Shown piece by piece: positions 1 through 49,268 of a DNA stretch of 49,268 nt (the first letter of the stretch is position 1; each line of letters opens with the position of its first letter). Below the pieces are notes generated by a model. The model was given only the letters and a program-made list of their open reading frames with translations. It searched no databases and was not told the DNA's origin. The translations under genes were made by a program, and so were the position numbers. The DNA is from Candidatus Krumholzibacteriota bacterium (lineage in GTDB: Bacteria > Krumholzibacteriota > Krumholzibacteriia > LZORAL124-64-63). The DNA is taken from contig JAJRZA010000031.1 of the NCBI GenBank assembly GCA_024275485.1, positions 1-49,268 on the forward strand, in the 5' to 3' direction.

Positions 1-1
1 C

Positions 2-1528
2 AAGGTGCAGGACGACGATGCGGCCACCCGCCGCCTCATGAGTACGGGTGATACCATGGGCTGTTTTTATATCGAGTCGCCGGGCATGCGCTCTCTGTTG
101 AAAAAACTGAAGGCCGATACCTTCAACGTTGTGGTGGCTGCGAGCAGCGTCATTCGGCCCGGACCTTCGGACAGCGGCATGTCCCGCAGCTTCGTCCTGC
201 GGCATCTGGGCAAGGAAGCTGCCGTGCTGCCGCATCCGGCCCTGGATTTTTTGAATGAGACATATGGAGTGATGATCTACCAGGAAGACGTCATGCGCAC
301 CCTGCACAAGGTGGCCGGCATGTCCCTCGGCGAGGCCGATGTCATGCGCCGGGCCATGAGTTTCAAAGGTGATCCCCAGAAGTTTCTGGACATGAAAGAC
401 CGCTTCCTGAGTGGATCCCGGGAGGTCATCGCCAGCGGACAGACACCACCGGTCAAAGATGGCGTTTTGGAAGAACTGTGGCGACAGATCAGCAGCTTCG
501 CCGGTTACGCATTCTGCAAGGCCCACTCGGCCAGTTACGCCGTATTGTCTTTCCAGGCCGCCTGGCTGAAAGCCCACCACCCGGCCGAATTCATGGCGGC
601 GGTCATGAGCAACGGCGGCGGTTTTTACAGCGTTGCGGCCTATCTCGAAGAGGCCCGGCGGCTCGGTATGCGCATCCTCTTGCCGGATGTCAATCACAGC
701 CAGGATGTCTTCACCGGCCGTGAGCGCGAGGTTCGCATCGGACTGCAACAGGTACACGGCATGAGCCGGCGCTCCATGAACGCCCTCATGGATGAACGCG
801 GCGCCAACGGTTTTTTTGTTTCCCTGGGAAACTTGCTGCAACGAGTGCCCCAGCTTGCGGAAAACGAGATCGAAAACCTCATCCGCTGCGGTGCCTGTGA
901 TTGTTTCGAGCTGACCCGTCCGGAGTTGTTGTGGCGGCACGCCCTGGTCCGGAAACAGCGTCAAGGCGCCAAGCACCTGAACCGTCGGCGTCACAGCGGG
1001 AACTCGAAACGATTGTTGGGGGAACAACATACTCCCACAAATTCCGCCGAGCGCGTATCGGTTCAAACCGCCACTCTCTTTCCCGTGGATGGAACCGCCC
1101 CCGGAACCGGGTCGGCCATCTCCCTGATCCCGGCCATCCCCGATTTTTCTCCCACCGAAAAACTCCAGCAGGAGATGGAAGTTCTGCACCTGACGGCCAG
1201 CGGCCATCCCATGGCCATGCTGCGCGAGTGGCTGCAACAAAAAGGCGTGGTGTGTGCCCGCGATCTGCCCGGGTTTGCCGGACGACGCGTACGGGTGGCC
1301 GGCAAGTTGATCACGGCCAAAAGTGCGACAGTCAAGACCACCGGCCAGCCCATGAAATTCATCACCCTCGAAGACGAAACCGATCTGTTCGAGGTCACTC
1401 TCTTCCCCGAAATCTACGCCAAATACGGTGCCCGCCTGCTCAGCCGCGGACCGTACCTGGTAGTTGGTCTTGTGGAAGACGATCATGGTTCCATCACCCT
1501 GACTGCGGAGAGTCTGGAAGTTATCTGA
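2..1528 (+). CDS. dnaE: DNA polymerase III alpha subunit (DnaE family), C-terminal half, cut by left edge
   Basis: The frame is open from the left edge and ends at TGA 1526-1528, giving about 508 residues of a protein normally over 1000 long. The conserved DnaE segment FAGYAFCKAHSASYA lies near residue 165, preceded by IYQEDVM (near residue 92). The last 100 residues look like the OB-fold that binds single-stranded DNA (VRVAGKLI...GSITLTAESLEVI). The PHP domain and the palm catalytic aspartate pair would lie to the left of the window. The start of the visible part (GCFYIESPGMRSLLKKL, SSVIRPG) resembles the second or alternative DnaE copies of FCB bacteria and deltaproteobacteria more than the canonical replicative 'GVFQLES' form. 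It may therefore be an error-prone or accessory polymerase; this rests on my recall of motifs. No partner genes (imuA or imuB type) are visible on the right. Confidence 0.9.
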   Translation, partial: KVQDDDAATRRLMSTGDTMGCFYIESPGMRSLLKKLKADTFNVVVAASSVIRPGPSDSGMSRSFVLRHLGKEAAVLPHPALDFLNETYGVMIYQEDVMRTLHKVAGMSLGEADVMRRAMSFKGDPQKFLDMKDRFLSGSREVIASGQTPPVKDGVLEELWRQISSFAGYAFCKAHSASYAVLSFQAAWLKAHHPAEFMAAVMSNGGGFYSVAAYLEEARRLGMRILLPDVNHSQDVFTGREREVRIGLQQVHGMSRRSMNALMDERGANGFFVSLGNLLQRVPQLAENEIENLIRCGACDCFELTRPELLWRHALVRKQRQGAKHLNRRRHSGNSKRLLGEQHTPTNSAERVSVQTATLFPVDGTAPGTGSAISLIPAIPDFSPTEKLQQEMEVLHLTASGHPMAMLREWLQQKGVVCARDLPGFAGRRVRVAGKLITAKSATVKTTGQPMKFITLEDETDLFEVTLFPEIYAKYGARLLSRGPYLVVGLVEDDHGSITLTAESLEVI

Positions 1529-1763
1529 ACTGTTGAGCCAACGGGCCGGGATACCAGCTTCTTTGATAAGAATCCAAAGCTGTTGAAACAGCAAAAAAAC
1601 GTTTGCTTTCCTCATTTCGGCGGACCACCTTGGCCGCTCAAACCGGAAACGGCGCCTTCCTGTGCGCTGTTTTCTGGGCCTTCCGGCCATATCCAGCGAA
1701 TCAGATGCATGCTCGCCAATGGCTCTCAAACGCAACCCTGAAATCACCCCCTGGAGGTGAATC

Positions 1764-2420
1764 ATGGACATCACAGCTTTTCTCCTGCTATCTTTTTCAT
1801 CACTCTTTGCGGTCATCGATCCACTCGGAGCCATACCTTTTTTCAGTGGCTTGACCTCGCACATGGACCACCCCCAAAAGCGTCGCACTCTGCTCAAAGC
1901 CCTGGCAGTGGCATTTGGTGTCCTGGTTACTTTTATCTTGGTGGGGCATCAGGTCCTCGAGTTGTTCGGCATCACTCTGGACGCCTTCCGCATCGCAGGC
2001 GGCATCATCTTTTTTGGCATTGGCCTGGACATGTTGCAATCCAAACCCAGACGCTGGCAAACGGGAATCAAACGGGCATACGCCGCCGATCGGCAAGAGA
2101 GCGAAGAAGAAGAGATCGACGATCCATCGGTCACGCCTCTGGGAATTCCCCTGATTGCGGGACCGGGTTCCATCACCACGGTGATGATGCTGACCCCCCA
2201 GGCACCAGGCGATTTCGGGCAGGGATTGGTGATCGCTGCGGTGTTGGGCATTCTGCTGATGACCGCAGCTCTCCTGATGGCTGCCGATGTGGTGCTCAAA
2301 CGGCTGGGTCGAACCGGGCTGAAAATCATTGAGAAACTGATGGGTTTGCTGGTGACGGTGATCGCAGTGCAACTGGTGATCGACGGCCTCGGTCCCATCG
2401 TCAAAAAGATGCTGGTTTAG
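1764..2420 (+). CDS. MarC-family integral membrane protein (UPF0056)
   Basis: A 218-residue protein with about six hydrophobic segments. The first reads LLLSFSSLFAVIDPLGAIPFF, and the family hallmark 'PLGIPLIAGPGSITTVMML' sits near residue 130. An acidic linker (ESEEEEIDD, around residue 113) separates the two three-helix halves. The length is usual for the family. The start is fixed by GGAGGTGA at 1753-1760, three bases from the ATG. MarC was first linked to multiple antibiotic resistance, but that link was later withdrawn and the function remains unknown; an inner-membrane transporter is the common guess. The 235 bases between dnaE and this gene hold a short palindrome (GCTGTTGAAACAGC, 1579-1592) but no convincing terminator or promoter. 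Confidence 0.9.
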   Translation: MDITAFLLLSFSSLFAVIDPLGAIPFFSGLTSHMDHPQKRRTLLKALAVAFGVLVTFILVGHQVLELFGITLDAFRIAGGIIFFGIGLDMLQSKPRRWQTGIKRAYAADRQESEEEEIDDPSVTPLGIPLIAGPGSITTVMMLTPQAPGDFGQGLVIAAVLGILLMTAALLMAADVVLKRLGRTGLKIIEKLMGLLVTVIAVQLVIDGLGPIVKKMLV

Positions 2421-2436
2421 GCGATTCGACCAGGAT

Positions 2437-3588
2437 CTAAGCTGATTTCTTGCCTCCTGCGGGTTCTGTTCTACCCTTCAGAACCCGTAGATACACAGCC
2501 TCGGTCCGGGCCAACATTTCCTGCCGGGAGAAAGTTTCCACGATGCGCAGCCGGCCCCGCCGCCCCATTTCTTCACGCAAACCGGGCGATTCAAGCAGGG
2601 ACTCCAGATTTCGTGCCAAAGCAGCCGCATCACCCGGCCCAAACAGGAATCCTTCCACACCGTCACGCACAATTTCCGGACTGCCTCCGGAATCCGTCAC
2701 CACCACCGGAACTCCGGCATTCATGGCTTCCAGCGTGACCAATCCAAAAGGTTCTGCAGACGAAGGCATCACCTGAATATCGAAGGCTCCTGACAAACGC
2801 CCCGCATCCTTCAGATATCCAGCCAGAACCACCCGATCATTCAGGCCAAGCAAGTTGATCCTTTTCTGCAATTTTTCCCGATAACCCGATCCCGATGTCT
2901 CATCACCCACCAGACACAATTTCAGTCGGGGCCAGCGGTGCTTCAGATTCGCAATCGCATCAATCAGGGTATCGATTCCCTTGGTTGGGCACAATCGCCC
3001 CACGCAACCAACAAGATGGTCGCTCCCGGTTGCTCCGACCTTCAAACGAAGACGACTCGTGGCAGCTTGAACCCGTGACGGTATCTCTGGACCGTGCCAA
3101 CCGTTGTCCAATCCATGGGGAATCACCGTGATGATTTCCTCAGGCAAGACATCTGCCTGCAACAATCCTTGACGAACCGCCTCGCTCACGGCAATGAACC
3201 CGGAAAACCGGTTGAGAAAAGGACGCTTAAAAAATGCGTGGGACAGTGGGCGCAACTGATGCCGAGTACCAACATTGACCACCGTTGTGCCCAAGGTCGC
3301 CACCGCAGCCAGAAAATAATCCCGTGGTAAATGAGTATGAAGAATATCACAACGCAGATGGCGCACCAAATGCCCGAGCCTGGTCACCGACTGGGGATCA
3401 AACCAATCCACCAGAGGCAAAGTTCGAACCTCCACACCCAAGGTCGGCAGGACACCCGCCAACTCACTTCCGGGCCGGGCCACACATACCACATCGTGAC
3501 CCATGGTATGCAATCCCTGGGCGAGACTGGCCAGATGGACTTCCCCGCCATAGAACGACATCATGGTGCTGAGATGGACAATGCGCAT
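2437..3588 (-). CDS. Glycosyltransferase family 4 (GT-B fold)
   Basis: A protein of about 383 residues. It starts MRIVHLSTMMSFYGGEVHL, typical of the N-terminal acceptor domain of GT4 enzymes. A central PHGLDN segment leads into the donor-binding domain (VGCVGRLCPTKG). The EX7E motif is in AEPFGLVTLEAMNAG, followed by VVTDSGGSPEIVRDGVEGFL, which contacts the nucleotide sugar. The ATG at 3588 is preferred because the protein begins with the first beta strand there; an in-frame TTG at 3612 would add eight residues and lies on top of the GGGAG that could serve as ribosome site. The sugar and acceptor cannot be told. The gene stands alone, divergent from the antiporter, and converges with marC 16 bases away. 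It may act on a lipid-linked glycan or on lipopolysaccharide at the inner membrane. Confidence 0.88.
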   Translation of the reverse strand: MRIVHLSTMMSFYGGEVHLASLAQGLHTMGHDVVCVARPGSELAGVLPTLGVEVRTLPLVDWFDPQSVTRLGHLVRHLRCDILHTHLPRDYFLAAVATLGTTVVNVGTRHQLRPLSHAFFKRPFLNRFSGFIAVSEAVRQGLLQADVLPEEIITVIPHGLDNGWHGPEIPSRVQAATSRLRLKVGATGSDHLVGCVGRLCPTKGIDTLIDAIANLKHRWPRLKLCLVGDETSGSGYREKLQKRINLLGLNDRVVLAGYLKDAGRLSGAFDIQVMPSSAEPFGLVTLEAMNAGVPVVVTDSGGSPEIVRDGVEGFLFGPGDAAALARNLESLLESPGLREEMGRRGRLRIVETFSRQEMLARTEAVYLRVLKGRTEPAGGKKSA

Positions 3589-3658
3589 GCTTTGCTTCGT
3601 ACTCCCTGCCAAAAATGAAAAAACACCCCATTAAAACCGTAATTCCGGCGACCAATCG

Positions 3659-3687
3659 TTGACACCCATGCAATGCTATCCTACCAT
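3659..3687 (+). promoter_or_regulatory. Sigma70-type promoter of the antiporter operon
   Basis: TTGACA at 3659-3664, a 17-base spacer, then TACCAT at 3682-3687. The expected transcript start is near 3694. This excludes the upstream TTG or ATG starts and supports ATG 3736 as the antiporter start. Confidence 0.7.
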
Positions 3688-3735
3688 TCTTTGGGATCCA
3701 ACCTAAGCTTCTTCTTGTTGCACGGAGGCGCCTTC

Positions 3736-5334
3736 ATGGCAAAGTTCCTTTTGTTCCGTTCTCGACCGATCATTTTTATGCTGGCTGTCCTGGGCTTCCT
3801 GGCCTGTTGGTCCCTGGCCGACGGCGTTGCTAGCCCTGCGGGCGCCCTTGCCCAGGACCACGGCGAGCATACTGATTCCCCAGGCGAGATTCATGACGAA
3901 ACTCCTGATGAAACAACCAATGGCGATCATGGTGGCGGAAACGGTCCCAGTCCAACTGGATTGTTACCCCTGTGGACCGCCATCCCCTTCGCCGGCATCC
4001 TGCTCTCCATTGCCCTGGGGCCCTTGGTGGCGCCTCACTTCTGGCATAGCCATTTCCCCAAGATCTCAGCCATGTGGGCTCTAATTTTTGCCATCCCATT
4101 TTTTATATGGAGCCCCCAGGAAGCATTTGGAGAAATCCTGCATATCTACCTCCTGGACTATTTCCCCTTCATTATTCTGCTGTGGGGCCTGTTCACCGTC
4201 TCGGGTGGTATTTACGTCGGAGGAAACTTGCGTGGCAAACCCATCGTCAACGTAACCCTTCTGCTGATCGGAACCTTCCTGGCCTCCCTCATCGGTACCA
4301 CCGGTGCGGCCATGGTTCTGATCAGACCTTTGATGCGGGCCAATGAATGGCGTCGCAGCAAAGTCCACCTCGTGGTCTTTTTCATCTTCCTGGTAGCCAA
4401 TATTGGTGGCAGCCTGACACCATTGGGCGATCCACCCCTGTTCCTGGGATTCCTGCACGGCGTGCCTTTCTTCTGGGTGACGACGGCTCTCCTGAGGGAA
4501 ATGCTTCTGGCTTCAGGACTGATACTTGTCATTTTCTTTGCCGTGGATACCTATCTCTACAGAAAAGAAGACCCTGCCAATATTCCCGAGCCCAAACCCG
4601 ATGAAGGCGGCATCAAGATCGAAGGTCTGCATAACCTTATCTTCCTGGTGGGAATTATGGCCGCCGTGATCATGTCCGGTTCCGTCAACATGCATTCCGT
4701 GGTGGTCTACCAGGGGGCCAGTCATCCGGTGATCGTGCCACTGCAAAACTGGGTCAAAGACATCATCATCATCCTGATGGGTGTGCTTTCCCTGCGTTTT
4801 ACCTCAAAAATCATCCGGGAGAAGAATCAATTCTCTTGGTTCCCTATTCAGGAAGTCGCCTATCTCTTTGCCGGAATTTTCATCACCATCATTCCTGCCC
4901 TGGCGATTTTGAAGGCAGGCGCGGCCGGTGACCTGGCCAATCTGACCAACGCGATTCACGGGCCGGTACGGTTCTTCTGGGCCACGGGCATCTTGTCAGC
5001 TTTCCTGGACAACGCCCCCACCTACCTGACCTTCTTCAACGCCGCTCTTGGCGACTTGGGATTTGTTGAAGCCCAGGTTCCCGGCCTGTTGGGTTACGCT
5101 TCTGAACTGGCCACCGAACACCATGAGTTCACCACCGACCTGATTGCCATCAGTGCCGGTGCGGTTTTCATGGGTGCGGTGACCTACATCGGCAACGCTC
5201 CCAACTTCATGGTCAAGGCCATCGCCGAAGAAATGGGTATACCAATGCCCAGTTTCTTCGGTTACATGCTCAAGTGGTCCATCCCGATTTTGATGCCGGT
5301 TTTCGTCGTTATCACCTTTGTTTTCTTCTGGTAG
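3736..5334 (+). CDS. NhaD-type sodium:proton antiporter (CitMHS_2 / ion transporter superfamily)
   Basis: A 532-residue protein with about a dozen hydrophobic segments. The start ATG at 3736 follows GGAGG at 3724-3728 and is consistent with the promoter at 3659-3687. An N-terminal hydrophobic segment (residues 8-30) precedes a His/Asp/Glu-rich stretch of about 40 residues (HGEHTDSPGE...), which would face the periplasm and resembles an ion-sensing or metal-binding tail. Family hallmarks follow: GTTGAAMVLIRPLMRAN, NIGGSLTPLGDPPLFLGFL, and SAFLDNAPTYLTFFNA in the second half. The two opposed half-helices with GTTGA and DNAPT are the expected ion-binding region. Export of Na+ in exchange for H+ at the inner membrane is the family role. 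It is co-transcribed with the next gene, whose start is 13 bases downstream. Confidence 0.88.
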   Translation: MAKFLLFRSRPIIFMLAVLGFLACWSLADGVASPAGALAQDHGEHTDSPGEIHDETPDETTNGDHGGGNGPSPTGLLPLWTAIPFAGILLSIALGPLVAPHFWHSHFPKISAMWALIFAIPFFIWSPQEAFGEILHIYLLDYFPFIILLWGLFTVSGGIYVGGNLRGKPIVNVTLLLIGTFLASLIGTTGAAMVLIRPLMRANEWRRSKVHLVVFFIFLVANIGGSLTPLGDPPLFLGFLHGVPFFWVTTALLREMLLASGLILVIFFAVDTYLYRKEDPANIPEPKPDEGGIKIEGLHNLIFLVGIMAAVIMSGSVNMHSVVVYQGASHPVIVPLQNWVKDIIIILMGVLSLRFTSKIIREKNQFSWFPIQEVAYLFAGIFITIIPALAILKAGAAGDLANLTNAIHGPVRFFWATGILSAFLDNAPTYLTFFNAALGDLGFVEAQVPGLLGYASELATEHHEFTTDLIAISAGAVFMGAVTYIGNAPNFMVKAIAEEMGIPMPSFFGYMLKWSIPILMPVFVVITFVFFW

Positions 5335-5347
5335 AGGAGTCCCAGCA

Positions 5348-5953
5348 ATGGTCAAGAGTGCAAAGAGTACCAAGACAGCTAAAAAATCCTTCTACGAAGT
5401 CGTCTTCACTGGCAAGCCCAAGGTTGTGCGCGCCTACCTTGCTGGCTTGACCGCCGGATCGGGTCAGGATGCCACCATCTTCTTCAGCTTTCAGGAGGGA
5501 GTTTTCCACGAGGGGAAAGTCGAACGTTTGAGCGAACTGATGCATGTCCGGGCACTGGATTGCCATGTCATCGTTGATGTGGACACCAGCAACCGTCTGA
5601 AAAAAGTAGCCAAGACACTGGAAATGGAGACCGGTCTGGCTATCACCTCCAACAGGCATATCCGATCCGCCAGCCTGGCCTTCGGGTTCGAGGCTTTTGC
5701 CAAACGATACAACGATGAAATCGTCGAGGTTATCCGCAATCTGCCGCCGGGTTTGCGACTGGACGGTTACACCCACGACGTAAAATTGGATCCATCAGCC
5801 AAAGGCGTGGAAGCCTACACGGTGACTCACGACTATGAAGCCAAAGGCACCGGCATCGTGGTCGGTCGGGTGGACCTGCTCATTGAATTGAAGCGGAAAC
5901 TCCAAGATTTTCCGTTGGTCAAGTCCGAGGAGATCGAACTGAATCTGGCCTAA
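5348..5953 (+). CDS. Conserved hypothetical protein downstream of the antiporter
   Basis: A 201-residue soluble protein. The start ATG at 5348 follows AGGAG at 5335-5339, directly behind the antiporter stop; an earlier in-frame start at 5318 would overlap the antiporter. The N-terminus is basic and Lys/Ser/Thr-rich (MVKSAKSTKTAKKS), followed by a mixed alpha/beta pattern with no motif I recognise. Segments that look structured are VVRAYLAGLTAG, DCHVIVDVDTSNRLKK and GTGIVVGRVDLLIELKRKL. There is no signal peptide or membrane helix, so it is probably cytoplasmic. Being translationally close to an Na+/H+ antiporter and sharing its terminator suggests a linked role, perhaps regulation of the transporter or pH/salt stress. 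That is inference only. Confidence 0.75.
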   Translation: MVKSAKSTKTAKKSFYEVVFTGKPKVVRAYLAGLTAGSGQDATIFFSFQEGVFHEGKVERLSELMHVRALDCHVIVDVDTSNRLKKVAKTLEMETGLAITSNRHIRSASLAFGFEAFAKRYNDEIVEVIRNLPPGLRLDGYTHDVKLDPSAKGVEAYTVTHDYEAKGTGIVVGRVDLLIELKRKLQDFPLVKSEEIELNLA

Positions 5954-5972
5954 AACCCGACAAGTTCAGGTC

Positions 5973-6015
5973 GGCCCCGGAACTTCCCGCATGGGAAGGC
6001 CGGGGCCTTTTTTTT
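5973..6015 (+). terminator. Rho-independent terminator of the antiporter operon
   Basis: GGCCCCGG (5973-5980) pairs with CCGGGGCC (6000-6007). Inside, CTTCCC (5983-5988) pairs with GGGAAG (5993-5998) around a GCAT loop. Eight T follow at 6008-6015. It lies 20 bases after the stop at 5953. Confidence 0.95.
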
Positions 6016-6025
6016 CCGGGTTGAT

Positions 6026-6256
6026 TTAGCGGTACAAGGCTTTCAGGGAACCGAAGGTGAAGGATTCTGTGGGTGAGGCACAGTCATTTATAATGGCCAC
6101 GATCCCCCCTCCCCAGATATGTGGCAGCTCAGCATCAACCCAAGTCCCATCCGGTAGCATAAATATTGTCACCTTCAACCGTTCGGTTCTTGTTGGATAC
6201 CTGGTTGATTCCTGTTGACTCAAACCAGCCGTGCCAAAAATAACAGCCGGCCCCAA
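6026..6256 (-). other. Orphan reading frame, possible relic of an exported-protein C-terminus
   Basis: A 76-codon frame with only a TTG start and no clear ribosome site; the frame closes a few codons further upstream. The C-terminal part, LPDGTWVDAELPHIWGGGIVAIINDCASPTESF followed by TFGSLKALYR, reads like real protein. The ending 'W/FGxLKALYR' resembles one I weakly recall at the end of secreted hypothetical proteins in FCB-group candidate phyla. Its 5' part overlaps the terminator at 6236-6273, so it is not a normally expressed gene. It is either a decayed gene end or chance. Confidence 0.25.
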
Positions 6257-6273
6257 AAGGAACCGGCTGTTAT
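6236..6273 (-). terminator. Rho-independent terminator of the first C25 protease gene
   Basis: An 11-bp perfect stem, ATAACAGCCGG (6240-6250) with CCGGCTGTTAT (6263-6273), and a 12-base loop. Read on the minus strand it is followed by five T (A run 6236-6240). It starts 21 bases after the stop codon of the protease gene. Confidence 0.92.
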
Positions 6274-6294
6274 ATCAACATTTATCTGGAAACA

Positions 6295-9200
6295 CTACTT
6301 CATCAGCAACATCTTACCCACCATACTCTTGCCACCGCTTGTCAGGCGATAGAAGTAGGCACCACTGGCAACGGAACGACCGTGGTCGTCGCGTCCCATC
6401 CAGTTCACCTGATGGTGACCGGCTTCCATGGTCTCGCTGACCAGGGTGCGCACCCGCACGCCACGCACATCGTAGACGGCCAGCTCAACGCTCTGTGCCT
6501 CGGGCACCGAGAACCTGATGACGGTCATGGGGTTGAACGGGTTGGGGTAGTTGCCGTCAAGTGCCAGGACCCTGGGCAATCCGGCATCATCAACCGGAGA
6601 CAGGGACGACAGCTCATAAGTCAGGATCAGGCACCAGCTGTTGACATGGCCGAAATCGAAAGGACCAACATCCGTAACGTGCAGGACCCAGTCACCCTGA
6701 ATATCCTCACCCAACAAAACATCAAGACTTTCGAAGGGGGTGAAATCCGAAGGATAGAAGCCCACCAGATCATCATTGCTGCTGCCCTGGTTGCTGTGCA
6801 AACGCACCGTGGTGCCGGCGGGACTGATCAGTTCGATGATCATGTCACCGATGTAGGTGTGAGTGATGTCCACATAAACACTGATGGCACTGAGCGTGCT
6901 AACAGCATCAACGGCAATGGTACAATAGACTCCACCATCGGGATCGTTGTCGGGAATATCCACATTCGCATCATCGCAGAAGGAATTGGTGACGATGGGA
7001 TTTAGGATAAAGTTCTGCTCAACCGTCTGACCCTCATCCAGTGCCACATCGGCAACACCGGTGCTGAAACCGTAGCGTTCAGCCGTCAGGTGGTAGTTGC
7101 CCTGGTACAGTCCTTCGAAAGCATAGCTTCCGTCTGGTCCGGTGACCAGAACCTGGTTGCCGGGAGTCAGGGTCAGGGTCACGCCGCTGTTGTCGCCGCC
7201 GGGGCACTGCACCTGGCCAACAATGGCCGAGCTGCCGATCTCCGATGTCGTCAGGTAAGTCACGGCATTCTGCAACAGGTTGGCACGTTCGCTCACACCC
7301 AGGGAACTGTAATTGAAGGTAAAGAAGACAATCTGACCACCCTGAGGCGCGGGGTTGGGGTCAAAACAAACAACGCTGCCGGTGGTGGGGGAACCGGACC
7401 AGCTGCCAGGCCATTGTGCATCGGCTGCGGGATCCACACTGTCACTGTCGCCATATCCACTGTAGGACAAGGAAATGGGACCGACGATGATATTGGGCCA
7501 GCTCATGATGTAGTGATCGGGATCATGGACCGTCAGGTTGCCCACACTGTCAGAACCCCAATCCAGAATATGCAGCACATTGGCGCAGAAGGCGGCGTCG
7601 CTTTGGTGGTTATAGGCCACCTCCCCGCCTTCGATCAGGAGCTTGCCGCCGTCGGCCACGAAGGTGGTCATGTCCGCCCTCAAAGCCGTTGACAGGTCCA
7701 GGGTTTTGGCCCCGGCGGAAACCAAAACCATGTCGTAGGTAATCCAGTCGGCGTAATCGTAGCCTGGGCTGTTGACCATCACCGCGGCATAACCCATGGC
7801 GATCAGATCAGCCAGAATATCAGCGGCTGCGCGAGGAGCAGGCGCAGTGTATCCAGGAGCCAGAACGATACCGTTCTTACCCAGTTTGGGACCCACGCTC
7901 ACCATTTCTTCCCGGGTGGAAGCATCGTTGACCACCAGGATGCTGCCGTTGGTGGCTTCCAGCTGGAAGTCCTTGGTGATGCTCGGGGCGTTGATGCCCA
8001 CGGTCACCGTCTGGGGAATAAAATGGTAGGCCGAAACAACGACATCGTAGTCGAAGTAGGTCAGGGACGAAGTGGTGAACAGACCAGCCTCATCTGTGAT
8101 TGTGCTGGCCATCAGGGTACCGTTGTCACTGCGATAAACCTTGATGCTCGCGCCGTCGATGGCCGAGCCGTCCTGCATGGCCGTCACGGTACCGGTCAAC
8201 ACCCCGGACGGGGCCTGGGTCATGACAAGGCCATGATCGTTGGCACCGAACATCAGGAAATAGGTTTCCATGTGATTGAGGTAACCGAATTTGCTGGCGT
8301 ACAGGTCGTAGTTGCCAACGGGTAGTTCTTCAGGAGCAGCGAACGCGCCGGAAGCGTCGGTCACCAGGTCGAACAGGGGCAGGCCGCCGGGGTCGTCACC
8401 TTCGTTGAAACCGTAGACACGCACATCGGGAATGGGCGCGCCACCATTGTCGGCATCGGTCACCACACCAGCGAGGGTACCGAAAGCGGTCACGACTTCA
8501 ATATCGGCCGTAAAAACATTGTGGCCGGGTTTCAGCAGGGCGGCAACCACGGTGCCGGTGCTGGTCGGAGTAACATTCTGGACAACGGAATATCCGGAAC
8601 CGATGGCGTGGAGATCCAGGCCCGCACCGGTCAGCTGCAATTCAAAATCGGCAACATCGCTGGTGGCTGTCACTACACCCTCAATGTGGGGAGTCAAGGT
8701 ACCGGTCATACCGATGCTTGCCACTTCAGCAATCACCGCGGCATTGGTCAGATCAACCGCGCCGGTGACGGGCAGATCGTTGTTGAACATGTCGTAACCC
8801 GCGCCGTCTTCGACGCCGCGCACGTTCAGGATTTCACCAAATTCGGGCGTCACGCTGAACACGGCCACGCCGTCGTCGCCAGTCACTGCTTCCAACCCAG
8901 TCACACCATATCCATTGATGGTGATGGTGACATTGCCGACAGCCTTGGCCGCTGGTGGATCCATCAGGGTCACGGTGACCTCGGTGGTCACCCCCACCGC
9001 AATGCTGGCAGGCTGGATATCCACAATCACGGGCACCACAGCCTGCAGGAAGATAACCTGGGTCAACAGGTTGTAACCGGTCACGGTCATGGTCACTTCA
9101 CCGGCCACCACCACGGGATTATCCAGCTGGACATCCACATGACCGGCGGCATCGGTGATACCAACACCGTGCAGTTGACCGTTGCTGTAGAGGGCAACCT

Positions 9201-10992
9201 TGGCTCCGGCAACGCCGGTATCCACCGGGAAGACCGGGGACCCAAGGGCCAGAACGTCGGAGTGGGACATGACCGGAGCAACCGGCGTATCGGTGCGGAT
9301 CATCAGTGAGCAATCACCAAATATATTGTACTGCTCAACCAGCTGGCTGTTGCCGGGGTACTCGTCCATGACCCGCATAATGCCGTGATAATAGAGTGAA
9401 CCGATGACGTTGGCCTGGTCGGCCACCATCAGGTCCACAGCCTCGGCCTGCATCACGCAGGGAGGAACCCAGGGCGTGCTTGTGGAAGCGCTGTACATGG
9501 CAACGGCACCGTCGGGCTGGGTCGGATCACCGGCACGCATCCAGGCTTCGGCAAAACACTCGGTCATGGAGAAGTCGCCGTTTGAGCAGCTCACATCCAG
9601 AATCCAGGGGTTCTTGTAGCCATTGCTCAGGGCATGAACATTGGAAATATTAAAATAGGGGTTGCTCCATGAAGTACCGGAGCCGTGGCCGATGTAGTTG
9701 ACCAGACTGACGCCATCGTTCACTGCAGCGGTGACATGGGCTGTCGTGCCGCTAGGTTGATAGATTTGATAAACTTCGGTAAAGGTGTACCCCATCATGT
9801 CATCACGCAGCCAATCGGCGCGGGTGTAATCTGGAGGAGAACCTTCATTCGAAGCCAGACCGGCACCCTTGTGGTACCAGTCCCCCGCGGCATCGGGATT
9901 GCGTTCGTAACGGATGAACTTGTTGATCTGGGTTTCGATATCGGCCGGATTGGAGCCGGAGATACGCGAAACAAACAGGTCGGGATAAAGGTCGTTGCCT
10001 TCCTGGTTCGCATAACGTGTATCATCATCAGCACCTTCGAAGGTGCCGGAGTAGCAGGGCACCTGGGCCTGGTCGCCAACAAGAATGACGTAGGTCAAAC
10101 CGGCAGGCTCGGCATAGCGGGAGTCGATGGCAGCCTGAATGCCGGCAGTGGTTCCGCCCACGCTGCCGGTAGAAATGAGTTCAACATCCAGACCGGTGGA
10201 GCGCTTCCATTCCAGGAAGGGCTGGATGGTGCCCATGAATGCGTCGTTGCAGACGACCAGCATGCGACCGTCCACGGAAACCATGTTGTATTTGGAGGCA
10301 GAATCGTAGTTGTCGAAGCCAAGACGATAGAGGTTGGCGAACTGGGTATCAATTCCGTCCTGCATGCGGCCCTGCTTGACGTTGATGCCACCGGTGCCGG
10401 TGGTTTCCACTTCCAGGGTCATGCTCTCCAGGGCCAGCAGTTGGCCACTGTCCGCATCCCAGCGCACGGCGTTGATGCGCAGGCTGACACCACGGTAATC
10501 GCGCATGATGAAGGGGTCGGCCAAGGTGGCTTCACCGGCGGGGAAAATCCCACCTGAGCTATAAACCGCACCGAAGGTGTAGGGCACTGTGGATGGATCT
10601 ACTGTCCGCAGGAGGTTGCCCTTGGAAGGCGGAGCGGAGTTGGTGGAGACTTCACGCCAGGTGCTCCTGGTCACTCGCACCACCGGTGTTCCGGCGTCGG
10701 GTATGATCAGGCTGCTGGTGATGAAAGGCAGTTCGGGTTGACCCTGCTTTATGGTGAACCAATGACCGGGAATGCGCACCCGAGTATAATCGGTGCCTCC
10801 AATGACCACTGTTTCGGTATCCACCCCACTGATGGTGATATCCAACCGGGTAAGATTATCAGCTTCCTGGCTGACCTGAACCACGGGCCGGGCGACATCC
10901 TGACCATCAAAACTTACCCATTCAGCTTGGGCAAAGGAGCTGAATCCCATAAAAAGGGCCAGCATCAGCACTGAAAACAACCTCTTGCTCAT
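6295..10992 (-). CDS. Secreted C25 (gingipain-family) cysteine protease with CarbRegD, P-domain and T9SS sorting domain
   Basis: 1565 residues. The start is the second of two adjacent ATGs (10992), with GGAGG at 10999-11003. A signal peptide (residues 1-23, AQA|EW) leads into a propeptide-like region to about 230. The caspase-like C25 domain (235-570) has catalytic His436 in YIGHG and Cys469 in LDVSCSNG. Then follow an Ig-like region (580-830), two carboxypeptidase-regulatory-like repeats (about 838-1012), and an alpha/beta domain resembling a non-catalytic class I amidotransferase fold (1017-1250). Next come a third CarbRegD (1255-1330) and a proprotein-convertase P-domain (1335-1460). The FlgD-like C-terminal domain (1478-1565) has NYPNPFNPMTVIRF and ends GKMLLMK. 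Gingipain-type enzymes cleave after Arg or Lys; the specificity here cannot be read. The C-terminal domain predicts export through T9SS. It is a tandem paralog of the gene at 11321 and has its own promoter and terminator. Confidence 0.93.
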   Translation of the reverse strand: MSKRLFSVLMLALFMGFSSFAQAEWVSFDGQDVARPVVQVSQEADNLTRLDITISGVDTETVVIGGTDYTRVRIPGHWFTIKQGQPELPFITSSLIIPDAGTPVVRVTRSTWREVSTNSAPPSKGNLLRTVDPSTVPYTFGAVYSSGGIFPAGEATLADPFIMRDYRGVSLRINAVRWDADSGQLLALESMTLEVETTGTGGINVKQGRMQDGIDTQFANLYRLGFDNYDSASKYNMVSVDGRMLVVCNDAFMGTIQPFLEWKRSTGLDVELISTGSVGGTTAGIQAAIDSRYAEPAGLTYVILVGDQAQVPCYSGTFEGADDDTRYANQEGNDLYPDLFVSRISGSNPADIETQINKFIRYERNPDAAGDWYHKGAGLASNEGSPPDYTRADWLRDDMMGYTFTEVYQIYQPSGTTAHVTAAVNDGVSLVNYIGHGSGTSWSNPYFNISNVHALSNGYKNPWILDVSCSNGDFSMTECFAEAWMRAGDPTQPDGAVAMYSASTSTPWVPPCVMQAEAVDLMVADQANVIGSLYYHGIMRVMDEYPGNSQLVEQYNIFGDCSLMIRTDTPVAPVMSHSDVLALGSPVFPVDTGVAGAKVALYSNGQLHGVGITDAAGHVDVQLDNPVVVAGEVTMTVTGYNLLTQVIFLQAVVPVIVDIQPASIAVGVTTEVTVTLMDPPAAKAVGNVTITINGYGVTGLEAVTGDDGVAVFSVTPEFGEILNVRGVEDGAGYDMFNNDLPVTGAVDLTNAAVIAEVASIGMTGTLTPHIEGVVTATSDVADFELQLTGAGLDLHAIGSGYSVVQNVTPTSTGTVVAALLKPGHNVFTADIEVVTAFGTLAGVVTDADNGGAPIPDVRVYGFNEGDDPGGLPLFDLVTDASGAFAAPEELPVGNYDLYASKFGYLNHMETYFLMFGANDHGLVMTQAPSGVLTGTVTAMQDGSAIDGASIKVYRSDNGTLMASTITDEAGLFTTSSLTYFDYDVVVSAYHFIPQTVTVGINAPSITKDFQLEATNGSILVVNDASTREEMVSVGPKLGKNGIVLAPGYTAPAPRAAADILADLIAMGYAAVMVNSPGYDYADWITYDMVLVSAGAKTLDLSTALRADMTTFVADGGKLLIEGGEVAYNHQSDAAFCANVLHILDWGSDSVGNLTVHDPDHYIMSWPNIIVGPISLSYSGYGDSDSVDPAADAQWPGSWSGSPTTGSVVCFDPNPAPQGGQIVFFTFNYSSLGVSERANLLQNAVTYLTTSEIGSSAIVGQVQCPGGDNSGVTLTLTPGNQVLVTGPDGSYAFEGLYQGNYHLTAERYGFSTGVADVALDEGQTVEQNFILNPIVTNSFCDDANVDIPDNDPDGGVYCTIAVDAVSTLSAISVYVDITHTYIGDMIIELISPAGTTVRLHSNQGSSNDDLVGFYPSDFTPFESLDVLLGEDIQGDWVLHVTDVGPFDFGHVNSWCLILTYELSSLSPVDDAGLPRVLALDGNYPNPFNPMTVIRFSVPEAQSVELAVYDVRGVRVRTLVSETMEAGHHQVNWMGRDDHGRSVASGAYFYRLTSGGKSMVGKMLLMK

Positions 10993-11070
10993 CATAATCC
11001 TCCAGAACTGCTTGGTTTTTGCGTCTCTTGGAAAATAAAAGTCCAACGCATCTATATATGAGAAGGGGTA

Positions 11071-11099
11071 ATTGTAGCATTTTTGCCCTTGGAGAGCAA
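11071..11099 (-). promoter_or_regulatory. Promoter of the first C25 protease gene
   Basis: Read on the minus strand: TTGCTC (11094-11099), a 17-base spacer, TACAAT (11071-11076). The -10 context CAAAAATGCTACAATTAC matches the one in front of the paralog (CAAAAATGTTAAAATTAC) at 16 of 18 bases, although the flanking leaders differ. Confidence 0.6.
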
Positions 11100-11255
11100 T
11101 CAACACGGATTTTTCCTCATTTTGACGGCCAATTTATTTTTTGTGGGTCCCCTTGCGTAATGTATGTTCTTTCATATAAAGAAAGTGCCAAAAACAACTT
11201 ACCAACACCTGAGAACAAAACGCATTATCATTTTCAAAAACAAATATTCAACAAA

Positions 11256-11286
11256 GGAGGGTGGCCTCCTGAAAGACCACCCTTCC
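11256..11286 (-). terminator. Terminator-like hairpin after the second C25 protease gene
   Basis: GGGTGG (11259-11264) pairs with CCACCC (11277-11282), extended by GGA/TCC with a bulge. On the minus strand it is followed only by TTTGTTG, so the U-tract is weak. It matches the stronger hairpin at 16282-16313 in sequence and position. Confidence 0.6.
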
Positions 11287-11324
11287 GAAAAAGCTCACGA
11301 AATCGTTATCTTTATTGATTTTAC
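11275..11324 (-). repeat. 3' module, copy 1 (shared with 16304-16350)
   Basis: From 11275 the plus strand reads GACCACCCTTCCGAAAAAG, identical for 19 bases to the copy at 16304. Similarity continues (TCAC..AATCGTTA, then GATTTTACT) into the stop codon of the neighbouring gene. The module forms the 3' untranslated end and one arm of the terminator. Confidence 0.75.
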
Positions 11325-14300
11325 TTGATTAAAATCATTTTTCCCACAAGATTCTGCCCCTCACTGGTGAGACGATAAAAGTAGGTGCCACTGGAAACTA
11401 ATCGCCCAAGATCGTCACGACCTGTCCAGGTCACTTCGTGATGCCCAGCTTCCATCACACCACTGACCAGGGTGCGCACTCGGACACCCCGCACATCATA
11501 GACAACAAGCTCGGAATTGCGGGCCTGAGGAATTGAAAACCTAATAACCGTCAGGGGGTTGAATGGATTCGGATAGTTTCCGTCCAGGGACAAAATCCGT
11601 GGCAAGTCGTCCTCTGCCACCGGCGAAGGAATAGCTTCGGCATAACTCAGCACCAGGCACCAACTGTTGACATGGCCCCAATCCTGAGGGCCCACATCCA
11701 TCACATGCAACAGCCAGTCACCCTGAATGGACTCACCCAAAAAGGTACTCAGGTCTTCTTGGGGAGTAATATCCGCGGGGTACCAACCAACCAAACCATG
11801 CTCCCCACCCGTCTGGTTCTGATGCAGACGAACAATGGTGCCGGAAGGGCTGATCAGGTCGATCACCATGTCCGAAACCGCAGTGTGGTTGATGTCCACA
11901 AAAACACCCAGGTCACTGACGGTGCTGGGCTCATCAATGGTGAGGGAAAAATACACACCTTCGGGGTCGTTGTCGGGAATATCCATATCAGGCGCACTGC
12001 AGAATGTATTGGTCACGATGGGGACCAGATACAAATTCTGGGTCACCAATTCCCCTTCGGTCAAAACCACATCCACCACGCTACTGCTGAAGCCCGGTTT
12101 GGTAGCAGTTACCTGGTATGATCCTTCAACCATGCCCCAAAAAGTGAAGTTGCCATCCGGCCCGGTCTGGAAAGTGGTATTGCCTGGAGTCAGAGTCAGC
12201 GTCACATCACTGTCATCGGTTGCCTCGTGCACCCGCACCCGGCCCGCCAGGGTGGCAGTTCCCAATTCCTGGAGCGACAAATAAGCCACTGCGTTTTGCA
12301 AAATTTCAATTCGGCCTACGGCATCAAGGGCACTGTAATTGAATGTAAAGTATACGATTTGACCTCCCTCCGGAGCTGGGTTAGGATCGTAACAGATAAT
12401 GCTTGCCCTTGTAGGAGCAGTGGACCAACTGGCTGGCCAAGCAGCATCGCCAGTAGGAATCAACACGTCTGAATCGCCAAAACCGGTATAAGAAAAAATT
12501 ACAGGCCCGACGATGGTGTTGGGTACACTCATCACCGCATGGTAGGGATCATTCACAATCAGGTTGCTGACGAAGTCGGCCCTCCAATACAGCAAATGCA
12601 ACACCTTGGTGCTGAATTCCAAGTCGTTTCGATTGTTGTAACCAACTTCACCCCCCTCAACAAACAGTTTACCATCGGCGGCGACGAAACTGAGCATATC
12701 ATTCTTCAGGGTTGTGGGAAAATTGTTGGTATTTCCTCCGGCCGAAACCAGAACCAGGTCATAGCTGAACCAATCGTCATAATTGTAGCTGTCGCTGGTG
12801 ACCAGATCGATCGTATAATTGAGGGTCGCCAAATCCGTTACCAGATCCGAGGCGGAACGATTCTCGGGGGCATCGTAACCTTTGGCCAGGACAACCCCGT
12901 CCTTGCCGAGTTTGGCGCTGTGCTGTCCCGACTTGCCACCCGATGAGCTATGATCAACAACCAGGATTTTTCCAATGGTGGGAACCATTTGAAAGTCCTG
13001 AACCGTGCTGGGCAAGGCAAAAGTAATATTGTGCGATTGCACTTCGAACAGATAGGAGCTCACAATCACCCGATAATCATAATATGGAAGAGCCGGGCTG
13101 GTGTAACCACCGGCAATATCGGTATTGATCAGGGCCATCTGGTCGTTGTTGTCGAGACGGAAAATCTGGATGATGGCATTGACGGGAGAGTCGCCAGCCA
13201 GCTCCGAGACCCTGCCGGTGAGAACGCCCAAGGGAGCAAGATCCATGGCGATGACGTGGTTGTTGACCCCGTGCATCAGGGAAAAAGTTTCAAAATAATC
13301 CGAATAGCCAAATTTGACCGCATACAGATCATAATTCCCCACAGGCATCTGGGTCGTCACCACGTAGGCTCCGGACGCATCGGTCACCAGATCAAACAAG
13401 GGGACACCATTGGGATCGTCCCCCTCATTGAAGCCATAAACATGCACCCCGGTCAGGCCAAGGCCGTCACCGTCGCCGTTGAGAATAACGGTGCCGGCCA
13501 AAGTTCCATTGGCGGGTATCACATCGATTTCAACTTCAAAAATATTGTGCCCGGACTTAAGCAAGGTGGCAAAAACGGTTCCGGTGCTGCTAGGAAAAAC
13601 ATTTTGGGCAACGGTGGTGCCTGACCCGACCACAAGCAGATCAAGGCCCGATCCGGTCAGCAGGAGGTCAAAATCCACCACATCGCTGGTTCCGGTCACC
13701 GTACCCTCCAGGTTGGGTGCCAGAGTGCCGCTCATGCCGATGCTGGGCACTGCGGCCAACACCTGGGCATTGGTGAGATCCGCTGCGCCCGTCACTGCCA
13801 GGCCACGTTTGAAAAGGTCGTAGTCGGCGCCAAATTCAACGCCACTAACCAGCAGGGTTTCCCCAAATTCGGGCGTGATGCTGAACACGGCCACTCCTTG
13901 GGCATCGGTCACCGCTTCCAGTCCGGAAACACCAAGACCTTCGATTGTCACCGTTACATTGGTCACGGTTTTTGCTGCCGGTGGATCACCCAGGGTGATG
14001 GTGATTTCCGAGGTCATGCCCACGGGAATGGTAGGCTGCTGGATGTCCACCAGAATAGGAATTTCGCCCTGCAGGGGAATGATCTGGGTCAAAAGATTGT
14101 AACCGGTCACGGTCATGGTCACTTCACCGGGAACCGTGACGGGATTTTCAAGGGCCACATCCACATGGCCGCTGGCATCAGTGACTCCAACACCGTGCAA
14201 CTGACCATTGCTGTAAATAGCCACCCGCAAATTTTCCAGACCAGTGTCCACGGGAAAGACGGTGGCACCGAGGGCAATCACATCGTCATGGTACATATTC

Positions 14301-16030
14301 GGCACAATGGGAGCATCGGTGCGAATCATCAGGGAACAATCCCCAAAAATATTGTATTGCTCCACCAACTGAACATTTCCCGGATACTCATCCATCACCT
14401 TCATGATGCCGTGATAATAAAGTGAGCCGAGCACGTTGGCCTGATCGGCCACCATAAGGTCCACTGCTTCGGCCACCATAATACAGGGTGGCACCCAAGG
14501 TGTGGTCGACGAAGCGCTGTAGATAGCCAGTGCACCATGAGGTTGCTCCGGGCTGCCGGCGCGCATCCAGGATTCTGCAAAACATTCGTCCTCTGAAAAA
14601 TCACCGTTGGAGCAACTGATATCCAGAATCCAGGGGTTCTTCCAGCCATTGGTCAGGGCCTGAATGGCCGGAACATTAAAATAGGGATTTGTCCAGGAGG
14701 AGCCCGTCCCGTGCCCTATGTAATTGATCAAGCTGACCCCCGCATTCACGGCGGTGGTAATATCGCTGGTGGTGCCTTCGGGCTGATAGATCTCGTGCAC
14801 CTGGGAAAAGGAGTAGTTCAACATGTCATCACGAAGCCAACCAGCGCGTTCCAAATCCGAAGGTTCGCCCTGGTTCGACGCCAGACCGGCCCCGATATGA
14901 TACCAGTCGGCGCCGGGATCGGGATCCCGTTCGTAGCGGATGAACTTGTTGATCTGGGTTTGAATATCAGCGGGGTTGGATCCTGAAATGCGAGAGACGA
15001 ACAGGTCGGGATAATAATCATCGCCTTCCTGATTGCCGTAGCGAGTGTCGTCATCGGCCCCTTCGTAGGTGCCGGAGTAGCTGGGGACCTGAGCCTGATC
15101 GCCCACCAGGATGACATAGGTCAAACCTTCAGGCTCGGCATAAAGGGCGTCTATGGCCCCTTGAATGCCGGCGGTGGTCCCCCCCACACTGCCGGTGGAG
15201 ATGAGTTCCACTTTCAATCCCATGGAGCGCTTCCACTCCACAAAAGGTTGAATGGGGCCCATAAAGGAGTCATGGCTGACAACCAACAGGCGCCCACCCA
15301 CGGCCACCATATTGTACTTGTCGGAAGTTTGGTAGTTGTCAAAGCCAAGGCGATAAAGGTTGGCAAACTGCGGGTCGATGCGGACCGGCTGGTCGCCCTT
15401 GGCCGGGCGCTGCTTGATATTGATGCCACCGGCGCCGCTGGTTTCAACTTCCAGGGTCATGCTCTCAAGAGCCAGCAATTGCCCACTGCCCGCATCCCAG
15501 CGCACGGCGTTGATGCGCAAGCTCACCCCACGGAAATCACGCATGATAAACGGCCTGGCCAAGCTGGCTTCCTCGGCGGGAAAAATTCCATCGGAGGTGT
15601 AGACTGCACCAAAAGAATAGGGCACGGTGGAGGGGTCCACGGTGCGGGGAATATTTCCCTTGGAAGGCACCACCGGGTTGGTGCCGATAGCGCGCCAGGT
15701 GCTTTTGGTAACCCTCACCACAGGGGTACCGGCATCGGGAATAATCAGGCTGCTGGTGATAAATGGCAGTTCTGGCTGACCCTGATCCAGGGTGAACCAA
15801 TGTCCGGGGATGCGCACTTGGGTGTAATCGGCGCCATCTATGGCCACGTTCTCAATTTCCACACCACTGAGAGTAATATTCAACTGAAGACGATGATCAG
15901 CCTGTTGATCGATCCGGATTTCAGGGCGCGCCACCCCTTGGCCGGCAAAACTCACCCATTCAGCTTGAGCCATCCAGCAGTATCCTGTGGTCAGGACGAA
16001 AACCAACACTGAAAATAGCCTCTTGATCAT
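11321..16030 (-). CDS. Secreted C25 (gingipain-family) cysteine protease, tandem paralog
   Basis: 1569 residues. The start ATG 16030 is chosen because GGAGG (16037-16041) lies six bases upstream; a nearer ATG in the same frame sits directly on the ribosome site. The domain order is the same as in the neighbour at 6295: signal peptide (1-23, AQA|EW), propeptide, C25 domain with His440 (INYIGHG) and Cys473 (LDISCSNG), Ig-like region, two CarbRegD repeats, amidotransferase-like domain, third CarbRegD, P-domain, and a FlgD-like T9SS domain (NYPNPFNPLTVIRF ... GKMILIK). The propeptide and catalytic part look about 70-75% identical to the paralog by eye, while the middle domains diverge more. Conservation of both catalytic residues suggests both copies are active. 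It should act at the cell surface or outside the cell. It likely arose by local duplication, as the -10 region is also conserved. Confidence 0.93.
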   Translation of the reverse strand: MIKRLFSVLVFVLTTGYCWMAQAEWVSFAGQGVARPEIRIDQQADHRLQLNITLSGVEIENVAIDGADYTQVRIPGHWFTLDQGQPELPFITSSLIIPDAGTPVVRVTKSTWRAIGTNPVVPSKGNIPRTVDPSTVPYSFGAVYTSDGIFPAEEASLARPFIMRDFRGVSLRINAVRWDAGSGQLLALESMTLEVETSGAGGINIKQRPAKGDQPVRIDPQFANLYRLGFDNYQTSDKYNMVAVGGRLLVVSHDSFMGPIQPFVEWKRSMGLKVELISTGSVGGTTAGIQGAIDALYAEPEGLTYVILVGDQAQVPSYSGTYEGADDDTRYGNQEGDDYYPDLFVSRISGSNPADIQTQINKFIRYERDPDPGADWYHIGAGLASNQGEPSDLERAGWLRDDMLNYSFSQVHEIYQPEGTTSDITTAVNAGVSLINYIGHGTGSSWTNPYFNVPAIQALTNGWKNPWILDISCSNGDFSEDECFAESWMRAGSPEQPHGALAIYSASSTTPWVPPCIMVAEAVDLMVADQANVLGSLYYHGIMKVMDEYPGNVQLVEQYNIFGDCSLMIRTDAPIVPNMYHDDVIALGATVFPVDTGLENLRVAIYSNGQLHGVGVTDASGHVDVALENPVTVPGEVTMTVTGYNLLTQIIPLQGEIPILVDIQQPTIPVGMTSEITITLGDPPAAKTVTNVTVTIEGLGVSGLEAVTDAQGVAVFSITPEFGETLLVSGVEFGADYDLFKRGLAVTGAADLTNAQVLAAVPSIGMSGTLAPNLEGTVTGTSDVVDFDLLLTGSGLDLLVVGSGTTVAQNVFPSSTGTVFATLLKSGHNIFEVEIDVIPANGTLAGTVILNGDGDGLGLTGVHVYGFNEGDDPNGVPLFDLVTDASGAYVVTTQMPVGNYDLYAVKFGYSDYFETFSLMHGVNNHVIAMDLAPLGVLTGRVSELAGDSPVNAIIQIFRLDNNDQMALINTDIAGGYTSPALPYYDYRVIVSSYLFEVQSHNITFALPSTVQDFQMVPTIGKILVVDHSSSGGKSGQHSAKLGKDGVVLAKGYDAPENRSASDLVTDLATLNYTIDLVTSDSYNYDDWFSYDLVLVSAGGNTNNFPTTLKNDMLSFVAADGKLFVEGGEVGYNNRNDLEFSTKVLHLLYWRADFVSNLIVNDPYHAVMSVPNTIVGPVIFSYTGFGDSDVLIPTGDAAWPASWSTAPTRASIICYDPNPAPEGGQIVYFTFNYSALDAVGRIEILQNAVAYLSLQELGTATLAGRVRVHEATDDSDVTLTLTPGNTTFQTGPDGNFTFWGMVEGSYQVTATKPGFSSSVVDVVLTEGELVTQNLYLVPIVTNTFCSAPDMDIPDNDPEGVYFSLTIDEPSTVSDLGVFVDINHTAVSDMVIDLISPSGTIVRLHQNQTGGEHGLVGWYPADITPQEDLSTFLGESIQGDWLLHVMDVGPQDWGHVNSWCLVLSYAEAIPSPVAEDDLPRILSLDGNYPNPFNPLTVIRFSIPQARNSELVVYDVRGVRVRTLVSGVMEAGHHEVTWTGRDDLGRLVSSGTYFYRLTSEGQNLVGKMILIK

Positions 16031-16098
16031 CCTCATCCTCCGGAACATTTGGCCTGAACATAATCTGGTCGATGCGCATATTGATAAAATCATAAGTA

Positions 16099-16104
16099 AT
16101 TTTA
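16099..16104 (-). promoter_or_regulatory. -10 element of the second C25 protease gene
   Basis: TAAAAT on the minus strand inside CAAAAATGTTAAAATTAC, conserved with the paralog's promoter. No good -35 hexamer is present at 17 bases (TACTTG), so an activator or a different sigma factor may be involved. Confidence 0.45.
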
Positions 16105-16281
16105 ACATTTTTGGGACCTTGCAAGTACCTTCTGGTGAAATTTACTGAGTATCAATTGTGGGCTTCATTTTCAATTCCACAGGAAGCCTCCGGCAATTCC
16201 GGATTAACTATCTGAAAACAAATAGGTTTCTCAGTTTTTGATATTATATTTTTATTTTCATGTAAAAGCTATCAAAACAAC

Positions 16282-16313
16282 AAAAAAAGGGCGGTCCCCA
16301 TGGGACCACCCTT
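16282..16313 (-). terminator. Rho-independent terminator of the lipoprotein gene
   Basis: AAGGGCGGTCCC (16287-16298) pairs with GGGACCACCCTT (16302-16313) over 12 bp with one G-U pair and a three-base loop. Seven A at 16282-16288 give the U-tract on the minus strand. Confidence 0.93.
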
Positions 16314-16350
16314 CCGAAAAAGTTCACAGAATCGTTACTATGGATTTTAC
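16304..16350 (-). repeat. 3' module, copy 2 (shared with 11275-11324)
   Basis: The same 19-base block GACCACCCTTCCGAAAAAG, then a diverging but alignable tail up to the stop codon of the lipoprotein gene. The lipoprotein is unrelated to the protease that carries the other copy. Confidence 0.75.
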
Positions 16351-17531
16351 TGGACCTGGCCCTCGGCTTCGGCATCGCAGAACGCCGTCCAACGGCCTTC
16401 AAAGAATCCACCCGGGTAACCTTCAACCGAGTGTGCTTGCCCGCCCACCAGGCCTGCCATGTTGCCGGAAGCAGACACCCAGTGACCAGCAAAAGTGGAC
16501 AGATCTCGCAGGTCGCTACCAACTTCCCAAGTTCCGGTCAACATGCCCCGGAAATTTCCTCGGCGGTCAATGTACTTGGCGTGGAAGACCCGGTTGCCGT
16601 CAGGATCCAGGCCATATCCGCCGCGCAGAAATCCTGAAATGCGACCGGTCAAACTCATGAACATGCCCGCTATGCGACCAATCTGGGTTCCTGGATCATC
16701 GGCAACCCACTCCTGGTCATCGATTTCTGAGGGAATCTGACGGAAACGTCCTGCCAGGAATCCTTTGGGGCAGTAGGCCACATCGCTCAGATTGAAGCCA
16801 TTGAGTTGCATGAGGTTGCCACTGTCGTCGATTTCATGGATGACGTTCAGACCGGCCAGGGCTTCCACCGGGTAAACACCTGAGTAGGGACCGGTGTTGA
16901 TGTGCAGACGGTTCAGTTCGTCGTTTTCCGGATCGAAGTCCTCGGGGCGCTCGATGATTTGCAGCAACAGACCATCATAGTGGCAAGCCGTTTGGGAGAT
17001 AAACCCCACAGTTCTGGGATCCAAGTCACGTGGCAAGAGGTGATCGTTGGGACGCTCGAAGCGGATCACGCGGCGCACCAGGAGGATGCCACGGTCGATT
17101 TGGATATTACCGCTCCAGTCCAGGACATCACAGGGAGGTTGGAGAACGTTTACTGAATCCGCAGGTCCACGCACCATTCCCCAGCGCAGTCGCAGAAAAG
17201 TAAAACGGGGACGGGTGGGATCGTTGGGATTTCCGGGTTGGTTACCCTGGTTCTCCAACTCTTGCACTTCTGGATCGTTGGCATATTCGTCGGTGTGCTC
17301 TTCGCCATCTTCGGCATACATCATCGCCTTCAAATCGTCGTCATCGAAGGCTTCGTATTCATCGGAAAACGACAAGCCTCCATAAGGAAGATTGAAGTCC
17401 ATGTTGAGGTAATTGTCAGTGCCAAGCAGCGAAGTTTCGGCCGGGCTGTCGCTGTCTTCGCTGCAGCCGGTCAACAGAATGGCCAATATCATCAGCATGC
17501 TCAGAACCGTGAGTTGGTTATTCTTAAACAT
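16347..17531 (-). CDS. Lipoprotein of unknown function with Gly-rich beta repeats
   Basis: 394 residues. The start ATG 17531 follows AGGAGG; a longer frame from 17585 lacks a site. A lipoprotein signal (MFKNNQLTVLSMLMILAILLTGC) puts the lipidated Cys at residue 23. An acidic low-complexity region follows (residues 24-100, e.g. EAFDDDDLKAMMYAEDGEEH). The C-terminal 120 residues hold short strand-turn repeats of the type G-x-x-x-G-x-x-x-G: GRIAGMFMSLTGRISGFLRG, GNFRGMLTGTW, GNMAGLVGG, GFFEGRW. Such repeats suggest a beta-solenoid or barrel-like fold. I do not recognise the family. It probably sits on the outer or inner membrane, facing the periplasm or the surface. It forms its own unit with a terminator at 16282-16313. 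Confidence 0.85.
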   Translation of the reverse strand: MFKNNQLTVLSMLMILAILLTGCSEDSDSPAETSLLGTDNYLNMDFNLPYGGLSFSDEYEAFDDDDLKAMMYAEDGEEHTDEYANDPEVQELENQGNQPGNPNDPTRPRFTFLRLRWGMVRGPADSVNVLQPPCDVLDWSGNIQIDRGILLVRRVIRFERPNDHLLPRDLDPRTVGFISQTACHYDGLLLQIIERPEDFDPENDELNRLHINTGPYSGVYPVEALAGLNVIHEIDDSGNLMQLNGFNLSDVAYCPKGFLAGRFRQIPSEIDDQEWVADDPGTQIGRIAGMFMSLTGRISGFLRGGYGLDPDGNRVFHAKYIDRRGNFRGMLTGTWEVGSDLRDLSTFAGHWVSASGNMAGLVGGQAHSVEGYPGGFFEGRWTAFCDAEAEGQVQ

Positions 17532-17682
17532 TGCATCCCCTCCTAGACGGGAATTGGTGTGAACCCTGGTTTTACTCAACACCATCCATTTGCATTGAAG
17601 ATGCCAACCGGATTGATAAAACTTAAAAGACGGTATTTAAATAACTTGCCACGGACTATCTCGAAAAAGGCATTCCATAGAT

Positions 17683-17723
17683 AAAAAAAACCGTACCTGC
17701 AGGGACACAACCTGCAGGCACGG
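17683..17723 (-). terminator. Rho-independent terminator of the fur-alr-terB operon
   Basis: CCGTACCTGCAGG (17691-17703) pairs with CCTGCAGGCACGG (17711-17723) over 13 bp with one wobble and a seven-base loop. Eight A at 17683-17690 give the U-tract on the minus strand. Confidence 0.95.
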
Positions 17724-17746
17724 GTACACTCAGGAAAGGTTTCCCC

Positions 17747-18208
17747 TCAGGAAAGCCCCAGTTTTTTGCGCACTGAAACCTTCACGGCCATCAATTCATC
17801 GTGCCTGACTCCAAGCAAAGTGCCCATTTTGTGCATTAGAGCATCTTCATGGGCTTCAAGGATTCCATCGTTGTAAACAATCTCCCACAACAATTCCAGG
17901 ATGGCCAGTTTGCGAGGGCGGGGATAGTTTTCATTGACCAGTCGTGCAAAGCTATAAAGGTCACTGCCGGCAGTTCTTTCTTTTTCCGCCAAGGCCAGCA
18001 ACTCCGACGTTTCGGCGGAGCCGAGGCCAAAGCGCGCCCCAACCATTTTCTCAATGGTGCGGCATTCGTCCGCACTGAAATCATCATCGGCGTGGGCAGT
18101 TTCCAGGAGTAGAACGCAAGTCGCTACCCGCAGGTGGTGTTCTTCCCGGGCCGCATCGTCCTTCTCGGACATGGTTTTTTTAAAGAGTTGGCTGAGTGAA
18201 TCGAACAT
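17747..18208 (-). CDS. TerB-family (tellurite-resistance B-like) protein
   Basis: A 153-residue all-helical protein. It shows the TerB pattern: an N-terminal helix pair with LRVATCVLLLETAHADDDFSADE (acidic, metal-binding loop A-D-D-D-F), and a symmetric second half with LLWEIVYNDGILEAHED. These two acidic loops are the conserved feature of the family, which binds divalent metal and is thought to take part in stress sensing at the membrane. The start ATG 18208 has GGAG nine bases upstream. It lies 24 bases behind alr and is probably the last gene of the fur-alr-terB operon, ending at the terminator 17683-17723. Confidence 0.82.
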   Translation of the reverse strand: MFDSLSQLFKKTMSEKDDAAREEHHLRVATCVLLLETAHADDDFSADECRTIEKMVGARFGLGSAETSELLALAEKERTAGSDLYSFARLVNENYPRPRKLAILELLWEIVYNDGILEAHEDALMHKMGTLLGVRHDELMAVKVSVRKKLGLS

Positions 18209-18232
18209 GCATCAAATCTCCGTGGCTAAAAC

Positions 18233-19414
18233 TCAGAATGAAACCCGGTTCCAGGTGTCGCCGGGTAGAGTGATTATTTCATAGGCGATGGTGCCCAAAT
18301 GGTCCGCCAGCATTTCCGCCGTGATCAACTCGTCTGCCTGGCGCCCCAGTAGAACAACCTCGTCGCCGGCCTGCACACCGGGAACCCGGCTAACATCGAC
18401 CATGCACAGGTTCATGCAGATCCGACCCACCAACGGCGCCCGGTAACCCCGAACCAAAACATGGGCCCGGCCACCGAGAGCCCGCGGCCAACCGTCGGAA
18501 TAACCCAGGGGCAACACGGCGATGGTAGTGTCGGTCATGGCTTTCCATGCGCGGCCGTAACCAACGGTCTCTCCTGCCGGCACATGGCGAACCTGACTGA
18601 CCCGGCATTTCCAGGTCAAGGCCGGTTTCAAGTCAATGGTGGTCCCAGCATCCTGTCGAAACGAGACCAGGGTTTCCCGGCTGGGCCAAATGCCATAGGC
18701 GGAAATTCCCACCCTGGCCATGCCTCCGTGAACTCCCGGCCACAGCAGCGTCGCCGCGCTGCAGGTCATGTGGGTTTCCACGGACTTCATACCGGCCTGA
18801 TCCAGAATGTCCCGGTATACCGCGAATCGTTCCATTTGGGAACGGGCGAAATCGTGATCGGTGGTGTCCTCGATATCGGCAAAGTGACTGGACAGCCCCA
18901 CCACTTTGAGCTGGGGATGAGTTGCCAAATCTTCCAGAACCTGCGGCATCTCCACTTCGGTCAAACCCTGCCGGTTGACTCCGGTCTCCACTTTCAAATG
19001 AACCCGAAGTTCCTGACCACACTCGGCCGCCCAGGCGATGGCCGGCAAGGAGGCTGCAGTGATTTCCACCTTGGCGGCCGCGGCCTTCCCTGCTTCATTG
19101 GAATTGGTGGGCCCCAGAACAATCACGGGACAATCCAGTCCCGCCAGACGCAAGCTTTCCGCCTCCCGCCAGGAATGAACTCCCAGAACATCAGCCCCAC
19201 CAGCCAGGAAAGCCCTGGAAGCAACAAGAAGACCGTGGCCATAGGCATTTGCCTTGACCACGGCCATCAGCCGGGTAGGTTGCGCCACCAGTCGGCGCAG
19301 TTCCGTCATGTTATGATTCAAGGCTCTGCTGTCCACCTCAATGGTCAGCCAGGAGCCCGCCGGATCATCCGCTGTGTGCCTGGGCTGCCTTCTTGATTTT
19401 CTGTCGCGATTCAC
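18233..19414 (-). CDS. alr: Alanine racemase
   Basis: A 393-residue PLP enzyme that converts L-alanine to D-alanine for peptidoglycan, in the cytoplasm. The PLP lysine is Lys54 in AVVKANAYGHG. KVETGVNRQG (141-150) is the usual 'KxDTGMxRLG' segment. The second catalytic residue, Tyr286, is in GETVGYGRAW. The C-terminal beta domain carries VGRICMNLCMVDVS and GTIAYEIIT. The length is slightly above the usual 360-380, owing to a basic N-terminal extension of about 20 residues. The first 50 bases overlap the 3' end of the Fur-family gene, so the two are translationally coupled. Confidence 0.95.
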   Translation of the reverse strand: MNRDRKSRRQPRHTADDPAGSWLTIEVDSRALNHNMTELRRLVAQPTRLMAVVKANAYGHGLLVASRAFLAGGADVLGVHSWREAESLRLAGLDCPVIVLGPTNSNEAGKAAAAKVEITAASLPAIAWAAECGQELRVHLKVETGVNRQGLTEVEMPQVLEDLATHPQLKVVGLSSHFADIEDTTDHDFARSQMERFAVYRDILDQAGMKSVETHMTCSAATLLWPGVHGGMARVGISAYGIWPSRETLVSFRQDAGTTIDLKPALTWKCRVSQVRHVPAGETVGYGRAWKAMTDTTIAVLPLGYSDGWPRALGGRAHVLVRGYRAPLVGRICMNLCMVDVSRVPGVQAGDEVVLLGRQADELITAEMLADHLGTIAYEIITLPGDTWNRVSF

Positions 19415-19883
19415 AGGCTTCCTTATCCTTACAAGCGCCGTAAAGTTCCAGACGATGCCGGTAGATCTCGAAATTGTTTTCTTCAGCCAGTTGCACCTGC
19501 AAAGCTTCCAGGCGCGGATTGAAAAATTCTGAGATCCGGCCGCACTCCAGACAGATCATGTGGTCATGGTGTTCCACGTCCGAGTGCCCCTCGTAACGGG
19601 CCAGGCCATCACCAAAACGGCGTTCCTCAACCAGATTGCTTTCCACCAGCAAATGCAGGGTGCGGTACACGGTGGCATAACCGATACGCGGGTTGACATT
19701 CTTGACCTCTTTGAGGAGTTCTTCAACCGAAATATGACCCCGCAGGTTGAAAAACACATTCACAATGGTATTGCGTTGGCGAGTGGTTTTCAGCCCTTTT
19801 TCCTGTATGAACCTGGCAAAGCCAGCTTCTTTTTCCTGGACCAGGTCCTTACTCACGGTGGTCTTGGTTGTTTTGTCAGCCAT
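19365..19883 (-). CDS. Fur-family metalloregulator
   Basis: A 172-residue DNA-binding repressor of the Fur/PerR/Zur family. A winged helix (residues 20-92) contains LKTTRQRNTIVNVF and the recognition helix segment GYATVYRTLHLLV. The dimerisation domain has the His cluster HHDHMICLECG (105-115) with the first CxxC (111, 114) and a second Cys pair (151, 157) for structural zinc. The final 20 residues are Lys-rich. Whether it senses iron, zinc or peroxide cannot be fixed from the motif. The start ATG 19883 has AGAGG seven bases upstream. Its promoter region carries four TTTCGAAA-like palindromes, suggesting autoregulation. It overlaps alr. Confidence 0.92.
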   Translation of the reverse strand: MADKTTKTTVSKDLVQEKEAGFARFIQEKGLKTTRQRNTIVNVFFNLRGHISVEELLKEVKNVNPRIGYATVYRTLHLLVESNLVEERRFGDGLARYEGHSDVEHHDHMICLECGRISEFFNPRLEALQVQLAEENNFEIYRHRLELYGACKDKEACESRQKIKKAAQAHSG

Positions 19884-19907
19884 TTGTTAACCTCTTGGGT
19901 TTCTGGG

Positions 19908-19936
19908 ATTATTGCTGAATGTTTCGAAAGTCCCAA
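19908..19936 (-). promoter_or_regulatory. Promoter of the fur-alr-terB operon
   Basis: Minus strand: TTGGGA (19931-19936), a 17-base spacer, AATAAT (19908-19913). A TTTCGAAA palindrome (19922-19929) sits inside the spacer, where a bound repressor would block polymerase. Confidence 0.6.
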
Positions 19937-19981
19937 ATTTCGAAAATGAAAACTGTTTTCGACTTTAGGATAAGATCGAAA
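19922..19981. promoter_or_regulatory. Array of TTTCGAAA-type palindromes, candidate Fur-family operator
   Basis: Exact TTTCGAAA at 19922-19929 and 19938-19945, then partial copies TTTCGA (19957-19962) and TCGAAA (19976-19981). The CG centres are spaced 16, 19 and 17 bases. The array spans the promoter spacer, the -35 flank and upstream DNA of the regulator gene. Confidence 0.5.
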
Positions 19982-20042
19982 AATCCCAGTGTCAAGAGGG
20001 CTGTTCTGCTCCTGTTTCCCGGATATCCGGATCGAGGCTTGT

Positions 20043-20831
20043 TCATTGAATACGAATGGCCAGATTCTCCCCTTCTGGCAGGTACCAAAAGGATTCGCCA
20101 TTATGCAGCAGAAGCACATCCATGCCCCGCATCATGAAAGATTCTGTGTCTACCGTGGCGCTCCAACGCCGCCGGGCACCTGTTAAACGGTAAAGGCGAC
20201 CGGACCCACTGTCGGAAATCCACATGTATTTGCCATCATAGGCAACACCGAATGGCGAGAAACCGGGGGTGACAACCGAGCGGGTAATTTGTCCGACCTC
20301 GTTGTCGAATCGATCAACCCGGCCCGTATCACGGTCGGTGATCCAAATAAAACGCCCATCGAAGCACATACCGCAGGGATGATTGCCCGGGGTATCAAAA
20401 GCTTCTTCAACCATCAGGGTATCAGGTTCGATCCGGTACAGGATGGAACTGCCGTCATCGGCATCCCCACAGCTGAAAAGGAACTCCCCATCCCAGGCCA
20501 AACCCCTGTCCAACACCCCTGTGAAATCTTCCATGCGCAGGATTACTCCCGCCGAGTCTTGAAATACCAGCCGCACTTCCCGTTCGCCGGATTCACTCAA
20601 GCTGTCGGGGATATCGTTCAGCACCACCAGGGTGTCGGGCCCCATCCAGGTCACACCACAGATTTTTCCAGCGGAAGGCAACTGGATGGTATCCATCCTG
20701 CTGAAGGAAAGAACCACATCAGGGCCATAGCCGGAACCATCGTCAGTGCGCGAAGCAGACCAGGCCGCTGCGCAGGGCAGCAGAAAAAACGCCAGGGTCA
20801 AATGGAATACTGTCTGCTTGCTAACGATCAT
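20043..20831 (-). CDS. Exported beta-propeller protein (NHL/SMP-30-like)
   Basis: 262 residues. The start ATG 20831 has AAAGGG eight bases upstream; the TTG two codons earlier would put the site too close. A signal peptide (to about residue 26, AWSA) is followed by repeated blade motifs of the form G-(V/M/L)-x-(W/F/Y)-DG-x-(F/Y)-(L/I/M)-W: GLAWDGEFLFSCG, GMCFDGRFIWITDRDTGRV, GVAYDGKYMWISDSGSGRL. They repeat about every 45 residues, so five to six blades are likely. Such propellers bind ligands or partner proteins; no catalytic motif is visible. It probably acts in the periplasm or is secreted. The gene lies 28 bases behind the hybrid kinase at 20860 and may be co-transcribed with it. Confidence 0.78.
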   Translation of the reverse strand: MIVSKQTVFHLTLAFFLLPCAAAWSASRTDDGSGYGPDVVLSFSRMDTIQLPSAGKICGVTWMGPDTLVVLNDIPDSLSESGEREVRLVFQDSAGVILRMEDFTGVLDRGLAWDGEFLFSCGDADDGSSILYRIEPDTLMVEEAFDTPGNHPCGMCFDGRFIWITDRDTGRVDRFDNEVGQITRSVVTPGFSPFGVAYDGKYMWISDSGSGRLYRLTGARRRWSATVDTESFMMRGMDVLLLHNGESFWYLPEGENLAIRIQ

Positions 20832-20859
20832 CGGCAAATCCCTTTCCTACTGCCCTAAA

Positions 20860-22017
20860 TCAGGAGCCCTCAGAACGTTGGTGATACAAATCCCCTGCCT
20901 CATTCAACATTTCCACGATTTTTCCCAGAGTGATCGGCTTTTCCGCCACCAAATCAACATCTGTTTGGCGGGCCCTGTCCAGAATTTCTTCCTGCCCCCA
21001 GCCGGAGATCAACACCAGAACCAAGTAAGGATCCTGCCGCCTCAAACATTTTGCAAGTTCCAGACCACTGGTTCCAGGCAAGGATTGGTCGATAACGGCC
21101 ATTTCAAAAGTGTTGGTGGAAAAAATCCGTTCCGCCTCAGGTGCATCCCTGGCCACTTTGCTCAGGCAACCAAGCTCGCCGAAAACATCCTCCAACATCT
21201 CCCGGACCGATTGTTCGTCGTCCACTATCAAAATTTGAGGACGAAAGGTAAGCTGGCTTGGGTCTGAGTCGGCAGCAACCTTGTTCTGGAAGATGGCATT
21301 GTTATCTGAGGATTCAAATTTTGGCAAATACAATTCGAAACATGCACCTGGCAACTGGCAGCGGGACAATTCCAGGCCGCCCCCAAAACGGGTCAGAAGA
21401 TCACGACAATAGGCTAATCCAATTCCCCGACCTTCTTCGTTGCTGGAACTAAAACCCGGTTCGAAGATTGATTCCGCCAGTTCCGACGGAACACCACAAC
21501 CGGAGTCCTGAAAAGTAAGGGACCAATTTCCTTGCCGGGATTCAAGATCAACCTGCACCAGGCCACCATTCGGCATCGCCACCAGGGAGTTGAGCAGCAG
21601 GTTGTTCAAAATTTCCCGCAGGATCGGTTCAGGGACGGTGGACAGACAACCTTCGGGAAAATCAGCTTTCAAACTCCAGGTTCTCCCCGGTGAGTCGCAG
21701 CCGGCGTCACTGATCCACTGCCATTCGGTTCCGGGTTGGGGTTGAATCAGGGCAGCTGATTGGCCGAGGGCCCTGCGCAGATCCCCCGCGAGCTCGTTTT
21801 CTGGATTCTTCCCGCAGACCGGCACCAGCAAACGAGCCAGGATGTGCTCGACTCCGGCAACGGCCATCTCCATGGCATCCAGATTCTTTTGCAGCTGGGG
21901 ATCATTGGTACCGAGGCTGAGCAGTCCCACCCGTCCGGTGATCACCGCCAGCATTTGGCGCACATCATGAATGGCACCGGCAATATCCTTGGCACTGATT
22001 TTGGTTTCGGCCGACAA
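20860..22017 (-). CDS. Soluble hybrid histidine kinase with C-terminal receiver domain
   Basis: 385 residues with no membrane segment. The likely phospho-accepting His is His17 in AIHDVRQMLAVITGR, an unusual H-box at the very N-terminus. The ATPase domain follows (130-232): N-box NNLLLNSLVA, G1 DSGCGVP (171-177), F-box FEPGFSS, G2 GRGIGLAY. The receiver (261-375) has ILIVDDE and phospho-acceptor Asp310 in VIDQSLPGTSG. The start is TTG 22017, supported by AAGGA about seven bases upstream and by the fact that any later Met would lose His17. It has no sensor domain, so the input may come from the neighbour at 22087, which has a degenerate ATPase part. The two may work as a pair. Confidence 0.85.
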   Translation of the reverse strand: MSAETKISAKDIAGAIHDVRQMLAVITGRVGLLSLGTNDPQLQKNLDAMEMAVAGVEHILARLLVPVCGKNPENELAGDLRRALGQSAALIQPQPGTEWQWISDAGCDSPGRTWSLKADFPEGCLSTVPEPILREILNNLLLNSLVAMPNGGLVQVDLESRQGNWSLTFQDSGCGVPSELAESIFEPGFSSSNEEGRGIGLAYCRDLLTRFGGGLELSRCQLPGACFELYLPKFESSDNNAIFQNKVAADSDPSQLTFRPQILIVDDEQSVREMLEDVFGELGCLSKVARDAPEAERIFSTNTFEMAVIDQSLPGTSGLELAKCLRRQDPYLVLVLISGWGQEEILDRARQTDVDLVAEKPITLGKIVEMLNEAGDLYHQRSEGS

Positions 22018-22045
22018 GGTGCATCCTTCCCAGATATCAGGAAAC

Positions 22046-22073
22046 GAAATAGCCGTGGCAAACGGCTCATTTC
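22046..22073 (-). other. Intercistronic hairpin between two kinase genes
   Basis: GAAATAGCCG (22046-22055) pairs with CGGCT-ATTTC (22063-22073) with one bulged base; the loop is TGGCAAA. On the minus strand GTTTCC follows, so it is a weak terminator at best. It could tune the ratio of the two kinase proteins. Confidence 0.4.
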
Positions 22074-22086
22074 AGGATAATACACC

Positions 22087-23199
22087 TCAGACGGTAGGAA
22101 GCAACCGCGTAACCGAATCTTCACCCCTCGTGGTTTTTAGGGCCAGGGGTATTCGCATTTGAATTCCAGGTTCGTCAGGTTGTCGATCCAGAACATCGAG
22201 GGTCAGGTCAAGGTGCGAGACCAAACTCTCGGAGACGACAAACAATACCAGCCGTCGTAATTCAGCTGCCTTGGAATTTTCACCGGAACAACCCTGGATC
22301 AAGCCGTGACGGGCCACCCTGGGAGTTTCGCTTTGATCGGCCGAGAAATTGGGTTGAAGCACCAGTTCCAGAGTATCCAATTCACCGCCGGAGCAATCCA
22401 CCGTCAATTCCAGAGTGCACCCCGGCATGGCATAATGAAGAGCTCGCCCAGCCTGTTCCAGCAACTGAGCCAGGTCCTCCAGGTCGGTGTGGACCAAAAT
22501 CCCATGCGGGATATTTCCCCAATAAAGAGAATATGTGCTGCCCAGAAACTCCTGCAATTGCTCCGCCTTCAGGTCTTGCAAAGGATTGTTCTGACCACAG
22601 TTAGAAGCCGACAGAAGCTCCTGGCTCCACTCCAAAGTATGGTGCAAACGACGCACATTGCGCAGGGCGACCTCCACCATTTTCAGACTGGGATCTGGTT
22701 CTGCATCCGGGTTATGGAGTCCGCCCAGGTCACCCTGCAAAACCTCAAGGGCCGTTTTTGCTGCAGTCAAGGGGCTGCGCATTTCGTGTCCCAGGAAGGT
22801 CAGAAAATCCTCCCGGTCCTCCCCTGAACCAGTGCCATGGCGCAACATTTCAGTTTGTTCCAAACCGACCTGCACCGCCTGGCGCAATTGTTGGGACTCG
22901 GGATTGGGTTCAAGCAATCCCTGCCAGGCGTCCCGATCCAGGAGGAGGGGATCGGAAACGCCCAGCAGGAGAACCGGTGCTAAAGGTACAGATGGCTCAG
23001 CATCGCCGGAGTGAATATTCCTGCCAGTGTTCGGGACTGACTCAGGAGCCAATATCACCAGGTCACATTCCTGAATATGGGGCCAGACAAAACCCGGGCT
23101 CTGCCGATCCAGAGCACCAATGGTCATCCCCCACCGACGGAGTCGATTTCGGATTTCCAAATGGTAGGCAAGGCTATTGTCCAATAGAACGTGGGTCAC
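22087..23199 (-). CDS. Histidine-kinase-like protein with intact H-box and degenerate ATPase domain
   Basis: 370 residues starting at GTG 23199 (AGGA ten bases upstream). Residues 1-110 look like a receiver-type alpha/beta fold without the acidic pocket (CDLVILAPESVP), so a pseudo-receiver. A good HisKA H-box is at 131-150: DFLTFLGHEMRSPLTAAKTA, His138. The following 220 residues occupy the place of the HATPase domain, but I cannot find the N-box, the DxGxG box or the GxGxG box. It may be a phosphotransfer or scaffold protein that relies on the intact ATPase of the hybrid kinase encoded next (22017). It is cytoplasmic, with no membrane helix. I have not recognised a named family. Confidence 0.75.
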   Translation of the reverse strand: MTHVLLDNSLAYHLEIRNRLRRWGMTIGALDRQSPGFVWPHIQECDLVILAPESVPNTGRNIHSGDAEPSVPLAPVLLLGVSDPLLLDRDAWQGLLEPNPESQQLRQAVQVGLEQTEMLRHGTGSGEDREDFLTFLGHEMRSPLTAAKTALEVLQGDLGGLHNPDAEPDPSLKMVEVALRNVRRLHHTLEWSQELLSASNCGQNNPLQDLKAEQLQEFLGSTYSLYWGNIPHGILVHTDLEDLAQLLEQAGRALHYAMPGCTLELTVDCSGGELDTLELVLQPNFSADQSETPRVARHGLIQGCSGENSKAAELRRLVLFVVSESLVSHLDLTLDVLDRQPDEPGIQMRIPLALKTTRGEDSVTRLLPTV

Positions 23200-23498
23200 G
23201 CGGGCACCATCCTAAAAAGGGAACCGACCCCATGCCGGTCCTGCGTCCAAGCTTGATTTGCAATCACTGTGCCCACGATCAAGTGAAGGATAAAGCGTTA
23301 CAGTTCTGGCAGTTATAGAAGACGACAATCCACCGGAAGGCTTTTCGGGAAACAATGAGGAACTCAAAGAAATCCTGCTCTTTTTTGGCACAATTCAAGG
23401 AATCAGGAAAAAAACAAGGGTGAGGATAAACCGGTGGGGCAAAACGCAATGAAATCAACAAAGGATTTGCTTCTGTGATATTTGGAGATAATCGAGGG

Positions 23499-24383
23499 TC
23501 AGTCTTCGGGAATTTCCCGCCCCGGACGGTACCGCTGACTGTCCAGGCGGAAGGAGATGGTGAAGTACCAGACAGCCGGGCGGTCGAGACTGCCCTGCAA
23601 TTCCCTCGATACCTTCAACCCAACCGAACCATCATCAGTCCAGGGAGCCCAGACCTGCATACCCAACAGCTGGGAAATCCGCCCCTGTCGGTGGTTGAAA
23701 TCATAGGCAAGAGCCAGACGGGAGTTTCTTCCCCGGTACCAATTCAAGACACCCCCGAGGTGAAAACCGCTGGGAAAGGCTTCATCCCCCTCAAGATAAT
23801 CCTTGGCCGAAGCCATGTTGGCCAAATATCCCAGGGTCAATCCTAACTGCTTGTCGGCACCCCAGGGATAAATTTTTCGCAGGTCCAAACGCAGTGGCAT
23901 ACCAATGGAACCGAAGGGATACAAACGGTCGGTACCCGCTGGCAGCCCCAGGGCAACTGCATAGTGCCAGTTGGGTAGAAATGGCAGGCCGGTGGGACCG
24001 GTGGCCCCGATTTCGGGTTGGCTCAGACTTGTTATCCGGCGGGAATGGGGCCACCCATCGCCGCCACCGATTCCTTCAATCCAGGGCCAGCGTGAAAAAA
24101 TCGGAATCTTGCCGGTGTCGAATGAGGTGAAAGGCATTCGTAAAAAAAACGCCGCCTCCTGACCGGCGGGCAGCATGATTGTCACCAGCAAACGATTGAC
24201 GGACCAACCAAACTTGGCATCTTCAAATCGGTTGAAGTCGGCGACAAGCGCCAGTCGGGAGGTTGAGTCGGCGGGAGCAAAAAAAGGCATGTCATCCAGA
24301 TAAAGCATCTGGGCGTGCAGCGGCGCTACACTGAAGATCAACAGGGGCAAGGCGGTACCAAGAATGATGATTCCGAGCCGCAT
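23499..24383 (-). CDS. Exported barrel-like (outer-membrane porin-type) protein
   Basis: 294 residues. The start ATG 24383 lies eight bases after the stop of the zinc-finger gene; a longer frame would overlap that gene. A signal peptide (residues 1-24, ending APLHA|QM) is followed by alternating amphipathic strands rich in aromatic residues (RLALVADFNRFED, NWHYAVALGLPAG, RLALAYDFNHRQG). It ends in a terminal strand ending in Phe-x-Phe (WYFTISFRLDSQRY). This is the look of an outer-membrane beta barrel. I do not recognise a family. A second reading is a lipid- or metabolite-binding barrel, as in OMPP1/MetA-pathway-like proteins. It is the last gene of the operon starting at the promoter 25408-25436. 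The 299 bases downstream (23200-23498) show no gene or clear terminator. Confidence 0.7.
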   Translation of the reverse strand: MRLGIIILGTALPLLIFSVAPLHAQMLYLDDMPFFAPADSTSRLALVADFNRFEDAKFGWSVNRLLVTIMLPAGQEAAFFLRMPFTSFDTGKIPIFSRWPWIEGIGGGDGWPHSRRITSLSQPEIGATGPTGLPFLPNWHYAVALGLPAGTDRLYPFGSIGMPLRLDLRKIYPWGADKQLGLTLGYLANMASAKDYLEGDEAFPSGFHLGGVLNWYRGRNSRLALAYDFNHRQGRISQLLGMQVWAPWTDDGSVGLKVSRELQGSLDRPAVWYFTISFRLDSQRYRPGREIPED

Positions 24384-24391
24384 CACCAATT

Positions 24392-25099
24392 TCAACGGTG
24401 ATCCTGTTCGATGAGCCGAACCACCCCTGCTTCTTCGAAATAGCATTTGATGATATAGCGACCACCGGGAATAACTTCCTTGGACACAACCACGCCACAG
24501 TCGTTCCAGGCCAAATGATTGATGCATTGCCCCACCTCGTAAGTCTCCCAGGGTCGATAGGGTGCCGCTTCGGCAACATCCGTCTCCGCCAGCATGGCGG
24601 CATATTCCAGAATTGGCTCGATATCCTCTTTGGGTTTGGTGTGCGAATCCGTTTCGGAGCCAAATGGTTTCGGTTCGCTTGCCCCTTCAACCACCTCAGC
24701 GGCCCCTGGTTCCACCACAGGATCAAACGCCACCCCAACCAGGACATCGTCATCGAATTCCGGAGGATCGGCAGGGTCCACATCCTGTTTTGGGGATGAA
24801 CCCTTGGCCACGTCTTTCAGTTCCTTCATCATGGCCGCAGGACTGTCCCAGGGCAGATTGTCGTTCTGCCCGGGGCCGGATGCGGTGGTGTCGAGATTAT
24901 TGGAGGTTGTTGCCGTACTGGTTGTGGGAGTATCCTCCGTTGCCGAATCGTCAAGGGCTTCTTTCAGTTTGGGAAGAAACCCCTGGCACAGCGGGCACCG
25001 GTACCAAACAACGCCATCATCGTCATCCCCGTCGTTGGTGGGGACGACTTCCATATCCAGCCAATCCTTGCAGACTGAACAAAATTGTCTGGATTTCAC
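24392..25099 (-). CDS. Zinc-ribbon protein with acidic linker and a conserved C-terminal domain
   Basis: 235 residues from GTG 25099, which has CGGAG upstream; frames opening further left overlap the 59-residue gene. The N-terminus has two CxxC knuckles (CSVC and CPLC, about 28 residues apart), a probable zinc ribbon. A long low-complexity Asp/Ser/Thr/Pro linker covers about 45-180. The last 50 residues are ordered: YEVGQCINHLAWNDCGVVVS, then EVIPGGRYIIKCYFEE and VVRLIEQ. They resemble small SH3-like or CarD-like modules that begin 'VGxxIxHxxxGxGVV'. It is possibly a nucleic-acid- or RNA-polymerase-associated protein. Function unknown; the domain reading is mine from pattern only. Confidence 0.7.
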   Translation of the reverse strand: MKSRQFCSVCKDWLDMEVVPTNDGDDDDGVVWYRCPLCQGFLPKLKEALDDSATEDTPTTSTATTSNNLDTTASGPGQNDNLPWDSPAAMMKELKDVAKGSSPKQDVDPADPPEFDDDVLVGVAFDPVVEPGAAEVVEGASEPKPFGSETDSHTKPKEDIEPILEYAAMLAETDVAEAAPYRPWETYEVGQCINHLAWNDCGVVVSKEVIPGGRYIIKCYFEEAGVVRLIEQDHR

Positions 25100-25139
25100 G
25101 GTAACTCCGAGCGGCGAATCAACGCTTTTGGTGTGTAAA

Positions 25140-25319
25140 TCAGGGAGCGATATTGCAACAGGCCTCGGCCTCGTCCTTTGACAAATAGCGCATGCCGCAA
25201 ACCAGACATTTGTTGGGGCCATCAATGCGACCCTCATTTTCGGCACGGCGCAAAAGCCGACGATACTTTACAAAACTCTCATCTCGAACCAACAAACCAT
25301 CTTCTTTGACGCTGATCAT
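25140..25319 (-). CDS. Small Cys-containing protein (59 aa)
   Basis: The start ATG 25319 has a perfect AAGGAGG five bases upstream. The sequence begins MISVKEDGLLVRDES, has a basic helix (YRRLLRRAENEGRIDG), and ends in CLVC...ACC (Cys at about 44, 47, 54, 55), which could hold one zinc or an iron-sulfur cluster. It is the first gene behind a good promoter (25408-25436) and is followed 40 bases later by another CxxC protein, so the two may function together. I do not recognise a family. Confidence 0.75.
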   Translation of the reverse strand: MISVKEDGLLVRDESFVKYRRLLRRAENEGRIDGPNKCLVCGMRYLSKDEAEACCNIAP

Positions 25320-25407
25320 TGGGTCCTCCTTGGCTCCGTTTGCGCGTCCTGGCGACAATTGCAAATCCGTGCAGTTCCTCTGTGCCAGTGACTGTTAGTC
25401 GGGGGGC

Positions 25408-25436
25408 ATGTTATTACAAAATGACTGCATAGTCAA
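25408..25436 (-). promoter_or_regulatory. Sigma70-type promoter of the 25319-23499 operon
   Basis: Minus strand: TTGACT (25431-25436), a 17-base spacer, TAACAT (25408-25413). Transcription should start near 25401, about 80 bases before the ATG at 25319. Confidence 0.75.
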
Positions 25437-25491
25437 CCCATGGGGATGTTTTTTCTGGAGAATATTCATAGGGAGAAACTCGAAAGAAGAA

Positions 25492-26337
25492 TCAGGACTC
25501 AGCAGCGCTTGCAGCGGCCCCACCATCGTCGTTGGCATGAGTTCGAGCCACCTTCTCCACCAGGAAAAGATCGCCCAGATCAACCAGCCCCATGGCTTCG
25601 GCATCTTCAAGAGCAGCCCGCAAAATAGCTGCCGTGGCTTCGGCGTCGTCACCCGCACGATGGGGGTTGTCGTGGGCCACATCAAAGTGACGGGCAAGTT
25701 CGGGAAGGCTGCGACTTGAAAGTTCGGGCCACAATTGGCGGGAAAGCTGCAAAGTGCACAATCCCGTTACGGCCGGACGCACCACTCCCCGGCGAGCAAA
25801 TTCCCAACTAAGAAATGGCAAATCAAAACGGATATCGTGGGCCACAAAAACATTTCCATCCAACAAGGTGGCAACGGTTTCGGCAACATCCGAAAATGTG
25901 GGCGCGCCTTCCAGATCTCGATTGCTGATGCCGGTCAATCGCGCAACCCAGGGCGGGATGGGCCGGTCACTCCAAACCAGAGTTTCAAAGCGGTCGAGAA
26001 TTCCCCCCCCCCGCATAACCACCACACCGATCTCAACGATTTCATCCACGCCAATCACACTGCCGGTGGTTTCCAGATCAACAATGGCGAAGGTGACATC
26101 ATCGAGGCTCTGCTTAAGGATGCTGGAGCCAAGAACAGTCCAGCAATGATCATGGGTTTCCACAAAACGGGAATCGGTGCTCAGCAAAGCCCTCACCACC
26201 ACCTGGGTTTCAGGCATCTCATGACGGCGGGCACCAAAAAGTCTCCGGGCAATGGCCGGAGTAGGTAAAGGCTTTTCTTGACCGAGGAGAAATTCATGCG
26301 CCTCGGTCCTGAATTGTTTCAAATCACTGGAAAACAT
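25492..26337 (-). CDS. DnaQ-like DEDDh 3'-5' exonuclease with N-terminal winged-helix-like domain
   Basis: 281 residues. The exonuclease domain (82-245) carries all three motifs: Exo I FAIVDLETTG (Asp87, Glu89), Exo II VAHDIRFDLPFL (Asp172), Exo III PHRAGDDAEATAAIL (His226, Asp231). It is the DEDDh type used in proofreading, RNA trimming and repair. Residues 1-75 (EAHEFLLGQEKPLPTPAIARRLF ...) look like a winged-helix domain of the HARE-HTH kind; this is a pattern-based guess. An ORF opening upstream (TTG 26373) runs through the promoter, so ATG 26337 is the real start. There is no Shine-Dalgarno sequence and the -10 box ends six bases before the ATG, so the mRNA is probably leaderless. Its 3' end has an Ala-rich tail. 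Confidence 0.85.
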   Translation of the reverse strand: MFSSDLKQFRTEAHEFLLGQEKPLPTPAIARRLFGARRHEMPETQVVVRALLSTDSRFVETHDHCWTVLGSSILKQSLDDVTFAIVDLETTGSVIGVDEIVEIGVVVMRGGGILDRFETLVWSDRPIPPWVARLTGISNRDLEGAPTFSDVAETVATLLDGNVFVAHDIRFDLPFLSWEFARRGVVRPAVTGLCTLQLSRQLWPELSSRSLPELARHFDVAHDNPHRAGDDAEATAAILRAALEDAEAMGLVDLGDLFLVEKVARTHANDDGGAAASAAES

Positions 26338-26343
26338 GAACGT

Positions 26344-26373
26344 AGTATACCACGGAACACCCCGGAGGGTCAA
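26344..26373 (-). promoter_or_regulatory. Promoter of the DnaQ-like gene (leaderless)
   Basis: Minus strand: TTGACC (26368-26373), an 18-base spacer, TATACT (26344-26349), then six bases to the ATG at 26337. The -35 overlaps the TGA stop (26370-26372) of the preceding gene. Confidence 0.7.
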
Positions 26374-27209
26374 TGGGCACCTGTCAAATGTGGCCTGGCA
26401 TCATGGCCAAAATCCACCAATTCCATGACCTCTACCCGTATTCGGGCAGGCGGGACTGGAATTTTTTTGTTGGGAGGATCAAGTGTCGACTCGGCCCGAA
26501 CCCTCTCCGATGCATATGCCAAACCCAAAAAAGGAATGTCCTGATGGACTGCGGCTGCAATTTCCCGGGAAGAAATCTGCTTCATTTCCCCAGCCGGCAT
26601 TCTCACGGTCTGAGTATCATTGCTGGCAAGAATCCACTGACGGCAGGTGAACTGACGGCCGGCGACCACCCGTGTTGTGGATTGCTGGTTGCTCACTTCG
26701 TCAGGCGTGAAGTCCGATTGGAAGGAGGTTGAAATAAGCGGATCATCGCGCAGTTCCTCGGGAGTGATATCCCTGGCACGGCCATCCTGCCATTGCCGTA
26801 CCGAAACTACCGAGGCCAGCAACGGTCCTTGCCGCAGCAAAATATCCCGGGAAAGCCGAACTTGAGCCCCCAACCCGGGAACGGGCAGCAGGGTACCGTC
26901 GGATTGCTCCTCAAGAGGCAACAACTCAAGAAGGAATGAACTGTCATCCGAACCATCGGCCCTGCTGAGACAGGCAACCCGGGTAATTCCGATTTCCCGA
27001 CGTCCACCGGCCATCACCTGGGTACGGTAATCAACCCAATCGCCTTCGGATATTTGCAAGGGGATTTCCGGTTGCCGCCAAAGGGTGAACAAATCCAGAG
27101 CTTCAACCGGGGCTGCGGCCACCAACATAGCAGCCAAGGCCAGAATACGAACGGCCGACACTGTTGGTCGGCCGTTCAAATCATGATACAAGCTCTTCAA
27201 AACCGGCAC
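26370..27209 (-). CDS. Exported protein of unknown function
   Basis: 279 residues from GTG 27209, six bases after the stop of the metallophosphatase-cytochrome gene. An AAGGAG lies only two bases ahead of this GTG, so a TTG three codons later is possible. A signal peptide or anchor (about 21-37, ILALAAMLVAAAPVEA) precedes a beta-rich region starting QISEGDWVDYRTQVMAGG. The pattern 'GDWVxYR...G..Rxxxxx...V' recurs in periplasmic proteins from related bacteria, but I cannot name the family. There is one Cys pair (about 80 and 185) and no heme motif. Close spacing suggests the same operon and perhaps a shared envelope role. Confidence 0.7.
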   Translation of the reverse strand: MPVLKSLYHDLNGRPTVSAVRILALAAMLVAAAPVEALDLFTLWRQPEIPLQISEGDWVDYRTQVMAGGRREIGITRVACLSRADGSDDSSFLLELLPLEEQSDGTLLPVPGLGAQVRLSRDILLRQGPLLASVVSVRQWQDGRARDITPEELRDDPLISTSFQSDFTPDEVSNQQSTTRVVAGRQFTCRQWILASNDTQTVRMPAGEMKQISSREIAAAVHQDIPFLGLAYASERVRAESTLDPPNKKIPVPPARIRVEVMELVDFGHDARPHLTGAH

Positions 27210-27215
27210 CGCTCC

Positions 27216-28589
27216 TTAATGTTTGATCTTTTCCCAGTAGGTTGCGAAGTCGAACTCGGGACTGTTGTCCTTGTCATGACAAGTCACACAGGAATCCTGG
27301 GCCTGGGCCAGCCACTTGCCGTCCCGGGCATGCTCGGATCCATAACCATGGCAAGCCTCACACTGCACGTTCACCAACTGGTTAAAGGGACGTTCGTCCG
27401 CATAACCATTGATGTAACGATAGCCTGTGGTGTGACAGAGGATGCATTCAGGTTCATCGCTCTGGCCTTTGGCCCGAATGCTGGTGAATGACTTGCTGTG
27501 GGAGGACTCGGTGTAAGCAGTCCAGGAATCCTCATGACAGCCCTTGCAGGAACGACTGCCCAGAAAAGTCTCCTTTTCCGAGCCCAGATCCCGGGGGAAA
27601 TCCGCCCGTTTGGCCAGTTGGAACGCCTCAAAACTGGCTTTGTAGTCTGCCACCCGAATGGCCATTTCCGGTTCATCTTCAACGGATTGATCCAGGCTGG
27701 TCAATTCAACATCAACCGCCATGACCTTGCCGTTGACATCATCGACGAAGATATCCGCCCGACCTGCATAGCGTCCCTCGTGGGGAGCCGCCAGAACAAT
27801 GGTATCTTCAACAATGCGTTCGGATTTCAACAGCCTATGGGTATGGCCCATAACGGCAATGTCGATGCCCTTGACCTCGCGGATCACCGTATCGGTGTCG
27901 CCTTCGCCAAGGTGCCCCAGCAGAACCACGGTATCGACTTCCTTGCGCATGCGCGGCAATACATCACGAAGGACGGCAACTGGATCTTTGATTTCAAGGC
28001 CGCTGTCGGTAGCAGTCATGGTGATGATCTTGTGATTTGCCCCCAGGACACTGACCAGACCAAATTTGATGCCGTTCTTTTCCACTACCAGGTACTCGGG
28101 TAGGATCAGTTCACCCGTCTCCCGGTTCACCACGTTGGCACTGGTGAAGGGAATATCATATTTCTTGATCATATCCTTCAGGAAATCCAGGCCATAGTTC
28201 AGGTCCGCTTCACCCAGGCCAATGCCGTCATAACCGAAATCGCCCGTCACTTCACACAAAAACCGGGATTGATGCTGGTCATTCTTGTTGCGACGGCCCA
28301 TGAGGTCACCGCCGTCAATCATTAGAACAGGCACGTCTTCATTCCAAACAGAGTCAAAGTAGGTCGCCCTCCGGGCAACCCCGCCACGCTGCTTGGATTT
28401 TCAGCCACAGGGATCGATTTTACCCTTCACATCGTTGAGATACAAAACCGTGACGTTTTTCCAGGTCCCCTTGTCGGCAGCATAGGCGGAGCCGGTGGAA
28501 GCACCCCCTGGTCCGGCCACCGAGGCGGCCAAAAGTAGAAGAACTGTTGCCAGGCCCAGCAAGCCTGACCATCCCATTAGCTTGGTCAT
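27216..28589 (-). CDS. Candidate selenoprotein: metallophosphatase (5'-nucleotidase-like) domain fused to tetraheme cytochrome c
   Basis: 457 codons if TGA 28401-28403 is read as selenocysteine (residue 63); otherwise two pieces, 28401-28589 and 27216-28334, in one frame with 22 open codons between. The start ATG 28589 has AAAGGG six bases upstream. A signal peptide ends near AYA|ADK (37). The phosphatase-like part begins VTVLYLNDVKGKIDPCG-U-KSKQRGGVARRATY. Metal-site motifs are partly lost (NDVK for NDxH at 52-55, GEAD for GNHE at 126-129), while LGHLG (His226) and GHTH (248-251) remain. The C-terminal part has four CxxCH heme sites (348, 382, 410, 434), cytochrome c554-like. As I recall, relatives carry Cys in a PCGC motif at the TGA position. 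It should be an exported redox protein. Read-through versus pseudogene versus sequencing error is not settled; an intact 395-codon remainder argues against decay. Confidence 0.8.
28362..28380 (-). promoter_or_regulatory. SECIS-like hairpin downstream of in-frame TGA
   Basis: Minus strand: GGTTGCCC (28380-28373), loop GGA (28372-28370), GGGCGACC (28369-28362), an 8-bp stem with one G-U pair. The loop lies 29-31 bases after the TGA and starts with G. This fits the bacterial SECIS rule as I recall it (apical loop 3-14 bases, 16-37 bases from UGA, G in its first two positions). Confidence 0.6.
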
Positions 28590-28772
28590 AACGAACCCTT
28601 TCCCGTGAATCAAATAAATCAGACCGTCCCAGGAATCCCCCACTGACGGCAAATAAACAGCCGCAACGGCATGGAATTAATTCCAATACCATCGGCGGCA
28701 GGAAGTTCCCACTGAGTATTATAAATGAACATGCAAGCCAGAGCAACCGTTTCGAACTGAATCCCCATGAAA

Positions 28773-28798
28773 GGGAGGACGGCCATGGCCATCCTCCC
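28773..28798 (-). terminator. Terminator hairpin after the HU gene
   Basis: GGGAGGACGGC (28773-28783) pairs with GCCATCCTCCC (28788-28798) over 11 bp with one wobble and a CATG loop. The U-tract on the minus strand is short (TTTCATG). Confidence 0.7.
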
Positions 28799-28843
28799 AT
28801 TTCATCACAATCGACATCAGGTTGGACAACTCAGGTCCGATGT

Positions 28844-29137
28844 CTACTTTCGCACTCTTTCCTTCAGGCTCTTTCCCGCCACAAAGGCAGGATACTTGGC
28901 CGCAGAGATGACAATGGATTCACCCGTCTGGGGGTTGCGTCCAGTGCGTTGTTTTCGGTTACGGCGCTCGAACGATCCAAAGCCAGTAATTTGGACCCGG
29001 TCACCCTTGGCTACCGCGCTGGCGATAATTCCTTCCCGTGGAGCGGTGGAAAAAATCGCATCGATGGCACGCTTGGAAGCGGCTTTGCTCATGCCGGTTT
29101 GTTTGGCCAGTTTTTCGGTGAGTTCAGTTTTATTCAT
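28844..29137 (-). CDS. hup: HU-family DNA-binding protein
   Basis: 97 residues, the usual length for HU. It begins MNKTELTEKLAKQTGMSKA, has the beta-arm sequence GFGSFERRNRKQRTGRNPQTGE with the intercalating Pro, and ends in an unusually basic tail (GKSLKERVRK). It forms a homodimer that bends DNA in the nucleoid; it could also be an IHF-like specific form. The start ATG 29137 has GGGGGTG upstream, and a longer frame from 29164 would include the promoter -10. It has its own strong promoter (29164-29191) and a terminator. Confidence 0.93.
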   Translation of the reverse strand: MNKTELTEKLAKQTGMSKAASKRAIDAIFSTAPREGIIASAVAKGDRVQITGFGSFERRNRKQRTGRNPQTGESIVISAAKYPAFVAGKSLKERVRK

Positions 29138-29163
29138 TCGTTTCACCCCCTTTCGTTTTCCCA

Positions 29164-29191
29164 TTTATCCCATGAGCAGGGGGGTTGTCAA
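29164..29191 (-). promoter_or_regulatory. Sigma70-type promoter of the HU gene
   Basis: Minus strand: TTGACA (29186-29191), a 16-base spacer, GATAAA (29164-29169). It lies between lptD and the HU gene, so HU is transcribed independently. Confidence 0.75.
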
Positions 29192-29250
29192 TACTTTTAC
29201 ACCGATATTCCAGAGCTGGAGCGGTTTTTCGCAATCTCCCAAACCAAAAA

Positions 29251-32200
29251 CTAGAACCCACCCCCAAGTTCGCTGCCAAGAGTGCCCATGCTGCTTTCCA
29301 GCCCACGAGTAAATTTCAAGGACGGGATGGACTTCAAATATATACGAAAACCAAACTCGGAATTGACACTGCTGATGGTTCGGTTGAACTCCAGGGCCCA
29401 GCAGTGAAGATCTTTTTTCAGACCGAACTGTTGCCGTGTGGGAATCCCCGTCACCAAGTCATAAGAACCGGTGTAATTGAATTGCCAGGTGCGGGTTAGG
29501 GTGGCCCTGATACCCAGGTTTCCATTGGCCCGGCGCTGGCGCTGAAGGTTGTTGTAACTATAGGAAAAAGACGCATTCAGGTTGAAGGGAATATAGCGCC
29601 CACCATCGGTGGGGTCGGCTGCCTCCTTGCCCGGCTCTCTTCCTTGACGGTTGTAAAAATCGTAAAAGGAGCTTTCCTCGCCGTCGAAGAATTCCTCGGG
29701 ATTGTCCTCATAGCCCTGATCCAGAAATTCATCATCGGTGACCAGCGTATCGGTCGGAGCATTCAGGTCTACCCCCAGACGATCAATTTTCTTGTTGCGT
29801 TGCAATTCGGGAGCCTCTGGTACAGCACCCACATCGGCCCGACCGGAGAAATTCAGACCATAATTAAAACGGGTCGACAGCAGAGCCAGATTTTTTGGAT
29901 CGATGGAATTGGAGACTTTCAACTGCAGGACCCTGCTCTTGCCCGGCTTGATGGTCAAACTGCTGCTGATGTTGCCCCACCGGGTGCCCGGCTCCTTTTT
30001 GGGACTGTAGGATGTGTTCAGACTCCAATCCAGCAGACCATCCAGCTTTTCTTCAGTCAAAGTGGAATCAGCATCACCGGCCAGGTATTTCAAATCGAAC
30101 CGGTTGTTCATCGAAAGCCCGATGCTGGTGCCGTGAAGTTGCCGCCCATTGGCCAAACCGGGGGTCAAGCTGTAGCTGGTGTTGAGACGCAGGGTGTGCC
30201 GAATGGTCTTCAAGCGGCCCAAGTTGATGGGGAACAGTCCATACAAGTTGGTACCCACCGCGGCGCTGAACCGTAGGCTGGTATCGGTATCTTCATTGAG
30301 GTCGTCAAAATCTTCGAAATGTCCGGTGGTATCAGTGTCTTCCACATAAAAGCGACCGGTGCTGCTCTTGCGGCTCCAGGCCTGGCTGGCGTTGCTGCTG
30401 AAACTCACATTGAATATGGAGATGCGCGGGGGACGAAGAGACAGGGACCAGTTACCACCCGCATTGTAGTCCTTATTGTCGTGGAGTTCATATCCGGATT
30501 GGTCCAACCGAAAATTGTACCCCTGCTTGAAGCTGGTGTTGCGGGCCAGGTTTCCCAGGAAGTTGCCTTTGTTGCCCCCGCGCAACGGTTTGGCCAGGGA
30601 AAATTCCCTGAAGTTGAGGGACATGGACGGCATGGTCATGGTGTTGAGGCGCACATCGGTGGTGGGGTCATCATCTTCCACATTGGTAAACTCCTTGCGC
30701 GAGGCATTGAGGCTGCTGCTCAGAAAGGAATAGTTACGGCTGATGTACATACTCGACTTAATCTCACCGCTGACAATATCACGGTTGCTGCCACCGGCCA
30801 GATCATTGCTGCTGAGGGTGGTACTGGCCATTTTGACATCGGCACGGAATTTGTAGTCGTCAAAGAGCGTGGGCTGGTTATGGTTCCAGCGGAACTGCCA
30901 TTCTTTCCGTTCAGTCCCGCCCAGGCTGACCTTGCGGGAATAATCGATACCACCGTTGAAGCCGTACCGTTTCACATAACGATTGGAGATGCGGTAGGCA
31001 AAGTCCCTTCGTTCGTTGTAGTCGGCCTCAAAGATAAAGTCCATGTAATCATTGGTGGCCCAGTAATAGCCAAAATCCCTGATGTAACGACCCTCACGGC
31101 TGGACCAGCCAAAGTCGAAAGAGGGAAAAAGAATGCCCGATTGCCGGCCGGATTTTAAAGATTTGAAGAAAAACGGCAAGGCAAAGACCGGGACATTCCC
31201 GACGCGCAGAACCATCGGTTTGGCCACCACCTTGTCCCCCATGCGCATTTTCATCTTGTCGGACCAGAAATGGTAATGGGGTTCCTCAAGATCACAACTG
31301 GTCATGCGGGCGTCATGAATTTTCAGGGTGCTGTCGGGAAAACGGTGGATCTCATCTCCCACATAGTAATATCCATCAAAGGTCGTCACACCACGCTTGA
31401 CGGCCCCGGTACGGTTTTCGAAATCATACCCCATCTGGTAACCGGCGATGTTCTCACTGTCTTCGATAAGCGGGTCGCCTTCCGCGTAGAGTTCCCGATC
31501 CACAGTATCAAGATTGAAGTGATCGGCAGTGAGTTTCATGGTGCCGTATTCGAGAGCGGCATTGGTGCGGATGTCGATGGATTTCTTTTCCATCTCGAAG
31601 ACCACCGACCCACCCGTGTATTGGACGTCTTCGGCATTGGCCAGAAAATCCAATCCCGAGCTGCTGGTATCGTAACCTGCGGAGGCCAGGGAATCGAGGG
31701 CGGCGGTCATCAGGGAATCGATGGTATCGGCAGCCTGATCGGGGCGGCCGCTCGTGTTGAACAAGTCGGTCATGCCCATGACCCGGGCCAGGGAATCGGC
31801 GTGGGCAATGATCAGGGAATCGGCCACCGCCACCCTGCTGCTGTCGATGCCTGCGGCATAGAGGGAGTCGGCAAAAGCGGTGCTGTCCGAGGCGCTGCGC
31901 CGCAGCATGTCGGTCAACCGGTCGGATCTTTCCAGCATTGCCGTCATGGCCGCCAGCTTGGCGAAACGGTAATTCCCGGTCATGTTGCCCACTACATGGA
32001 CCCGACTGACCCGCCGATCGCGAAAATCGATGGTGATGGTATCACCCCGAACATCATTGGTGGCCACCTCGTCGCTGAGATCCATGGGTGTGTATATGCT
32101 GTGGGCCGAACCAACAACCACAGTCTGGTTGATTTCTTCATCCACAAAACGAATGTTGATGCTATCGCCTTCTATGATATCCATGCGCGGCAGGCCCTTG

Positions 32201-33204
32201 AAAAGGGCGGCCAGACTGTCGGGCGTTGAGTCTTCCATGCGAGCTGACCCGATCAGGATCACCCGATCCAGCTTACCATCGAGATAAAAGAATTCAATGC
32301 GATCACCAACCATGGTATTGGCGTCGGACATGGACACACTTGGGTTGTCCATCAGAATCATGTGCTCGCGACCGAAAGCCACCGCCGAGTCGGCCACGGC
32401 CCTGGTTTGTCCCTGATGAATACGCACCGAGTCGACCATCACCACTTTGTTTTCCAGCCGGTAAAATCGCATGACCCCGGCGGTGCTGGTCAGCAAATCC
32501 CCGGCCGTTTCACGGCTGGTCATCACCGGGTTGCGATCAACTTCGGCCATATCGGTCGTACCATCAAAAAAAGCATGGTCGCCGGTGATCAGGTTTTGCG
32601 AGCCTGGTTCCATGATTCGCACGTGGCCGAAGGCTTCTCCGGTGCCGTCCTGACGGTCGCGGCTGATGGTGTCGGCACGCACGGTGTACTCTGGAGTTAC
32701 TAAAAGAGCATCTTCGATGAGGTGAAAAAATCGGCCCTCGGCACGGGATTGACCCTTGCGGCCGGTGCCTATAACCTCACCATCGATCAGGCGCACATCA
32801 CCAAAAAAATCCGACTCACCTACCAGCCGACGATAGAAGGCGTGTCGGCAGGTCAAAACTCCGCCGTCACTGGTCAAAATCACATTGCCAATAAATTCGT
32901 AGACTTCCCGGTCACGGTAATAACGGGCTGTGTCGCTGCTGGCAGTCAAACTGTCACGATCAATGAAGACATTCCCCAGTAAATATGTGATGCGTTCACC
33001 GTTGACCACCCGATCGATGAAACGATCGGAGCGGGTTTTTGTGCGTGCCGTGGGCCCAGGTGGGTTTTCCTGGGCCTTGGCCGTGGATTGCCAAAACAGG
33101 GGGCGAATCCCCATAAACACAAAAACCACAAGGCAAGGCAACAGAACAAACCGGAACAGTCCCGTCAGGATTCTGAACAGGGGGCTGCCTTTCCTGGAAT
33201 CCAT
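29251..33204 (-). CDS. lptD: LptD-like outer-membrane LPS assembly protein (OstA-family), large form
   Basis: 1317 residues, far longer than the 784 of E. coli LptD. An N-terminal signal or anchor (17-45) is followed by a repeated OstA/LptA-type beta-jellyroll region (50-450) with segments such as YLLGNVFIDRDSLTASSD and YEFIGNVILTSDGGVL. A linker rich in 'DSLxxA' repeats follows (450-530). A second jellyroll precedes the LptD core, with TSCDLEEPHYHFWSDKMKM, the GNVPVFALPFFFKSLKSGR stretch and SGILFPSFDFG, and then the C-terminal barrel to the end. It inserts lipopolysaccharide into the outer leaflet together with LptE, which is not in the window. The start ATG 33204 overlaps the ROK-gene stop by one base (TGATG), so translation is coupled. 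The extra jellyrolls may be an LptA-like bridge built into the protein. Confidence 0.88.
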   Translation of the reverse strand: MDSRKGSPLFRILTGLFRFVLLPCLVVFVFMGIRPLFWQSTAKAQENPPGPTARTKTRSDRFIDRVVNGERITYLLGNVFIDRDSLTASSDTARYYRDREVYEFIGNVILTSDGGVLTCRHAFYRRLVGESDFFGDVRLIDGEVIGTGRKGQSRAEGRFFHLIEDALLVTPEYTVRADTISRDRQDGTGEAFGHVRIMEPGSQNLITGDHAFFDGTTDMAEVDRNPVMTSRETAGDLLTSTAGVMRFYRLENKVVMVDSVRIHQGQTRAVADSAVAFGREHMILMDNPSVSMSDANTMVGDRIEFFYLDGKLDRVILIGSARMEDSTPDSLAALFKGLPRMDIIEGDSINIRFVDEEINQTVVVGSAHSIYTPMDLSDEVATNDVRGDTITIDFRDRRVSRVHVVGNMTGNYRFAKLAAMTAMLERSDRLTDMLRRSASDSTAFADSLYAAGIDSSRVAVADSLIIAHADSLARVMGMTDLFNTSGRPDQAADTIDSLMTAALDSLASAGYDTSSSGLDFLANAEDVQYTGGSVVFEMEKKSIDIRTNAALEYGTMKLTADHFNLDTVDRELYAEGDPLIEDSENIAGYQMGYDFENRTGAVKRGVTTFDGYYYVGDEIHRFPDSTLKIHDARMTSCDLEEPHYHFWSDKMKMRMGDKVVAKPMVLRVGNVPVFALPFFFKSLKSGRQSGILFPSFDFGWSSREGRYIRDFGYYWATNDYMDFIFEADYNERRDFAYRISNRYVKRYGFNGGIDYSRKVSLGGTERKEWQFRWNHNQPTLFDDYKFRADVKMASTTLSSNDLAGGSNRDIVSGEIKSSMYISRNYSFLSSSLNASRKEFTNVEDDDPTTDVRLNTMTMPSMSLNFREFSLAKPLRGGNKGNFLGNLARNTSFKQGYNFRLDQSGYELHDNKDYNAGGNWSLSLRPPRISIFNVSFSSNASQAWSRKSSTGRFYVEDTDTTGHFEDFDDLNEDTDTSLRFSAAVGTNLYGLFPINLGRLKTIRHTLRLNTSYSLTPGLANGRQLHGTSIGLSMNNRFDLKYLAGDADSTLTEEKLDGLLDWSLNTSYSPKKEPGTRWGNISSSLTIKPGKSRVLQLKVSNSIDPKNLALLSTRFNYGLNFSGRADVGAVPEAPELQRNKKIDRLGVDLNAPTDTLVTDDEFLDQGYEDNPEEFFDGEESSFYDFYNRQGREPGKEAADPTDGGRYIPFNLNASFSYSYNNLQRQRRANGNLGIRATLTRTWQFNYTGSYDLVTGIPTRQQFGLKKDLHCWALEFNRTISSVNSEFGFRIYLKSIPSLKFTRGLESSMGTLGSELGGGF

Positions 33205-34190
33205 CAACTGATAGCCAGGCTTTCGCGAGCCAGGCAGGCAGCACCCACTGCCGATGCCAATGGGCCCAGTTCAGCAGGTACCACAGGCACATTCTTGGCT
33301 TCGTCAGCCAGAACCAACTGGGGCACCATGGCTCGACAGGGCCCCAGAATCAGTTCCCCGGCCAATGCAACACCACCGCCGATGATAACCTTGTCGGGGT
33401 CCAGAATATTCACCAGGTTACCCACCGCATAGCCAAGACGATGCCCCACTTCGGCAAAGAGGGCCAGGGATGCGGCATCGCCCTTCCGGGCCAGCAAACT
33501 CAAATCCCGGGTGGTCAACTCTTCCCCTTTTTCAGTCACCAACTGGGAAAGGGCGGTGTCCTTCAGCTCAACACGAGCCAAAAGACGGGCCTGCTTGACA
33601 ATGGCAACGCTGCCGGCCCAGGCCTCCAGACAACCCACTCCACCACAGGTGCAGATGGGCCCTGATGGATCCAACACCATGTGACCAATTTCAGCGGCCC
33701 CGTTGTGACTGCCCACCAACAGGTGGCCGTTCAGCAGAACTCCTCCACCAACACCAGTGCCCAGGGCAATCATGACCAGGTGTTCACAGCCACGGCCGGA
33801 CCCAAAGCGGTACTCACCATAAAGAGCCCCGTTCACATCGTTGACCACCACCACGGGTTTTTCGGAAAATTCGTTGGCAAGCATACTCTTGAGATTGGTA
33901 TCTTCCCAACCAGGCAGATTGGGCGACCGGCCCAGATGGCCACTGACTGGATCAACAATTCCGGCGCAAGCCATTCCTACGGCGGCCAGGTTGGAAAAAA
34001 CCGGCCTGTCCGAATCGGTTGGCGGGGCGATCTTCTCGGCCACCTCCATGGCCAGGCGGGCCAGGGTCTTTTTCCCGCTGCGCGGATCCGTTGGCACTTC
34101 ACCTTGAAAAACAACATTCCCGTCGCCATCGGTGATGACATATTTGACGCCCGTGCCACCGGTGTCCGCGCCCAGATAAAATTCAGCCAC
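33204..34190 (-). CDS. ROK-family sugar kinase (glucokinase)
   Basis: 328 residues. An ATP-binding phosphate loop is at the N-terminus (LGADTGGTGVKYVI). The catalytic Asp is in VVNDVNGAL. The zinc-binding ROK signature is CTCGGVGCLEAWAG (about 185) with the preceding EIGHMVLDPSG. The second glycine motif is VIIGGGVALAG. It phosphorylates glucose or a related hexose in the cytoplasm. Many ROK kinases take other sugars such as N-acetylmannosamine or N-acetylglucosamine, so glucokinase is the default call. It is 13 bases behind folC and overlaps lptD by one base, so it belongs to the same operon. Confidence 0.9.
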   Translation of the reverse strand: MAEFYLGADTGGTGVKYVITDGDGNVVFQGEVPTDPRSGKKTLARLAMEVAEKIAPPTDSDRPVFSNLAAVGMACAGIVDPVSGHLGRSPNLPGWEDTNLKSMLANEFSEKPVVVVNDVNGALYGEYRFGSGRGCEHLVMIALGTGVGGGVLLNGHLLVGSHNGAAEIGHMVLDPSGPICTCGGVGCLEAWAGSVAIVKQARLLARVELKDTALSQLVTEKGEELTTRDLSLLARKGDAASLALFAEVGHRLGYAVGNLVNILDPDKVIIGGGVALAGELILGPCRAMVPQLVLADEAKNVPVVPAELGPLASAVGAACLARESLAIS

Positions 34191-34203
34191 TGCCTACTCC
34201 CTT

Positions 34204-35699
34204 TCAGGCCGATTGAATCAGTCCAGCCAGCACGGGGCCGGCCGTTGTTTGTTGTCGGGTCATCTCCAAATCCGTAAAACCCATTCTATGAAGCACTTCG
34301 GCCACCATGAAACAGCTACCGGTGACCAAAACCTTGTCGTTTGTTTTCAGATTGCCGGCCAGCCAAAGCAAAGCCGATGCCAAATCAGGAGCAACCAGAC
34401 CAGGGCAAGTTCCGTCCCACCCGTCAACCCAATTCGATGATACCAAACCCCAGGACACCAGCAAAGCCGACAGTTCATCAGGGTTCCGGCTGCGGGGAAT
34501 GGAAACCGGAGCACCCAGAAAAAGATCAAATCCCCGAACCGTTTCAGGTGAAAGCTTCTCCAGCTCCTTGTTATGCATGGAACCAAAAAAACGATGCGTC
34601 GCCCACTGCACTCGGTATGGCGAAAATGATCCAGCACCCCGGCAAGAGCCTGCTCATTGTGGGCCGTATCAAAGATAAAATCCGGATCACGGAGCAGATG
34701 TTGGTACCGCCCCGGCAGGAAAAGATTCCCCAAAGCCGTCGAAACATTTTCCGGCAAAAAACACTCACCCCGAAGATCTTGCAACTCCGTCAAGGTCAGC
34801 AGGGCCAACGCGATATTGCGCCGCATGCTGGCCATGCCTGGATCGGGCAAATCCTCAAAAAAATGTTTCCGCAGGGCCAGATCCCAGAATCCACCCTCCC
34901 CATGCTCCGGAAGATCCCCCCAGCGCGCCAACTCATCCAAAAAGAAGACCGGACATCCCTCGCTCACTGCCGCCTCGAAGACCTGGGGACGAAGTTCATC
35001 CTCCACCCCGCAAAACAAAGGCGTTTTGTCCTTGAGCAGACCCAGTTTCTCCGCGGCGATTTCCTGAAGGGTGTTGCCCAGAATTGCTTCATGGTCCAAC
35101 CCCACCGTGGTCAAAAGAATGGCTTCTGCGGGCACGGCGTTGGTGGCGTCCAAACGCCCCCCAAGGCCGGTCTCACAAACAAAAAAATCCGCCTCCTCAT
35201 CCACCGCTACCTGAACCGCAAGGGCGGTCAGGGTTTCAAACCAACTGGCACCATGTTTTTCCGTGAGTGGCTTGATGCCAGCGACTCGCCGGGCAAAATC
35301 GTCCGCGCCAATGGGCTGGTCGTCGATGGTGATGCGTTCATGCACCTTCAGCAGATGTGGACTGGTGAAGGTGACCACCTTATAACCTGCCTGCATCAAC
35401 AGGTGGGCCAGGATGCGCGTGGTACTGCCTTTGCCGTTGGTGCCGGCTGTCACCAGGGTGCGCAGCTTTTTTTCCGGATTCCCAAGCCCCGCCAACAGAC
35501 CCTCGATGCGCACAAGACCAGGCCTGATGCCAAACCGATTCAAGTTGAAAAGCCAGCGGGTGGGTTCGTCGTCAGCAACAAATGGGGGTTCCAGATCCAC
35601 TCCCACCCCGGGTTCGCCGGGGTGGGTCTGGGAATTTTCAGGACGGGGATTACCTTCTGGGCGGAGATTACCTTCTGGACGGGGATTACCAAGGGACAT
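34204..35699 (-). CDS. folC: Folylpolyglutamate/dihydrofolate synthase, apparent -1 frameshift
   Basis: The enzyme adds glutamate to folates in the cytoplasm. The first frame (from ATG 35699) has the ATP loop TAGTNGKGS (84-92), DxxxxEAD and the typical middle segments (GLGGRLDATNA, DTAHNEQAL). From about 34590 that frame turns into nonsense, while a frame one base back carries the rest of the Mur-ligase C-terminal domain (FGSMHNKELEKLSPETV ... LATGS-like VLVTGSCFMVAEVL) to TGA 34204-34206. The switch point is a run of seven T (34585-34591, minus strand), U UUU UUG in the first frame. The joined product has about 498 residues, the right size for the family. The cause may be programmed frameshifting, transcriptional slippage, mutation or a sequencing error. 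An 18-bp tandem repeat codes for its N-terminus. Confidence 0.85.
34584..34591 (-). other. Slippery T7 run, site of the folC frame change
   Basis: Minus strand GTTTTTTTGG; in the upstream folC frame the codons are GTT TTT TTG. A -1 slip on U UUU UUG continues directly into GGT TCC ATG of the downstream frame. One inserted T would give the same fusion. Confidence 0.7.
35641..35690 (-). repeat. 18-bp tandem repeat in the folC 5' end
   Basis: Two full units (35641-35658, 35659-35676) and a partial third (35677-35690) with period 18. It codes for repeated Gly-Asn-(Pro/Leu)-Arg-Pro-Glu at residues 4-21 of FolC, ahead of the conserved domain. Confidence 0.85.
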
Positions 35700-35705
35700 G
35701 ACCGA

Positions 35706-36587
35706 TCAGCCCCGCGGCGGGCGCCGCACCGATACATCCCGCCCATCAACGAACCAATGCAGGGTTCGCTCCAGGGTGTCCTTGAGATCCTTGCGTTCGC
35801 TGATGATATCCACCATGCCGTGCTCCTTGAGAAACTCCGAAGACTGGAATCCCTCGGGCAGATCACCACCAATGGTCTGCTTGATCACCCGCGGCCCGGC
35901 GAAACCAATCAACGCTCCCGGCTCGGCAATGTTGATGTCCCCAAGGGTGGCGTAACTTGCGGTCACACCACCGGTGGTAGGATTGGTCAGAATGCTGATA
36001 AAGGGAATGCCTTCATTGCGCAAGCGGGCCAGCACCGCGCTGGTCTTGGCCATCTGCATCAGTGAGAGCAAACTCTCCTGCATGCGCGCCCCACCGCTTC
36101 GGCTCAAAATGATGGCCGACTCGCGGTATTTCAAACTGTCCAGCAATGCCCGGGCGATTTTCTCACCAACCACGGACCCCATGCTGCCGCCCATGAACGA
36201 AAAATCCATGATGGCCACCGAGACTGGAATCAGACCAATCTGGGCACGACCGGTGACCACCGCATCCTCCTTGCCCGTCTTGCTACGGGAGGCCTTGATG
36301 CGGTCCTTGTAACGCTTGGAATCCTTGAAGTCCAGGGCATCCTTGCTGGTCAACCCGGTATGGGTTTCCTGCCAGGAACCTTCATCGAGAATCAGCTTGA
36401 TGAACTGTTCGGTGCTGAATGGCAAATGGTGCCCGCAACTGCCGCAAACCCAGAGGTTACGATCCAACTCTCGGTGATACAACACTTCCGAACAACTGGG
36501 GCATTTGCGCCACAAATTGTCGGGGATGTCTTTCTTTTGACTGGCCAGGGCTTTGATGCCTTTGGCGGCCTGTGTCAACCAAGACAC
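35706..36587 (-). CDS. accD: Acetyl-CoA carboxylase carboxyltransferase subunit beta
   Basis: A 293-residue subunit that, with AccA, moves the carboxyl group from biotin to acetyl-CoA, the first step in fatty acid synthesis. The N-terminal zinc ribbon is C29-x2-C32 ... C48-x2-C51 (KCPSCSEV, VCGSCGHH). The crotonase-like core has MGGSMGSVVGEK, SGGARMQE and PTTGGVTASYA, all typical. The start is GTG 36587 with AAGGAGG five bases away. AccA is not in the window. The gene precedes folC by six bases, as accD-folC pairs do in many bacteria. Confidence 0.97.
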   Translation of the reverse strand: MSWLTQAAKGIKALASQKKDIPDNLWRKCPSCSEVLYHRELDRNLWVCGSCGHHLPFSTEQFIKLILDEGSWQETHTGLTSKDALDFKDSKRYKDRIKASRSKTGKEDAVVTGRAQIGLIPVSVAIMDFSFMGGSMGSVVGEKIARALLDSLKYRESAIILSRSGGARMQESLLSLMQMAKTSAVLARLRNEGIPFISILTNPTTGGVTASYATLGDINIAEPGALIGFAGPRVIKQTIGGDLPEGFQSSEFLKEHGMVDIISERKDLKDTLERTLHWFVDGRDVSVRRPPRG

Positions 36588-36631
36588 GGCGTCCTCCTTG
36601 GAAAATCCATTGATTCCGATTCAACCCGACT

Positions 36632-36661
36632 AAACTAGCCTTTCCAGGCAGCTAAGGACAA
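36632..36661 (-). promoter_or_regulatory. Possible promoter of the accD-folC-ROK-lptD operon
   Basis: Minus strand: TTGTCC (36656-36661), an 18-base spacer, TAGTTT (36632-36637), in the 132-base gap behind rimI. The match is moderate. Confidence 0.4.
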
Positions 36662-36719
36662 CCCTTTTGTTGGTCGAGGTTGTTATCCACAACTCAATCC
36701 CACACCATGACCATCATCT

Positions 36720-37187
36720 TCAGTCCACCACCAGATCAGCGCAAAATGCCGTCAAAATAATGGCATTTTCCTTGTTATCCTGATAATATCCGGGCCGAAC
36801 CCCGATTTCAGCGAAATGATGGTGCCGGTAGAACGCCCGGGCCCCGGAATTGCTCTCCCTCACCTCAAGGGTCACTTCCATTTGTCCGCCCTCAACAGCC
36901 GAACCGGCGGCTGCCACCAGCAGAGCAGTCCCCACACCTCTACGCAGGTATTGCGGATCAGTGGCGATATTCAGGATGTGCAGTTGGTCGGCCACCCGCC
37001 AGGCCATCAAATACCCACACAAAGAATTCTCCGACACCGCAACCAGGGGCAGTCGCATGGCGTCGGCCTGAAGTTCGCTGAATAGAGCTTCCTGGCTCCA
37101 GGGATCAGAAAAAACCGCCTTTTCGATGCGAATGACCTCTGCCAAATCGGCAATCCCGCCCAACCGTATATGCAGGTCCCCACTCAT
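36720..37187 (-). CDS. rimI: Ribosomal-protein-alanine N-acetyltransferase-like GNAT protein
   Basis: A 155-residue GNAT enzyme. The acetyl-CoA loop is at about 83-90 (YLRRGVGTALL), followed by LEVRESNSGARAFYRHHHF and the ending YYQDNKENAIIL, all RimI-like. RimI acetylates the N-terminal Ala of ribosomal protein S18; related enzymes act on other proteins. The start ATG overlaps the stop of tsaB (ATGA, 37184-37187). tsaB-rimI coupling is common in bacteria and supports the name. Confidence 0.9.
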   Translation of the reverse strand: MSGDLHIRLGGIADLAEVIRIEKAVFSDPWSQEALFSELQADAMRLPLVAVSENSLCGYLMAWRVADQLHILNIATDPQYLRRGVGTALLVAAAGSAVEGGQMEVTLEVRESNSGARAFYRHHHFAEIGVRPGYYQDNKENAIILTAFCADLVVD

Positions 37188-37975
37188 GAAGTCGGGCGAC
37201 GGCTGGAAAATTCACTCACGTCATCACTGGGTTGACTAGGGGTCAAATCAAGGCTTCTGTTCAACTCCGCATCGCTGCGCCGCAGGTACTGGGGAATCAG
37301 GTCGAAAGGATGGATCGACGGCAGCTGATCCGGCGCCAGGTACATGGCACAAGCCAACGTGCGTGCAGTGGCCGGATGGGCCACGGTCCAGTGGCGCAAT
37401 TTGGGTTGGCCCACCCTGGCCAGCTCGCACCGAAGATCATCGCCCTGGCCCAACAAGAGTGAGGTGCCGTCGCCACCATAAACCGCAGCTTCACAATCAG
37501 GCAGAACATCCAGGATTTTCTGCCACCAATCATCTGCCGGCAGTGCTTCGGGACCAGCCAGCTCTTCCAGCCAGTGTCCCTTGCGACGAAACACCCCCGA
37601 AAAAATTCCGCCCCTGCGAGCGTCCAAGGTGGGCACCGCAAATTCCACATCCGGATGGTCCTGCAGCAGGGCAGCTGCCATGGCTTCGAGAGTGCCCACG
37701 GACACCAGCTTGCAATCCAGCCCGTAGGCCAAACCCTTGGCAGTAGCCACTCCGATTCGTAAACCCGTAAAACTTCCCGGCCCCGCCGTCACCCCGATAC
37801 CCGCCAGTTCATCCTGGGTGCGATCGTTCTCAACCAACATTTCCTGCACGACCTTCAACAGGGCATCGGCGTAGCTGCCCATCACATTCAAGGGACGGTA
37901 TTGCAAAAGCTGACCGTCTTCAGCCAGGGCAAAACGGCCCCAGGGAGTTGCAGTGTCGAAAGCCAATGTGAGCAA
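37184..37975 (-). CDS. tsaB: tRNA threonylcarbamoyladenosine biosynthesis protein TsaB
   Basis: A 263-residue protein with an inactive ASKHA fold that partners TsaD in forming t6A37 of ANN-decoding tRNAs. It begins MLTLAFDTATPWG and has the key segment GVTAGPGSFTGLRIGVATAKG (about 62-82), followed by SVGTLEAMA. The C-terminal part is longer than the E. coli protein and weakly conserved. It lies between tsaE and rimI with a three-base gap and a four-base overlap, so it is in one operon. Confidence 0.95.
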   Translation of the reverse strand: MLTLAFDTATPWGRFALAEDGQLLQYRPLNVMGSYADALLKVVQEMLVENDRTQDELAGIGVTAGPGSFTGLRIGVATAKGLAYGLDCKLVSVGTLEAMAAALLQDHPDVEFAVPTLDARRGGIFSGVFRRKGHWLEELAGPEALPADDWWQKILDVLPDCEAAVYGGDGTSLLLGQGDDLRCELARVGQPKLRHWTVAHPATARTLACAMYLAPDQLPSIHPFDLIPQYLRRSDAELNRSLDLTPSQPSDDVSEFSSRRPTS

Positions 37976-37978
37976 AAC

Positions 37979-38527
37979 CTACTCCAGGGTTGCGGAAGAA
38001 GATGCAGAAAAATCAGTGAACAGCCGAATCCATGGCTCTGGAATTTCGGGCACGCCACGCAAATGCCAAATCCGTTCTTCAGGTGTTTCGCCCGGCAAAG
38101 CCAACAACTCCACCCGCGGTTCAGCCGGCCCCAGCGCGTGCAGGATGGGCTCGGGCCATTCGATCAAGGCCACAGCCCGTCCACTGAACACCTCATCCAA
38201 AATATCGGGCACTCCTATATCATCCAGAATATGATCCGGCTCCACTCTAAAAAAATCCAGATGATGAACCACCCAAGGTGCGCCGCTGTAGGTGTTGACC
38301 AAGGTAAAAGTGGGTGAAACAACTTCCTCGATCACCTTCAGACCGGAGCAAAGACCCTGACTGAAACAGGTCTTCCCCGCACCCAGGGGACCGTAAAGCA
38401 GGATAATCTCGCCCCCCTTCAACAACCCGGCCACCGATCGTCCCAAAGCCAGGGTTTGTTCCGGGCTGCTGACATTCAGCGTGAGCGAAAAATCGCCGGA
38501 TGCGGGTATTTCCTGATCGTGCAACAT
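37979..38527 (-). CDS. tsaE: tRNA threonylcarbamoyladenosine biosynthesis ATPase TsaE
   Basis: A 182-residue P-loop ATPase that resets the TsaBD complex. The Walker A is GPLGAGKT (46-53). The switch-like segment SPTFTLVNTY and the HLDFFRV motif follow, then ALIEWPEP, as in the family. The ribosome site GAGG overlaps the stop of porX. In Bacteroidota the tsaE gene often lies beside porX (from recall), and the same neighbourhood is seen here. Confidence 0.95.
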   Translation of the reverse strand: MLHDQEIPASGDFSLTLNVSSPEQTLALGRSVAGLLKGGEIILLYGPLGAGKTCFSQGLCSGLKVIEEVVSPTFTLVNTYSGAPWVVHHLDFFRVEPDHILDDIGVPDILDEVFSGRAVALIEWPEPILHALGPAEPRVELLALPGETPEERIWHLRGVPEIPEPWIRLFTDFSASSSATLE

Positions 38528-38533
38528 GGTCCG

Positions 38534-40099
38534 CTACCTCGGTCGCAGCACAACGAAAGGACAAATCATCTCTTCCAGACTGATGCCGCCATGCTGAAAA
38601 CTGTCCCTGTAAAGCCGCTCGTATTCGTGAAAATTGGTCGGGTAAACGAGGTAGAAATTCTCCGATGTGATGGCGTAGTTCTCAATGGTCGATTCGGCGG
38701 GCAGGCGGTAATCCTTGGGGTTTTTCATGAGCAGGATGCGTTCGTCTTCGGTGCCCAGATTGTCGCCGAACTTGTAGCGCACATTGCTGCTGGTATCGCG
38801 GTTGCCACGGATTTGCATGCTGCGCCGACACATCATGGAGCCGTGATCCGTCGTTATGACAACCGTGCAATCACGCCGAGCCAGGCTTTTCATGATGTTG
38901 AACAAATTGGAATGTTCAAACCAGGTGCGCATGAGGGTGCGGAAGGCCGCTTCATCCGGAGCCAGCTCCTTGAGAATGCGATTCTGGCTGCGACCGTGGG
39001 CCATGATGTCCAAGAAGTTGTAAACAGCGGCAACAAGACGTGTATCACCCAAGCTGCCGAGGTTGCGGTGCAAAGGATCAATACTGCGTTCGTCGGCAAT
39101 TTTAAAATACTGGCAACTGCCGGCCGCCGCACTGCCCACCCGTTTCAGGAGTTCATTAAGAAGCTCACCTTCGAAAGCGTTGCGACTGCCTTCGTGACCG
39201 CCATGGCGCCAGAAACCAGGGTACCCCTCGGCAATGTCCAAAGGATACAAGCCGGCAAAAAGGGCGTTGCGAGCATAAGGCGTGGCCGAGGGCAGCATGG
39301 ACCAGTAGTGTTTGCGGTCCATATGAAAATATGGTTCCAGCAGGGGTTCGATCATGCGCATCTGGTCCATGCGCATGCAGTCGATGGTGATCCAGAAAAC
39401 CTGGCGACTGCGCTGGATCTCCGGTTCGATCAATTTTTCAAAAACCCGCGGACTGAACAGGGGCACATCTTCGCTCACCTGTTCCGGATCAGTGTGTATC
39501 CAATGTTGGTAGTTCTCTCGGACGAATTTGCCGAACGCCAGGTTGGCGGCTGACAATTGCTCGCCCTGGGTTTCCAGCAAGCCGTGATCGCTGTATTGGA
39601 AAAGGTCCAAACCCCAGGTAACCAGGTCGTTGTAAATACCCTCCCAGTGTTCGGGACTTTTGGCCTCGGCAATGCGATCGGTCACGGCCATGAAATTGCT
39701 CATGTAGTCACGGGTGATTTCTTCACCGGCAAGCTTGCGCGCCTCCACCTGCCGCTTCAGAGTCGACAAAACCTGAATGGGGCTCACCGGCTTGACCAGG
39801 TAGTCGTCAATGCGCTTGCCGATGGCTCGGGTCATCAGGTCTTCGGCCTCACTCTTGGTGATCATGATCACCGGAATGTTGTGATCAATCTTGCGGATCC
39901 CTTCGAGGGTTTCCAGACCGCCCATGCCGGGCATCATCTCGTCCAACAGAATGGCGTGGAAGTTTTTCTCCTTGAGCACGGCCAGGGCGTCCATACCGTT
40001 TGTCACCCCTTCAACTTCGTAACCCCTTTCGCCCAGGTACATGGAATGGGCGCGCAATTCTTCAATATGGTCATCAATCCACAGTATTTTATAAGCCAA
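38534..40099 (-). CDS. porX: PorX-type response regulator (receiver + PglZ/alkaline-phosphatase-like domain)
   Basis: 521 residues, close to the 518 of P. gingivalis PorX. The receiver (1-120) has ILWIDDH, phospho-acceptor Asp53 in AILLDEMMPG, MITKSEAED and DYLVKPV. A helical linker (120-230) precedes the PglZ domain (235-521): WITIDCMRMDQ with the metal-site Asp/Thr, then TTDHGSM with the Asp-His pair, and LMKNPKDYRLP. PorX regulates type IX secretion in Bacteroidota; its PglZ domain is a phosphodiesterase on small oligonucleotides. The start is TTG 40099 with AGGAG six bases upstream. The kinase gene next door (40141) is the likely partner. The cargo proteases at 6295 and 11321 fit this role. 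Confidence 0.92.
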   Translation of the reverse strand: MAYKILWIDDHIEELRAHSMYLGERGYEVEGVTNGMDALAVLKEKNFHAILLDEMMPGMGGLETLEGIRKIDHNIPVIMITKSEAEDLMTRAIGKRIDDYLVKPVSPIQVLSTLKRQVEARKLAGEEITRDYMSNFMAVTDRIAEAKSPEHWEGIYNDLVTWGLDLFQYSDHGLLETQGEQLSAANLAFGKFVRENYQHWIHTDPEQVSEDVPLFSPRVFEKLIEPEIQRSRQVFWITIDCMRMDQMRMIEPLLEPYFHMDRKHYWSMLPSATPYARNALFAGLYPLDIAEGYPGFWRHGGHEGSRNAFEGELLNELLKRVGSAAAGSCQYFKIADERSIDPLHRNLGSLGDTRLVAAVYNFLDIMAHGRSQNRILKELAPDEAAFRTLMRTWFEHSNLFNIMKSLARRDCTVVITTDHGSMMCRRSMQIRGNRDTSSNVRYKFGDNLGTEDERILLMKNPKDYRLPAESTIENYAITSENFYLVYPTNFHEYERLYRDSFQHGGISLEEMICPFVVLRPR

Positions 40100-40140
40100 G
40101 ATGGACTCCTTTATTTACGATTCCTGAGCCGGTTGGTGGT

Positions 40141-41391
40141 TCAGGCTTTCGGCCCGGCAGGGGGCAATACCACCTGAAATGTTGTGCCATGACTGCTGGT
40201 GGTTTGGACACTGATGCGGCCTCGATGGTAATCGGTAACAATCCGCTTGACCAGCGCCAGTCCCATGCCCCAACCACGCTTCTTGGTGGTGAATCCCGGT
40301 TCAAATATTTTGTTCCCCACCCGGGCAGGAATTCCCCTGCCGGTGTCTGAAACCAGGATTTGCAAACCTCCACCTTCGTGATCATCCACCCGCACGGTGA
40401 TGGTACCCTTACCGTCGATCAGAGCATCGATGCCATTTTTGATGAGGTTCTCCAAAACCCAGCCCAAAAGATCCCGATTAAAGCGCACAGGCACAGTGCC
40501 GCGGCCATCACGCCGCAACTGCACCCGCCCGCCGAGATGGGGCAATCGCTTTTGATAATATTCCACCGACTCGTCGACCAGCTCGTTCAGGTCCAGGTCG
40601 TGAAGTTTGGGCAGGGAGCCGATTTGACTGAAACGAGCAGAAATCATGCTCAGACGATCCACATCCCGGTTCAGTTCGACCATCACCTCCTGACTCTTAC
40701 CGACCTTTTCTTCCAGCAGGGCAAGCCACCCCATGATCGAGGTCAGGGGTGTGCCCAGCTGATGAGCGGTTTCTTTAGCCATGCCCGCAAAGAGAGCCTG
40801 CTGCTGAGCATCCTTTTTACTTTGCAGGGCCCATACAATGAGGAGAAAGAACAAGGCCATGACCATCAACTCAAGATAGGGCATGATACGCAGGCGCTGG
40901 CTCAGGGCTGAACGGCCATAGTGCAGGGTTCCAATCCGAACTCCATCGTCATCAACAATGGCAAAGGGTTCCTGGGCCTGGTCGTAAGCTTCGGCCAGGG
41001 AAAGGATTTCAATAATCACCGGATTGGTGGTGGAATTGACGTTCTCTTTTTGGAGTATTTGGTAATCCGGCAGGGGAATGCCGATCACCTGGGTGTTCCA
41101 CATCACCGGACGCCCTGAATTGTCGGTCATGATGATGGGAACTTCGTTTTCGTTGATGATCTCAATAATCGGCAAGACATCTTCAAGGTTCTGGGCTGTG
41201 AATAGCCGACTGGCCACTCCGGATAAAAGCTGGGTGGTTAGAAAACTCTGCCGCTCGACACTTTTGGAAACCTGGATGGTGAACATTGTGGTTGCCACCA
41301 CGATGCTCAAACTGCCAACCAACAGGTAGATGTTGAAAACGTACCGTTTGCGCAGCAAGGGAAGGCCGGTTTGCCAGATCCTGTTGAACAT
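40141..41391 (-). CDS. porY: PorY-type membrane sensor histidine kinase
   Basis: 416 residues. Transmembrane segment 1 (about 19-40) and segment 2 (about 171-190) enclose a periplasmic region of roughly 130 residues with a PAS-like look (VPIIMTDNSGRPVMWN). The H-box is AKETAHQLGTPLTSIMGWLA (His210), the exact type found in FCB-group kinases. The ATPase has N-box ENLIKNGIDAL, DTGRGIP, FEPGFTTKKRGWGMGLALVK. The ATG directly follows the serS stop (TAGATG), so translation is coupled. It is 41 bases ahead of porX, and I infer it is the cognate kinase. In P. gingivalis, porX and porY are not adjacent as I recall. Confidence 0.85.
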   Translation of the reverse strand: MFNRIWQTGLPLLRKRYVFNIYLLVGSLSIVVATTMFTIQVSKSVERQSFLTTQLLSGVASRLFTAQNLEDVLPIIEIINENEVPIIMTDNSGRPVMWNTQVIGIPLPDYQILQKENVNSTTNPVIIEILSLAEAYDQAQEPFAIVDDDGVRIGTLHYGRSALSQRLRIMPYLELMVMALFFLLIVWALQSKKDAQQQALFAGMAKETAHQLGTPLTSIMGWLALLEEKVGKSQEVMVELNRDVDRLSMISARFSQIGSLPKLHDLDLNELVDESVEYYQKRLPHLGGRVQLRRDGRGTVPVRFNRDLLGWVLENLIKNGIDALIDGKGTITVRVDDHEGGGLQILVSDTGRGIPARVGNKIFEPGFTTKKRGWGMGLALVKRIVTDYHRGRISVQTTSSHGTTFQVVLPPAGPKA

Positions 41392-42651
41392 CTACTGAAT
41401 GAACTCCGCTCCGCCCATGTAGGGCACAAGAACTTCGGGGATGCGGATGCGGCCATCGGCAGTCTGGTAATTTTCCATGATCGCCACCATGATCCGGGGC
41501 AGGGCCAATCCCGAACCGTTGATGGTGTGCACAAACCCCTTGCGCCCTTCGCCCTTGAAGCGGATGCCGGCGCGCCTAGCCTGGAAATCCATGAATATGC
41601 TGCAGGAGGAGACTTCCAGCCAAGTTTTCACCCCTGCGGAATATACTTCCAGATCGTAGCACTTGCTGGCGGCAAAACTCAGGTCTCCGGTGGCCAAAGA
41701 GACCACCCGGTAGGGCAGGTTCAGCTTTTGCAGCAATTCTTCGGCGTTGGCGGTAAGGCTTTCCAGTTCATCCCATGATGTCTCAGGGTCCACGAATTTG
41801 ACCATCTCAACTTTGAGGAACTGGTGCATACGAATCAAACCACGGGTATCGCGACCAGCGGCTCCTGCTTCGCGACGGAAACAGGGGGATACGGCCGTGT
41901 ATTTCAGGGGCAGGTAGGCCAGATCCAGGGTTTCTTTCATGTGAATGTTGGTGATGGTCACTTCGGCGGTTGGTATAAGAAAGAGGTCATCCACCGTGGT
42001 CACGTACATATCATCTTCCAGTTTGGGAAGCTGACCGGTGCCCGTCATGGCCTGGCGATTGGCCAGGTAGGGGATGTTGAATTCGGTGTATCCCTGCTCC
42101 AGATGCACATCCAGGAACCAGTTTATCAAGGCTCTTTCAAGACGGGCCGCCCCGCCCGAAAGCACTGAAAATCCACTGCCACTCATGCGGCTGGCACGCT
42201 CGGTGTGGAAAATCCCCAGGTCCTTGCCAATTTCCCAATGGGGAAGAACATCAAAATCCGGATCCACCGGATCGCCCCAGGTGCGCACGGTCTCGTTGTT
42301 TTCTTCTCCACCTTCGGGGGCACTCTCATGGGGGATGTTGGGGATGCGCAAATACAGAAATTCAACCTCATCTTCCAGCTCCGAAGCTTTGGCTTTCAGA
42401 CCCTTGATCCGGCTGGAGACCTCCTTCATGGCAGCGATGGCACCGGCGGCATCTTCACCGGCTTTTTTCTTTTCACTGATGGCCTTGTTGGCCTTGTTGG
42501 CTTCCGCCTGAAGGGATTCCATTTCCTGCAAAGCAGCCCGTCGCTCGGTGTCCTTGGCATAATAGGCACCAATATCCACGGACTCGTTTTTAAGGGCCAC
42601 AGCCCGGGTGACAAGTTCCTGGTTTTCGCGGAGATATTTTCGATCCAGCAA
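41392..42651 (-). CDS. serS: Serine--tRNA ligase
   Basis: A 419-residue class II synthetase; E. coli has 430. The N-terminal coiled-coil arm (about 27-100) contains EMESLQAEANKANKAISEKKK. Motif 2 is FRREAGAAGRDTRGLIRMHQF. Motif 3 is GSGLALPRIMVAIMENYQ. The start is TTG 42651 (LLDRKYLREN, compare MLDPKLLREN), with AAAGGGG seven bases upstream; longer frames to 42867 add unrelated residues. It charges tRNA-Ser and provides the substrate for tRNA-Sec charging, which matters if the Sec reading at 28401 is right. Confidence 0.97.
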   Translation of the reverse strand: MLDRKYLRENQELVTRAVALKNESVDIGAYYAKDTERRAALQEMESLQAEANKANKAISEKKKAGEDAAGAIAAMKEVSSRIKGLKAKASELEDEVEFLYLRIPNIPHESAPEGGEENNETVRTWGDPVDPDFDVLPHWEIGKDLGIFHTERASRMSGSGFSVLSGGAARLERALINWFLDVHLEQGYTEFNIPYLANRQAMTGTGQLPKLEDDMYVTTVDDLFLIPTAEVTITNIHMKETLDLAYLPLKYTAVSPCFRREAGAAGRDTRGLIRMHQFLKVEMVKFVDPETSWDELESLTANAEELLQKLNLPYRVVSLATGDLSFAASKCYDLEVYSAGVKTWLEVSSCSIFMDFQARRAGIRFKGEGRKGFVHTINGSGLALPRIMVAIMENYQTADGRIRIPEVLVPYMGGAEFIQ

Positions 42652-42790
42652 GACAAAACCCCTTTGCGGGAAGATCAGCAGAAAAAACTGCAGGAATGAT
42701 TCCAACATACTGGATAATATTTGCGGGCAAATTACGATCTGAATCAGCCCCCAATGGACAAACCAACGCGCAGAGACTGGTGATTTGGAT

Positions 42791-42819
42791 TTGCATTCCG
42801 GTCCCTTGCCTGTTAGAAG
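42791..42819 (+). promoter_or_regulatory. Possible promoter of pyrFE
   Basis: TTGCAT (42791-42796), a 17-base spacer, TAGAAG (42814-42819) in the divergent gap between serS and pyrF. The -10 match is weak. Confidence 0.4.
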
Positions 42820-42881
42820 ATTAGTAGCAAACGGCCTGCAACGGCAAGGACAATCACCCCAAACCACCTTCGGGGACCGAA

Positions 42882-43631
42882 ATGAACCGTGATATTCTGA
42901 TTGAGTACCTGCGAGACCTGCCCGCCAATCGGCGCGTGATTACAGCCCTGGACGTGCCGGGACCAAAGCAGGCACTTGACCTGGCCGAGCGACTGGGCAC
43001 TGGAGGCGGCTTCGTGAAGGTAGGCCTGGAACTCTTTTCGGCAGCCGGACCCGAGGTTGTGCGTCAGCTGCGAAAAATGGACCGCAACGTCTTTTTAGAC
43101 CTGAAATACCACGACATCCCCAACACCGTGGCATCGGCTGCCCGCCGAGCCGCCGCCCTTGGGGCCAGCCTCTGTACAATGCACGCCTCGGCTGGACGCA
43201 ACGCCATCGCTGCCGCCGCCGAAGCCTTGGCCACTGCCGAACTTCCCCCTGGCGCCGTCCGGCCCGCCTTGTTGGCGGTCACTGTTCTGACCAGCTTGTC
43301 GGAAGAGGAGATCAGCGAGGTGCGTCCAAGCAGCGACAATCTTCAGCAGAGTGTGCAGCGTCTGGCCCGTTTGGCCTGGGATTGTGGTTGCGACGGCCTT
43401 GTCTGCAGTGCCGCCGACCTGCCCCGCCTACGTGAAGCCGTTGGTCCGGCTCCTTTGGTGATCACTCCGGGAATCCGCATGGCCGGCACTGCCACTGACG
43501 ACCAACACCGGGTCACCACCCCACGCATGGCCGTGAACGCCGGTGCAGATTTTCTGGTGGTGGGTCGTCCCATCACCCAGGCCGATGATCCGGCCGCCGC
43601 CTTGGCGGCCATTGCCAAAGACATGGAATAA
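42882..43631 (+). CDS. pyrF: Orotidine 5'-phosphate decarboxylase
   Basis: 249 residues. It catalyses the last step to UMP in pyrimidine synthesis. The active-site motif is DLKYHDIPNTV (DxKxxD), preceded by ITALDVPG and FVKVGLELF. The phosphate loop is TPGIRM, and VVGRPITQADDPAAA is at the C-terminus. It is a TIM barrel of the usual length. A GGGGA site lies before ATG 42882. pyrE follows 15 bases downstream. Confidence 0.97.
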   Translation: MNRDILIEYLRDLPANRRVITALDVPGPKQALDLAERLGTGGGFVKVGLELFSAAGPEVVRQLRKMDRNVFLDLKYHDIPNTVASAARRAAALGASLCTMHASAGRNAIAAAAEALATAELPPGAVRPALLAVTVLTSLSEEEISEVRPSSDNLQQSVQRLARLAWDCGCDGLVCSAADLPRLREAVGPAPLVITPGIRMAGTATDDQHRVTTPRMAVNAGADFLVVGRPITQADDPAAALAAIAKDME

Positions 43632-43646
43632 AGGAGGAATTGCGGC

Positions 43647-44219
43647 ATGACCGAAGAAAAAGTCTTGACCCTGATGAAAGAACTCGGCGCCCTGCACACG
43701 GGCCATTTTCTGCTCAGCAGCGGCCTGCACAGCAATCGCTATTTTCAGTGCGCACGCATCTTGCAGTTTCCCGAACTGGCCCGCGAGCTGGGTGCGGCCA
43801 TGGCCGGATTCTTCAACGAAACACCCTGCGATCTGGTGGTCAGCCCCGCCATGGGCGGCATCCTGATTGGTCACGAGGTGGCCCGCGCAGCCGGCAGGAG
43901 ATTTGTCTTCACCGAACGGGTGGACGGTGTGATGAGCATCCGGCGCGGATTCACCCTGGAAGAAGGCGAAAAAGTCATCATCGCCGAAGATGTTGTCACC
44001 CGGGGCACCAGTGTCCTTGAAGTGATCAAGTGTGTGGAAGGCGCCGGTGGAAAAGTTGTAGGCGTATGCAGCATCATCGACCGCACCGGTGGCGACGCCG
44101 GTTTGCCCCTGCCCCTGAACTCCCTGGCCCGGGTCCAGGTCAAAACCTGGAAACCTGAAGAGTGTCCCTTGTGCCAGGAAGGGCTTGAAGTTGTCAAACC
44201 CGGCAGCCGGGGCAACTGA
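43647..44219 (+). CDS. pyrE: Orotate phosphoribosyltransferase
   Basis: 190 residues. It joins orotate and PRPP to give OMP, the substrate of the PyrF encoded just upstream. The PRPP-binding motif is VIIAEDVVTRGTS (about 111-123). Other segments are LSSGLHSNRYFQCA and PAMGGILIGHEVARAAGRRFVFTER. A C-terminal CPLC pair is present. AAAGGAGG lies nine bases before ATG 43647. Confidence 0.97.
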   Translation: MTEEKVLTLMKELGALHTGHFLLSSGLHSNRYFQCARILQFPELARELGAAMAGFFNETPCDLVVSPAMGGILIGHEVARAAGRRFVFTERVDGVMSIRRGFTLEEGEKVIIAEDVVTRGTSVLEVIKCVEGAGGKVVGVCSIIDRTGGDAGLPLPLNSLARVQVKTWKPEECPLCQEGLEVVKPGSRGN

Positions 44220-44225
44220 TCGCTC

Positions 44226-45821
44226 ATGATTTTTGCCAATCAGCCGGGCATGAATGCAGAGCCATCCCACTCGTCGCTAAATCGACGAAGCAGGTTGACT
44301 GAAATTGGGGGAGGCCTGTTGGTCGCCTTGCTTTTTATTGCCGTCTGGAGTCAGTTCAACCCTGCTCGACCCCACATGGAAACCAGCGACTTGTTCACCC
44401 ATCTTTCGGTTGCACGACACTTGTTACAGGGAGATGGTTTTGTCACCGACATCACTTATCCCCTGTCCTTTGCTTTTGATTTTGCCCAGGAGTTGCCCCA
44501 GCCCCTGATTCACCGCAGCCCCGGATTCGCCCTGTTGCTCACCGCTGCGGTGGCACCCTCACCAGATGATCCAACCCTGGTGGTGACCCATGTTCGGTGG
44601 TTGCAGATGATCTTCCTCGGTTTTCTGGCCGGCATCGGCGCCATGGCATTTTTCCGGCGCGGAACCCCCCTGGCCGGCGGTGCATGGCTGGTTTTGCTCG
44701 GCATGAGCCCATTGTTGGGCTTTGCCGTGGATTGGGCCTTTGTGGAACTTCCGGCGGGCCCGTTGCTGTTGGTGATTTGGCTACGGCACCGGGATATTTC
44801 CAAATCGGGCCCTGGCTGGATCGATGGAATATTGGTGGGGTTTTTGGCCCTGTTGCGTTGGGACCTGGTCTGGCTGCCGTTGCTTTGGTGGTTTTGGGGA
44901 CGCCAGGAGTTGAGGGTTGTTGCCGCCAGGGGTCCTTCGGGCTCCATTGTCCCGCTTTGGAATCGAAGACTGCTGCTGGCCCTATTAATGGTGGTGGTGG
45001 TCAATCTGCCCTGGGCAGTGCGCAACGTGCGCCTGACCGGCAGCCCATTTTTCACCCTGCAGGGACAGGCCGAGTTGGCCAAGGACACCCGCACCTGGCC
45101 GGGGTATTCCGTCTACCAGCAGCTCAAGCCACAGCCGGTGAGCAAAGTTTTGGCAGAAAATGCGAGGCCCTTGTTGCGCAAATTTGTGCGGGGCTTGAAG
45201 TTTTATTTCCGGGATTTAGGTCGCTTGTTCCCCTGGGCCGGCCTGGTGATTATGGCACTGGCCCTCATGGTTTATCTGCGAGGCTGCATCGATAAACCCC
45301 CCAGCCCTTTTCCACCCGAGGCCAAGCACCCCATGAGCATTGTTCCGGCCTTGTCGCCTCTTGGACCCCTGGCTGTTACCGGTTTGACCCTGATTTTAAT
45401 GATCATTCAATATTCATTTTTTGATCACAGTCTGCGGCACCTGTTGGTCATGTACCCTGTTGTGGGCTGGGAGTTGTCGGGATTGCTGGGGTCGCTGGTT
45501 GCCCGGGCCGGACGGCGGTGGAGGATAAAAACCTGGATGTTGTTGGCACCGGCCATGTTGGCGACCGTTTTGTTGGTAAAAGTTTCCCTGCAACCTTTGC
45601 CCGGCTGGGAATTCGCGGCAAGGCAGGCTGAGCAGCAGAAATCATCCCTTGAAAAACTAACACGCCAGCTGGTTTTGACCCCTGAAAGGGTTCCCTTTGT
45701 AGAAACTTCCGCCGCCCCCTGGTACGCCAACCGGCCAGCGGTTTGGGATCCAAAGAATGAAGAGACCAGGAACTTCATCCGGGAACAATTGTCCCAGCAG
45801 GATCCCGCAACACTGCGCTGA
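44226..45821 (+). CDS. Polytopic membrane protein, GT-C glycosyltransferase-like
   Basis: 531 residues with about nine to eleven transmembrane helices. The N-terminus has a helix (LLVALLFIAVW), then a loop with an acidic pair (HMETSDLFTHLSVARHLLQG) in the place of the catalytic Asp/Glu of GT-C enzymes such as the PMT/ArnT family. The helices follow, and a soluble C-terminal tail (about 470-531) ends in a periplasmic-looking region. Polyprenol-phosphate sugar transfer in the inner membrane is a plausible role, but no conserved signature settles it. The start is uncertain: ATG 44226 is six bases after the pyrE stop, and a second ATG lies at 44250. It is probably co-transcribed with pyrFE, though functionally unrelated. 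Confidence 0.72.
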   Translation: MIFANQPGMNAEPSHSSLNRRSRLTEIGGGLLVALLFIAVWSQFNPARPHMETSDLFTHLSVARHLLQGDGFVTDITYPLSFAFDFAQELPQPLIHRSPGFALLLTAAVAPSPDDPTLVVTHVRWLQMIFLGFLAGIGAMAFFRRGTPLAGGAWLVLLGMSPLLGFAVDWAFVELPAGPLLLVIWLRHRDISKSGPGWIDGILVGFLALLRWDLVWLPLLWWFWGRQELRVVAARGPSGSIVPLWNRRLLLALLMVVVVNLPWAVRNVRLTGSPFFTLQGQAELAKDTRTWPGYSVYQQLKPQPVSKVLAENARPLLRKFVRGLKFYFRDLGRLFPWAGLVIMALALMVYLRGCIDKPPSPFPPEAKHPMSIVPALSPLGPLAVTGLTLILMIIQYSFFDHSLRHLLVMYPVVGWELSGLLGSLVARAGRRWRIKTWMLLAPAMLATVLLVKVSLQPLPGWEFAARQAEQQKSSLEKLTRQLVLTPERVPFVETSAAPWYANRPAVWDPKNEETRNFIREQLSQQDPATLR

Positions 45822-45835
45822 ACCGGGAGTGGACC

Positions 45836-46438
45836 ATGATTCGAAACTTTTTGATGACTTTTTTTATTGTTGTGGTGACTGCTTCAACCACCGTGGCCCA
45901 AATCGCCTCCCCCCAAGCAACTTTTGCCGACAGTCTGGTGGCCGTCGCCCTGGAACGAACCCGACACCAAGTGGTGTATGACGGTTCCTACCAGTCCCTG
46001 GCTTATCCCGGCGGTGACGTAGCTGACGATCGTGGCGTTTGCACCGATTTGATCATTCGCTGTTTCAGGGTACTGGGTGTAGACCTGCAAAAGGAAGTTC
46101 ACGAGGATATGCTGAAGGATTTTCCGGCCTACCCCAATCTCTGGAACCTGAGTCGCCCGGATGCAAACATCGACCATCGGCGAGTCCCCAACCTGCAAAG
46201 GTACTTCGAGGGTCGGAATCTGGAATTGCCGATTACATCCAACCCTGCGGATTTCCAGCCAGGAGATTTGGTGACCTGGATGTTGCCGGGGAATTTGCCC
46301 CACATCGGCATTGTGGCCAAGGAAAAATCTAGGGATGGGCACCGACACCTGGTGATCCACAACATCGGCCGGGGCCCGCGACAGGAGGATTGTTTGTTGG
46401 ATTTCCCCATCACCGGCCACTATCGCTACCAACGGTGA
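45836..46438 (+). CDS. DUF1287 protein, exported NlpC/P60-like
   Basis: 200 residues. A signal peptide (to about residue 21, TVA|QI) precedes the DUF1287 core: VYDGSYQSLAYPGGDVADDRGVCTDLIIR with likely nucleophile Cys69, DLQKEVHEDM, PDANIDHRRVPNLQRYF, and LPHIGIV with candidate His156. It ends in ITGHYRY. The fold resembles NlpC/P60 Cys peptidases, so cleavage or modification in the cell wall is conceivable; the family has no proven activity that I know of. It follows the membrane protein by 14 bases. The protein is complete, yet a T9SS-domain relic starts exactly at its stop codon. Confidence 0.88.
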   Translation: MIRNFLMTFFIVVVTASTTVAQIASPQATFADSLVAVALERTRHQVVYDGSYQSLAYPGGDVADDRGVCTDLIIRCFRVLGVDLQKEVHEDMLKDFPAYPNLWNLSRPDANIDHRRVPNLQRYFEGRNLELPITSNPADFQPGDLVTWMLPGNLPHIGIVAKEKSRDGHRHLVIHNIGRGPRQEDCLLDFPITGHYRYQR

Positions 46439-46557
46439 TCAGTTTCAATCCATCGACTGCAATCCGATTCAATATTTCTGCAGGCGGTCCGGTTAAGGTC
46501 CAGGCTTTCAGTTTGAAGGGAACCCTGGTCCGCGATCCGGCCCCTGGCCAGCCAAAT
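46438..46557 (+). pseudogene. Relic of a FlgD-like T9SS C-terminal sorting domain
   Basis: One frame (offset -1 from DUF1287) reads SFNPSTAIRFNISAGGPVKV and then QAFSLKGTLVRDPAPG. It matches the start of the C-terminal domains of the proteases in this window (NPFNPxTxIRFSVP...VYDVRGVRVRTL). It has no start codon of its own and lacks the 'NYP' lead-in and the end of the domain. It is probably what is left of a secreted-protein gene. Confidence 0.6.
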
Positions 46558-46566
46558 TGCTTTTGG

Positions 46567-48750
46567 TCAAATCGAAGTCAGAAAATTCTTCAGCATCGTC
46601 ACCCGCAGCCGGCCACCCGTCTGGCGAACCGCCAATTGAACCGCCCGTCGGCTGCCCACCAAGACCACCAACCGCCGACCCCTGGTCACACCCGTGTACA
46701 ACAGGTTTCGCTGCAAAAGCATATAATGCTGTGTGTGCAGGGGCATGACCACCACCGGGAATTCGCTGCCCTGGCTCTTGTGGATGCTGACGGCAAAAGA
46801 GTGCATCAACTCATCGAGTTCCGTCAAATCGTAGGCCACCTCCTGGCGGTCGAAGCGAACCATCAATTCCCCCCCCGCGGGGTCCACCTTTTCCACCACG
46901 CCGATGTCGCCGTTGAAAACATCCTTGTCGTAGTTGTTGATCGTTTGCATCACCTTGTCGCCCTCACGCCAGCAAACTCCCTGCCGAACAACCGAAGTGC
47001 CGTCGGGATTGAGGACCTCCTGCAGACGCAGATTCAGGCTCACGGTGCCCAATTCCCCACGTTTCATGGGTGTCAGCACCTGGATATCCTCGATGGGATC
47101 CACCCCCAGCCGGGCGGGCAGGCGCTCAGCCACCAGGCCGATGACCAGATCGGCAATGGCTTCAGGATCATCCCTTTCGATAAAATAAAAATCCTCCATA
47201 TCCGCATCGGAACCACGGCCGCCTGGCAAAGGAGTGTGACCAGCGTTTATACGGTGGGCGTTGGTGACGATGGCGCTGTGGGCAGCCTGGCGGAAAACCT
47301 GATTCAGACGTGCCACCGGCAGGCGTCCCGAATCGATGATGTCACCCAGAACCCGACCCGGCCCCACGGAAGGCAATTGGTCCACATCACCCACCAGCAG
47401 AACCGATGCGTTTTCGGGCAGGGCCCGCACCAACTGCCAAGCCAGTATGGCATCGACCATGTAAAATTCGTCCACCACAAAAACTTCGCCGGTCAGTGGG
47501 TTCTCGCGATGATGGCGAAAACCACCGGTACCGGGATTGAAGTCGAGCACACGATGGATGGTTTTGGCCAGCAAACCCGTACTCTCGGACAGACGTCTGG
47601 CCGCCCGGCCTGTTGGGGCGCAGGCCACCACCTTTCTCCTTTTCGCCAAATGGATTTTCAGGATGGAATTCAGCAAAGTGGTCTTGCCAACACCCGGCCC
47701 ACCGGTGATGACCACCAGGCGATGGGCCAGAGCCAGGAGCAACGCCTCCTTTTGACCCTCGGCCAGGGCCAATCCCGTTTCACCCTCAACCCAGGCCACT
47801 GCTTTTTCAGGATCGGCCACACCCTGGGATGCGGGCATCTGGGCCAGACGCATCAAATCCCGGGCCAGTTCCTTTTCCGCCCGATGCTGAACCTGCAAAG
47901 CCACCTGATCCGCTGCTTCAATACTCACCAGACGCCCCTGGGCCAACCCGGCAGCAATCGCCTGCGAAACCGCCTCCGACCCCACCTCCAATAATTCCAC
48001 CGCCCGTTTCTGCAAATCCACACGGGCATAGCAGGTATGACCTTCCCGTGAAATCTCCTGCAACACATGTTCAACACCTGCCGCCACACGATCGTCGGAG
48101 TCCTTGGCAAAACCAAGGTTCCGGGCAATGCGGTCGGCGCTGACAAAACCAACTCCCCGCAGATCCCTGGCCAAGGCGTAAGGGTCCCCGGCCACGCACT
48201 CCATGCTCTGATTCCCATACTCCTTGAAAATGCGTGCCGCCAAACCCGTACTCACCCCGTGCCCCTGCAAAAAAACCATGATATCCCGCACCGTTTTCTG
48301 CTCGGACCAGGCAGCCAGAATTTTTTTATATCGTCCACGACCGATGCCGTCCACTTCTAAAAGGCGTTCGGGGTCATTCTCGATCACCTCAAAAACATCG
48401 GTGCCAAAAGCCTTGATGAGACGCTCGGCGAAAGCAGGGCCGATGCCCGGCACAAGGCCCGAGGCCAGGTACCGTTCCATGCCATCGATGGACGCCGGTT
48501 GGCTAATGCGAAGTTGATCGGCCTTCAGTTGCCGCCCAAACTTTGCATCCTTTACCCATACCCCCGTGGCATCGATCATGACTCCTTTATTGATCTGCGG
48601 GGCGATGCCAATCACCGTCACCAGTGCCCCCTGATTGTCCCTGATCCTCAGGACACAGAACCCCGACTCGGGGCTTTGAAAAGTCACCCGCTCTACCGTG
48701 CCGCAGACACGATGATTGTCTGAAAAAAAGTCCTTCGGCGCCTGGTCCAT
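46567..48750 (-). CDS. recD2: RecD2-type ATP-dependent DNA helicase
   Basis: 727 residues, a superfamily 1B 5'-3' helicase of the kind found without RecBC. The N-terminal OB domain (10-85) is followed by tandem helix-hairpin-helix segments (LVPGIGPAFAERL, LEVDGIGRGR, LRGVGFVSADRIA). The Walker A is VITGGPGVGKTTLL (about 347-360), Walker B region VFVVDEFYMVDA, motif III LLVGDVDQLPSVGPG, and the UvrD-like end SIHKSQGSEFPVVVMPL. It acts in DNA repair. The ATG 48750 with AAGGAG upstream is preferred; the frame continues to TTG 48801, but that TTG is part of the promoter -35 box. Confidence 0.93.
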   Translation of the reverse strand: MDQAPKDFFSDNHRVCGTVERVTFQSPESGFCVLRIRDNQGALVTVIGIAPQINKGVMIDATGVWVKDAKFGRQLKADQLRISQPASIDGMERYLASGLVPGIGPAFAERLIKAFGTDVFEVIENDPERLLEVDGIGRGRYKKILAAWSEQKTVRDIMVFLQGHGVSTGLAARIFKEYGNQSMECVAGDPYALARDLRGVGFVSADRIARNLGFAKDSDDRVAAGVEHVLQEISREGHTCYARVDLQKRAVELLEVGSEAVSQAIAAGLAQGRLVSIEAADQVALQVQHRAEKELARDLMRLAQMPASQGVADPEKAVAWVEGETGLALAEGQKEALLLALAHRLVVITGGPGVGKTTLLNSILKIHLAKRRKVVACAPTGRAARRLSESTGLLAKTIHRVLDFNPGTGGFRHHRENPLTGEVFVVDEFYMVDAILAWQLVRALPENASVLLVGDVDQLPSVGPGRVLGDIIDSGRLPVARLNQVFRQAAHSAIVTNAHRINAGHTPLPGGRGSDADMEDFYFIERDDPEAIADLVIGLVAERLPARLGVDPIEDIQVLTPMKRGELGTVSLNLRLQEVLNPDGTSVVRQGVCWREGDKVMQTINNYDKDVFNGDIGVVEKVDPAGGELMVRFDRQEVAYDLTELDELMHSFAVSIHKSQGSEFPVVVMPLHTQHYMLLQRNLLYTGVTRGRRLVVLVGSRRAVQLAVRQTGGRLRVTMLKNFLTSI

Positions 48751-48772
48751 GTTCGACAACTCCTTTGATTCC

Positions 48773-48801
48773 ATGATCCTGGAGGCGCCCCCCCTTGTCA
48801 A
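48773..48801 (-). promoter_or_regulatory. Promoter of recD2
   Basis: Minus strand: TTGACA (48796-48801), a 17-base spacer, GATCAT (48773-48778). Transcription would start near 48766, 16 bases ahead of the ATG at 48750. Confidence 0.6.
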
Positions 48802-48851
48802 CCCCGTGAAAATTCCACTTCCATACTCAAATCAATACCACTTTTTGCCTG

Positions 48852-48880
48852 TTTCAATTTCCGCCAAATTGTGGTATAAT
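48852..48880 (+). promoter_or_regulatory. Promoter in front of the right-edge exported gene
   Basis: Perfect TATAAT at 48875-48880 with TTTCAA (48852-48857) 17 bases upstream. The transcript start would be near 48887, at the base of the hairpin that follows. Confidence 0.55.
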
Positions 48881-48886
48881 ATGTTG

Positions 48887-48921
48887 AAAAGCCTCACGTT
48901 CGTGATAGAGGTTTTTCTTTT
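48887..48921 (+). terminator. Terminator-like hairpin in the leader
   Basis: AAAA, CCT and CAC (48887-48897) pair with GTG, AGG and TTTT (48902-48915) around a GTTC loop, with a four-base bulge, then TTTTTCTTTT. It lies between the promoter and the ATG at 49008, so it may act as an attenuator or end a short RNA. Confidence 0.4.
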
Positions 48922-49007
48922 GGGATAATTTCGCAACAATATGATTGCATTTCGATGCGTTCACCCCTGAACTCGCCACGGTTTTTTGACGAAATGAGGA
49001 CAAGTCC

Positions 49008-49268
49008 ATGAAAATGTTAAAATGGATCACGCTCGGCCTTTGGACCCTGATTCTGGTTGGGAGCGCCCAAGCCGGCTTCATCACTACTGGCCTAGAAAGC
49101 CAACTGAGCACCATGCAGAACGACGACGTAGTCAAGGTTTTGGTGGTCATGAGCCAACAAGCCGACATTCGCGCTCTCGATTGGGAGTTGCATGACAGCA
49201 AAGCCTCCATGGAAGTTCGGCACCATACTGTGGTACAAACTCTGATGAACCAGTCCAAAACCAGCCAG
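49008..49268 (+). CDS. N-terminus of an exported protein, probably the propeptide of a subtilisin-like protease (cut by right edge)
   Basis: 87 codons open to the right edge. ATG 49008 has GAGGA (48996-49000) seven bases upstream. A signal peptide (MKMLKWITLGLWTLILVGSAQA) is followed by ESQLSTMQNDDVVKVLVVMSQQADI and a segment with RHHTVVQTLMNQSKTSQ. The pattern 'L...D.v.V.v.m..q.d...l' with a following 'R...V...L...s..SQ' is that of the I9-like propeptides of secreted S8 peptidases in FCB bacteria. The catalytic domain is outside the window, so the call rests on the propeptide alone. A C-terminal T9SS domain would be expected if the reading is right. Confidence 0.65.
   Translation, partial: MKMLKWITLGLWTLILVGSAQAGFITTGLESQLSTMQNDDVVKVLVVMSQQADIRALDWELHDSKASMEVRHHTVVQTLMNQSKTSQ

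Follow-up and report, generated by a model that had tools for sequence, protein, structure and literature searches.

The window analysed here, the whole stretch of 49,268 nucleotides, carries on its minus strand a gene that very probably encodes a selenoprotein of the known UshA-like PCGU family, i.e. an exported tetraheme protein in which SelB would insert selenocysteine at codon 63 as part of a Cys-Gly-Sec redox centre. Selenocysteine insertion at this codon is strongly supported by sequence comparison, while export and heme binding are predicted from motifs. Taken by itself, the redox part is likely, and here we infer the chemistry and the electron route. The gene, its elements and the gene downstream of it are located as follows:

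27216..28589, minus strand: gene for a UshA-like PCGU selenoprotein of 457 residues, ending in TAA and with a single in-frame TGA
28482..28589, minus strand: putative N-terminal signal peptide (approximate), a hydrophobic stretch to about AYA, read from the translation
28401..28403, minus strand: TGA predicted to be read as selenocysteine 63, motif Pro60-Cys61-Gly62-Sec63
28362..28380, minus strand: SECIS-type hairpin with a stem of 8 bp and the loop GGA, 20 nt 3' of the TGA
27738..28481, minus strand: UshA/5'-nucleotidase-fold domain with eroded metal site
27276..27548, minus strand: tetraheme cytochrome c554-like domain, CXXCH motifs starting at 27548, 27446, 27362 and 27290
26370..27209, minus strand: conserved downstream gene without Pfam match, with a homolog next to the selenoprotein gene in 9 of the 13 flanks examined

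Family membership

The gene is a well-supported further member of a known family and not a new discovery. The full-length protein, with Cys written for Sec, scores 275.7 bits against NCBIfam NF041198 ('UshA-like (seleno)protein', UshA_like_PCGU), above the cut-off of 275, and an N-terminally trimmed version falls just below it with 274.6 bits. The earlier note had proposed a candidate new selenoprotein, of a family that it did not recall from lists of bacterial selenoproteins. Both statements have to be withdrawn, since the family behind NF041198 was already on record in 2008 or earlier. It was listed in the GOS selenoproteome of that year as COG0737 UshA-like, with a CxU motif and 76 sequences, as one of the previously characterized families (PMC2398784), it is included in a selenoproteome table of 2022 (PMC9312934), and a table of 2026 gives it with the NF041198 accession (PMC13188914). 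With the family present in all three publications, it cannot count as new.

The protein resembles NF041198 in the PCGU motif, in domain order (profile positions 15-269 and 349-518 are matched), in a score above the cut-off and in the alternation of Cys and Sec. It differs in a score that barely clears the cut-off and in its host lineage, which the three papers do not treat for this family. A related UshA-like N-terminal stretch is also found in NCBIfam NF049981 (UshA-like (seleno)protein family 2). However, the match of 38.6 bits is far below the cut-off of 140, the Sec motif of that family is CxxU, and the model is shorter (262 positions). One paper was found that names both Krumholzibacteri- and selenoproteins, each a single time, so this lineage is little covered.

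Reading frame and codon 63

The frame starts with ATG at 28589 and ends with TAA at 27218-27216, and its sole internal stop is the TGA at 28401-28403, codon 63; all coordinates given in the earlier note are correct. The translation up to the TGA reads MTKLMGW...AYAADKGTWKNVTVLYLNDVKGKIDPCG, and around codon 63 the residues are ...LYLNDVKGKIDPCG-TGA-KSKQRGGVARRATY..., with Pro-Cys-Gly-TGA at residues 60-63. In the 72 nt upstream of the TGA, 417 of 737 differences among nine relatives fall on third codon positions. Elsewhere in the window TGA works as a normal stop, as had been suggested for dnaE, accD and alr: it ends these three and five more genes (eight checked). A scan of the window with Rfam at gathering thresholds gave no match.

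Among the phylum relatives with the motif, the column of codon 63 holds TGA in 51 genes and TGC or TGT in 13, or 14 Cys genes when L082 is counted, which is cut by a contig end and reads GCG-N-H-D-Y-GG with the same five residues ahead of GG. Zero genes of the phylum set have another codon here. The earlier expectation of a Cys position, to be checked by aligning homologs from several genomes, is thus borne out by Cys or TGA throughout. The 50 other phylum genes that share the TGA come almost all from separate assemblies, and this recurrence rules out a sequencing error. Cys61, Gly62 and Sec63 are invariant in the Sec-form phylum relatives (51/51). A contig search with an alignment as query brought up relatives where a single sequence had matched nothing. 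A wider alignment of 54 proteins, with record titles naming Krumholzibacteriia, Eisenbacteria, Deltaproteobacteria, Rokuibacteriota, Latescibacterota, Acidobacteria, Blastocatellia, Planctomycetota, Nitrospinota, Nitrospirae and others, has TGA in 34 and Cys (TGC/TGT) in 20, so that Sec or Cys occupies position 63 in 54/54; C61 is present in 52/54.

Some related genes deviate from this pattern. L092 (G016), L135 and L160 keep the TGA and have lost the partner Cys, with PAGU and AFGU replacing PCGU. A TAG inside L044 and L053 turned out to be the ordinary stop of a short heme-less Cys form, which the match had overrun. The paralogs L087, L088 and L091 have about 300 residues, a hydrophobic N-terminus, no hemes, and the motif REPCSU or REPCGU followed by SGMARW; they are possibly related to UshA-like family 2.

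SECIS-type hairpin and selenocysteine machinery

Downstream of the TGA, the hairpin with a G-starting loop that had been noticed at 28362-28380 is present and of the bacterial SECIS type. It has the sequence GGTTGCCC-GGA-GGGCGACC, with eight pairs including one wobble; the loop variants in the family are GGA and GGC. The loop starts 28 nt past the TGA, a spacing within the range of bacterial SECIS elements. Folding of the 60 nt that begin at the TGA gives -27.7 kcal/mol, compared to -17.84 +/- 3.07 for shuffled sequences (z -3.2). Across the 51 TGA genes the distance between the TGA and the GG residues is constant, and the loop begins with G in 51/51. The stem, formed by columns 24-31 with 35-42, has standard pairs in 89% of cells versus 79% in shuffles and a covariation score of 0.333 versus 0.162 +/- 0.014, slid controls being lower in every case; 40 stem cells are altered on both sides versus 15.6 in shuffles. 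RNAalifold unaided recovers the inner six pairs. Pair 27-39 is seen as GC, CG, GU, UG, UA and AU, and pair 30-36 as CG and UA. As these two pairs link synonymous third codon positions, the protein sequence cannot account for the covariation. A covarying hairpin with a loop-initial G, as expected of a bacterial selenoprotein gene, is thus found downstream of the UGA.

In the Cys genes (n=13) the same columns form no stem, and pair 29-37 is G-G in 10 of the 13, whereas it is C-G in every Sec gene. The best hairpin in the wider set has on average 7.5 pairs in TGA genes versus 4.2 in Cys genes. The only Sec-form gene with the conserved hairpin broken is L070 (G040), at 1225-1284 (CCCGACGCGC), where another hairpin may serve. 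Residue 72 (28374-28376) is Ala in 50/51 Sec forms (GLARR) and Gly in 14/14 Cys forms of the phylum (GLGRR). Its codon belongs to the hairpin and hence the RNA may constrain the protein here; shared ancestry could also explain the split.

The earlier note would have given up selenocysteine if the genome had no sel genes. This objection is answered, since the source genome (3.98 Mb, 96% complete) contains SelA (449.5 bits), SelB (330.6 bits, cut-off 242), SelD (366.5 bits) and a tRNA-Sec (69.5 bits) with anticodon UCA according to ARAGORN. The SelD gene (L100, G000:C1:20138-21055) has one in-frame TGA itself, and judged from this frame SelD is probably a selenoprotein, too. Within the phylum, SelB was found in 73 of 78 genomes. 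At E <= 1e-60 it had no match in G036 and G068, two genomes that have the TGA form, probably owing to assembly gaps.

Domain architecture

The C-terminal part matches Pfam Cytochrome_C554 (PF13435) with 47.5 bits (cut-off 20.8) and contains four CXXCH heme motifs at residues 348, 382, 410 and 434. It shares the tetraheme arrangement with the cytochrome c554 family but is fused here to a UshA-like domain. For this N-terminal domain, an AlphaFold2 model of the protein (mean pLDDT 91.2, pTM 0.83) was compared by Foldseek, and the best PDB matches were 5'-nucleotidases (3ivd, 2z1a, CD73), with SoxB also found. The Pfam scan of the protein gave no 5_nucleotid_C; the tetraheme domain stands in place of the C-terminal nucleotide-binding domain.

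The two-metal ligands and the catalytic His-Asp of UshA/5'-nucleotidase enzymes are incomplete. Aligned to the Thermus 5'-nucleotidase, ND-x-H has become NDVK, i.e. a metal-ligand His is replaced by Lys, and the catalytic NHEFD has become EADLN. In relatives the His of ND-x-H is variable, and His is not among the commonest residues in the catalytic-His column. Other metal-ligand residues are still frequent in the 51 Sec-form relatives (D53 in 43, D95 in 40, H226 in 43 and H249 in 38), and some kind of metal site is therefore possible. Compared with E. coli UshA and the Thermus enzyme (1ush, 2z1a), the protein shares the N-terminal domain fold and some metal-ligand positions, but the catalytic His, one metal His and the C-terminal nucleotide domain are lost, and the tetraheme domain and Cys-Gly-Sec are added. 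Of the earlier label metallophosphatase-tetraheme cytochrome, the UshA fold and the tetraheme part hold, whereas a metallophosphatase beyond the fold does not, the metal and catalytic residues being partly lost.

Alternative explanations

If the TGA were a genuine stop or came from a sequencing error, the locus would be a pseudogene or consist of two ORFs with a new start past the TGA. Translation with table 11 does stop at the TGA, and a downstream ORF of 372 amino acids opens at GTG 28334. However, this ORF would carry the four heme motifs and no signal peptide, codons upstream of the TGA are conserved, and both the occurrence of the TGA in 51 genes with Cys as sole alternative and the covariation of the hairpin count against such a reading, which we regard as highly improbable. 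Read-through with Trp, Cys or by a suppressor would be compatible with the open frame by itself. Against it stand the eight window genes that end in TGA, the full set of SelA, SelB, SelD and tRNA-Sec UCA, the SelB-type hairpin that is absent from Cys genes, and Cys as only alternate at the column, so that we give this explanation hardly any credence.

The protein could also be a selenoprotein and still a hydrolase, either a 5'-nucleotidase or a SoxB-like thiosulfohydrolase, with hydrolysis tuned or regulated by a Sec close to the metal site. The fold speaks for this, as do the retention of D53, D95, H226 and H249 in most relatives and matches to the SoxB model TIGR04486 (72.7 bits) and the UshA model (53.7 bits). 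These scores are, however, far below the respective cut-offs of 550 and 600, the changes in ND-x-H and NHEFD affect ligand and catalytic residues, and 5_nucleotid_C is missing; a hydrolase seems unlikely to us. SoxB (2wdc) is not known to have Cys-Gly-Sec or fused hemes.

Proposed function

We favour as best reading a periplasmic selenothiol oxidoreductase built on a nucleotidase fold. In this mechanism, SelB would recognise the hairpin starting 20 nt after the UGA and direct selenocysteine to codon 63, and the protein would be exported to the periplasm with four c-type hemes. The N-terminal domain would keep the 5'-nucleotidase fold with its two-metal hydrolytic centre mostly lost. As this centre is largely lost and the C-terminal domain of UshA is absent, the protein is presumably not a nucleotidase. 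We infer from the alignments that the hydrolase centre has been abandoned or modified and that the catalytic work falls to Cys-Gly-Sec. Cys61-Gly62-Sec63 would act as a two-electron selenolate/thiol centre on a periplasmic substrate and exchange electrons with the protein's own tetraheme domain, the hemes being the electron route. The exported redox role near four hemes that had been suggested before is likely. With a probability somewhat short of even, the family may represent an unrecognised class of periplasmic selenoenzymes, in which a nucleotidase scaffold has lost its hydrolytic metal centre and uses Cys-Gly-Sec connected to the four hemes. Its substrate, to be reduced or oxidised, would perhaps be a disulfide or a compound of sulfur or selenium.

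The UshA-like PCGU family has been catalogued for nearly two decades without an assigned function in PMC2398784, PMC9312934 and PMC13188914. The comparison presented here shows a hydrolase site that decays while the Cys-Gly-Sec centre stays, and a SECIS hairpin that is tied to Sec forms rather than Cys forms. Together, this yields a concrete and testable redox hypothesis. It also adds a lineage dominated by the Sec form, and it is relevant for annotation, where standard gene calling shortens such genes.

Genomic neighbourhood

In 13 flanks of Sec-form genes from the phylum, a homolog of LptD was found in 13/13, an HU-type gene in 12/13 and a DnaQ-like exonuclease in 10/13; L114, a SelB region of another genome, was left out of this set. 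The genes at 23499-25246 and 26370-27209 have no Pfam match and keep their position beside the selenoprotein gene in relatives. This constant genomic place speaks for vertical inheritance. Elsewhere in the window, at 6295-16108, there are two tandem genes of about 1600 amino acids each with weak PorU-type sortase matches and a C-terminal T9SS type A sorting domain (TIGR04183).
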